Assembly: GCA_022772475.1 (NCBI GenBank)
Contig: JALEZQ010000080.1
Span: 1-38,487 of the forward strand
Direction: 5' to 3'
From: Bacteroidales bacterium
GTDB taxonomy: Bacteria > Bacteroidota > Bacteroidia > Bacteroidales > Bacteroidaceae
DNA length: 38,487 nucleotides
The position numbers and the translations under genes are program-made. Of the stretch, positions 1-38,487 are shown piece by piece; positions within the stretch are counted from its first letter, which is position 1, and every line of letters starts with the position of its first letter. The notes under the pieces are model-generated. The model did no database searches. It was not told the DNA's origin and saw only the letters and a list, made by a program, of their open reading frames with translations.

Positions 1-1
1 C

Positions 2-253
2 CGCGGCTACGACCGTTGCCTGCTCAGTCGCAGTGTCGAAGACTCCGTCACCGTCACCTCCGTCCTTGTGCCATGGAATACCTGCGGCATGACGCAGAGC
101 ACCGTCCTGGGCGTGGCCACCTTCACCTATCTGCCCTACTGCATCTTCAACCTCGTCTCACCCTTGATGAGCATCCTCGTCGCCCTCTTGGGCTACCGCA
201 TTGCCCCGCCGCGCCCGGCTGCGGACACATCGAGCGGACCCTCTGAACTTTGA
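2..253 (+). CDS. nhaC: Na+/H+ antiporter, NhaC family (C-terminal fragment)
   Basis: The frame is open from base 2 to the stop at 251-253, giving the last 83 residues of a protein that begins left of the window. It contains LSRSVEDSVTVTS followed by VPWNTCGM, which matches the conserved NhaC segment where an unwound helix carries acidic and polar residues next to a PWNTCG motif. A hydrophobic stretch (LGVATFTYLPYCIFNLVSPL, then MSILVALLGY) forms the last membrane segments, and a short Pro/Ala/Ser-rich tail ends the protein. NhaC proteins are inner-membrane secondary transporters that exchange Na+ for H+ in pH and sodium homeostasis. Substrate specificity cannot be read from a fragment; related members of the superfamily move malate/lactate or amino acids. 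The gene converges on malQ. Confidence 0.85.
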   Translation, partial: RGYDRCLLSRSVEDSVTVTSVLVPWNTCGMTQSTVLGVATFTYLPYCIFNLVSPLMSILVALLGYRIAPPRPAADTSSGPSEL

Positions 254-286
254 CGTCCCGTCAATGGACGCCCCGCCACGATACCG

Positions 287-324
287 CCACTACACTGCGC
301 ACCGCAAACCACTACACTGCGCAC
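287..324. repeat. 16-bp direct repeat pair
   Basis: The sequence CCACTACACTGCGCAC occurs exactly twice, at 287-302 and 309-324, a 22-bp offset. It lies just after the nhaC stop and before the terminator hairpin. No function is apparent. Confidence 0.7.
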
Positions 325-333
325 AGCCACTAC

Positions 334-391
334 CACGCAGGCCACAGCGCCGCGACACCGCCGGGTGTCGTCGCTCTGTGGCCTGCGTGTG
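334..391. terminator. Bidirectional hairpin between nhaC and malQ
   Basis: The arms 334-358 and 365-391 form an imperfect inverted repeat of about 25 bp. The outer 14 pairs (CACGCAGGCCACAG with CTGTGGCCTGCGTG) are perfect, the inner pairs have a few mismatches, and the loop is about 6 nt. It lies between two convergent genes, as expected for a shared terminator. There is no clean T run on the plus side; on the minus side it follows a long pyrimidine tract. Confidence 0.7.
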
Positions 392-477
392 AATAGGAAA
401 AGGGTGGAAAGAAGAGTGGGAAGAAAGGGAGAGAAGGGAGGAGGATGAGAAAGGGTGGAAGAGAAGGAGAGAGGAAA
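391..477. other. Polypurine/polypyrimidine tract in the malQ 3' region
   Basis: On the plus strand these 87 bases hold only five pyrimidines (T at 394, 405, 417, 446 and 456). The malQ transcript, made from the minus strand, would therefore carry an almost pure C/U stretch from just after its stop to the terminator hairpin. C-rich, G-poor, unstructured RNA is the classical character of a Rho loading site, and a homopurine tract can also form triplex DNA. Both roles are inferences. Confidence 0.6.
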
Positions 478-479
478 AC

Positions 480-3089
480 TCAGCGTCCGCTCGCTTTCAC
501 CAGTCCGCGCAGTTTTTCGTTGAAGGCCGTTGCTCCTACCAACTGCTCGATGGTCAGGTGCATGCGGTATTGCCAGTACTGGTTGGCGTTGGCCGGGTCG
601 TTAATCTGCTCGTCCTCCGGTCGCGGCCATCTCAAGGCGCCGTCAATGGCGATGAGGTCCTGGAAGGCGATGAGGCACAGCATGGACGGCGAGGCCAGGT
701 GCTGCGTCACGACCTCTTCGCACACCTCGGGCGTGGCCTCAGTCGGTGCTTCGCCCTCATGATGCAGCGCCTCGTGCCAGAAAGCCACCGCCCGTTCGCG
801 GTCTTCGTTCCACCACGAGCGGATGGGCGACATGTCGTGCGTGGCCGGCGTGGCCACCGACAGGTAGGGATACTGTGCCGTGTCGGCAAAGCGTCGGCCG
901 TAGGTCTTGGGCATGCGCTGTATCTCGAGCGAGAGGATGTGCAACTGTTCCAGCACGCCCTTCACCGATGCCGGCACCATGCCCAGGTCTTCCGCGCAAG
1001 GCAGCATACTGCATTCGGCATCTTCGCGCTTGGCGCCGATGATGGCGGGCAGTTTGCGCATGGCCTCGTCGGCCCAGTAGGCGTTGTGGCGCACGTGGAA
1101 GAAGTCGTCGTGCAGACGGTTGAACACCGCCTTGTCGTGGTCCGACAGCGCGCGGAAACTCTCCGTCTGCTGGGCACAGATGCGTGGGTGCAGGTCGCCC
1201 GTGTCGGGGTCGCTGACGAAGAGCACGTCGCACGCCATGTCCATGAGCGCCTCGCGCAGCGCCTCGTCCGCGATATGTCCGAGGATATGGTCCTGATAGA
1301 TGTATTCGCCGGCCAGCGTATAGCCCCCTTCAGCCGTGGGGCGGAAGTACTGTGCCACGTCGGCTGTGGGGAATGTGCGCGACAGGTTTCCCAACTGTTC
1401 GGCTGTGATGTAGGGCAGCAGAGCCCGCTCGATGTCGGCCGTAAATCCCGCCTGCTGTATGTCGCTTCGGCTCAGCGGCATGGCCGGACGGAAGTGGCCC
1501 AACGTGCCGTGGCGCTGGCGCTGAGGTATCTCCCATATGCGGAAGAAGCCCAGCACATGGTCCAGGCGGTAGGCGTCGAAGTAGCGGCTCATGTGTGCCA
1601 GGCGCTTGCGCCACCATCCGTAGCCGTCGCGCGCCATCTCTTCCCAGTTGTAGGTGGGGAAGCCCCAGTTTTGCCCGCATTTGGCAAAGTAGTCGGGCGG
1701 TGCGCCGGCCTGTCCGTCGGCATGGAACAGACGGCCATCCACGCGCATCGGCACGCTGTCGTGGCATACGCCGATGGGGATGTCGCCCTTCAGCAGGACG
1801 CCGCAGGCGCGTGCCGTGTCGTGTGCCGCCAGCAACTGGCGATGCAGCAGATACTGGATGAAGACGAAGAGGTCGCGCTCGGGCGGTGCCGAGAAGGTCC
1901 ATCCCGCAAATTTCTGGTGCGCATAGTCGGCATAGGGCTCCAGCCAATGGGCGTTCTGCCGCGTGAATGTGGCGTAGTCTGTCGAGCAGCGCACCGCCTG
2001 GCCGCGCATCAGATACAGGTCCGAAAGGAAGCGCATCTTCAGGTGCAGCGTAGCCTCATAGTCCATCTTAGGCAGGGCGTTGATACGTGCTGCCTCTTCT
2101 GCATAGGCGCTAAAGATGGGCAGATCGCTCCATTCGCGCAGGTCAAGGTAGATGGGGTGGAGGGCATAGACCGATACGCAACTGTAGGGGTAGGCGTCGT
2201 GCCACGTCAGCGACGAACTGGTATCGTTCACCGGCAGCACCTGCACGGCGCGCAGTCCGGCCGTCGTGGCCCATTCCACCAAGCGTCGCAGGTCGCCGAA
2301 GTCGCCGCAGCCCTGACTGCCCTCGCTGCGCAGCGAGAACACCGGGATGACGATGCCCGCGCCACGCCAGCGCTCGAAGGCGATACGCGGCATGTCGTCG
2401 TGCACCACCATCCGGGCGTGGTCAGCATCGATGTCGGCAGTAGGGTGGGGCGCCGTCGGCAGGTAGCGGTTGCCCCCCTCTTCCCACACCACTTTCCGGC
2501 TGTGGTCGTCGTCCATGACCAGCACATACTTGTAGGCGCTGCCGCGCTCCAGACTCTTGGCCTCGCATTGCAGCGTCCATTCATACACCCCTGTGCGGCG
2601 CATCATGCGCAGCGCTTCCGGTCGCCATGCACCCAGGGCGTCCGCTTCGCCGCTGACGGCCCAGTGGCCACCCTCGGGCGGCGGCAGCGTGCGCAGATAG
2701 AGCGTCACCTGCCCCGTGTCCTGCAGCGGACGGATGGGGATGGCGCTGTCGCTGCTGAATATGCATTCGGTGAAGGCCGTGTGGCAAAACTCTTCGGGGA
2801 TGGGGCGCTCGGGCCAGCGGTCCGTAATGTGCAGTGAGCCCCATGTGGCCACTTTGATGGAGAACGAGGCGTCTGGCAACTGGCGGATAACCTGCCCTTC
2901 GCCGTTGGTCACAATGTAGGTGTAGGTTAGCGTGTCGCCCGTCTGTGCCTCGGCCGTCACCATCCAGGTGTGTCCGTCGTCCGTGTGCATGGGCCATTCC
3001 TCGAAACCGTCGGCTCCACGCTGCACGCGAAGACGCAGACTTTCGCCCCAGGTGGTGGCGTAGTCTATAGAGAAAAGAAGATGTGTCAT
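480..3089 (-). CDS. malQ: 4-alpha-glucanotransferase with N-terminal starch-binding domains
   Basis: GH77 amylomaltase of about 869 residues, which transfers alpha-1,4-glucan segments between maltooligosaccharides in cytoplasmic starch/glycogen/maltose use. The first 270 or so residues look like two CBM20-type beta-sandwich modules (for example LRVQRGADGFEEWPM and LRTLPPPEGGHWAVSGEADA), the usual layout in Bacteroides. The catalytic domain follows: GCGDFGDLRRLVEWA, then FDAYRLDHVLGF (nucleophile Asp), LPCAEDLGMVP (acid/base Glu) and ATHDMSPIR (stabilising Asp). The frame is open upstream to an ATG at 3212, but I chose ATG 3089: the TAnnTTTG box at 3123-3116 would place transcription start near 3109, so ATGs at 3212 and 3128 would not be transcribed, and the CBM20 domain begins right after MTHLLFSIDY. 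No signal peptide is seen. Confidence 0.93.
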   Translation of the reverse strand: MTHLLFSIDYATTWGESLRLRVQRGADGFEEWPMHTDDGHTWMVTAEAQTGDTLTYTYIVTNGEGQVIRQLPDASFSIKVATWGSLHITDRWPERPIPEEFCHTAFTECIFSSDSAIPIRPLQDTGQVTLYLRTLPPPEGGHWAVSGEADALGAWRPEALRMMRRTGVYEWTLQCEAKSLERGSAYKYVLVMDDDHSRKVVWEEGGNRYLPTAPHPTADIDADHARMVVHDDMPRIAFERWRGAGIVIPVFSLRSEGSQGCGDFGDLRRLVEWATTAGLRAVQVLPVNDTSSSLTWHDAYPYSCVSVYALHPIYLDLREWSDLPIFSAYAEEAARINALPKMDYEATLHLKMRFLSDLYLMRGQAVRCSTDYATFTRQNAHWLEPYADYAHQKFAGWTFSAPPERDLFVFIQYLLHRQLLAAHDTARACGVLLKGDIPIGVCHDSVPMRVDGRLFHADGQAGAPPDYFAKCGQNWGFPTYNWEEMARDGYGWWRKRLAHMSRYFDAYRLDHVLGFFRIWEIPQRQRHGTLGHFRPAMPLSRSDIQQAGFTADIERALLPYITAEQLGNLSRTFPTADVAQYFRPTAEGGYTLAGEYIYQDHILGHIADEALREALMDMACDVLFVSDPDTGDLHPRICAQQTESFRALSDHDKAVFNRLHDDFFHVRHNAYWADEAMRKLPAIIGAKREDAECSMLPCAEDLGMVPASVKGVLEQLHILSLEIQRMPKTYGRRFADTAQYPYLSVATPATHDMSPIRSWWNEDRERAVAFWHEALHHEGEAPTEATPEVCEEVVTQHLASPSMLCLIAFQDLIAIDGALRWPRPEDEQINDPANANQYWQYRMHLTIEQLVGATAFNEKLRGLVKASGR

Positions 3090-3115
3090 TTTGGAGAGTG
3101 TGTCTTTCGTGAGGA

Positions 3116-3123
3116 CAAATGTA
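3116..3123 (-). promoter_or_regulatory. -7 box for malQ
   Basis: The minus strand reads TACATTTG, a match to the Bacteroidota -7 consensus TAnnTTTG, about 27 bases before the chosen malQ ATG. No clear -33 TTTG is seen at the usual spacing, so this is a partial match. Confidence 0.5.
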
Positions 3124-3197
3124 AACATTTTTTCGCTTTTGTAAGGTCTGTTTAGCAGATTTTCTATTTCCCCACCTGCTGATAGGGACTGATAGGG

Positions 3198-3896
3198 ACG
3201 ACAACGAAACATATTGTGCCCGTTGTTCAGGTTGTCGTGTATTATATTTTGGACGACAACAGGAACAACAATGACAACGTTGATTGTTGTTCTCGTTGTT
3301 CAGGTTGTCGTAAATTATATTTGGACGACAACAGGAACAACAATGACAACGTTGATTGTTGTTCTCGTTGTTCAGGTTGTCGTGTATTATATTTGGACGA
3401 CAACAGGAACAACAATGACAACATAGATTGTTGTTCTCGTTGTTCAGGTTGTCGAGTATTATATTTGGACGACAACAGGGACAACAATGGCCACATAGAT
3501 TGTTGTTCCCGTTGTTCAGGTTGTCGTGTATTATATTTGGACGACAACAGGAACAACAATGGCCACATAGATTGTTGTTCTCGTTGTTCAGGTTGTCGTG
3601 TATTATATTTGGACGACAACAGGAACAACAATGGCGACATAGATTGTTGTTCTCGTTGTTCCGGTTGTCGTGTTATATTTGGACGACAACAGAGACAACA
3701 ATGACCTCATAGATTGTTGTTCTCGTTGTTCAGGTTGTCTTGTATTATATTTGGACGACAACAGGAACAACAATGACCACATAGATTGTTGTTCTCGTTG
3801 TTCAGGTTGTCGTGTATTATATTTGGACGACAACAGGGACAACAATGGCCACATAGATTGTTGTTCTCGTTGTTCAGATTGTCGTGTCTATATTTG
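3198..3896. repeat. 72-bp tandem hairpin array (10 units)
   Basis: Ten copies of CAGGTTGTCG or a close variant start at 3228, 3301, 3373, 3445, 3517, 3589, 3661, 3731, 3803 and 3875. The spacing is 73, 72, 72, 72, 72, 72, 70, 72 and 72. Each unit is a dyad: a left arm ACGACAAC...AACAACAAT and a right arm ATTGTTGTT...GGTTGTCGT around a short variable centre (gacaacgtt, gccacatag and so on). The first unit (3198-3238) is shortened and degenerate. Between hairpins is an AT-rich linker containing TATATTTG, present exactly in nine of the ten linkers; the first reads TATATTTTG. The array lies between the divergent malQ and VOC genes. Because 72 is a multiple of 3, several frames stay open and would encode 24-residue Cys-rich repeats, but I do not regard them as genes. 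Confidence 0.9.
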
Positions 3897-3993
3897 AAGG
3901 TTATAGCAGAGAGTTGTTCTGTCGTTAGCGTGTGCAGCAGACGATTTATCTACAAATTGGCGTTTTTGTAGATAAATCGTCTGTTTGGGCCGA

Positions 3994-4025
3994 TTTGCAT
4001 TTTGCCTTTCGTTGTTGTATCTTTG
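3994..4025 (+). promoter_or_regulatory. Consensus Bacteroidota promoter inside element A
   Basis: TTTG at 3994-3997, a 20-bp spacer, then TATCTTTG at 4018-4025. This fits the -33/-7 consensus with ideal spacing, and it is conserved in copy B with the same 20-bp spacer. Transcription would start near 4032, only about 12 bases before a terminator-like hairpin. Confidence 0.7.
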
Positions 4026-4043
4026 CATAGCAAGTTTAGATAG

Positions 4044-4066
4044 GGCCCTCTCGTAGGGCCTTTTTT
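4044..4066 (+). terminator. Terminator-like hairpin in element A
   Basis: GGCCCT (4044-4049), loop CTCGT, AGGGCC (4055-4060), then six T residues (4061-4066). It has the form of an intrinsic terminator and is conserved in copy B, where the stem is longer. Confidence 0.7.
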
Positions 4067-4418
4067 GTTGTCGATAAAGCGGTTATACTGTTTGGGCGAC
4101 AGGAAAAACAGTCGCCCAAACCGTAAAGACGGTCGCCCAAATCGTGTCTCCGGTTTGCGCGACTGTGTTTTTCGACCTTTGAATAGGCTTTTTCAATGCT
4201 CAAACCGTTAAACATTCCTAAATCTATCGTTATTTTTGTCGGCGAAGAAACAGACGATTTATCTACCAAAAGGGGCTTTTGCCAGTGATTTTATCTATTG
4301 CGTATTTTGGCTTGTGCAGCCCAATCGGCCGTCGGTCCTACTGCACAGGAACAATGCGTCTTATAGTTTTTGCGCATTTCTTACCCCTATGGTTAGCCCC
4401 GATTGTCGTAGGAATTTA

Positions 4419-4426
4419 TAACTTTG
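4419..4426 (+). promoter_or_regulatory. -7 box upstream of the VOC gene
   Basis: TAACTTTG matches TAnnTTTG and would start transcription near 4433, giving a leader of about 60 nt before the ATG at 4493. The -33 element is not obvious. The 150 bases between element A and this box hold nothing else I recognise. Confidence 0.5.
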
Positions 4427-4492
4427 TAGGCAGTTTGGTAAATAGGGACGTCACGCTCCTCACTTTGCCAACATCACAAAACCTCTATCCCT

Positions 4493-4879
4493 ATGCAGCC
4501 AACGACCCCTTACGCACGTTTCGACCACTTCAACTTCAACGTGGCCGACCTTGAGAAAAGCATCGCCTTCTATGCCGACGCCTTGGGCCTGACCCCCTGT
4601 GGTGAGATTGTCCATCCCGACGGCGATTTCAAGATAGTCTATCTCGGCGACGGCCAGACCGACTTCCGCCTCGAACTGACGTGGCTGCGCGAACATCCCC
4701 AGCGCTACGATCTGGGCGAGTGTGAGTTTCACCTCTGTGTGCGCGTCCCCGGCGACTATGATGCCGCCCGCGAGCGCCACCGCCAGATGGGCTGCGTATG
4801 CTTCGAGAACCAGGAGATGGGGCTCTACTTCATCGAAGACCCCGACGGCTACTGGATAGAAGTGCTGCCGCAGAAGTGA
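4493..4879 (+). CDS. VOC family protein (glyoxalase I-like)
   Basis: A protein of 128 residues with the two beta-alpha-beta-beta-beta halves of the vicinal oxygen chelate fold. The four metal-ligand positions of glyoxalase I can be picked out: His12 (DHFNFNV), Glu61 (RLELTW), His80 (EFHLCVRV) and Glu123 (YWIEVLP). The closing segment FIEDPDGYWIEVLPQ is typical of lactoylglutathione lyase-like proteins. Glyoxalase I isomerises the thiol adduct of methylglyoxal, but VOC proteins of this size also include epimerases and dioxygenase relatives, so the substrate is open. It is followed after 61 bp by phosphoglucomutase on the same strand and may be co-transcribed with it. Confidence 0.85.
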   Translation: MQPTTPYARFDHFNFNVADLEKSIAFYADALGLTPCGEIVHPDGDFKIVYLGDGQTDFRLELTWLREHPQRYDLGECEFHLCVRVPGDYDAARERHRQMGCVCFENQEMGLYFIEDPDGYWIEVLPQK

Positions 4880-4940
4880 AGGCCTGCATGGCGATAGACA
4901 TCCTTATATTAGCGTAACGTAAAACCTAAATAATACTATT

Positions 4941-6686
4941 ATGGAAAATCAGGAATTGATCAAACAGTGCGAGGCCGTGGCCCGCGAATGGAGCACCTCT
5001 ACGCTTTTCGATGACGCTACGCGCGCCGAAGTGAAGGCTATGCTCGACAACCCCGATAAGACGCCCCTCATCGACGCCTTCTACAGAAGTCTGGAGTTTG
5101 GTACGGGCGGTCTGCGCGGAATCATGGGCGCCGGCACCAACCGCATGAACATCTATACCGTTGGCGCTGCCACGCAGGGTCTGGCCAACTATCTCAACGC
5201 CGCCTTCAAGGACCTGGACCAGATTTCGGTAGTGGTGGGTCACGACTGCCGCAACAACTCCCGCCTCTTTGCCGAGACCAGTGCCAACATCTTCTCGGCC
5301 AACGGCATCAAGGTCTACCTCTTCGACGACATGCGCCCCACGCCCGAAATGTCGTTTGCTATCCGCCATCTGGGCTGCCAGAGCGGTATCATCCTCACCG
5401 CCAGCCACAACCCCAAGGAGTATAACGGCTACAAAGCCTACTGGGACGACGGCGCACAGGTGCTGGCTCCCCACGACAAGGGCATCATCGACGAGGTGAA
5501 CAAGGTAGGCGTGGCCGACATCAAGTTTGAAGGCAACCCCGCCCTCATCGAAGTCATCGGCAAGGAGATTGACGACATCTATTTGGAGCAGGTCAAGACC
5601 CTCTCCATCGACCCCGCTTGCATCGCCCGTCAGAAGGACCTGAAGATTGTCTATACCCCGCTGCACGGCACGGGTATGATGCTCATCCCGCAGTCGCTCA
5701 AGCTCTGGGGCTTCGAAAACGTTCACACCGTGCCCGAGCAGATGGTTAAGAGCGGCGACTTCCCCACCGTGGTCAGTCCGAACCCCGAAAACGGCGAAGC
5801 CCTGACGATGGCCCTCAACCTGGCCCGCAGCATCGACGCCGACATCGTCATGGCCTCCGACCCCGATGCCGACCGCGTGGGCATGGCCTGCAAAAACAAC
5901 AAGGGCGAATGGGTGCTCGTTGACGGCAACCAGACCTGCATGATATTCCTCTACTACATCATCATGAACCGCAAGGCACAGGGCAAGATGAAGGGCAACG
6001 AGTTCATCGTCAAGACCATCGTCACCACCGAGCTCATCAAGGCCATTGCCGACAAGAACAACATGGAGATGTACGACTGCTACACCGGCTTCAAGTGGAT
6101 TGCCCGCGAAATCCGCTTGAACGAAGGCATCCGCCAGTATATCGGCGGCGGTGAGGAAAGTTACGGCTTCTTGGCCGAAGACTTCGTTCGCGACAAGGAC
6201 GCCGTGTCCGCCTGCTCGCTGCTGGCAGAAATCTGCGCATGGGCCAAGGACCAGGGCAAGACCCTCTTCGACGTGCTGATGGACGTCTATACCGAGTATG
6301 GCTTCGCCCTCAACAAGACCATCAACGTAGTACGCCCCGGCAAGGCCGGTGCCGACGAAATCAAGGCCATGATGGAAAACTTCCGCACCAACCGTCCGCA
6401 GGCCATCGCCGGCAGCCCCGTAGTATGTACCAAGGACTACGGCACCCTTCAGCAGTATGACGCCGAGGGTAACGCCGCCGCCCTTGACATGCCCGAGAAG
6501 AGCAACGTCCTGCAGTGGTTCACCGCCGACGGCACCAAAATTAGTGTGCGCCCCTCCGGCACCGAGCCCAAGATCAAATTCTATATCGAGGTAAAGGGCC
6601 AGATGGCCACCGCTGCCGACTATGACAAGGCACAAGCCGAAGCCCTGGTCAAGATAGACAGCATCAAGGCCGACCTCGGTCTGTAA
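4941..6686 (+). CDS. pgm: Phosphoglucomutase/phosphomannomutase (alpha-D-phosphohexomutase)
   Basis: Full-length 581-residue phosphohexomutase, interconverting glucose 1- and 6-phosphate (possibly also mannose phosphates) in the cytoplasm. The four family loops are all present: catalytic phosphoserine Ser145 in GIILTASHNPKEYNGYK, Mg-binding DPDADR at 297-302, sugar-binding GGGEESYGF at 392-400, and phosphate-binding RPSGTEP at 527-533. An N-terminal FGTGGLRGIMGAGTNRMN segment is also characteristic of this subfamily. Together with malQ it links glucan breakdown to glycolysis and nucleotide-sugar synthesis. The ATG at 4941 follows an AT-rich leader. A hairpin lies just downstream. The specificity between glucose and mannose forms is not resolved by sequence reading alone. 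Confidence 0.95.
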   Translation: MENQELIKQCEAVAREWSTSTLFDDATRAEVKAMLDNPDKTPLIDAFYRSLEFGTGGLRGIMGAGTNRMNIYTVGAATQGLANYLNAAFKDLDQISVVVGHDCRNNSRLFAETSANIFSANGIKVYLFDDMRPTPEMSFAIRHLGCQSGIILTASHNPKEYNGYKAYWDDGAQVLAPHDKGIIDEVNKVGVADIKFEGNPALIEVIGKEIDDIYLEQVKTLSIDPACIARQKDLKIVYTPLHGTGMMLIPQSLKLWGFENVHTVPEQMVKSGDFPTVVSPNPENGEALTMALNLARSIDADIVMASDPDADRVGMACKNNKGEWVLVDGNQTCMIFLYYIIMNRKAQGKMKGNEFIVKTIVTTELIKAIADKNNMEMYDCYTGFKWIAREIRLNEGIRQYIGGGEESYGFLAEDFVRDKDAVSACSLLAEICAWAKDQGKTLFDVLMDVYTEYGFALNKTINVVRPGKAGADEIKAMMENFRTNRPQAIAGSPVVCTKDYGTLQQYDAEGNAAALDMPEKSNVLQWFTADGTKISVRPSGTEPKIKFYIEVKGQMATAADYDKAQAEALVKIDSIKADLGL

Positions 6687-6712
6687 TAAGGCTCTTTGCG
6701 CTGTACAGCCCG

Positions 6713-6781
6713 AAGCCCTGCCTCCTTGGAGACGTCCCCCCCCCACCGGGCAAACGCCGGGGACCCTTTGAGGCAGGGCTT
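6713..6781 (+). terminator. Long hairpin after phosphoglucomutase
   Basis: Perfect 12-bp arms AAGCCCTGCCTC (6713-6724) and GAGGCAGGGCTT (6770-6781), with an inner pairing of GTCCCC and GGGGAC, starting about 25 bases after the pgm stop. It is followed by only a short T stretch, so it could be a terminator, an attenuator ahead of the Nudix gene, or an mRNA-end stabiliser. Confidence 0.6.
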
Positions 6782-6857
6782 TGGGCAGACAGCCAAGTAG
6801 GCCATTCCTCTCAACGCGGCGGAGACGCCCCATATCCCTATTCCATTCCCCATAGCC

Positions 6858-7619
6858 ATGCCCTATTGGTATATCTTTCGGTCCGACGCCCTGCTGATGA
6901 CGGCCGACGACAGCCTTCCCCACGCGGACCGGATACCCGTGACGCCCGCTACGGGTAGCATGGCGCTCCCCCTGCCGTCTATCGACGGCCGGAAAGCCTT
7001 TGCCGTGCGTGTGGCCGACGACAGTCAGCCATTGCCGGGTATGCGTTACGTCGGGCTGCGCCAGACCTTCGACCTCCTGTCGCGCCCACATTATGTGATG
7101 GCCGGCAAGGCCCGCGAACTCCTCCACTGGGATGCACAAAGCCGCTACTGCGGCATCTGCGGTGCCCCGATGACGCAACATACCGACATCTCGAAGCGCT
7201 GTACCGCCTGCGGCCACGAGGTATGGCCCGCCGTATCACCCGCCATCATCGTGGCCGTCACCCGCGACGACGACTGGCTGCTCATGGTGCAGAGCCACAA
7301 CTTCAAGGCCGACTACATGGGTCTTGTGGCCGGCTTTGTGGAAACCGGCGAAACCCTGGAGGAGTGCGTCCGTCGCGAGGTCATGGAAGAGACTGGCATA
7401 AGCATCACCGACATCACCTATTTCGGCAGTCAGGCCTGGCCCTATCCCTCCGGCTTGATGGTAGGCTTCAAAGCCCGCTATGCCGGAGGCGACCTCGTAC
7501 TCCAGACCTCCGAACTGCGCAAGGGCGGATGGTTTCATCGCGACGCCATGCCCGCCATACCCGGAAAGGTCAGTCTGGCACGACGCCTGATTGACGATTT
7601 CCTTGAAAACAAACCCTGA
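6858..7619 (+). CDS. nudC: NADH pyrophosphatase-type Nudix hydrolase
   Basis: A protein of 253 residues with the NudC layout: an N-terminal variable domain, a zinc ribbon with Cys98, Cys101, Cys115 and Cys118 (CGIC...CTAC), and a Nudix box at 159-181 (G-x5-E-x7-REVMEETGI) holding the Mg-binding glutamates. It also has the NudC-specific signature SQAWPYPSGLM at 191-201, which separates NADH pyrophosphatases from other Nudix enzymes. The family hydrolyses NAD(H) to NMN(H) and AMP, and NudC also removes NAD caps from RNA. It is cytoplasmic. The ATG at 6858 is the only start that gives a complete N-terminal domain. It is followed after 80 bp by relA on the same strand. Confidence 0.92.
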   Translation: MPYWYIFRSDALLMTADDSLPHADRIPVTPATGSMALPLPSIDGRKAFAVRVADDSQPLPGMRYVGLRQTFDLLSRPHYVMAGKARELLHWDAQSRYCGICGAPMTQHTDISKRCTACGHEVWPAVSPAIIVAVTRDDDWLLMVQSHNFKADYMGLVAGFVETGETLEECVRREVMEETGISITDITYFGSQAWPYPSGLMVGFKARYAGGDLVLQTSELRKGGWFHRDAMPAIPGKVSLARRLIDDFLENKP

Positions 7620-7699
7620 CAGATGGATGGGCCGAGGCTACCCCGAATGCCACAGGCAGTCTCGAGCCAATCAAGCCGTTCATTAAACCAGAAACAGAG

Positions 7700-9907
7700 A
7701 TGGAACGCCAACACTTCACCCCAGCCGAACTGTGCATCCTGCACAGCCTCCTCAGAAGAATATACCGCCAGCCCAACCTGCGCCCCACGCGCCGGCAAGC
7801 CCGCTGGATAAAAGACTGCATGGAGCAAATGGCCGGTCGCGGCGGCAACGTACGAAATGTCTTCGGCCAGAACAAGGTACTTGTGGCCTTAGAATCGGTA
7901 TGTATGGCTGCCGAAGAGATTGGCGTTCACGGCGAGGTGCTGACGGCCTTTGTTCTGTACTCCCTGATGAATAGCGACGCCGCTACGTATATCCCTTCGC
8001 TCCATGAGCCCTCCGACGAACTGCTCCGCTTCATCAAAGCCCTGGACGTAGAGTGCCATCTGACGCAACGCACCGAGTCGCTGCAGGACGAGAACTTCCG
8101 CAACCTCTTCGTCGCACAGGCCCGCGATATGCGCGTTCTGCTGGTGCTTATCTCATGGAGCGTGGTCATCATGAGGCAAGTCAAGGACAGCGAGAACATA
8201 GAAGCCCGACGACTGTTGGCCCGGCAGGCAGCCTATCTCTATGCCCCCCTGGCCCACAAACTGGGCCTCTATGCCCTGAAGAGCACCCTCGAGGACCTCT
8301 CGCTCAAATACCTTGAGCCCGACGCCTACTACCACATCAAGGACAAACTCAATGCCACCAAGCAAGCCCGAGACATCTACATAGCCCGCTTCATCGAGCC
8401 CGTCAAGAAAATGCTCGACGCCGAGGGCCTACACTACCATATCAAGGGACGCACCAAGAGCATCCACTCGATATGGCAGAAAATGAAGAAGCAGCAGTGC
8501 GCCTTCGAGGGCGTCTATGACCTCTTCGCCATCCGTATCATCCTCGACGTACCCCAAAAACACGAAAAAGCCCAGTGCTGGAAAGTGTTCTCTCTCATCA
8601 CGAGCAAGTACGAGTCGAGTCTGAAACGCCTGCGCGACTGGCTCACCGTTCCCAAGAGCAACGGCTACGAAAGTCTGCACATCACCGTCCGAGGTCCGGA
8701 AGACAAGTGGGTGGAAGTGCAGATAAGAAGCGAGCGCATGGACGAAATAGCCGAGCACGGACTGGCCGCCCACTGGCGCTACAAAGGCGTGGGCAGCAGC
8801 GGTGGCGGCGTTGATGCCTGGCTGGCAGACATCCGAAGCGCCCTCGAGACCGGCAACGAAAAACTCCTCTCAGAAAACTTGGCCGACACGGGCAACAAAA
8901 CCGAAGTGTATGTGTTCACCCCCAAGGGCGATATCTACAAGTTGCCCGAAGGCGCTACCGTCCTCGACTTCGCCTACTACATTCACTCCAACGTGGGCAA
9001 CCACTGCGTCGGCGGGCGCATCAACGGACGCAACGTACCCATACGTCAGCCGCTGGAGAGCGGCGCTACCGTCGAGGTGCTGACTGCTGCCAACCAAAAA
9101 CCACGAGCCGAGTGGGTCAACAGCGTCGTCTCCTCACACGCCAAGGCCAAGATACGTGCCGCAGTGCGCGACCTCCAGGCACGCGAAACCACATTGGCCC
9201 GCGAACTGCTGGAGCGCAAACTGAAGAACCGCAAGATGGAGTGGGACGAGAGCACCATCAACCGCCTCATCAAAGCCATGGGCTACAAGGAGAGCACCGA
9301 GTTTTACCGCGCCATCTCAGAAGAGACCCTCGACGTGGCACAGGTCATCGAGCGCTATGCCGCCATGATGCGTCGCGAGAGCGGACAGGCCGAACGCACC
9401 GCCATACGCTCTGCCGAGACCTTCGTGATGGACCCCGAAACCATTGCAGCCCCCGATGGCAACGACGTGCTCGTCATCGACCGCAATCTCAAGGGCATCG
9501 ACTTCCAGATGGCCCGCTGTTGCAACCCCGTCTATGGCGACGACGTGTTCGGCTTCGTCACCACGGGCGGAGGCATCAAGATACACCGCTGCAACTGTCC
9601 CAACGCCACAGCCCTGCGTCAGCGCTTCGGCTACCGCATCGTGCCCGCACGATGGGCCGGAAAGGGTAAGGGAAAATACCCCATTACCCTGCGCATCATC
9701 GGGCAGGACAATATCGGCGTGGTCAACAATATCACCTCCATCATTTCCAAGGAAGAGCATATCATGCTCCGCAGCATCAGCATCGATTCCGAGGGAGGCC
9801 TCTTCTCCGGCATCCTGACGGTGATGATAGACGACCACGAGTCGCTGACCAAACTTATCAAGAAGGTCAAGACCGTCCGCGGCGTCAAGGCCGTGTCGCG
9901 CTGCTGA
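7700..9907 (+). CDS. relA: RelA/SpoT-family (p)ppGpp synthetase with degenerate hydrolase domain
   Basis: A 735-residue long RSH enzyme that makes (p)ppGpp from ATP and GTP/GDP on starved ribosomes. The synthetase motifs are intact: GRTKSIHSIWQKM (250-262), VPKSNGYESLHITV (317-330), and VEVQIRSERMDEIAEHG followed by LAAHWRYK (338-362). A TGS domain (about 402-462), a helical region with CCNPVYGDDV and HRCNCPNA, and a C-terminal ACT domain (about 660-735) follow. The N-terminal hydrolase domain has lost its hallmarks: where active Rel/SpoT have HDxxED there is YSLMNSD (87-93), and where they have LADRLHNMRTL there is LISWSVVIMRQ (150-160). It should therefore be a synthetase without ppGpp hydrolase activity, like proteobacterial RelA, implying a separate SpoT elsewhere in the genome. 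Confidence 0.93.
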   Translation: MERQHFTPAELCILHSLLRRIYRQPNLRPTRRQARWIKDCMEQMAGRGGNVRNVFGQNKVLVALESVCMAAEEIGVHGEVLTAFVLYSLMNSDAATYIPSLHEPSDELLRFIKALDVECHLTQRTESLQDENFRNLFVAQARDMRVLLVLISWSVVIMRQVKDSENIEARRLLARQAAYLYAPLAHKLGLYALKSTLEDLSLKYLEPDAYYHIKDKLNATKQARDIYIARFIEPVKKMLDAEGLHYHIKGRTKSIHSIWQKMKKQQCAFEGVYDLFAIRIILDVPQKHEKAQCWKVFSLITSKYESSLKRLRDWLTVPKSNGYESLHITVRGPEDKWVEVQIRSERMDEIAEHGLAAHWRYKGVGSSGGGVDAWLADIRSALETGNEKLLSENLADTGNKTEVYVFTPKGDIYKLPEGATVLDFAYYIHSNVGNHCVGGRINGRNVPIRQPLESGATVEVLTAANQKPRAEWVNSVVSSHAKAKIRAAVRDLQARETTLARELLERKLKNRKMEWDESTINRLIKAMGYKESTEFYRAISEETLDVAQVIERYAAMMRRESGQAERTAIRSAETFVMDPETIAAPDGNDVLVIDRNLKGIDFQMARCCNPVYGDDVFGFVTTGGGIKIHRCNCPNATALRQRFGYRIVPARWAGKGKGKYPITLRIIGQDNIGVVNNITSIISKEEHIMLRSISIDSEGGLFSGILTVMIDDHESLTKLIKKVKTVRGVKAVSRC

Positions 9908-9976
9908 GCCGAAAGCCGCCACAGCCTGACCAAACTAAATAGAATCGCATCCCAGCAGAAACAATCTGTAAGTTCT

Positions 9977-10807
9977 ATGCCAGACATCGTCCTTATCGGC
10001 GCTGGCCGCGTGGCCACCCACCTTGCCGCAGCCCTTGTCCGCGAGGGCCTTTCCCCCGTGGCCGTATGCTCGCGCACTCTGGCTTCGGCCCGGCGGTTGG
10101 TAGCCCGCCTCGGTGACGCTGTGGAAGCGCTGGACGACATCTCACGTCTGCCGCGTGCTGACCTATATATCTACGCCGTCAAGGACGATGCACTGCCCGC
10201 TATGGCCGACGCCGTGGGCCGTCGCTTTCCCGACGCCCTCCACGTACACACCTCCGGCAGCACAGCGCTCGACGTCTTTCCGCAGGTCTGCACCAGATGT
10301 GGCGTGATGTACCCCATGCAGACCTTTTCGGCCGACCGCCCCGTCGATATGCGCCGCGTGCCCTTGTTTGTTGAGGGACGTAACGCGCAGAGTATCGAAA
10401 GGGTAACCAACCTGGCCCATCGCCTTTCCGACCACGTGCAGCCACTCGACAGCACACGCCGCCGCGCCCTGCATCTCGCCGCCGTCTTTGCCTGCAACTT
10501 TGTCAACCACTGCTATGCCCTTGCCGCACAGGTGGTGGAGCAGCAGGCCGGCGTGACCTGGCAGACGCTGCTGCCGCTGGTGGACGAAACGGCAGCCAAG
10601 GTGCACCAACTACACCCCATACAAGCCCAGACAGGCCCCGCCGTGCGCATGGACCGCCGCATCATCGGAATCCACGAGGCCATGCTCGCCGCCGAACCCG
10701 ACGTGGCGGACATATACCACATGATGAGCCGGAGCATCCACCGCATGGCGCAACGCGACGACCCGGAGAGCCCCGTCTGTCAAGAGAAAGAAGCCCCAAA
10801 GCCCTGA
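9977..10807 (+). CDS. Rossmann-fold protein with DUF2520 domain
   Basis: A 276-residue protein. The N-terminus MPDIVLIGAGRVATHLAAAL is a dinucleotide-binding Rossmann fold with GxGxxA. The segment VHTSGS is followed by a region matching DUF2520: MYPMQTFS near 112-119 and LHLAAVFACNFVNHCYALA around 165. Such proteins are often labelled F420-dependent NADP oxidoreductase-like, although Bacteroidota do not generally make F420, so the cofactor is more likely NAD(P). The reaction is unknown. It is followed after 18 bp by a KdsC-like phosphatase and then Maf, suggesting one operon. Confidence 0.85.
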   Translation: MPDIVLIGAGRVATHLAAALVREGLSPVAVCSRTLASARRLVARLGDAVEALDDISRLPRADLYIYAVKDDALPAMADAVGRRFPDALHVHTSGSTALDVFPQVCTRCGVMYPMQTFSADRPVDMRRVPLFVEGRNAQSIERVTNLAHRLSDHVQPLDSTRRRALHLAAVFACNFVNHCYALAAQVVEQQAGVTWQTLLPLVDETAAKVHQLHPIQAQTGPAVRMDRRIIGIHEAMLAAEPDVADIYHMMSRSIHRMAQRDDPESPVCQEKEAPKP

Positions 10808-10825
10808 AACCTTTACCTGATAAGT

Positions 10826-11347
10826 ATGATAAACTACGACCTCAAGAAAATCCGCGCCATGGCCTTCGACGTCGATGGCGTGCTGAGCGCCGCCTTAGTC
10901 GGCCTTTTGGAAGCAGCGTCACAACCCCTTCGCACGGCCAACACCAAGGACGGCTACGCCATGCAGTTGGCCGTGAAGCGCGGCCTGCGTTTGGCCATCA
11001 TCACCGGAGGACGTAGCGAGGCCGTCAGACGGCGCTACGTCGGCCTTGGTTTACAGGACGTCTTTATGGGCGTCTCCGTCAAAATCAGTTGTTTTGAGGA
11101 CTGGATGGAAGAGAGCGGCCTCAAGCCCGAAGAAGTGCTCTACATGGGCGACGACATCCCCGACTATGAGGTGCTGCGTCGCTGCGGGCTGCCCTGCTGT
11201 CCCGCCGATGCCGCCCCCGAGATACGCGAGATATGCACCTATGTCAGCCCCTATGCCGGCGGTCAGGGCTGTGTGCGCGATGTCATAGAGCAGGTGCTCC
11301 GAGCCCAAAACGTATGGATGACCGACGCCACCGCTTTTGGTTGGTAA
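10826..11347 (+). CDS. kdsC: KdsC-like HAD phosphatase (KDO 8-phosphate phosphatase family)
   Basis: A 173-residue HAD protein without a cap domain, the size of KdsC. The motifs are AFDVDGVLS (nucleophile Asp and general acid Asp), TANTKDGYAMQLAVKRGL, AIITGGRSEAV (motif II), VKIS (motif III Lys), YMGDDIPDYEVL (motif IV), and a C-terminal GGQGCVRDVIEQVL that matches the KdsC tail where it completes the neighbouring active site of the tetramer. KdsC removes phosphate from KDO 8-phosphate in the cytoplasm during lipopolysaccharide core synthesis. The segment after DVDGVL (SAALVGLLEAAS) differs from the usual TDG, so a related sugar phosphate is possible. It lies 18 bp after the DUF2520 gene. Confidence 0.8.
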   Translation: MINYDLKKIRAMAFDVDGVLSAALVGLLEAASQPLRTANTKDGYAMQLAVKRGLRLAIITGGRSEAVRRRYVGLGLQDVFMGVSVKISCFEDWMEESGLKPEEVLYMGDDIPDYEVLRRCGLPCCPADAAPEIREICTYVSPYAGGQGCVRDVIEQVLRAQNVWMTDATAFGW

Positions 11348-11481
11348 GGCTGACGGGCAAGACACGCTGCCGACTCACCCGCTACCTTTCGAGCACAAGA
11401 ACTTTTGAGAGAATATACGCCCTTAACAACGCATGGCTGCAACGCTACACCCGACAAGCCACTGCATGATACTAACCGGAT

Positions 11482-12063
11482 ATGTTTGACAACCTGAAGA
11501 AATACAATATCGTTTTGGCCAGCAATTCGCCGCGACGAAAGGAGTTGCTGCAACGTCTTGGCCTGCCCTTCCGTGTGCGCACCCTGCTCGGTGTGGACGA
11601 GACATGGCCCCGCGAACTCCGTGGCGCCGATGTGCCCCGGTATCTATCCCGTAAAAAGGCCGAGGCTTATCGCGGCAGTTTGGCGGACAACGAACTGGTC
11701 ATCACGGCCGACACCGTAGTGTGTATTGACGGCCAGGTGCTTGGCAAACCCCAAAACGTGAACGAAGCCCGCCTTATGCTCCGCCAGCTCTCGGGCCATA
11801 CCCACCATGTATATACCGGCGTTACCGTGATGACGGTCTCGAAGAGCGAGACTATCTGTGCCGACACCGCCGTGACCTTCGCGACGCTTTCAGATGAGGA
11901 GATAGACTATTACGTGGACAACTACCTGCCCCTCGACAAGGCCGGCGCCTACGGCATACAGGAGTGGATAGGTCTCGTTGCTGTAGAGAATCTGCAGGGC
12001 AGTTTCCACAACGTGATGGGCCTACCCGTGCAGCGCCTCTACACCTTGCTCAAGCGCTTCTGA
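11482..12063 (+). CDS. maf: Maf-like nucleoside triphosphate pyrophosphatase
   Basis: A 193-residue Maf/Ham1-superfamily protein. The motifs are IVLASNSPRRKELLQ near the N-terminus (phosphate-binding SNSPRR), VITADTVVCIDG (catalytic Asp in ADTVV), LGKPQNVNEARLML, and DKAGAYGIQEWIG near the C-terminus. The family hydrolyses dTTP, UTP or modified nucleotides to monophosphates and pyrophosphate, sanitising the pool in the cytoplasm. The YhdE-like dTTP/UTP type is most likely but is not proven by motifs alone. The 134 bp upstream carries no recognisable gene. A lipoprotein gene follows after 74 bp with no visible promoter of its own. Confidence 0.92.
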   Translation: MFDNLKKYNIVLASNSPRRKELLQRLGLPFRVRTLLGVDETWPRELRGADVPRYLSRKKAEAYRGSLADNELVITADTVVCIDGQVLGKPQNVNEARLMLRQLSGHTHHVYTGVTVMTVSKSETICADTAVTFATLSDEEIDYYVDNYLPLDKAGAYGIQEWIGLVAVENLQGSFHNVMGLPVQRLYTLLKRF

Positions 12064-12137
12064 AAGGCGACGGTCTCGAAAAGAACTCACATCAACTCTG
12101 CAACAACTCACAAACAGAACCCCACCAATACATAACC

Positions 12138-12656
12138 ATGAAAAAGACCTTTGCCCGCATCGCCCTGTGCTTCGCCGTCGTATGCCAGACAGTGTTCCTC
12201 GTGTCTTGCTCCGACCATGCCGATGACGAGAAGTACCAATCGCTTCCGCCCTTTTTCTCTGATATGACCTTCCGCAGCCTGCATGGCCACAGTACGCTCA
12301 GTGCCGGCGACTCCGTTGTCGTCACTGCCGTGCAGAGCCGGTTGGGCCGCCTGCTGTACTACGCCACCTACAGTTGGGGCACAGCCTATGACACCGACAG
12401 TGTGACGCATGCTTACCGCTCGGGTGTCGTCTATGACAACGACCCTGCCGACCCCGTCGATACCATCGTCTTCCACCGCCCCGGCACCTATACCGTGACC
12501 TTCACCGCCCGTTACAAGATGTCCGGCAGTCATCAGTTGATCAACGAAAGCGAGACCTTTGGCTCAGGAGGAAAGACCACCGTCCGCACCGTTTCGCAAC
12601 AGCTCTATGAGGCCACCGTGCAGAACCGCGTCGTCATCCGCCCGGCCAGCAACTAA
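12138..12656 (+). CDS. Putative surface lipoprotein, unknown function
   Basis: A 172-residue protein starting MKKTFARIALCF, with a type II signal peptide and lipobox LVSC (Cys24). The residues after the Cys are SDHADDE, an acidic run like the lipoprotein export signal that sends Bacteroidota lipoproteins to the cell surface, so surface exposure is likely. The mature part is beta-rich: SAGDSVVVTAVQ, TYSWGT and PGTYTVTFTARYKM, the last recalling an Ig/PKD-like strand pattern. No enzymatic motif is seen and I do not recognise a named family. The frame is open further upstream, but ATG 12138 is chosen because it gives the signal peptide. It ends before a strong convergent terminator. Confidence 0.8.
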   Translation: MKKTFARIALCFAVVCQTVFLVSCSDHADDEKYQSLPPFFSDMTFRSLHGHSTLSAGDSVVVTAVQSRLGRLLYYATYSWGTAYDTDSVTHAYRSGVVYDNDPADPVDTIVFHRPGTYTVTFTARYKMSGSHQLINESETFGSGGKTTVRTVSQQLYEATVQNRVVIRPASN

Positions 12657-12677
12657 GCCGTAAATGCTGAAGTAACA

Positions 12678-12733
12678 AACGTGCCCCGCACGCAGATGCT
12701 CCATTCCGAAAGAGCCTGCGTGCGGGGCACGTT
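12678..12733. terminator. Convergent bidirectional terminator
   Basis: Perfect 18-bp arms AACGTGCCCCGCACGCAG (12678-12695) and its complement (12716-12733) around a 20-nt loop. It sits between the lipoprotein gene (plus) and the membrane protein gene (minus), 22 bases after the former's stop. The plus side continues GTTGTTTAGG, so it can serve both directions. Confidence 0.85.
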
Positions 12734-12785
12734 GTTTAGGGAAAGACCGTGTGAAAAGCGTGTATGCCACCGGGACGGCGCACCG

Positions 12786-13769
12786 TTAGCGTGCAGTCAT
12801 GGCCGCCATTTTGTGGGCCAGCACCCATGTCTGGACCGTGGCGCAGAGCAGGATGAACGTCATGCTGGCCGTGCCCATGACGAAGCACCATTGCGCGAAG
12901 TGGGGCGGCAGGCCCAATCCTTCGCCCGGCAGCGCACAGATGGTGGCAGTACAGGCCGAGATAATCATGGTGAGGTAGGGTAGGAGGAAGATAAAGCCGA
13001 CGAGCACCAGGGGGATAGCCGTGAGAAGTACCAGCAACAGGGTGGCGCCCACATGCCGCAGACCCATGCGCAGCCATGTACCCACAGACCGCCCGGCTTT
13101 GTCGGAAGAGAGGCTGGCAAAGCGTAGCGGCGTGACTATCCAGGACACGACGCTGTAGAGCACGGCAAAGGCCAGCGGCCATACCCACAGCGGGATGGCC
13201 ACGTCGAAAATCCGGCAGATACCCCAGGCAGCGCCTCCGATGATGCCCAGCAGCAGAAGAGAAACTACGGTCGTCAGCAGCGTGAAGGCGAGCCAGCGCA
13301 GGCCCATACGGATGGGGCCAAAGCCAAATACCTGACGCCATTTGAGCGAGGTTGAGCCCTCGCGATGGTACGCCACGATGGTTTGCCACAAGACGCCCTT
13401 GCACCATGCCAGAGCCACAAGCACTAAGGTCACAGCCGTCACGACGGGCCATAGCCGGCCGGCGCTCATTTGGAAGGCTGCCTCGGGGTGGTCGGCGTAG
13501 ATACTGCCTTCGCCAAGGAAGTGGGGCGAGACAAAGAGCGCCGGCCATGAGGCAGACAGTACGTGGAAGAGGTAAGCCAGGGCTGCCGCCGTGCAGAGCA
13601 CAGAGGGAAGCAGGTGTGCCATGCTGTGTTTGGGGTGAAGCACCACCATACGCCAGCCGTCGTAGAGCGTCAGCCGCAGACTGCGGGGCGTTGCCAGCAC
13701 AGTGGGTCTGGAGGCGGCAGAGGCTGTATCGGCAGATGGGGAAGAAACAGGGGAGAACTGAGAAGTCAT
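12786..13769 (-). CDS. Polytopic membrane protein, unknown function
   Basis: A 327-residue protein with about seven hydrophobic segments. Examples are MAHLLPSVLCTAAALAYLFH, LWPVVTAVTLVLVALAW, WLAFTLLTTVVSLLLLGIIG, LWVWPLAFAVLYSVVSWIV, VGATLLLVLLTAIPLVLVGF, LPYLTMIISACTATICA and FVMGTASMTFILLCATVQTW. The first 25 residues are Ser/Pro/Thr-rich and presumably cytosolic. I chose the ATG at 13769; a longer open frame reaches 13829, but that start is a poor N-terminus and lies close to the -7 box. I do not recognise a family and no catalytic motif is visible. It is divergent from the Gfo/Idh/MocA gene. Confidence 0.75.
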   Translation of the reverse strand: MTSQFSPVSSPSADTASAASRPTVLATPRSLRLTLYDGWRMVVLHPKHSMAHLLPSVLCTAAALAYLFHVLSASWPALFVSPHFLGEGSIYADHPEAAFQMSAGRLWPVVTAVTLVLVALAWCKGVLWQTIVAYHREGSTSLKWRQVFGFGPIRMGLRWLAFTLLTTVVSLLLLGIIGGAAWGICRIFDVAIPLWVWPLAFAVLYSVVSWIVTPLRFASLSSDKAGRSVGTWLRMGLRHVGATLLLVLLTAIPLVLVGFIFLLPYLTMIISACTATICALPGEGLGLPPHFAQWCFVMGTASMTFILLCATVQTWVLAHKMAAMTAR

Positions 13770-13839
13770 AGTTGATAAAAATATAAGTTCGTCGGTGTGG
13801 CGGCAAAAGCATCTTGCGGCTTGCTCCACACGATATGCG

Positions 13840-13847
13840 CAAAGGTA
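13840..13847 (-). promoter_or_regulatory. -7 box for the membrane protein gene
   Basis: The minus strand reads TACCTTTG (TAnnTTTG), about 70 bases before the ATG at 13769. No -33 TTTG at the usual distance. It is only 13 bp from an opposing -7 box at 13861. Confidence 0.45.
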
Positions 13848-13860
13848 TGGATTTTTTTCT

Positions 13861-13868
13861 TAACTTTG
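13861..13868 (+). promoter_or_regulatory. -7 box abutting the oxidoreductase start codon
   Basis: TAACTTTG matches TAnnTTTG and ends five bases before the ATG at 13874, so transcription would begin at or just after that ATG. This implies either a leaderless message or initiation at the in-frame ATG 13886. Confidence 0.5.
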
Positions 13869-13873
13869 CGGCT

Positions 13874-14863
13874 ATGACAGAGAAAATGAAAATAAGATGG
13901 GGCTTCATCGGCTGCGGTGAGGTCACCGAGAAAAAAAGCGGTCCGGCCTTCGCTTCCATCGAAGGCTCGGAGGTCGTTGCCGTGATGAGCCGCAACATCG
14001 CGCGTGCCGAAGACTATGCCCGTCGTCACAACATAGCCCGCTGGTATGACGATGCTCAGCGCCTTATCGACAATCCCTCGGTCGATGCCGTCTATATCGC
14101 CACACCGCCCTCCACCCACGCCACCTATGCCATCATGGCCATGAAAAGCGGTAAGGCGGTGTATGTGGAGAAGCCTATGGCATCCAACTACGAAGACTGC
14201 TGCCGTATCAACCGCATTGCCGAAAAAACCGGCGTACCCTGCTTCGTGGCCTACTACCGCCGCTTCCTGCCCTACTTCCAGAAGGTCAAGGAACTGGTGA
14301 AAGAGGGTGCCGTGGGCCGCGTCATCAACGTGCAGATTCGTTTCTCCGTGCCGCCGCGCGACCTCGACTACAACCGGGCTAACCTGCCCTGGCGCGTGCA
14401 GCCCGACATTGCCGGTGGCGGCTATTTCTACGACCTGGCGCCCCACCAGATAGACCTGCTTCAGGAGATGTTTGGCCCTATCATCGAGGCCGAGGGCTAC
14501 ACCGCCAACCGTGGCGGCCTCTATGCCACAGAAGATACCGTCAGCGCCTGCTTCCGCTTTGCTGACGGCCTGCCGGGCTCGGGCTCGTGGTGCTTCGTCG
14601 GCCACGAGAGCGCCAAGGAAGACCGCATCGAGATTATCGGCGATGGCGGTAGCCTCAGTTTTTCTGTCTTTACCTACGCCCCCATCGTACTGCATACGGC
14701 CGAGGGACGGCATGAGTTTGCCCCCGTCAATCCGCCCTGCGTTCAGGAGCCGCTCATCAAACTGGTGGTGGACCACCTCCTGGGCCGCGCCATCTGCACC
14801 TGCGACAGCATCAGCGCCACGTCCGTCAACTGGGTGGTGGACCGCGTGCTGAACAAACTCTGA
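13874..14863 (+). CDS. Gfo/Idh/MocA family oxidoreductase
   Basis: A 329-residue NAD(P)-dependent sugar or polyol dehydrogenase-type protein. The N-terminal Rossmann fold reads RWGFIGCGEVTEKKSGPAF; VYIATPPSTH and the EKP motif at 99-101 (VYVEKPMAS) supply cofactor and active-site residues. The C-terminal alpha/beta domain has GGGYFYDLAPHQIDLLQ, where the catalytic His of the family lies. Substrates vary widely (glucose, inositol, UDP-sugars, pseudosaccharides), so none is assigned. Start: ATG 13874 or 13886 (MKIRWGFIGCG); the frame extends to 13814, but the -7 box at 13861-13868 excludes that. No close functional partner is visible in the neighbourhood. Confidence 0.9.
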   Translation: MTEKMKIRWGFIGCGEVTEKKSGPAFASIEGSEVVAVMSRNIARAEDYARRHNIARWYDDAQRLIDNPSVDAVYIATPPSTHATYAIMAMKSGKAVYVEKPMASNYEDCCRINRIAEKTGVPCFVAYYRRFLPYFQKVKELVKEGAVGRVINVQIRFSVPPRDLDYNRANLPWRVQPDIAGGGYFYDLAPHQIDLLQEMFGPIIEAEGYTANRGGLYATEDTVSACFRFADGLPGSGSWCFVGHESAKEDRIEIIGDGGSLSFSVFTYAPIVLHTAEGRHEFAPVNPPCVQEPLIKLVVDHLLGRAICTCDSISATSVNWVVDRVLNKL

Positions 14864-14917
14864 CGCCCCCTGCCGGAGTCTGCCCCTATAGCATGGGGAG
14901 ACTTCTTGCTTTTCTCC

Positions 14918-14925
14918 TACTTTTG
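14918..14925 (+). promoter_or_regulatory. -7 box for the DUF4421 gene
   Basis: TACTTTTG matches TAnnTTTG, with transcription expected near 14932 and a leader of about 30 nt. It falls inside a longer open frame and so supports the internal ATG at 14963 as the start. Confidence 0.45.
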
Positions 14926-14962
14926 CTCGAAAAACCTGCATACATCCCTTCCATACATTTCT

Positions 14963-16174
14963 ATGGTGACGAACCGAACCATTGCACCATACTATACACT
15001 CCTGATCCTCATTCTGCTGATGGGTGCTCCGTCAGCTGCCTTTGCGCATATCCCCTGCGTGGCTGCCGCCGATGGTACGCCCGTAGCCGACAGCCTGCAT
15101 TCCGACAGCCTGCATTCCGACAGTGCTGTAGTGGATTCTGCTGCACTGTCCGGTGCGGCAGAGCCTAAGAAGAAGCGCAATTTCTTTGTCCGTCTGCTTC
15201 GCGCCTTTGACGATACCGACCCCGACTATATCGTGCCAAACTACTACAACTACACGGTCATGGCGCAGAATACCAATTTCTTCCAACTCTATCGCATAAA
15301 AGCCTCTGATGCGCAGGGCAATTCGCAGACCCTTGAGATGGCGCCCGAGCCCTCGTTCAAGGTGGGGCCTTATTTCGGTTGGCGCTGGCTGTTTTTGGGC
15401 TATACCTTCGACGTAGCCAACCACGGCGGTGTAGCCAAGTCGCAGGAGATGAGTTTGAGTCTGTACAGCAGCATGATTGGCGTGGACCTGGTCTATGTGA
15501 AGAATGACGGGCAGTTTACCATCCGCCGCGCCCGTGGCTTTGGCGACGACGTGGCCCGCGCGGTTGAGGGTAGCAAATTCTCCGGTATCGACTCCTATAC
15601 TTCTTCGGTCAACGTCTATTACGTCTTCAACCACCGCCGCTTCTCCTATCCTGCCGCCTACGCCCAGAGCACGGTGCAGCGCCGCAGTCAGGGCTCGTGG
15701 GTGCTCGGCCTGTGCTACTCGCACAACCGAATGGAGATGGACTATCGACGCCTGCCATCGGCACTTATTACTCCTATCGACAACGAGGGACACACCCCGC
15801 TCATCGACGAGATGAAGGTGGAGCGCACCGACTACAAAAGCTACACCATCAGCGGCGGCTATGCCTACAACTGGGTCTTCGCCCCCAAATGGCTCTTCTC
15901 CATCTCCGCCACGCCCGCCTTTGGTCTGCGGCATAGCAAAGGTGAGCGTATGAACACTGACGACCTTTGGGTCAGCATGAAACGCTTCAATTTCGACTTC
16001 ATCGGTCGCGTCGGACTGGTGTGGAACAACTCAAAATACTTCGCCGGCCTCTCTGCCGTCACCCATATTTATGACTATAAGAAAGAAGGCTACTCGCTGA
16101 GCAATATGGTCAATTATGTGAATGTCTATGTCGGCTTCATGTTTGCCCGTAAGAGCCAGTATCGCCATCGGTGA
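14963..16174 (+). CDS. DUF4421 family outer-membrane-type protein
   Basis: A 403-residue secreted protein. ATG 14963 gives a clear signal peptide (TIAPYYTLLILILLMGAPSA, ending AFA). A low-complexity stretch with a duplicated DSLHS follows (a 15-bp direct repeat in DNA), then KKKRNFFVRLLRAFDDTDPDYI. The rest alternates hydrophobic and polar residues with aromatic belts (YFGWRWLFLGYTFDV, SLYSSMIGVDLVYV, VGLVWNNSKYFAGLSAVTHIYDY) and ends with YVNVYVGFMF, like an outer-membrane beta-barrel. It matches DUF4421, a Bacteroidota family of unknown role. Endonuclease III follows after 21 bp. The start at 14906 in the same frame is rejected because it lacks a signal peptide at its N-terminus and precedes the -7 box. 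Confidence 0.85.
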   Translation: MVTNRTIAPYYTLLILILLMGAPSAAFAHIPCVAAADGTPVADSLHSDSLHSDSAVVDSAALSGAAEPKKKRNFFVRLLRAFDDTDPDYIVPNYYNYTVMAQNTNFFQLYRIKASDAQGNSQTLEMAPEPSFKVGPYFGWRWLFLGYTFDVANHGGVAKSQEMSLSLYSSMIGVDLVYVKNDGQFTIRRARGFGDDVARAVEGSKFSGIDSYTSSVNVYYVFNHRRFSYPAAYAQSTVQRRSQGSWVLGLCYSHNRMEMDYRRLPSALITPIDNEGHTPLIDEMKVERTDYKSYTISGGYAYNWVFAPKWLFSISATPAFGLRHSKGERMNTDDLWVSMKRFNFDFIGRVGLVWNNSKYFAGLSAVTHIYDYKKEGYSLSNMVNYVNVYVGFMFARKSQYRHR

Positions 16175-16195
16175 AGCCATTAACCCCAAGGCAAG

Positions 16196-16840
16196 ATGAG
16201 AATTTCTGAACGTTACGACCGCGTGTTCCGCTATCTGAAGGACACTATTGGCGATGCGCAGCCCGAACTGGACTACACCACGCCCTTTGAACTGCTGGTG
16301 GCCGTTATCCTCTCGGCACAATGTACGGATAAGCGTGTGAACATGGTCACGCCGGCCTTGTTTGCCGCCTTCCCCAATGCGCCCGCCATGGCCGCCACCA
16401 CGCCCGACGTCATTTATACCTATATAAGCAGCGTCAGTTACCCCAACAACAAAGCCGCCCATCTGGTGGTCATGGCGCAGATGCTTTGCCGTGAGTTCGG
16501 CGGCGAGGTGCCGCGCGAACTCTCTGACCTGGTGCGTCTGCCCGGCGTGGGTCGCAAGACGGCTAATGTCATTCGCGCCGTCATCTTCGGCGAAGCCGCC
16601 CTGGCCGTCGATACCCATGTGTTTCGCGTGAGCCATCGTCTGGGCCTGGTGCCCTCATCGTGCACAACGCCTCTGAGCGTGGAGAACCGGCTGAAGCGCC
16701 ATATCCCCGCCCATGAGGTGGCCGCCGCCCATCATCAGTTGCTGTTGCATGGCCGCTATGTGTGTACCGCACGACGGCCCCACTGCGAGACCTGCGGACT
16801 GACCGATGTCTGCGCCGCCTACCACAAAGGTATCAAGTAA
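16196..16840 (+). CDS. nth: Endonuclease III (DNA glycosylase/AP lyase)
   Basis: A 214-residue base-excision repair enzyme that removes oxidised pyrimidines and cuts at the abasic site. The helix-hairpin-helix LVRLPGVGRKTANVI carries the catalytic Lys121, VDTHVFRV supplies the catalytic Asp139, and the C-terminal 4Fe-4S cluster is complete with Cys190, Cys197, Cys200 and Cys206 (C-x6-C-x2-C-x5-C). The length equals that of E. coli Nth. The N-terminal SAQCTDKRVN motif is also characteristic. It lies 21 bp after the DUF4421 gene and 15 bp before a glycosyltransferase, so the three are probably transcribed together, without an obvious functional link. Confidence 0.97.
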   Translation: MRISERYDRVFRYLKDTIGDAQPELDYTTPFELLVAVILSAQCTDKRVNMVTPALFAAFPNAPAMAATTPDVIYTYISSVSYPNNKAAHLVVMAQMLCREFGGEVPRELSDLVRLPGVGRKTANVIRAVIFGEAALAVDTHVFRVSHRLGLVPSSCTTPLSVENRLKRHIPAHEVAAAHHQLLLHGRYVCTARRPHCETCGLTDVCAAYHKGIK

Positions 16841-16855
16841 TCTGCCCCTCTGCCT

Positions 16856-18121
16856 ATGTCTTCCCCCTCCGCCTATTCGCCGTCCTCCTCTGTTCCGGCT
16901 GACAAGCCGGTGCGTCGCGTGGTGTTCCTATGTAAGTCAGACAATGTCGGCGGAGCCGCCATCGTCACCCGCCGCCTGATGAAGGCTTTGGCATCGGCCG
17001 GCGTCGATGCCCGCATGCTGGTGGTGGAGCGGAGGACCGACGACGACCGCGTGGCCATGGCAGGCAGCACCCTGTCGCGTCGCTACGCTTTTTATGCCGA
17101 ACGCCTCAAACTCTACCTCCGTGGTGGTTTCAATCGGCGCGACCTTTTCAAGGTGTCCACAGCCAGTGACGGTGTTGCCGTGGCCAGCCACCCTTGGGTG
17201 AAGCAGGCCGATGTGGTATGCCTGTCATGGGTCAATCAGGGTCTGCTCTCCCTCAAGGGTTGGCGTCGTCTGCTGCGTATGGACAAGCAGTTTGTCGCCA
17301 TCATGCACGACCTTTGGTATATTACAGGCATTTGTCACCTACCTGCGAGTTGCACTGGTTACCATGTGGCGTGCGGCCATTGTCCTTATCTCAACTGGCG
17401 CGGGCCTCGCGATTTGTCCCACCGCGTGTGGCAAGCCAAGGCCCGGCTCTACGCCACCGGCCGTATGCAGTTTGTCGCTGTCAGCAGTTGGGTAGCAGAC
17501 CGCTGCCGCGAGAGCAGTCTGCTCCGCGACCTTCCCGTTAGCATCGTTCCCAATCCTCTGCCCGTAGCCCGTTTCACCTACGACCGCACGGGCGATACCT
17601 CGCGCTGCGTCATCGCCATGGGTGCAGCCCGCCTTGACGACCCCGTGAAAGGCTTCGATCTGATGATCGCCGCCGCCAACCAGATAGTGGACCATCATCC
17701 GCAGGTGGCAGCCCACATGCACTTGCTCCTCTTCGGCCATCTGCGCCGCCCCGAGGCACTGGATGCTCTGCGCCTGTCCCACACCTGGCTTGGTCCCGTG
17801 GCTCCCGCCGACGTCCCCGGCATCTACCGGCAGAGCGACGTGGTGCTCTCCGCCTCCCATTTCGAGACCTTTGGCGCCACCCTCGCCGAAGGCATGGCCG
17901 CCGGCTGCCGGGCCGTCAGTTTCGACCAGGGCGGACAGTGCGACATCATCGACCATCTCGATACGGGCTATCTGGCCCATTATCCCGACGTGGACGACCT
18001 GGCCCGTGGCCTCGTGTGGGCCGCCGAGCACCCCGCCGACCGTGCTCGCCAGCACCGTATCGCCGTGGAGCGATTTGACGACGCCCGGGTGGCACGCCGC
18101 TTTTTGCAGGTTTTGCAGTAG
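16856..18121 (+). CDS. Glycosyltransferase (GT4-like, GT-B fold)
   Basis: A 421-residue protein with two Rossmann-like halves. The N-terminal half has VVFLCKSDNVGGAAIVTRRL, typical of the acceptor domain of family 4 glycosyltransferases. The C-terminal half has VIAMGAARLDDPVKGFDL and then ASHFETFGATLAEGMAAGC, which holds the E-x7-E motif binding the nucleotide sugar. The central region holds several Cys/His (GICHLPASCTGYHVACGHCP) in a HDLWYITGICH context seen in WcaC-like enzymes. It probably adds a sugar to a surface polysaccharide or glycoprotein at the inner face of the membrane; donor and acceptor are unknown. The first 20 residues are Ser/Pro-rich and could be trimmed if a later start is used. 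It stands alone, not in a polysaccharide cluster. Confidence 0.87.
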   Translation: MSSPSAYSPSSSVPADKPVRRVVFLCKSDNVGGAAIVTRRLMKALASAGVDARMLVVERRTDDDRVAMAGSTLSRRYAFYAERLKLYLRGGFNRRDLFKVSTASDGVAVASHPWVKQADVVCLSWVNQGLLSLKGWRRLLRMDKQFVAIMHDLWYITGICHLPASCTGYHVACGHCPYLNWRGPRDLSHRVWQAKARLYATGRMQFVAVSSWVADRCRESSLLRDLPVSIVPNPLPVARFTYDRTGDTSRCVIAMGAARLDDPVKGFDLMIAAANQIVDHHPQVAAHMHLLLFGHLRRPEALDALRLSHTWLGPVAPADVPGIYRQSDVVLSASHFETFGATLAEGMAAGCRAVSFDQGGQCDIIDHLDTGYLAHYPDVDDLARGLVWAAEHPADRARQHRIAVERFDDARVARRFLQVLQ

Positions 18122-18384
18122 GGTAATTGTGAAGGAAAGTCGGTGTGTGAAAAAAGAAAATTATTCTGCGAAATCCCGATTTTGTAGAAAAATCTTCTGT
18201 TTTTCGCCAATCGGCGAAATGCCTTCTTTTGTGAAAGTTTAACGGTTCGCACCCATTTTTGTCGCTCCACGACCACGGAATCCACACTCTCCCTAACCGG
18301 AGACACGCTTTGGGCGACAGGAAAAACTGTTTGGGCGACAGTTTTTCCTGTCGCCCAAACAGTTTAACCCCCTTTGCGACAATG

Positions 18385-18410
18385 AAAAAGGGCCCCGCCG
18401 AGGGCCCTTT
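18385..18410 (-). terminator. Terminator-like hairpin in element B
   Basis: AAAGGGCCC (18387-18395) and GGGCCCTTT (18402-18410) form a perfect 9-bp stem with a 6-nt loop; on the minus strand it runs into five T residues. Because A/T flank both sides it could act in both directions, ending both the MscS and glycosyltransferase transcripts. Confidence 0.75.
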
Positions 18411-18424
18411 CCTATATTGCAAGG

Positions 18425-18456
18425 CAAATATACAACATTTCGGAACGAAATGCAAA
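18425..18456 (-). promoter_or_regulatory. Consensus promoter inside element B
   Basis: On the minus strand: TTTG (18456-18453), 20-bp spacer, TATATTTG (18432-18425). The architecture is identical to copy A, although the spacer sequences differ. The terminator-like hairpin begins 14 bases after the -7 box. Confidence 0.7.
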
Positions 18457-18581
18457 TCGGCCTCCGCAGACGATTATTCTGTGAAATCGGCAAAACGCAG
18501 AATAATCTTCTGCGGCGGAGACAGTGGCAAGAACAACGAGACGACGCTTATGGCGAAGGGATCGCTGATGAGCCGGCTGAC

Positions 18582-19784
18582 TTACTCTGTGCGGAGCGCG
18601 GTCTGGAACACGCGGAGGCCAAACTGCGGGAGGACGGCGATGAGGTGCTCCATACACTGGGAGGAGATTTCCTCGTAGGCCAGAAACTCGGTGTTGCGGA
18701 CGTAGAACCAGAACTCGACGGGCAGACCCTGCGGCGTCGGACTGAGTTGGCGCACCAGCAGCCAGTTGCCGTTTTCGCCATGCCACACTTGGGGATGAGT
18801 GCCCAGCCACGTCGTGGCGTAGTGGCGGAACAGGGTGAGGTTGGTCATGGACATGTCGGAATGAGAGGCATTGGCGATGGGGCAGTCGCTGACCAGTCCC
18901 TGCTGCTTCAACCGTTCCATTTCGTCGGCACCTACCAGACGGACGGTGTCCATATCCACATTGACCACGCGTTTGGCGCGGCGGGCGCCGCCGGTCACCA
19001 TGGGTTGCCAGTTGCGGAACGACTCCTGAATGAGTTTGTAGGGCTGGATGGTAGAGATGGAGTTGTCAAAGTTCTTGACCTTCACCGTGGTGAGCGACAC
19101 CTGCTCTACGGTGCCGTCTATGCCGAGGCGGTCGATGGAAATCCAGTCGCCTGTTTGCAACATCTTATTGGCCGACAACTGGATGCCACCCACGAGACCA
19201 AGCACCACGTCCTGAAAGACCAGCATGAGGATGGTGGCGGCAGCACCCAGACCGGCGATGATGCCGAAGGGGTTTTGACGGAGGAAAATGGAGAGGATGA
19301 CGATGCCGCCGAGAAACCAGACCACGACGCGCAGAAACTGCATGATACCCACCAGATGGGCCGCGCCGCCGACACGATGCTCACTGGTATAGTCGGTGAC
19401 GTTCCCCAGCAGGCTGGTGATGAGGCGGATGCACATCACCACGATGTAGAGGCGCGCCATGGCCTCGATGAAGGGAATCTCCGTGGCAATGTCCGTCTGC
19501 ACGCATAGCGGCAGAAGGGCATAGAAGGCGAAGCCCGGCACGGCCAACCGCATGACGCGCAACGTGCGCGGGCTTAAAAGATAGTCGTCGAAGAGCGTCT
19601 CCGTATGTGACGTCAGACGCAGGATGAGGGGCGTGACGAGCAGGCGGAAAATGATGCCCGAAAGGTAGGCCAAGATCAAGGCGCTGCCAAGAAGTACCCA
19701 CAAGACGCCTGCATCGGCATCTGCCGGCTGACAGCCCATCTGCTCGAGAAGGTGTCGTATGTATTCTCTTACTGATTCCATCAT
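18582..19784 (-). CDS. Mechanosensitive ion channel, MscS family
   Basis: A 400-residue channel that opens on membrane tension to release solutes during hypo-osmotic shock. The N-terminal part has four or five membrane segments (VLWVLLGSALILAYLSGIIF, LAVPGFAFYALLPLCV, MARLYIVVMCIRLITSLLG, VVVWFLGGIVILSIFL). The pore helix and beta domain follow: GIIAGLGAAATILMLVFQDV, GLVGGIQLSANKMLQTGDWI and GTVEQVSLTTVKVKNFDNSI. The length, the single MscS domain and the WQPMVTGGARRAKR segment resemble the YbdG/MscM branch. ATG 19784 is used; the frame opens with a TTG at 19793 that I regard as less likely, and a second ATG is at 19781. The gene stands alone after the pheS terminator. Confidence 0.92.
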   Translation of the reverse strand: MMESVREYIRHLLEQMGCQPADADAGVLWVLLGSALILAYLSGIIFRLLVTPLILRLTSHTETLFDDYLLSPRTLRVMRLAVPGFAFYALLPLCVQTDIATEIPFIEAMARLYIVVMCIRLITSLLGNVTDYTSEHRVGGAAHLVGIMQFLRVVVWFLGGIVILSIFLRQNPFGIIAGLGAAATILMLVFQDVVLGLVGGIQLSANKMLQTGDWISIDRLGIDGTVEQVSLTTVKVKNFDNSISTIQPYKLIQESFRNWQPMVTGGARRAKRVVNVDMDTVRLVGADEMERLKQQGLVSDCPIANASHSDMSMTNLTLFRHYATTWLGTHPQVWHGENGNWLLVRQLSPTPQGLPVEFWFYVRNTEFLAYEEISSQCMEHLIAVLPQFGLRVFQTALRTE

Positions 19785-19801
19785 AGTTTGCAAGAAGAAA
19801 G

Positions 19802-19846
19802 AAAAATCCCCGCATCATTCCGCCTTTGGTGCAGACAATGCGGGGA
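19802..19846 (-). terminator. Intrinsic terminator of the pheS operon
   Basis: On the minus strand TCCCCGCAT (19846-19838) pairs with ATGCGGGGA (19815-19807), followed by TTTTT and a T-rich run. It starts about 40 bases after the pheS stop and shortly before the MscS start. Confidence 0.9.
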
Positions 19847-19888
19847 GAATAAAGTTTCTACAGAACGTGGAACAAGAGGCAGGCGGGA

Positions 19889-20914
19889 TTAATAGGCCGA
19901 CTGGAACTCGTCGAGGAAGCGCACGTCGTTCTCGGAGAAGAGGCGCAGGTCCTTCACACGGTACTTCAGGTTGGTGATGCGCTCAACGCCCATACCGAAG
20001 GCATAGCCGCGATACACCTTGCTGTCAATGCCGCAGGCGTCGAGGACGGCGGGATCGACCATACCACAGCCCAGGATTTCCACCCAGCCGGTGTGCTTAC
20101 AGAACATGCAGCCCTTGCCGCCGCAGATGTTGCACGAGATGTCCATCTCGGCGCTGGGCTCGGTGAAGGGAAAGTAGGAGGGACGCAGACGGATGCGTGT
20201 GTCCTCGCCGAACATTTCGCGGGCGAAGGTGAGGAGCACCTGCTTGAGGTCGGTGAACGACACGTCGCGGTCGATATAGAGACCCTCTACCTGATGGAAG
20301 AAGCAGTGGGCGCGGGCCGAGATGGCCTCGTTACGATAGACGCGGCCCGGGCAGATGACGCGGATGGGCGGCTGCGTATTTTCCATGACACGGCTCTGTA
20401 CCGAACTGGTGTGGGTGCGGAGCACGATGTCGGGATGTTGCTCTACGAAGAAGGTGTCCTGCATATCGCGGGCGGGGTGGTCTTCGGCGAAGTTCATGGC
20501 CGAGAACACATGCCAGTCGTCATCGACCTCGGGACCATCGGCCAAAGCGAAACCGAGACGCGAGAAAATATCGACAATCTCGTTCTTGACGATGGACAGG
20601 GGGTGGCGCGTGCCCAGCGGTAGCGGATAGGCGGTGCGTGTCAGGTCGATGGCCTCGGCGGCCTCGTTTTCGCCGTTGGCGGCAATCTGTTCGCGCAGTT
20701 GCTGCAGGCGCTCCTGCACAGCCGTTTTGAGGATATTGAGCTGCTGTCCGATTTCGCGTTTCTGCTCGGCAGGAACGCTGCGAAATTCGGCCATGAGGTC
20801 GTTGAGGAGGCCTTTCTTTCCCATATACTGGATGCGCAGGGCTTCAAGGCTTTTTGCATCGTTGGCCTCGAGGGTGGGCACAGATGCAAGCAGTGTCTGT
20901 ATCTTTTCTATCAT
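19889..20914 (-). CDS. pheS: Phenylalanyl-tRNA synthetase alpha subunit
   Basis: A 341-residue class II aminoacyl-tRNA synthetase subunit; with PheT (not in this window) it forms the alpha2-beta2 enzyme that charges tRNA-Phe. The N-terminal coiled coil (about 1-90) binds tRNA. The catalytic core has GTRHPLSIVKNEI, the class II motif 2 region RVICPGRVYRNEAISARAH, FFHQVEGLYIDRDVSFTDLK, and motif 3 YAFGMGVERITNLKY. A CNICGGKGCMFCKHTGW segment (four Cys near 257-268) is common in bacterial PheS. ATG 20914 (MIEKIQ) is chosen; an in-frame start at 20962 would add residues with no homology. It is the last gene of the minus-strand run and is followed by a strong terminator. Confidence 0.97.
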   Translation of the reverse strand: MIEKIQTLLASVPTLEANDAKSLEALRIQYMGKKGLLNDLMAEFRSVPAEQKREIGQQLNILKTAVQERLQQLREQIAANGENEAAEAIDLTRTAYPLPLGTRHPLSIVKNEIVDIFSRLGFALADGPEVDDDWHVFSAMNFAEDHPARDMQDTFFVEQHPDIVLRTHTSSVQSRVMENTQPPIRVICPGRVYRNEAISARAHCFFHQVEGLYIDRDVSFTDLKQVLLTFAREMFGEDTRIRLRPSYFPFTEPSAEMDISCNICGGKGCMFCKHTGWVEILGCGMVDPAVLDACGIDSKVYRGYAFGMGVERITNLKYRVKDLRLFSENDVRFLDEFQSAY

Positions 20915-20966
20915 ATTCGTAGATGTAATTTGCTTTGTTTCAATGTTGCTGCGGGGCTGCACAGCA

Positions 20967-21605
20967 TCAGTACGTGGTGGTTTTCTCCAGACAGTTGGAC
21001 GCCAGCATGTCGGCCGTATGCAGGAGCGACACCAAGGGCGACTTTTCCATGGCGGCGCGGAAGGCGAAGCGCGTGCTCGAGCCTTGCTCTGTCATCTCAA
21101 ACATGCCCATGTGCCAGCGGATGGCCAGCAGTTCGTCCTGCTTGAGGCGCAGGAACGAGGAGAGGATGATGCACGACTTCTCGCCGTGGCCAAAGGGAAA
21201 GTCGTCCTTCACTTCCCAGCCGGGGTACGACTGCCAGCGGCCGTTGGCATCCTTGCGCCATTTCTCGGTCTGATGGTAGAGTTTGGTCTTGCAGACGTCG
21301 TGAAAGAGCGCCGCTATGGCCACGCTCTCGTCGCTGGGCGCAGCGGTGAAGGGCGAGAGCTCCAAATCGATGGCGGGGACGAGCACCCGTTCCTTGAGTT
21401 CGGCCAGTACGCTCCACACATTGAGCGAATGGCGGCACAGACCACCGGCTTCGTTGAGGTGGAACGAGGCTGATGAGGGCGCGGTGAAGAAATCGGTCTT
21501 GGTGTCTAAATAGACCAGCAGGTTTTCCAAACCTTCACGCTGGATATGCTCGCGGGCGACACTCATGAAGAGTTCGCGGTTGACAGCAATCTCTTTCTGC
21601 GTCAT
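20967..21605 (-). CDS. HD-domain protein (putative phosphohydrolase)
   Basis: A 212-residue protein with metal-binding HD-superfamily residues in order: His59 (GGLCRHSLNV), His102-Asp103 (ALFHDVCK), His140 (FGHGEKS), His155 (WHMGMFE) and Asp199 (HTADMLAS). This arrangement resembles hydrolase-type HD proteins related to YfbR/TraI-HD-like hydrolases rather than Rel/SpoT. The substrate is unknown; nucleotides or nucleic acid ends are the usual targets. It lies between a dipeptidase and pheS with gaps of 59 and 52 bp, so it is probably co-transcribed. The ATG at 21605 is the natural start. Confidence 0.85.
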   Translation of the reverse strand: MTQKEIAVNRELFMSVAREHIQREGLENLLVYLDTKTDFFTAPSSASFHLNEAGGLCRHSLNVWSVLAELKERVLVPAIDLELSPFTAAPSDESVAIAALFHDVCKTKLYHQTEKWRKDANGRWQSYPGWEVKDDFPFGHGEKSCIILSSFLRLKQDELLAIRWHMGMFEMTEQGSSTRFAFRAAMEKSPLVSLLHTADMLASNCLEKTTTY

Positions 21606-21664
21606 AGGGGGTGTGGTGGCTGAGGGTGGAACAGATGGGGAGCGACGGGGCTATGGCCGCACCA

Positions 21665-23320
21665 TCACTTCGTTTCGGGGACGAGGTACTTGTCGCCCGT
21701 CTCGCGGATAAGCACTTCCTTAAACTTCTCGCTGTAGCCGGGACGCACGGGTGCCTGTCCCAGACCGTCGGGTGTGAGGAGGAAGCGGCCGTCGGCCTCG
21801 GGCTTGATGGTCATGTCGTTGTACTTGACGATGAGGTATTCGCCCAGTTGTTTCCATCGTGCCAGCATCTGCTGACCACACTCTACGGAGTAGTGCGTCA
21901 GCCAAGCCTTGCCTTCCTCTTCAGACACGGCGAAGCGGCGTGCGGCCTCGGCCTCAACGTCGGCCTGGCGGCTGAGAAAGCCCTGCTCCAGTTCGTCGCG
22001 GACACGCTGCACCGAGGGGAAGAGCATGCTGTAGCGCGGGTAGGTCATGTTGGCCACCCAGTTGCACACCCAGAAGGCCGACTGCCACGAGAAGGTGACG
22101 TCGTTGGCCTGAGGATCGTCGTAGCAGGGAGGCACGCTGTCTGCACAGCAATAGACGGGCGTATAGGCCACCATGTTGGGGTCGTCATTGCCGAACCACA
22201 GCACGCCGCCGATGGCGTTGGGCAGGTGGCGGCGCATCTGAGCCACGACGGTCAGCGCCGTCTGTTGCGTGGAGATGGGGCGCTCGTTGAAGTACTTCTT
22301 GCCCTTGTAGGTGAATGACAGGGGTGTGGGACGGTAGGGGGCGCAGTACATGCCGGCGCCCACGTCCTTGGTGACGTCGAAGGGCGTGCCCTCGTAGTGG
22401 TCGCGGTTGGAGGCCATGACGTCAGCCACCGACAGTTTGTGCTTGGGCTTGAAGTAGAGCGGCATGGGCTCGGCCTGTCCGATATGGCGGCCGTCGGCAT
22501 AGTCGAGGTAGCGCTCCATGCCATTGACGTGGCGGTTGTAGAAACTCCATACGCGGGTCTCGCAGTAGCGTATGGCGCCGAAATCGGCCGGCGCGTAGGC
22601 ATCGCAGAAGGAGAAGTCGGCGTCTTTGCCGTTGAAGAAGCCGCGCTGGCGCGCAAAGGAGATGACGTCCTTCGAGCAGATGACGTTGTCCTTGTCCTTG
22701 GGGTCGAAGCGGCGGATGCGGCTTTGGTTGGCATGGGCAGCGATGCAGTCGTCGGGGATGCGGACGGCCACCCATACGGCGCCGCGGTTGCCCGGGCCCT
22801 TGCCAATCATTTCCATAATCCACACCTCGTCGGGGTCAGCGATGGAGAAACTCTCGCCCTCGCTGTTGTAGCCGTACTTCTGTACAAGGTCGCCCATCAC
22901 CCGGATGGCCTCACGGGCGGTGCGTGCACGCTGCAGGGCGAGGGTCATCAGACTGTTGTAGTCGATGATACCCGTGGTATCGACCAGTTCTTCGCGTCCG
23001 CCGAAGGTCGTTTCGGTGATGGCCAGCTGGTGCTCGTTGATGTAGCCCATTACGGCATAGGTCTGAGGGGCTTCGGGGATAACGCCGTAGAAGTGGTTGG
23101 TGTCGCCATCGACAATACGCCGCATCGTCCCTTTGGTGTGACGGGCAGCGGGATAGTAGTTGAGACGGCCGAACATGCCGTAAGAGTCGGCGTTATAGGA
23201 AATGATGGTCGAGCCATCGGTCGAGGCATGCTTTCCTACCAGAAAACTGGTACATGCTATGGCTGGCACTGCCATGGCCGAGACCACAAGCAGCACCAGC
23301 GTGCGGAGGATATTTATCAT
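21665..23320 (-). CDS. Secreted C69-family dipeptidase
   Basis: A 551-residue peptidase of family C69 (PepD/dipeptidase A type), an N-terminal-nucleophile hydrolase. ATG 23320 gives a signal peptide (INILRTLVLLVVSAMAVPAI, ending IA) immediately followed by Cys23 in CTSFLVGKHASTDGS. Signal removal would thus expose the catalytic Cys as residue 1, as expected for the family. Conserved segments include YNADSYGMFGRLNYYPA, NEHQLAITETTFGGREEL, GYNSEGESFSIADPDEVWIM and WVAVRIPDDCIAAHANQSRI. It probably splits dipeptides in the periplasm or outside. The frame is open to 23356, but those extra residues break the signal peptide. It is 46 bp after nadC and 59 bp before the HD gene. Confidence 0.92.
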   Translation of the reverse strand: MINILRTLVLLVVSAMAVPAIACTSFLVGKHASTDGSTIISYNADSYGMFGRLNYYPAARHTKGTMRRIVDGDTNHFYGVIPEAPQTYAVMGYINEHQLAITETTFGGREELVDTTGIIDYNSLMTLALQRARTAREAIRVMGDLVQKYGYNSEGESFSIADPDEVWIMEMIGKGPGNRGAVWVAVRIPDDCIAAHANQSRIRRFDPKDKDNVICSKDVISFARQRGFFNGKDADFSFCDAYAPADFGAIRYCETRVWSFYNRHVNGMERYLDYADGRHIGQAEPMPLYFKPKHKLSVADVMASNRDHYEGTPFDVTKDVGAGMYCAPYRPTPLSFTYKGKKYFNERPISTQQTALTVVAQMRRHLPNAIGGVLWFGNDDPNMVAYTPVYCCADSVPPCYDDPQANDVTFSWQSAFWVCNWVANMTYPRYSMLFPSVQRVRDELEQGFLSRQADVEAEAARRFAVSEEEGKAWLTHYSVECGQQMLARWKQLGEYLIVKYNDMTIKPEADGRFLLTPDGLGQAPVRPGYSEKFKEVLIRETGDKYLVPETK

Positions 23321-23366
23321 TATGTTAATAAGGAGTGTTTTATGGTATAAACACATGTTCCGTCTG

Positions 23367-24215
23367 TCAGCAGGCTTTGAAGGACATGTCCAGGCCTTTC
23401 ACCGAATGGGTCAATGCGCCGACGGAGATGTAGTCCACGCCACATTCGGCATAGTCGCGGAGCGTGTCGAAGGTGATGCCGCCGCTCGATTCGGTCTCAA
23501 AGCGGTGGCCAATCATCTCGACGGCCTTGCGGGTGTCCTCGACGGAGAAGTTGTCGAGCATGATGCGGTCTGCGCCGCCGTGCTCCATCACCTGTCGTAT
23601 CTCGTCGAACGAGCGTACCTCTATCTCCACCTTGAGGTGCAGGCCCTTGGCCTTCTGATAGGCCGCACAGCGGTCGAGCGCCTGGGCGATGCCGCCGCAG
23701 AAATCGACGTGGTTGTCTTTGAGCAGAATCATGTCGAAGAGGCCGATGCGGTGGTTCACGCCGCCGCCAATCTTGACGGCTTCCTTCTCCAGCATACGCA
23801 TGCCGGGCGTGGTCTTGCGGGTGTCAAGCACATGGGTGTTCGTGCCTTCGAGACGCTTGACGTAGCGGGCCGTCATCGTGGCGATGCCGCTCATGCGCTG
23901 CATGATGTTGAGCATGAGGCGCTCGGTCTGTAGCAGACTGCGCACCTTGCCCGTGACAATCATGGGCACGTCGCCGGGCTTCACGTGGTCGCCGTCGTTC
24001 ATGAAGGTCTCTATCTGCATGGTGGGGTCGAAGCGGTGGAACACTTCGCGTGCTATCCGCATACCCGCCAGTACGCCCTCTTCCTTGATGAGCAGTTTCG
24101 ATTTGCCCATCGCCTCTTCGGGGATGCAGCACAGGGTGGTATGGTCGCCGTCACCGATGTCCTCGGCAAAGGACAGGTCGATGAGCCGGTCGTTGAGTTC
24201 ATCTACAGTGTACAT
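23367..24215 (-). CDS. nadC: Quinolinate phosphoribosyltransferase (nicotinate-nucleotide pyrophosphorylase)
   Basis: A 282-residue enzyme of de novo NAD synthesis, converting quinolinate and PRPP to nicotinate mononucleotide and CO2 in the cytoplasm. Family motifs are EDIGDGDHTT at the N-terminus, ERLMLNIMQRMSGIATMT, the quinolinate/PRPP-binding DTRKTTPGMRMLEKEAV and GGGVNHRIGLFD, LLKDNHVDFCGG, and the closing VDYISVGALTHSVKGLDMSF. The length is normal. It is preceded by pyrF (gap 143 bp) and followed by the dipeptidase gene. No nadA or nadB is in the window. Confidence 0.97.
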   Translation of the reverse strand: MYTVDELNDRLIDLSFAEDIGDGDHTTLCCIPEEAMGKSKLLIKEEGVLAGMRIAREVFHRFDPTMQIETFMNDGDHVKPGDVPMIVTGKVRSLLQTERLMLNIMQRMSGIATMTARYVKRLEGTNTHVLDTRKTTPGMRMLEKEAVKIGGGVNHRIGLFDMILLKDNHVDFCGGIAQALDRCAAYQKAKGLHLKVEIEVRSFDEIRQVMEHGGADRIMLDNFSVEDTRKAVEMIGHRFETESSGGITFDTLRDYAECGVDYISVGALTHSVKGLDMSFKAC

Positions 24216-24358
24216 GTGTCTATCTGTCGTTTTGGGTTACTTTGCCCCTTGGGTGGGGCTATTGCTAAATCCATGCAAAATTACGCATATCCGCGCAAGG
24301 GGCAAAGCGATGGGGTGAGTAATCTGGGCGTGCTGTGGTTTGTGCTTGCCTTTGCTGC

Positions 24359-25180
24359 TTACATCTTTTGCAGTTCGATGGCCATTTCCTCTTGCAACTG
24401 ACGGGCTTTCTCTCCGGCCACGGCGGCGAAGTCGGCCGACTGGTCGGCGTAGATGATGCCGCGTGAGGAGTTGACCAGCAGACCGCAGGTGGGCGTCATG
24501 CCGTAGCGGCACACCTCCTGCAGCGAGCCGCCCTGTGCGCCGACGCCGGGGACGAGCAGGAAATGGGTGGGTGCCAACCGACGTACGTCCTCGAAGAGAG
24601 CGCCGCGGGTGGCTCCTACGACAAACATCATCCGCTCGTCGTCTGCCCACTGGCGGGCTTTCATCAGCACGCGTTCAAAGAGGCGGTAGCCGCTGGTATC
24701 TTCCGTCATCTGGAAGTCGAGCGAACCGGCATTGCTCGTGGCGGCGAGGAGTATCACCCACTTGCCGGGCACGGTGAGGAAGGGCTTCACACTGTCTTCG
24801 CCCATGTAGGGCGCTACGGTGAGGGCATCGACGTCCATTTCCTCGAAGAAGCAACGGGCGTACATGGCCGAGGTGTTGCCGATGTCGCCGCGTTTGGCGT
24901 CGGCGATGACCAGATGCTGCGGATAGTGCTGCTTAAGGTAGGCCACGGTCTTTTCCAGCGCCAGCCAGCCCTTGATGCCGCCGCACTCGTAGAAGGCTAC
25001 GTTGGGCTTGTAGGCCACGCAGTAGGGTGCGGTGGCGTCGATGATGGCCTTATTGAAGGCGAAGATGGGGTCTTCTTCCCCAAGCAGGTGTGCAGGTATC
25101 TTCTTGATATCCGTGTCCAGACCGACACAGAGGAACGACTGCCGTTCGGCGATGACGTTGATAAGTTCTTGCTTGTTCAT
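24359..25180 (-). CDS. pyrF: Orotidine 5'-phosphate decarboxylase (type 2)
   Basis: A 273-residue enzyme for the last step of UMP synthesis. The catalytic Lys-Asp array is in [14 protein letters not shown] (Asp94, Lys96, Asp99), with an early substrate-binding FLCVGLDTD and [14 protein letters not shown]. The length and [27 protein letters not shown] segments are those of the longer group 2 enzymes found in Bacteroidota and Actinobacteria. It is the first gene after a near-consensus promoter (25237-25206) and probably opens the pyrF-nadC-dipeptidase-HD-pheS unit, although a separate promoter in the 143-bp gap before nadC cannot be excluded. Confidence 0.97.
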
Positions 25181-25205
25181 AAGTATAGAGGTTGAATTTT
25201 GCGTG

Positions 25206-25237
25206 TAAAGGTAACATTTCGCGGGCAGAGCGCCAAA
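25206..25237 (-). promoter_or_regulatory. Promoter for pyrF
   Basis: On the minus strand: TTTG (25237-25234), 20-bp spacer, TACCTTTA (25213-25206), matching TTTG-N20-TAnnTTTG with one mismatch in the last base. It is 25 bases before the pyrF ATG. Confidence 0.6.
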
Positions 25238-25321
25238 GTTTTCCCCCTGTTTTTAGCCATACCACCATTTGGATGCTTGGAATCAATGCTTGGAGAGCGC
25301 GTATGAAGAGGTGTTAAAACT

Positions 25322-25362
25322 ACGGCGCCTCCCCGCTGCCAAGGTTGGCGGGGTGGCGCCGT
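25322..25362 (-). terminator. Terminator after the GH2 gene
   Basis: ACGGCGCC (25322-25329) and GGCGCCGT (25355-25362) with further inner pairing of CCCCGC to GCGGGG. On the minus strand the hairpin is followed by AGTTTTAACAC. It lies 26 bases after the GH2 stop. Confidence 0.75.
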
Positions 25363-25388
25363 GAATATGTAGGCTGACGGGAGGTGTC

Positions 25389-28043
25389 TTACCGCTTCTC
25401 GCCGAAGTCTGTCTGTTGCTGTTCCACCTCTTTGAGTCGCCGGTTGGCATCGTCACGCTGCTGCTGTTCGGCCTTGTGGTCGGCCACGGGCATCAGGGAG
25501 GGGGCGAGGGACCGGCCCGTGGTGTGGGGGATGCGCGCTGCTTCGGTGGGCGCAAAGACCAGTGGGTGGGCGGCCGGCACGCTGTGCAGCACCATGCTGC
25601 CGCTGACGGGCATCTGCGTGCCGGGGAAGAGGACGCTGGCCGTCACCTTGATGGTGCCCGGGCGCAATGTGCTCTGGACGAGGATGGGCGCGGTGCCCCA
25701 TTTCACGGGGGCGGGGTTGGCCAGCACGTCGGCGCCGCCGAGGATGCGGCCCTCGCCTTCGATGGCAAACTGGATATAGTCGTTGTTCAACCGCTTGATA
25801 TGGCCGTTACGGTCGGCAATGGCCGCCACCACTACCACGGCATCCGAGCCGTCGGCACGCAGGGCCGTCTGCTCGTCATCTACCCAGAGCAGTATCTTTT
25901 CGGGGCGACGGGCGGGGCGTACCGTATCTGTGGCGACCACCTTGCCGTCGATCAGACCTTCGGCCAGGAGAAAGACGTCGGCAGCATTCGAGTGCTTGTC
26001 CGCCATGAAATGATAGACGTCCTTGAAGGTGATGATGGGCGAGGGGAGGCCCGCGTGGGTGGCCGGCTTGGTATAGGTGTGGGGCTTGCCACCCTTGTTG
26101 AAGGTCAGGCGCACTTCGTCGCAGTTGGAGAAGACGGTGACGTCGGCCGGCGAGAAGGGCGTCATCTCATGCGCAATGTGCACCATCGGACCGGTCTGGA
26201 ACGGGCGGTCCTCCTGCATCGTGTCGCGCTGCGCCTGGAATATGTAGTAGGCATATTTGGGCTGGCGGAACACGTCCATGATGCCGCCGTAGAAGGGATC
26301 GGGATGATAGCCACGCTGGTGGTCGAAGGCGTGCCACAGGCAACCGCCGACATGCTGGCGCGTGGTGCGGTAGAGGGCGTCGTAGGACGTATAGGTATAG
26401 GGCGGGCAGGCGTAGTGGTTCGCCTGGACGAGCATGGCGTGCTCGCCCCAGTTGCGGGCCGCACGACTGGGTGAGTTGTGTGAGCTCCAGTTGTCCACAC
26501 AGTCGCCCCACTCGCGGGTGAAGTAGGTGATGCTATCATTAGCCTGTTCTGCTGGTGCCTTTCTGCCCTGTCCAGTGGCGGGCTGGGCAAACAGAATGTT
26601 GTAATATTCGTGCCCGCGCGCCGTGGCGTCGCAGCCGCAGTAGCAATAAGGATAGGGGTATTCCTCTTCGACGATGGCCCGCGTGTTTCGGGCGAAGTCG
26701 GCCGGGTAGTAGGTCTCGTTGAGGATGGGTTCCCACATCCACAGGCAGGCATGGTTGCGGTCGCGGCGCACGAGGTGACGAATATCGCTGTAAACGCGCC
26801 GGGCGAAGATGGGGGCATTGTTCCAAAACTGCCAGCCGGGCGTGTTGTCCAGCACGAACAGACCCAGTTCGTCGCAGGCATCCATAAACGCCGGGTCTTG
26901 CGGGCAGTGGGCATTGCGGATGACCTTCAGTCCTGCGTCGCGCAGTTTTTTGGCGTCGCGCCAGTGCAGGCTGTTCGGTACGGCATTGCCCACGACGGCA
27001 AAGTCCTGATGACGGTTGACGCCGATAAGTGGGCGTCCGTAGGGTTTGCCGTTGAGCCAGAAGCCCTCTTTGCCCTTAAACTCGATGCTGCGCACGCCAA
27101 TGCGTCGCCGGTAGCCATCTACAACCTTCCCCTTGCGGTCGCGGATGCGTATGAAGAGGTTGTAGAGCTGCGGCTGTTCGGGCGACCATAGCAGGGGGCG
27201 CGACAGGCGGATACGGCTGCTGACGGTTACAGCCTCGCCGGCGGCGGACGTGAAGCGTTGCTTGGCCAGAGCCGCCCGTCGGCCGTCCGGATGTATCAGT
27301 TCAAACTCGGCCGTGCCGGCGAAACCCGCTGTGCGTTCGTTGCGCACATGCAGGCGGAGCAACACGTCGGCGGCAGCCTCGCTCACTTTGTCGTAGGCCA
27401 CGAAGAGTCCGCCGCCTGCCACGACATCCTCGTAGTTGGGGTCGGTGATGTGCAGCCTGTCGTGCGTCACCAGCCAGCAGTCGCGATAGATGCCGCCGAA
27501 GTAGGTGTAGTCGAGCATGTCCTGCGGTTTGCCCGGCGGATAGGTGGGGTCGTTGCTGTTGTCGGCCCATACGGCCAGGACGTTGTCGCCGTCCCAGTCA
27601 ATGCCGTCTGTCAGGTCGGCCACGACGGGCAGGTAGCCGCCGTAGTGCTCGGCAAGCAGTTTGCCGTTGAGATAGACCTTGCTCTTGCCCATGATAGCCT
27701 CGAAGTGGACAAAGACCTTCTTCCCTCTGAGGGAGGCTTCGGGCGTGAAGTGCTTGCGGTACCACACCTCGCCCTGATAGTTGATGCATCCGCTGGCTTC
27801 GGTGGGCAGGTAGTCGATGCCGTGCGGCAGAGAAACCACCGCCCATTGGCGGTCGTCGAAATCGGCCTTTTCGGCACCGGGCGCAGCCCCTTTGTGGAAG
27901 CGCCAGGCGGGATTCATGGAGAAGACGTCGCGGCCGCTGTCGGGCAGCCGGAAGAAGCCCGCTGTGGAAAACTCGGGCTCGTGCACTGCTCCCGTGGCCA
28001 GACCGCAGAGAAGCAGGCATAGGGAGAGGAAAAACTTTCTCAT
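25389..28043 (-). CDS. Glycoside hydrolase family 2 (beta-galactosidase-like)
   Basis: An 884-residue secreted enzyme. A signal peptide (RKFFLSLCLLLCGLATGA) precedes a sugar-binding jelly-roll domain (about 40-200: GEVWYRKHFT, YLNGKLLAEHYGGYLP, FGGIYRDCWL), an Ig-like domain (about 215-320) and the TIM barrel (about 325-600: GVNRHQD, RNAHCPQDPAFMDACDELGL). The acid/base is Glu443 (WEPILNETYYP) and the nucleophile Glu511 (YFTREWGD). C-terminal Ig-like domains follow, then a short charged Gln/Glu-rich tail (about 855-884) that looks helical. Family 2 cleaves beta-galactosides, beta-glucuronides or beta-mannosides from polysaccharides; specificity is not readable here. No SusC/SusD pair is nearby, so it is not in a typical polysaccharide utilisation locus within this window. 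Confidence 0.92.
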   Translation of the reverse strand: MRKFFLSLCLLLCGLATGAVHEPEFSTAGFFRLPDSGRDVFSMNPAWRFHKGAAPGAEKADFDDRQWAVVSLPHGIDYLPTEASGCINYQGEVWYRKHFTPEASLRGKKVFVHFEAIMGKSKVYLNGKLLAEHYGGYLPVVADLTDGIDWDGDNVLAVWADNSNDPTYPPGKPQDMLDYTYFGGIYRDCWLVTHDRLHITDPNYEDVVAGGGLFVAYDKVSEAAADVLLRLHVRNERTAGFAGTAEFELIHPDGRRAALAKQRFTSAAGEAVTVSSRIRLSRPLLWSPEQPQLYNLFIRIRDRKGKVVDGYRRRIGVRSIEFKGKEGFWLNGKPYGRPLIGVNRHQDFAVVGNAVPNSLHWRDAKKLRDAGLKVIRNAHCPQDPAFMDACDELGLFVLDNTPGWQFWNNAPIFARRVYSDIRHLVRRDRNHACLWMWEPILNETYYPADFARNTRAIVEEEYPYPYCYCGCDATARGHEYYNILFAQPATGQGRKAPAEQANDSITYFTREWGDCVDNWSSHNSPSRAARNWGEHAMLVQANHYACPPYTYTSYDALYRTTRQHVGGCLWHAFDHQRGYHPDPFYGGIMDVFRQPKYAYYIFQAQRDTMQEDRPFQTGPMVHIAHEMTPFSPADVTVFSNCDEVRLTFNKGGKPHTYTKPATHAGLPSPIITFKDVYHFMADKHSNAADVFLLAEGLIDGKVVATDTVRPARRPEKILLWVDDEQTALRADGSDAVVVVAAIADRNGHIKRLNNDYIQFAIEGEGRILGGADVLANPAPVKWGTAPILVQSTLRPGTIKVTASVLFPGTQMPVSGSMVLHSVPAAHPLVFAPTEAARIPHTTGRSLAPSLMPVADHKAEQQQRDDANRRLKEVEQQQTDFGEKR

Positions 28044-28142
28044 GATAGGATGGTTGGAGTGAATAGTTTGGTTGAAACGATTGACAGTCGTGTATGGTGG
28101 CCTTATCCGCGCGAGTAGAAATGCTCTTCTTCTAAACGATTT

Positions 28143-28184
28143 GAGGGATATGTCCTCCCCGGAGCAGGGTGGGGCATATCCCTC
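28143..28184 (-). terminator. Hairpin after secA
   Basis: Perfect arms GAGGGATATG (28143-28152) and CATATCCCTC (28175-28184), with inner CCCC/GGGG pairing. It lies 30 bases after the secA stop. The T run on the minus strand is weak (AAATCGTTT), so termination strength is uncertain. Confidence 0.6.
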
Positions 28185-28213
28185 TGTATAAGACTTATGT
28201 GCGCGGGTCAGCG

Positions 28214-31200
28214 TTATACGATGCCTCGGCCGTGGCAGTTCTTGAATTTCTTTCCGCTACCGCAGGGGCAGGGGTCGTTGCGCTGGGGCATCTTATCCTT
28301 GACGATGGGGCGCTGCACGTTCTCGCGGGTGTCGTTGGTACGGGCCTTGCGGCTGTTGTCGTCCTCCTTCACCTCGGAGCCTTCGTGCGATTCCTGATAC
28401 TTCGGCTTCTGGGGCATGGGCTCGGGAGCGGCCTCCTTGATCTCCTCCGGCTCCTGTACGGGGATGTGTCCGCGCATCAGGGTTGAGACGGTGCAGTTGT
28501 TAATCTGATCCACCATCTTCGAGAAGAGTTCGGCGCTCTCCAGTTTGAAGATGAGCAGCGGGTCTTTCTGTTCGTAGCTGGCGTTCTGTACCGACTTCTT
28601 CAGTTCGTCCAGTTCGCGCAGGTTTTCCTTCCATGCGTCGTCGATGTTGTGCAGGAGGATGGCCTTCTCAAAGTCGCGTACCACCACCTTGCTGTCCGTC
28701 TCGTAGGCTTCGCGCAGGTTGGTGCGGATGTTATAGACCAGTCGGCCGTCGGTGATGGGCACGAGAATCTTGTCGTACATTTGGCCCTGGTTCTCATAGA
28801 CCTGACGGATGACCGGCGTGGCCACTTCGGCCAGGCGGTCCGTCTTGCGGCGGAAAGCGTCCATGGCAGCCTGGAAGGCCATTTCTTCCAGCTCGTCGTG
28901 CTTCAGTCCGCTGAACTGCTGCTCGGTGAAGGGGCACTCGATGGCGAGAATCTCGAGGAAACGGTCGCGTACGTCTTTGTAGGAGTCGCCCGAGACGATG
29001 TTGACGACGCGGTCCCAAATCATGTTGGAGATGTCCATGCCGATGCGCTCGCCCATGAGTGCGTGGCGGCGCTTTTCGTAGATGACGGTACGCTGCTTGT
29101 TCATGACGTCGTCATACTCCAGCAGGCGCTTACGGATGCCAAAGTTGTTTTCCTCCACCTTCTTCTGTGCGCGCTCGATGCTGTTGTTAATCATCTTGGC
29201 CTCAATCATGTCGCCGTCCTTGAAGCCCAGACGGTCCATGATGCGGGCGATGCGCTCGGAGGCGAAGAGGCGCATGAGGTTGTCTTCGAGCGAGACGAAG
29301 AATACGCTGGAGCCCGGGTCGCCCTGACGTCCGGCACGTCCGCGCAGCTGGCGGTCAACGCGACGGCTCTCGTGACGCTCCGTACCGATGATGGCCAGAC
29401 CGCCGGCCTGCTTTACCGCGTCGGTCAACTTGATGTCCGTACCGCGGCCGGCCATGTTGGTGGCGATGGTCACGGCGCCGAGCATACGCTCCTCTTCCTT
29501 GGTGCTGCCGTCGGGCAGGGTGATGGTCACCTTGCCCGGCGTGCTCTCGCCGGCGCGGGCCACGATGTCGGCCTCGCGCTGGTGCAGTTTGGCGTTGAGC
29601 ACCTGGTGCGGGATATGGCGCATGTCGAGCATACGGCTGAGCAGTTCGCTCACATCCACGCTCGTTGTACCTACCAGACAGGGGCGTCCGGCCAGGCGCA
29701 TCTTCTCCACCTCGGCGATGACGGCGGCATACTTCTCGCGTTTGGTCTTATAGACGCGGTCGTTCATGTCCTTGCGCAGCACGGGGCGGTTGGTGGGAAT
29801 CTCGACGACGTCGAGCTTGTAGATGTTCCAAAACTCGCCCGCTTCGGTGATGGCCGTACCCGTCATACCTGCCAGCTTGTGGTACATGCGGAAGTAGTTC
29901 TGCAGGGTGATGGTGGCGAAGGTCTGCGTGGCGGCTTCCACCTTGACGTGCTCCTTGGCTTCGACGGCCTGATGCAGACCATCGCTCCAGCGGCGGCCCT
30001 CCATGATACGGCCCGTCTGTTCGTCAACAATCTTCACCTGACCGTCCAGCACGACATACTCCTCGTTGATCTGGAACATGGTGTAGGCCTTGAGCAACTG
30101 GAGGATGGTGTGTACGCGCTCGCTCTTGATGGCGTAGTCGGAGAGCAGGGCATCCTTGCGGTTGAGGCGTTCTTCATCGCTGAGGCTCTTGTCGGCCTCG
30201 AGGGCAGACAGTTCGCTGGTGATGTCGGGCAGGACGAAGAGTTGGTCGTCATTGACTTGTTCGGCCAGCCATTTGTTACCCTTGTCCGTCAGGTCGCACG
30301 AGCGCAACTTCTCATCTACGACGAAGTAGAGCGGGTCGGTGGCTTCGGGCATGCGGCGGTTGTTGTTCTCCATATATATGGCCTCCGTCTTGAGCATGCC
30401 GCTCTTGATGCCCTGTTCAGACAGGTACTTGATGAGCGCCGTGTTCTTGGGCAGGGCCTTGTGGCTGCGGAACAGTTGGAGGAAGCCTTCCTCCTCTTTT
30501 TTCTTATCGCCCGAGCTGATGAGGCCCTTAGCCTCGGCCAGATACTGCGTGGCCAGTTTGCGCTGTACGCCGACGAGGCGCTCCACCAGCGGCTGGTACT
30601 GCTCGAACAACTGGTCGTCGCCTTTGGGCACGGGGCCGGAGATGATGAGCGGCGTGCGGGCGTCGTCAATCAGCACCGAGTCCACCTCATCGACGATGGC
30701 GTAGTTGTGCTTGCGCTGTACCAGTTCGGCGGGGTTCATGGCCATGTTGTCGCGCAGGTAGTCGAAGCCAAACTCGTTGTTCGTACCGAAGGTGATGTCG
30801 GCGCGGTAGGCGCGGCGGCGTGCTTCGGAGTTGGGCTGGTGCTTGTCGATGCAGTCCACGCTCAAGCCGTGGAACATATAGAGCGGTCCCATCCATTCCG
30901 AGTCGCGCTTGGCCAGGTAGTCGTTCACCGTGACGACGTGTACGCCGTTGCCCGTCAGGGCGTTGAGATAGACGGGCAGGGTGGCGACGAGCGTCTTACC
31001 TTCACCCGTGGCCATCTCGGAGATTTTGCCTTGGTGCAGCACGGTACCGCCGAACAGCTGTACGTCATAGTGCACCATGTTCCACGTCATCTCATTGCCG
31101 CCGGCCACCCAGTGGTTCTGCCAAATGGCCTTGTCGCCCTCGATGTGTACGAAGTCGTGCGTGGCAGCCAGTTCGCGGTCGAAGTCGGTCGCCGTCACCT

Positions 31201-31585
31201 CGATGGTTTCGTTTTCGCTGAAGCGGCGTGCCGTGTCCTTGACGATGGCGAAGGCTACGGGCAGAATCTCGTCCAGGGCCTTCTCGAAGCGGTCGAGCAC
31301 TTCGTTCTCCAGTTTGTCTATCTGGTTGAAGATGACCACGCGGTCTTCGATGGGCGTCTCTTCCACCTTGGCCTTGAGGGCTGTGATTTTCTCCTTGAGG
31401 TCATCGGCCGAGGTCTGCACCTTCTGCTGCAGTTCCTTCGTCTTGGCGCGGAGTTCGTCGTTGGTCAGTTTGTTGATTTCGGGATAGGCCGCCAACACCT
31501 GCTCCACGATGGGCTGGATGAGTTTGCGGTCGCGTGTGGACTTGTTTCCACCGAGCAGTTTGCTCAATATAGCATTTATGTTCAT
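28214..31585 (-). CDS. secA: Preprotein translocase ATPase SecA
   Basis: An 1123-residue motor that pushes preproteins through SecYEG. Walker A is ATGEGKT at 192-198, followed by [15 protein letters not shown], the DEAD-like [20 protein letters not shown], helicase motif [41 protein letters not shown] and [20 protein letters not shown]. The C-terminus has the zinc and SecB/ribosome-binding motif [17 protein letters not shown]. Walker A is about 85-90 residues later than in E. coli SecA because of an N-terminal charged helical insertion (about 45-110), and there is extra sequence in the middle; both are usual for Bacteroidota SecA. The ATG at 31585 is the natural start. Confidence 0.98.
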
Positions 31586-31697
31586 TGTAGGAAGTTTTCA
31601 GGGGATGTTAGGGGAGGGGGATAAGGTAATGTTTTGAAAACAGCCGGTCGGCATGTTTGCCGCGCTGTCGTTGGCCGCTCTTTCAGAGGAAACTCTG

Positions 31698-33317
31698 TCA
31701 GAACAGGGGCGCTGCGGCGCAGGCATTGGGTGCGCGGATGCGCATGGCTTTCGACAGCGTGGGCGCTATGCAGTCCACGGTGACGGGGGTGCCGATGGTC
31801 TGCGCCTCAATGTCGGCCCCCCAGAAGATGATGGGGTAGGGGATGTACGATTCGCGTACATAGCGGCGTTCGCCAGTCTGCGAGTTGGTGTAGTGCCAGC
31901 CCGGCGACACCTCAATCATCACGTCGCCCGAGCACTGCGGGTTATAGCCGCCCCTTATCTTGCTGATGCCGGGCGTCCATGCACCCTGTATCAGGCGTTT
32001 GGAGGTGAACACGTTCTTTACCCCCTCAAGCTGTACAAGGAAATCTTCCGTGCGTTGCAGCAGTTCGGAGAGGCTGATTTGCTTGTCGTTGATGAGCTTG
32101 TGGTTCAGGTAAAACTGTGTGCCCAGCGAGGCTTCAATATAGTTGCCTTGGCCATAGATGGCCGTGAGATACATGTTGAGCAGTGCCGATGCCCGCTGCA
32201 CGTCGAAGGTGCCTGTGGGTATGCGGTAGGTCGAGAGGTCCGTCTGGCTCTCTGTGGCATATCCTGTGGAGGTCAGGACGAACAGGGCATTGTTTCTCCC
32301 CGTTTTCCTCTCTACGGCGGTGATGACGCGCTCCAGCGCCTTGTCCAGTCGGACATAGGTGTCCTGAAGCTCCATGCTCGCCGCGTCCTCTGTTTCACCG
32401 GCGTAGATGCCGGCGTAGAAGGTTACTGCCAGATGGTCGGGCACGGCGTCGCTGCCCATGACGGTAGAGCCGACCAGCGTCTCTACCGTGGCTGCCACCT
32501 CGTCGTTGACCAGTCCGCTGGTCTTGAAGAGGGCAAAGCGGTTGTCGCCCTTGAAACGGTGAGTGAAGGGCTTTTTCATGCCGCCCGACAGGAAGTAGCT
32601 GAAGTTGCCCACCAGGTCGGACGTAGGTGTCCACTGCAGTTCGTCCGGCTGGTTGACGATGTCTGAGACACTGTTACGCACACCGGCAAACGAGGGCAGT
32701 CCGCCGTAGTAGGACGAGGTGGTCCATCGTCCCGTGTTGTCGTCTATCCATATGGCGGCATCGGCGGCGTGTCCGGCGGTGAGCACGGCGGCCTCGCGCA
32801 TGGGGGCCACGGCATAGACCATAGCCTTGCCCTGACTGGCTATCTTCAGTTCGTCGCCGATGGTCGAGACGCTGAGGTGTATGGCCGAGCTGCGGTCCGT
32901 CACGCTCTTGGTGGCGTCATCTACGCAGAATATGGGGCGCAGCGTCTTTCGGTCTATCCATCGTCGGCCTACGATGCCGTGGCTCGATGGGGCAGCGCCG
33001 GTGGCAAAAGTCGCCGCGGCCGAGGCCAGGTCGGGACAGGCCATGGGATAGTCGGCCTGCGAGTAGATACGGCCCTCGCGCAGCAGTTTCTTAAACCCCT
33101 TCTCTCCATACAGCGGCATGAAAGCGTCCAGATAGTCGGCTCGGAGCTGATCTACCAGAATGCTCACTACAAGGCGCGGTGCACCGTTGTTGCCCGTGGC
33201 CTGTGCCGCCGTTTCGCGTGGCGAGAGCACCGACAGTACGGCCCATAGCGACAGCAGCAGGCAGTAGCCATGCTGGTCGGCGGTGGGTACGGGGAGCAAT
33301 CGTTTCTTGTCGTTCAT
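31698..33317 (-). CDS. Alkaline phosphatase/phosphodiesterase-fold protein lacking canonical metal ligands
   Basis: A 539-residue secreted protein; ATG 33317 gives a signal peptide (GYCLLLSLWAVLSVL...AAQA). The fold is recognisable: RLVVSILVDQLRADYLDAF with the first metal Asp56, then YPMACPDLASAAATFATGAA and PSSHGIVGRRW. In active members the nucleophile segment reads YPTxT; here it is YPMAC, with Cys94 in the slot. The usual D...GHxxG segment is replaced by FYAGIYAGETEDAA, and the usual TADHG/TSDHG ligands by LTSTGYATES. So most metal-binding residues are missing, suggesting a pseudoenzyme or changed chemistry. It starts 34 bp after the DUF4105 gene and is probably in the same transcript. 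The upstream ATG at 33395 overlaps that gene and is not preferred. Confidence 0.82.
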   Translation of the reverse strand: MNDKKRLLPVPTADQHGYCLLLSLWAVLSVLSPRETAAQATGNNGAPRLVVSILVDQLRADYLDAFMPLYGEKGFKKLLREGRIYSQADYPMACPDLASAAATFATGAAPSSHGIVGRRWIDRKTLRPIFCVDDATKSVTDRSSAIHLSVSTIGDELKIASQGKAMVYAVAPMREAAVLTAGHAADAAIWIDDNTGRWTTSSYYGGLPSFAGVRNSVSDIVNQPDELQWTPTSDLVGNFSYFLSGGMKKPFTHRFKGDNRFALFKTSGLVNDEVAATVETLVGSTVMGSDAVPDHLAVTFYAGIYAGETEDAASMELQDTYVRLDKALERVITAVERKTGRNNALFVLTSTGYATESQTDLSTYRIPTGTFDVQRASALLNMYLTAIYGQGNYIEASLGTQFYLNHKLINDKQISLSELLQRTEDFLVQLEGVKNVFTSKRLIQGAWTPGISKIRGGYNPQCSGDVMIEVSPGWHYTNSQTGERRYVRESYIPYPIIFWGADIEAQTIGTPVTVDCIAPTLSKAMRIRAPNACAAAPLF

Positions 33318-33351
33318 GATGGGGGAGAATGATGGGGGAGTATGGTAGGGG

Positions 33352-34560
33352 TTAGGGTTTCTGTTGAAGTTGCAGGTAGCCGGCGTGCAGGGCACGGGTG
33401 GCGTAGGTGGCCATGAGCAGCCATACCTCGGCGGGGAAGCGCTGTCCGGCCAGCAGACCCGCCGCGACGGTCAGCCCCACACTTATGCCCGCCGCATATC
33501 CGAAGCCGTCGGGCCGATGGTGGCCGTTGCGCCAAATCTTCCACGGCAGGTAGAGCAGGGGTAGCGGGTTGAGCCACAGGATGAGCATGTTGCTGCCCAC
33601 CGTGGGGTGTGTGGAGAAGAGGAAGAGGAAGGCTACCGGCAGGCCGATGACGCCCTGCATCAGCAGCAGCGTGTTGTCAGCCCATCTCAGGGCGCGGCCT
33701 CGCCGCCATCCCCATACCGTCAGCGCCAGACAGAGGATGAACAGAGCGCCGGTGGCCGTCAGCGGGGTGAACCATGAAGGCTGCGCCACGTCGCCGGCTG
33801 CCGCGGTCAGTACCAGTTGCTCCCTGACCAATGGCCGTGTGGTGCCGTCCGCCCGGCGTATGCGGGCCTGTGCGGCGAAGCCCTGCGCGTAGATGGGTGA
33901 GAACAGCTGCTCGCGTACGCCAATGCTCCTGTCGGCTTCGGCGCCGATGAGCAGGTCCTGCCCGAAGCGGTTCCAGTCGGCCCGCGGTGCGGCAAATTCC
34001 GTAACAATCTGTCGGAACGTCCTTTCGGGCACTTCTGTGGGCCATGCCACCTCGCCGTCCACGCAGCGCTCCACGTCGGCTATGGCGCGCGTGGTGCAGT
34101 TGTCGTAGAAGAAGTTGTAACGGTAGGTCCAGTCGGGCTGCGTCGCCAACTGTATCAGACCGTCGTACAGGCGGTGCGCCTCGTCCTGCCTCAGGTTGAG
34201 CACCTGGGCGGTGACGCCGCGTCCATCCTCGGCATACGAGGCCACGAAGGCGGCCGTGGGTACCACCCCCAGACAGTAGTCCGTCTCGCCCTTGATGAAG
34301 CGCCAGACGAAGTGGGGCGCGCCGAAACTGAATACGCCGTAGTTGAACGTCAGGTCCGATCGCGTACGCATATTATATATACGTATGGCGGTGTGGCCGT
34401 ACAGTTCGTACACCTCGTGCCCGGGCGTGCAGGTCAGCAAACTGACCTCCAGACTGTCGCCCTCGGCCTCTGCCTTGGCATACGCCTGAATGGCCGTCAT
34501 GCTGAACATGGCGACCATCATGGTGACAATCTGTACCCATAGCGGGCGGAGAGACTTCAT
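33352..34560 (-). CDS. DUF4105 membrane protein (Lnb-like lipoprotein N-acyltransferase candidate)
   Basis: A 402-residue protein. An N-terminal membrane or signal segment (VQIVTMMVAMFSMTAIQAYA) precedes a periplasmic DUF4105 domain with CTPGHEVYELYGHTAIRIYN (His56), FNYGVFSFGAPHFVWRF and YNFFYDNCTTRAI (Cys155), a probable Cys-His catalytic pair. Five C-terminal hydrophobic segments follow from about residue 240. From memory, members of this family in Bacteroidota have been reported as the lipoprotein N-acyltransferase Lnb, which finishes lipoprotein maturation where Lnt is absent; I could not check this. The frame runs on to 34881 through a tandem repeat, but the -7 box at 34589-34582 and the signal segment fix the start at ATG 34560. 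Confidence 0.85.
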   Translation of the reverse strand: MKSLRPLWVQIVTMMVAMFSMTAIQAYAKAEAEGDSLEVSLLTCTPGHEVYELYGHTAIRIYNMRTRSDLTFNYGVFSFGAPHFVWRFIKGETDYCLGVVPTAAFVASYAEDGRGVTAQVLNLRQDEAHRLYDGLIQLATQPDWTYRYNFFYDNCTTRAIADVERCVDGEVAWPTEVPERTFRQIVTEFAAPRADWNRFGQDLLIGAEADRSIGVREQLFSPIYAQGFAAQARIRRADGTTRPLVREQLVLTAAAGDVAQPSWFTPLTATGALFILCLALTVWGWRRGRALRWADNTLLLMQGVIGLPVAFLFLFSTHPTVGSNMLILWLNPLPLLYLPWKIWRNGHHRPDGFGYAAGISVGLTVAAGLLAGQRFPAEVWLLMATYATRALHAGYLQLQQKP

Positions 34561-34581
34561 ATCTGCGTGTAAATTCGAGTG

Positions 34582-34589
34582 CAAAGATA
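34582..34589 (-). promoter_or_regulatory. -7 box for the DUF4105 gene
   Basis: The minus strand reads TATCTTTG, a full match to TAnnTTTG, 21 bases before the ATG at 34560. A CTTG lies at the -33 position with 20-bp spacing. The tandem repeat begins about 50 bp further upstream. Confidence 0.55.
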
Positions 34590-34666
34590 CGCCATACCGC
34601 TTTAACGCCCAAGCAAATCCAGTGCCAATTTCACCATCCGCCCCATTTCTGCCGCAGGCAGTGCCA

Positions 34667-34925
34667 TTCCCAAGGGCTGGGAATACGATTCCCAAGGGCT
34701 GGGAATTTGATTCCCAAGGGCTGGGAACATGATTCCCAAGGGCTGGGAATACGATTCCCAAGGGCTGGGAATTTGATTCCCAAGGGCTGGGAACATGATT
34801 CCCAAGGGCTGGGAACACGATTCCCAAGGGCTGGGAATTTGATTCCCTGCGGCTGGCACTTCGAGTACCTGCGGCTGGCACTTCGATTGCCCGCGGCCGG
34901 CAATGCGATTGCCAAGGGCTGGGTG
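34667..34925. repeat. 22-bp palindromic tandem repeat with 66-bp higher-order period
   Basis: Twelve copies start at 34667 and then every 22 bp exactly (34689, 34711, 34733, 34755, 34777, 34799, 34821, 34843, 34865, 34887, 34909). The first eight carry the core TTCCCAAGGGCTGGGAA, whose ends TTCCCA and TGGGAA are complementary; the last four are diverged (CTGCGGCTGGC and similar). The spacers between cores cycle tacga, tttga, catga, tacga, tttga, catga, cacga, tttga, so the array grew by 66-bp units of three. It lies between the DUF4105 promoter and asnB. No gene is inside it. Confidence 0.92.
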
Positions 34926-34941
34926 TCTTTTCCTGATTTCA

Positions 34942-35045
34942 ATAGACACTATTGTGCTACATGGTCTGAAACCATAGACACTTGTGTTTCAGCCATACGG
35001 TTTTCATAGACACCATGTAGGTAAACGTGCTGAATCTGTGGACAC
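34942..35045. repeat. Boxes ATAGACAC spaced exactly 32 bp, with nested inverted repeats
   Basis: ATAGACAC occurs at 34942, 34974 and 35006, and a related GTGGACAC at 35038, each 32 bp apart (about three helical turns). The sequence between boxes is not repeated. Overlapping them are an outer inverted repeat CTACATGGT (34957-34965) with ACCATGTAG (35012-35020), and an inner one CTGAAAC (34966-34972) with GTTTCAG (34986-34992). The position, between two divergent genes, suggests a regulatory region. The rest of the gap up to 35276 shows no gene; it becomes AT-rich from about 35187. Confidence 0.6.
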
Positions 35046-35276
35046 ATCGCTTCAGTTTGCCGCATGTGCAAGAGACCGGACCGTCTGTTTGGTCCTTCCC
35101 TGTTCGTTCCGTCGGGCATATGGGCTGTGGGCTGCATAACGGCAGTGTGGTAGAGGTGGGGAGAAGCGTGCGGCGTGATGCTCGATAAATGTCTATATGA
35201 AAGATTGAAAAGATTAAATACATCAAAAAGACAAAATAAATTTGCGAAGAGTAGCACAATGTAAGATTTATTTGCT

Positions 35277-35284
35277 TACCTTTG
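35277..35284 (+). promoter_or_regulatory. -7 box for asnB
   Basis: TACCTTTG matches TAnnTTTG in an AT-rich stretch, with transcription expected near 35291 and a leader of about 100 nt before the asnB ATG. No TTTG at the -33 spacing. Confidence 0.5.
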
Positions 35285-35392
35285 CACCGCTCAAGCACCG
35301 CAAAGGCCGGTGTGGCTGACAAAAAGGTCACAGCAGGCAAGGCGCGAATGGGCAGCGACACCGATAATCACAATCTCAAAAACCAACAGACC

Positions 35393-37063
35393 ATGTGTGG
35401 CATAACCGCAATTTTCAAACTGGAAGACCCGAGTGAGCAGTGGCGCGACAAGGCGCTTAAGATGAGTAAGAAAATCCGCCATCGCGGTCCCGACTGGAGT
35501 GGCGTGTACCAGGGTAAGACGGCCATCCTCTGTCATGAGCGCCTGTCTATCGTTGATCCGCGCAGTGGCGGCCAGCCGCTGTTCTCGCCCGACCGCAGTC
35601 GTGTGCTGGCCGTCAACGGCGAGATATACAACCATCGCGACATCCGCAACCGTCTGGCCGGCCGGTATGAGTTTCAGACTGGCTCCGACTGCGAGGTAAT
35701 TCTCGCCCTCTATCAGGAGAAGGGCCTCGCCCTGCTCGACGAAATCAGCGGCATCTTCGCCTTCGCCCTCTACGACGAGGCCGCCGACGACTTCCTCATT
35801 GCCCGCGACCCCATCGGCGTCATTCCTTTATATATAGGCCACGACAGCGAAGGCCACGTCTATTGCGCCAGCGAACTGAAGGCCCTCGAGGGCTTTTGCG
35901 ACGACTACGAGGTGTTCCCTCCGGGTCACTACTATCGCGGCAGCGAAGGCAAGTTGGTCAAGTGGTATCACCGCGACTGGGAGTCGTATGACGCCGTAAA
36001 GGACAACCATATCGGCAGTGCCGAACTGCGGACGGCTCTTGAGGATGCCGTGCGCCGCCAGCTGATGAGCGACGTGCCCTATGGCGTGCTCCTCTCCGGC
36101 GGTCTGGACAGTTCGGTCATCTCCGCCATCGCCAGTAAGTATGCCGCCAACCGCATCGAAGCCGACGGCAAGCAGGCCGCTTGGTGGCCGCGTCTCCACT
36201 CCTTCGCCGTCGGTCTGAAGGGCGCGCCCGACCTCATCAAGGCCCGCGAGGTGGCCGAGCACATCGGCACCGTACACCATGAAATCAACTACACCATCCA
36301 AGAAGGTCTCGATGCCGTGCGCGATGTCATCTATTTCATTGAGACCTACGACGTCACCACCGTCCGCGCCTCAACGCCCATGTATCTGCTGGCCCGCGTC
36401 ATCAAGTCGATGGGCATCAAGATGGTGCTCAGCGGCGAGGGCGCCGACGAGGTCTTCGGCGGCTACCTCTATTTCCACAAGGCCCCTACGGCAAAAGACT
36501 TTCACGAAGAGACCGTTCGCAAACTCTCCAAACTCTATCTCTACGACTGCCTGCGTGCCAACAAGTCGCTCAGCGCCTGGGGCGTGGAGGGTCGCGTGCC
36601 CTTCTTGGACAAGGAGTTTTTGGACGTGGCCATGCGCATCAACCCTGCCGACAAGATGTGTCCCGGACAGACCATCGAGAAGCGCATTGTCCGCGAAGCC
36701 TTTGCCGACATGCTGCCCGAAAGTGTCGCCTGGCGACAGAAAGAGCAGTTCAGCGACGGCGTAGGCTACAGTTGGATCGACACCCTCAAGGCCGTCACCG
36801 CCGCCGCCGTCAGCGACGAGCAGATGGCCCATGCCGCCGAGCGCTTCCCCATCAACCCGCCGATGAACAAGGAAGAGTATTACTACCGCAGCATCTTCGA
36901 GGAATACTTCCCCAGCGACAGCGCCGCCCGCACCGTGCCCAGCGTGCCCAGCGTGGCCTGCTCGACGGCCGAGGCCCTGGCCTGGGACAAAGCCTTTGCC
37001 AACGTCAACGACCCCAGCGGCCGTGCCGTACGTGGGGTTCATGAACAAGCCTACGAAAAATAG
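35393..37063 (+). CDS. asnB: Asparagine synthetase B (glutamine-hydrolysing)
   Basis: A 556-residue enzyme making asparagine from aspartate, glutamine and ATP in the cytoplasm. The start at ATG 35393 is fixed by MCGITAIF, because Cys2 becomes the N-terminal nucleophile of the class II glutaminase domain. That domain includes IRHRGPDWSG, CHERLSIVDP and NGEIYNH. The synthetase domain has the PP-loop LLSGGLDSSVISAIASK, KMVLSGEGADEVFGGYLYF and WGVEGRVPFLDKEFLDVAM. The length matches E. coli AsnB (554). The frame continues upstream to 35282, but the true N-terminus must be MCG. A perfect terminator follows. Confidence 0.98.
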   Translation: MCGITAIFKLEDPSEQWRDKALKMSKKIRHRGPDWSGVYQGKTAILCHERLSIVDPRSGGQPLFSPDRSRVLAVNGEIYNHRDIRNRLAGRYEFQTGSDCEVILALYQEKGLALLDEISGIFAFALYDEAADDFLIARDPIGVIPLYIGHDSEGHVYCASELKALEGFCDDYEVFPPGHYYRGSEGKLVKWYHRDWESYDAVKDNHIGSAELRTALEDAVRRQLMSDVPYGVLLSGGLDSSVISAIASKYAANRIEADGKQAAWWPRLHSFAVGLKGAPDLIKAREVAEHIGTVHHEINYTIQEGLDAVRDVIYFIETYDVTTVRASTPMYLLARVIKSMGIKMVLSGEGADEVFGGYLYFHKAPTAKDFHEETVRKLSKLYLYDCLRANKSLSAWGVEGRVPFLDKEFLDVAMRINPADKMCPGQTIEKRIVREAFADMLPESVAWRQKEQFSDGVGYSWIDTLKAVTAAAVSDEQMAHAAERFPINPPMNKEEYYYRSIFEEYFPSDSAARTVPSVPSVACSTAEALAWDKAFANVNDPSGRAVRGVHEQAYEK

Positions 37064-37102
37064 TCAGAACGGCAGTCCTTGACTGCTCACAGAATAGTCT
37101 AA

Positions 37103-37155
37103 AAGTGTTCCGTGCACAAGCTCACATGGAGTATGTGCACGGAACACTTTTTTGT
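37103..37155 (+). terminator. Intrinsic terminator of asnB
   Basis: AAGTGTTCCGTGCACA (37103-37118) pairs perfectly with 37134-37149, with a 15-nt loop, and is followed by a run of T. It begins 40 bases after the asnB stop. Confidence 0.93.
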
Positions 37156-37330
37156 GGCAGTAGAGTATAGAGTCAACAAGCAAGTGCGATATTAAGAAAA
37201 TCGTACAAATCAGGCGAGGGCTGACCTACCTGATGGAGCAAAGTGCCTTCATCCCCGAACAACCCACGCTCTTCTGTTGAAAACGTAGCATATCCACCCA
37301 CCCAATACGGGGATATCAGCACGGGTGGAA

Positions 37331-37492
37331 ATGCGCCTCTGCTCCGACCCCATAGATAGCGCAGCCGACCTATACCGCGCCCTCTCTCACACCCCGAGGC
37401 CCTTCAGACTCTATCACATTCATGCCTCCAATCCTCCTACCGAAAAATCTGTAGTACCCACGCGGATTTTTTTTCAAAACGCAACTACGTGA
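37331..37492 (+). other. Doubtful 53-codon reading frame in the gap after asnB
   Basis: The 560-base gap between the asnB terminator and the DUF1848 gene contains an open frame of 53 codons from ATG 37331 (MRLCSDPIDSAADLYRAL at the start, RIFFQNATT at the end), which stays open upstream to 37289. No ribosome-binding context, signal or known domain is seen. Its composition is unlike the G+C-rich genes to the left. It may be the decayed end of a lost gene or chance. Elsewhere in 37156-37520 I see nothing. Confidence 0.25.
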
Positions 37493-37525
37493 TAGGCAAA
37501 CTAATATCGGCCGATAAGCGTTGAA

Positions 37526-37555
37526 GTTGGGTTAAGAAAATAAAGACTAACTTTG
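37526..37555 (+). promoter_or_regulatory. Orphan promoter-like sequence
   Basis: GTTG (37526-37529), an 18-bp spacer and TAACTTTG (37548-37555), a full -7 match. No plus-strand gene follows; the next gene is on the minus strand. A terminator-like hairpin lies about 75 bases downstream. Confidence 0.45.
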
Positions 37556-37561
37556 CCGCGT

Positions 37562-37682
37562 CAGAACTGTAACAGCATGGCCGTTTTTGCTTTAACAGTC
37601 TGCTCTGTTTTACCAGGGAAGCCAACAACAAACCCACTGACAATCGACATTCCTGCTAAAAATCAGTGGGGTTATTCGTTTT
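37562..37682 (+). ncRNA. Candidate small RNA between promoter-like box and hairpin
   Basis: From the expected start after the -7 box at 37548-37555 to a hairpin AACCCACTGA (37631-37640) with TCAGTGGGGTT (37663-37673, one bulge), followed by ATTCGTTTTGG. A second small stem AACAG...CTGTT is inside. The arrangement would give an RNA of about 120 nt. No known RNA family is recognised; the hairpin may instead simply end the convergent DUF1848 transcript. Confidence 0.3.
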
Positions 37683-37716
37683 GGTATCAATCTTGATAAG
37701 ATGATGAATTCGGAAT

Positions 37717-38487
37717 TTACCCAATTATGCTTTCGCTTTCTTCATTATACTTAGAAGCGTTATTCATAACACTTTCTTTGCTGGTATTGGCGTAACAATA
37801 GACACAAAAGTGGCGACAAGTGTTGTACATTCCAATGTCCTTACTTACCATGCATCCACAAATTTTTCGTTGTCCAGCATCTTTCACCTTTTTTTCTTTT
37901 GTTGGCAAAGGTGGTAATTGACCAAATATGTCGCGTTCTGGCCATGTTAAAGTATGGAGATAATAAACCAATTCTTCGTCTTCTGCAAAGATCCTTTTCA
38001 TAAGTTCTCCATCAATACAGCGGTTGTGTTCAATGCCGTATGATTCAAGATTAATGTCTTCTGCACAAGTAGCAATCTCCACGTCCCAACCATCTTTGTG
38101 CCAAGCTTCACGAATTTTCTGAAGCCCTTGCACGATTTCGATACGTTGGGCATGATTTGCTTCGGCATTCTCCACATCTTCTTTGGTGAAGAGCATGGTC
38201 TCCTTCACAAGGTTGTTCTGTACTTTTCTGTACGCCTTCACGTCAACGAAGCTGAAAACCAACTTGTCTGTGTAACCTTTTAGTTTGTTACCTATATGCC
38301 AAATACGGGTCAGCAAATCGCGAGGTGTTATGTTTGGAGTAATAATCAAAGGATCGAAGCGCCAGATTACCCTCTCCTTGCCAATCATTTCCGACAACTT
38401 CTTAAATGTTTCAACACGATCATCTACAGAAGAAACATTTGGTTCAAAACCTTCCTTCACATAGTCGTTAAGAGTAACCTGGAAATA
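37717..38487 (-). CDS. DUF1848 family protein (5' end outside the window)
   Basis: The frame is open from the right edge of the window to the stop at 37717, giving 256 residues of a protein whose N-terminus lies beyond 38487; the first codons read YFQVTLNDYVKEGFEPNV. The match to DUF1848 is through RVIWRFDPLIITP, the Cys-rich closing region ICGCMVSKDIGMYNTCRHFC and VYCYAN. The family resembles radical SAM/spore photoproduct lyase-type proteins and probably binds metal through these Cys residues, but its reaction is unknown. Codon use is markedly AT-richer than in all other genes here (AAA, GAA, ATT frequent), so recent horizontal acquisition is likely. It converges on asnB. Confidence 0.88.
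   Translation of the reverse strand, partial: YFQVTLNDYVKEGFEPNVSSVDDRVETFKKLSEMIGKERVIWRFDPLIITPNITPRDLLTRIWHIGNKLKGYTDKLVFSFVDVKAYRKVQNNLVKETMLFTKEDVENAEANHAQRIEIVQGLQKIREAWHKDGWDVEIATCAEDINLESYGIEHNRCIDGELMKRIFAEDEELVYYLHTLTWPERDIFGQLPPLPTKEKKVKDAGQRKICGCMVSKDIGMYNTCRHFCVYCYANTSKESVMNNASKYNEESESIIG

What the first reader, a model, noticed from the sequence alone, without database searches (positions are those of the whole stretch)
3938..4270. Duplicated 333-bp interspersed element (3938-4270 plus; 18184-18515 minus) with conserved promoter, terminator-like stem and palindromes
Seen: two intergenic copies, opposite orientation, almost equal length (333 and 332 bp), with the same order of parts. 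Identical blocks include GGCCGATTTGCATTT (15 nt), a 23-nt block (4087-4109 against 18341-18363) and CGTGTCTCCGGTT (13 nt). Both copies keep TTTG-N20-TATnTTTG although the spacer differs, and both keep a GGGCCC hairpin with a T run although its sequence differs, which looks like selection for function. Both ends carry related CAGA(C/A)GAT motifs. Inference: a non-autonomous mobile element, or a family of structured RNA genes, with no gene inside. I know no named element that fits.
Basis: partly seen in the sequence, partly recalled or inferred. Interest (0 to 1): 0.78.

Follow-up and report, generated by a model that had tools for sequence, protein, structure and literature searches.

The report
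Evenly spaced species-specific DNA arrays
The two copies belong to a large family of short gene-free DNA elements scattered through a Bacteroidales chromosome, each holding a precisely phased repeat array whose letters differ between species, which suggests binding sites for a still unknown factor.

Summary
The copies align with 233 identities. The host genome G000 (a draft Bacteroidales genome) has 84 places matching a model of the core; 44 match over nearly its whole length, promoter to array. A second element type (396 bp, TTGCACAC at both ends) shares the internal array but has other ends. The array is one inverted arm plus direct arms in steps of 21 bp. Other species of the genus, and one of another genus, show the same order of parts with another arm sequence; in some, arrays stand alone. 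Places avoid each other: no gap under 8 kb among 26 in G000 (7.1 expected), 5 under 10 kb among 79 in G212 (21.5 expected). Between sister species the array changes least. Best reading: binding arrays for an unknown species-specific factor, spread by MITE-like vehicles, probably acting at chromosome level (inferred). Rivals: selfish element with target immunity; RNA or terminator element; uptake-sequence analogue. Rfam has no match at gathering score in the window, and the papers searched describe nothing equal.

The parts
3938..3983 (+). left-end palindrome CAGACGATTTATCTAC...GTAGATAAATCGTCTG of copy 1
3994..4025 (+). promoter-like block TTTG-N20-TATCTTTG of copy 1
   Evidence: alignment
4043..4066 (+). 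terminator-like hairpin with T-run of copy 1
4090..4100 (-). array, inverted arm of copy 1
4111..4121 (+). array, first direct arm of copy 1
4132..4142 (+). array, second direct arm of copy 1 (one letter off the consensus arm)
4205..4213 (+). conserved CCGTTAAAC block of copy 1
4251..4296 (+). right-end imperfect palindrome of copy 1
18184..18515 (-). copy 2 of the type-1 element (subfamily A); its right-end palindrome runs on to about 18154
18425..18456 (-). promoter-like block of copy 2
18385..18407 (-). terminator-like hairpin with T-run of copy 2
18350..18360 (+). array, inverted arm of copy 2 (on the other strand from the element)
18329..18339 (-). array, first direct arm of copy 2
18308..18318 (-). 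array, second direct arm of copy 2
18237..18245 (-). conserved CCGTTAAAC block of copy 2
18467..18512 (-). left-end palindrome of copy 2
18154..18199 (-). right-end imperfect palindrome of copy 2

Best explanation
The finding is two of 84 places in this genome that carry a short array of sequence-specific sites: arms of about 10 bp, one inverted and two or more direct, in steps of 21 bp, so on one face of the helix. Here the array rides on gene-free, MITE-like vehicles of at least two types with different ends; in relatives it sits behind the same promoter-hairpin unit or stands alone. Shown here: copy number, architecture, phasing, one arm shared within a genome and different arms between species, slow change of the array in place, upkeep of the match between the inverted and first direct arm, and avoidance of close neighbours. 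Inferred: a trans-acting, species-specific factor (most simply a DNA-binding protein) reads the arms; the vehicles spread the arrays; selection or immunity keeps them apart; the sites act at chromosome level (topology, domain borders or nucleoid anchoring, much as BIME sequences are thought to act; that comparison is recalled). The promoter plus terminator would make a 40-50 nt RNA or shield the array from transcription; its role is not established.
For: R1 over the genome alone: 144 matches, 84 places. Arm GTCGCCCAAAC 141 times, reversed control 1. Two element types with different ends share the arm. Successive arms are 21 bp apart in 37 of 38 (G000), 37 of 41 (G052, other four 42), 26 of 27 (G014, other one 42). 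Same order of parts with other arms: 17 copies read in G014, 20 in G212, one or two loci each in G050, G030, G051, G045, G026; standing-alone arrays: three loci in G005, one each in G040, G001, G043. Spacing: 0 of 26 gaps under 8 kb against 7.1 expected, 0 of 5000 simulations as low; G212, 80 places, 1 gap under 5 kb against 11.5, 5 under 10 kb against 21.5. Eight orthologous copies: array 4 substitutions in 496 columns, flanks 76 in 3049, Fisher p 0.008. Inverted arm against first direct arm 13 mismatches in 160, against second 45 in 160; sign test p 7.8e-5.
Against: No binding protein was identified. 34 of 58 genomes of the genus have no R1 match at E 0.01: dispensable, or arms unrecognisable. 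Places are mostly not shared beyond the sister species, apart from one possible case (G030 L100 and G000 L028). The spacing null is uniform placement, without a control repeat; over the whole G212 scaffold the variation of gaps (cv 1.06) is not below random because of one 320-kb gap. The slow change of the array rests on 4 substitutions. The number of pair types in the hairpin is not above shuffles (14 against 14.1), and most double changes follow one subfamily split. Upkeep of the inverted pair also fits an RNA or ssDNA hairpin or palindrome correction. The behind-gene bias of G000 was not seen in the few G212 loci that could be scored (left neighbour reading toward the element in 6 of 15).
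Confidence: 0.5

Rival explanations
1. A purely selfish, non-autonomous mobile element family without host function. The phased arms are binding sites of its transposase or recombinase (as the 22-bp sites at Tn7 and Mu ends, recalled), and the avoidance of neighbours is target immunity.
For: Several kinds of ends, palindromic or repeated; no counterpart of L143 at the matching G000 place and a type-2 element at the L149 place; patchy presence over the genus and high copy in one genome of another genus; nested insertions of another repeat.
Against: Arrays stand alone in other species; two types with different ends share one arm, so one enzyme cannot easily serve both; the array is central, not terminal; at least nine copies are shared with the sister species and the array is the best-kept part there. 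No matching enzyme was found, but only PF01797 and PF00589 were looked for in G000.
Confidence: 0.28
2. A family of structured RNA genes or transcription terminators: the promoter makes a short hairpin RNA, and the array, transcribed from either side, forms a second (bidirectional) terminator hairpin.
For: Promoter-like block and hairpin with T-run kept over nine species in A3, hairpins more stable than most shuffles in 8 of 8 (z -1.5 to -5.3); upkeep of the inverted arm pair; position behind genes in G000.
Against: Direct arms have no partner yet keep sequence and 21-bp phase; the promoter changes as fast as flanks in place (8 in 360); arm letters are uniform within a genome although a stem needs only pairing; no Rfam match at gathering score. 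The first hairpin could not be tested for covariation because its register differs between subfamilies.
Confidence: 0.12
3. An uptake-sequence analogue: the arm is the species 'dialect' by which cells recognise DNA of their own kind, as in Neisseriaceae.
For: Species-specific arms, inverted pairs as described for DUS (passages of PMC3630211); even spacing is reported for uptake sequences (recalled).
Against: 141 exact arms in G000 against thousands of DUS copies per genome; arms lie in arrays with fixed phase, which single uptake sites do not need.
Confidence: 0.05

Closest known systems
BrickBuilt and other MITEs of Porphyromonas gingivalis (PMC4596501; abstract, section 5 and part 1 of section 7 read)
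   Same: Intergenic, gene-free, tens of copies, Bacteroidales, internal short-period repeats, promoter activity, limited host range.
   Different: BrickBuilt has tandem 23-nt direct repeats (1 to 22.8 units) between leader and tail with IS5-type ends; here 21-bp arms include an inverted arm, a promoter-hairpin unit precedes them, ends vary by subfamily, and the arm is shared by two element types.
REPINs and tagged REPs with RAYT transposases (PMC3116915, PMC3733652; abstracts read)
   Same: Inverted doublets, extragenic, mostly behind coding regions, some species-specific, many copies, hairpins.
   Different: REPIN doublets are described as randomly distributed in extragenic space; here close neighbours are avoided. 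No GTAG or CGTC tag is conserved by the arms; the RAYT found in this genome sits among another palindrome. Phased direct arms and a promoter-hairpin unit are extra.
BIME and gyrase- or IHF-binding intergenic repeats of enterobacteria (recalled)
   Same: Intergenic mosaic repeats with binding sites and a proposed role in DNA topology.
   Different: Other sequence and arrangement; no binding shown here.
DNA uptake sequences of Neisseriaceae (PMC3630211; passages read)
   Same: Species dialects, inverted pairs near terminators.
   Different: Thousands of copies there, 141 exact arms here, and in arrays.
Correia-type elements and plasmid iterons (recalled)
   Same: Small promoter-bearing elements; 17-22-bp phased binding repeats.
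   Different: No IHF or replication function tested.

Membership tests
MITE | terminal inverted repeats and target duplication | tested here: inconclusive
   Palindromic ends in subfamily A; CATTTTCC on the left with GGAAAATG on the right in L018 and L026 (L013 near); direct repeats in subfamily C and type 2; no clean target duplication or empty site.
MITE | autonomous parent with the same ends in the genome | not tested
   Only PF01797 and PF00589 were searched in G000; DDE transposases were not.
REP/REPIN | GTAG or CGTC tag beside a 20-40 bp palindrome | tested here: not met
   No such tag is conserved beside the arms in the alignments of G000 or G014, read by eye.
REP/REPIN | RAYT gene flanked by the same repeat | tested here: not met
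   The RAYT-like gene in L088 is flanked by GTAGTACCACGTCC.. palindromes; one type-2 element lies near it. Other genomes were not searched for RAYTs.
BrickBuilt | tandem 23-nt direct repeats with leader, tail and IS5-type ends | tested here: not met
   Period 21 with an inverted arm; ends unlike the TIRs listed in the paper.
Known RNA family | Rfam match at gathering score | tested here: not met
   0 in the window; three matches far below gathering score in six further loci.
DNA uptake sequence | thousands of copies | tested here: not met
   141 exact arms in G000.
DNA uptake sequence | preferential uptake of DNA carrying it | not testable with these tools
   needs transformation assays
Phage or plasmid element | presence in viral, phage or plasmid records | tested here: not met
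   Three array patterns of the G000 arm in viral contigs, copy 1 and one G212 copy against phages and plasmids: no match.

The most novel reading that the evidence does not exclude
Some Bacteroidales chromosomes carry an undescribed network of 80-100 near-evenly spaced, 21-22-bp phased binding arrays, each species with its own arm dialect co-evolving with an unknown protein; gene-free mobile vehicles seed the arrays and selection spaces them, a dispersed site system for chromosome organisation.
Probability: 0.3. Interest if true: 0.9.

Novelty: new variant of a known kind. Interest (0 to 1): 0.72.

Why it matters
Short intergenic repeats in bacteria are usually seen as selfish or as local regulators. 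A repeat whose inner array is shared by different vehicles, changes dialect between species, changes least in place and keeps its distance from its own kind points to a chromosome-wide role, in an order common in animal guts. What spaces such repeats (immunity, selection or function) becomes a question that a pull-down, an insertion map and a contact map can settle.

Tried and rejected
Leader of a downstream gene: rejected for most of the 37 copies scored, since the right neighbour reads toward the element in 20 of 28 called cases; L036, a truncated copy upstream of a gene that reads as ribosomal protein S12 (my reading, no family search), is an exception. Coding content: longest frames 59 and 44 codons in the window copies. 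Rfam: none at gathering score in the window. Phage, plasmid or viral origin: no match. REP membership: not met. Replichore strand bias in G212: best split 23 against 23.5 in shuffles; the scaffold has N runs and several skew changes, so origin and terminus were not placed.

Empty-site test: of four G052 copies whose flanks were sent to G000, L143 had only its left flank found, with no type-1 copy behind it; L149 had a type-2 element in its place; the L145 flanks lay on two contigs; L144 met a contig start. No target duplication was seen. Shared places between species: 0 of 3 G005, 1 of 20 G014, 2 of 20 G212 and 3 of 14 other loci had a flanking protein match among the 61 G000 loci compared; all are 38-54% identical except G030 L100 with G000 L028 (78% over 128 aa), which may be a shared place. 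Covariation of the first hairpin: not measurable, its register differs between subfamilies; the RNAalifold consensus found only the array hairpin, with a weak covariation term of -0.16. An FRT- or loxP-like site was considered from the arm order and not pursued.

Rows left out: alignment A1 used 30 and A2 31 of the 37 family-1 copies (truncated, contig-cut or near-duplicate copies dropped). One search found the hairpin in 51 copies (46 distinct; 32 from G000, 19 from G052) and in 12 of the 20 type-2 copies given (10 distinct, 4 double changes against 1.8 in shuffles). One search had 49 copies, 32 distinct. G014: 17 of 20 fetched stretches matched the motif used; G052: 19 copies in 20 stretches. 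A first spacing test on an incomplete list (19 gaps, none under 8 kb, 5.4 expected) was replaced; contigs C26 and C30, of unknown length, were left out there. G212: 91 of 98 matches used, 80.

Full report
What was checked. The window is contig C62 of a draft genome, G000 (2,382,665 bases, 104 contigs, 86.8% complete). The close relative G052 has contigs of the same lengths as CAMGHE01, titled uncultured Bacteroidales bacterium.

Copy number. A BLAST of copy 1 gives 101 pieces in the genome. A covariance model of the core (R1: 31 copies, array hairpin as structure), run on this genome alone at E 0.01, gives 144 matches that collapse to 84 places on 56 contigs. Forty-four of them match the model over its whole or nearly whole length at 75 bits or more; 38 of these were read, one of which (L036) has lost the array. 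Of 69 places on contigs of known length 20 lie within 1 kb of a contig end against about 5.6 expected, so repeats break the assembly here and the true number is probably higher.

Anatomy of type 1. An end; a promoter-like block TTTGC-N-TATCTTTGC (the Bacteroidota consensus is recalled); 15-20 nt; a G+C-rich hairpin with a T-run; an array; a variable stretch of about 60 nt; CCGTTAAACTTTCCTAAA; an end. Core length hardly varies although columns average 74% identity in A1. The ends differ (grouping by eye): subfamily A has 46-bp palindromes (CAGACGATTTATCTAC...); B has CATTTTCC on the left and GGAAAATG on the right in L018 and L026; C has GATAGAAAAC-like blocks in direct order on both sides.

Type 2. 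The array hairpin alone (up to 3 mismatches) has 66 places, control 0. Of the places fetched from that list and, 21 belong to another element: TTGCACAC at both ends in direct order in 20 of 21, 388 bp apart in 15 of those 20 (the others 387, 389, 389, 390 and 401), no promoter-like block seen. It shares with type 1 the arm GTCGCCCAAAC and a GTTAA-type block in another place. So the array is a module of its own.

The array. In type 1 one arm is inverted and two to three are direct. Successive direct arms are 21 bp apart in 37 of 38 pairs in G000, 37 of 41 in G052 (the other four 42) and 26 of 27 in G014 (the other 42); in G212 the distance from promoter to right end takes the values 269/270, 291/292, 314/315 and 336 in the 17 of 20 copies where the right end was found. 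Two helical turns per step fit a protein on one face of DNA. The exact arm occurs 141 times in G000 (reversed control 1), 35 times in G052 and twice in G014. The inverted arm matches the first direct arm better (13 mismatches in 160 positions) than the second (45 in 160); closer in 22 distinct copies, further in 3, 7 ties, p 7.8e-5. Pair counts agree in part: double changes 20 against 9.8 in shuffles and 70 against 27.2, but pair types are not above shuffles (14 against 14.1) and most double changes follow one subfamily split. An RNA or ssDNA hairpin, a dyad protein site or palindrome correction would all give this.

Other species. R1 finds matches at E 0.01 in 24 of 58 genomes of the genus, G000 included (at most 50 scored per genome). 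Read by eye, they show the same order of parts with another arm: TCCGATGTTGTT in G014 (17 copies), GTCCCAGGGATTG in G051 and G045, CCTTGCGCCACTTG in G030, GTTACTGACAG in G026 (one locus each); two G024 loci show promoter and hairpin with no array seen. In G005 (three loci), G040, G001 and G043 (one each) arrays of about 65-75 bp stand alone; two G005 loci share 63 bp of array and nothing else, the third shares only 16 bp with one of them. A sequence-only model of promoter plus hairpin (R2: 23 sequences) matches 79 of 201 genomes of the family at E 0.001, many by short pieces that may be ordinary promoters; G212, of another genus, has 98 matches at E 0.01, and the 20 read show promoter, hairpin and a 22-bp array around GTTCGGCCCAAACGA. 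In G052, 19 further copies carry arms ending AAGTTGT or AGGTCGT in place of AAACCGT: a dialect in the making.

Spacing. In G000, 26 neighbour gaps on 20 contigs of known length include none under 8 kb; uniform placement with contig-end copies held fixed expects 7.1 (0 of 5000 simulations as low; under 10 kb 2 against 8.7). In G212, 91 places on a 3,266,225-bp scaffold have one gap under 5 kb against 11.8 expected; left of a 320-kb gap 5 are under 10 kb against 21.5 and the variation of gaps is 0.72 against 0.98. Over the whole scaffold, with that gap, variation is not below random. The scaffold has N runs and several skew changes. The G000 test mixes both element types. No control repeat was measured, and the null was not limited to intergenic DNA.

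Constraint in place. For eight copies shared by G000 and G052: array 4 substitutions in 496 columns, leader and hairpin 4 in 311, promoter 8 in 359, array-to-GTTAA stretch 13 in 486, flanks 76 in 3049. Array against flanks p 0.008, against the neighbouring stretch p 0.02. The array is the best-kept part; the promoter is not special. The numbers are small.

Mobility. At least nine copies are shared with G052, so many are old. L143 of G052 has no type-1 copy behind the matching left flank in G000, the L149 place holds a type-2 element in G000, and the L145 flanks lie on two G000 contigs. Places are mostly not shared with other species. Another repeat, GGGTGTGTCAAAATG..., sits at the hairpin position of copies in G052. 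Two Y1 transposases and four phage-integrase matches (one below cut-off) were found in G000, none tied to the family.

Context. With a simple codon-based gene caller, the left neighbour reads toward the element in 16 of 23 called cases and the right neighbour in 20 of 28 in G000. In 18 short G212 loci this bias was not seen: 6 of 15 on the left, 5 of 8 on the right.

Interpretation. Arms shared by two element types, dialects between species, exact phasing, slow change and avoidance of neighbours together favour a trans-acting factor that reads the array, with a role that depends on distance along the chromosome. Which factor and which role are inference. The selfish reading with target immunity explains spacing and ends but not stand-alone arrays or an arm shared between types, unless several enzymes share one immunity factor. 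The RNA reading explains promoter, hairpin and inverted pair but not the rest.

Literature. Seen: PMC4596501 (abstract, section 5, part 1 of section 7), PMC3116915 and PMC3733652 (abstracts and outlines), PMC3630211 and PMC8040213 (passages); others as listings only. Searches of an open-access library listed no paper that describes this family by title or abstract start; subscription papers and supplementary tables were not searched.

Noticed in passing
L088 (G000 C56:14077-17083): A RAYT-like Y1 transposase (249 aa) lies between clusters of GTAGTACCACGTCCATTGACGTGGTAC palindromes; related palindromes border several family-1 copies.
   Followed up: partly
L045 about 3100-3258; L044 about 4370-4510 and its tail: A repeat with ends GGGTGTGTCAAAATG/CATTTTGACACACCC sits at the terminator hairpin of family-1 copies in G052, as if it targets it.
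   Followed up: partly
window 3168-3959: Nine register copies of a 72-bp tandem repeat directly before copy 1; similar TTGTTGTT.. stretches border other copies.
   Followed up: no
window 34600-34945: Eleven register copies of a 22-bp tandem repeat.
   Followed up: no
G212 C1 2517160-2836745: A 320-kb stretch without any copy; the two stretches sampled in it have lower G+C, one with N runs. Integrated element or scaffold artefact.
   Followed up: no
L087 (G000 C45:124-3465): An IS200-like transposase of 151 aa with TTTACCGGACAGCAATAA-type repeats around it, close to a family-1 copy.
   Followed up: no
L036 (G000 C101:6700-9800, reverse strand): A copy truncated after the first arm, a few hundred bases upstream of what reads as the ribosomal protein S12 gene.
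   Followed up: no
L145 (G052) against L166 and L167 (G000): The flanks of one G052 copy lie on two different G000 contigs, possibly a rearrangement at the element.
   Followed up: no
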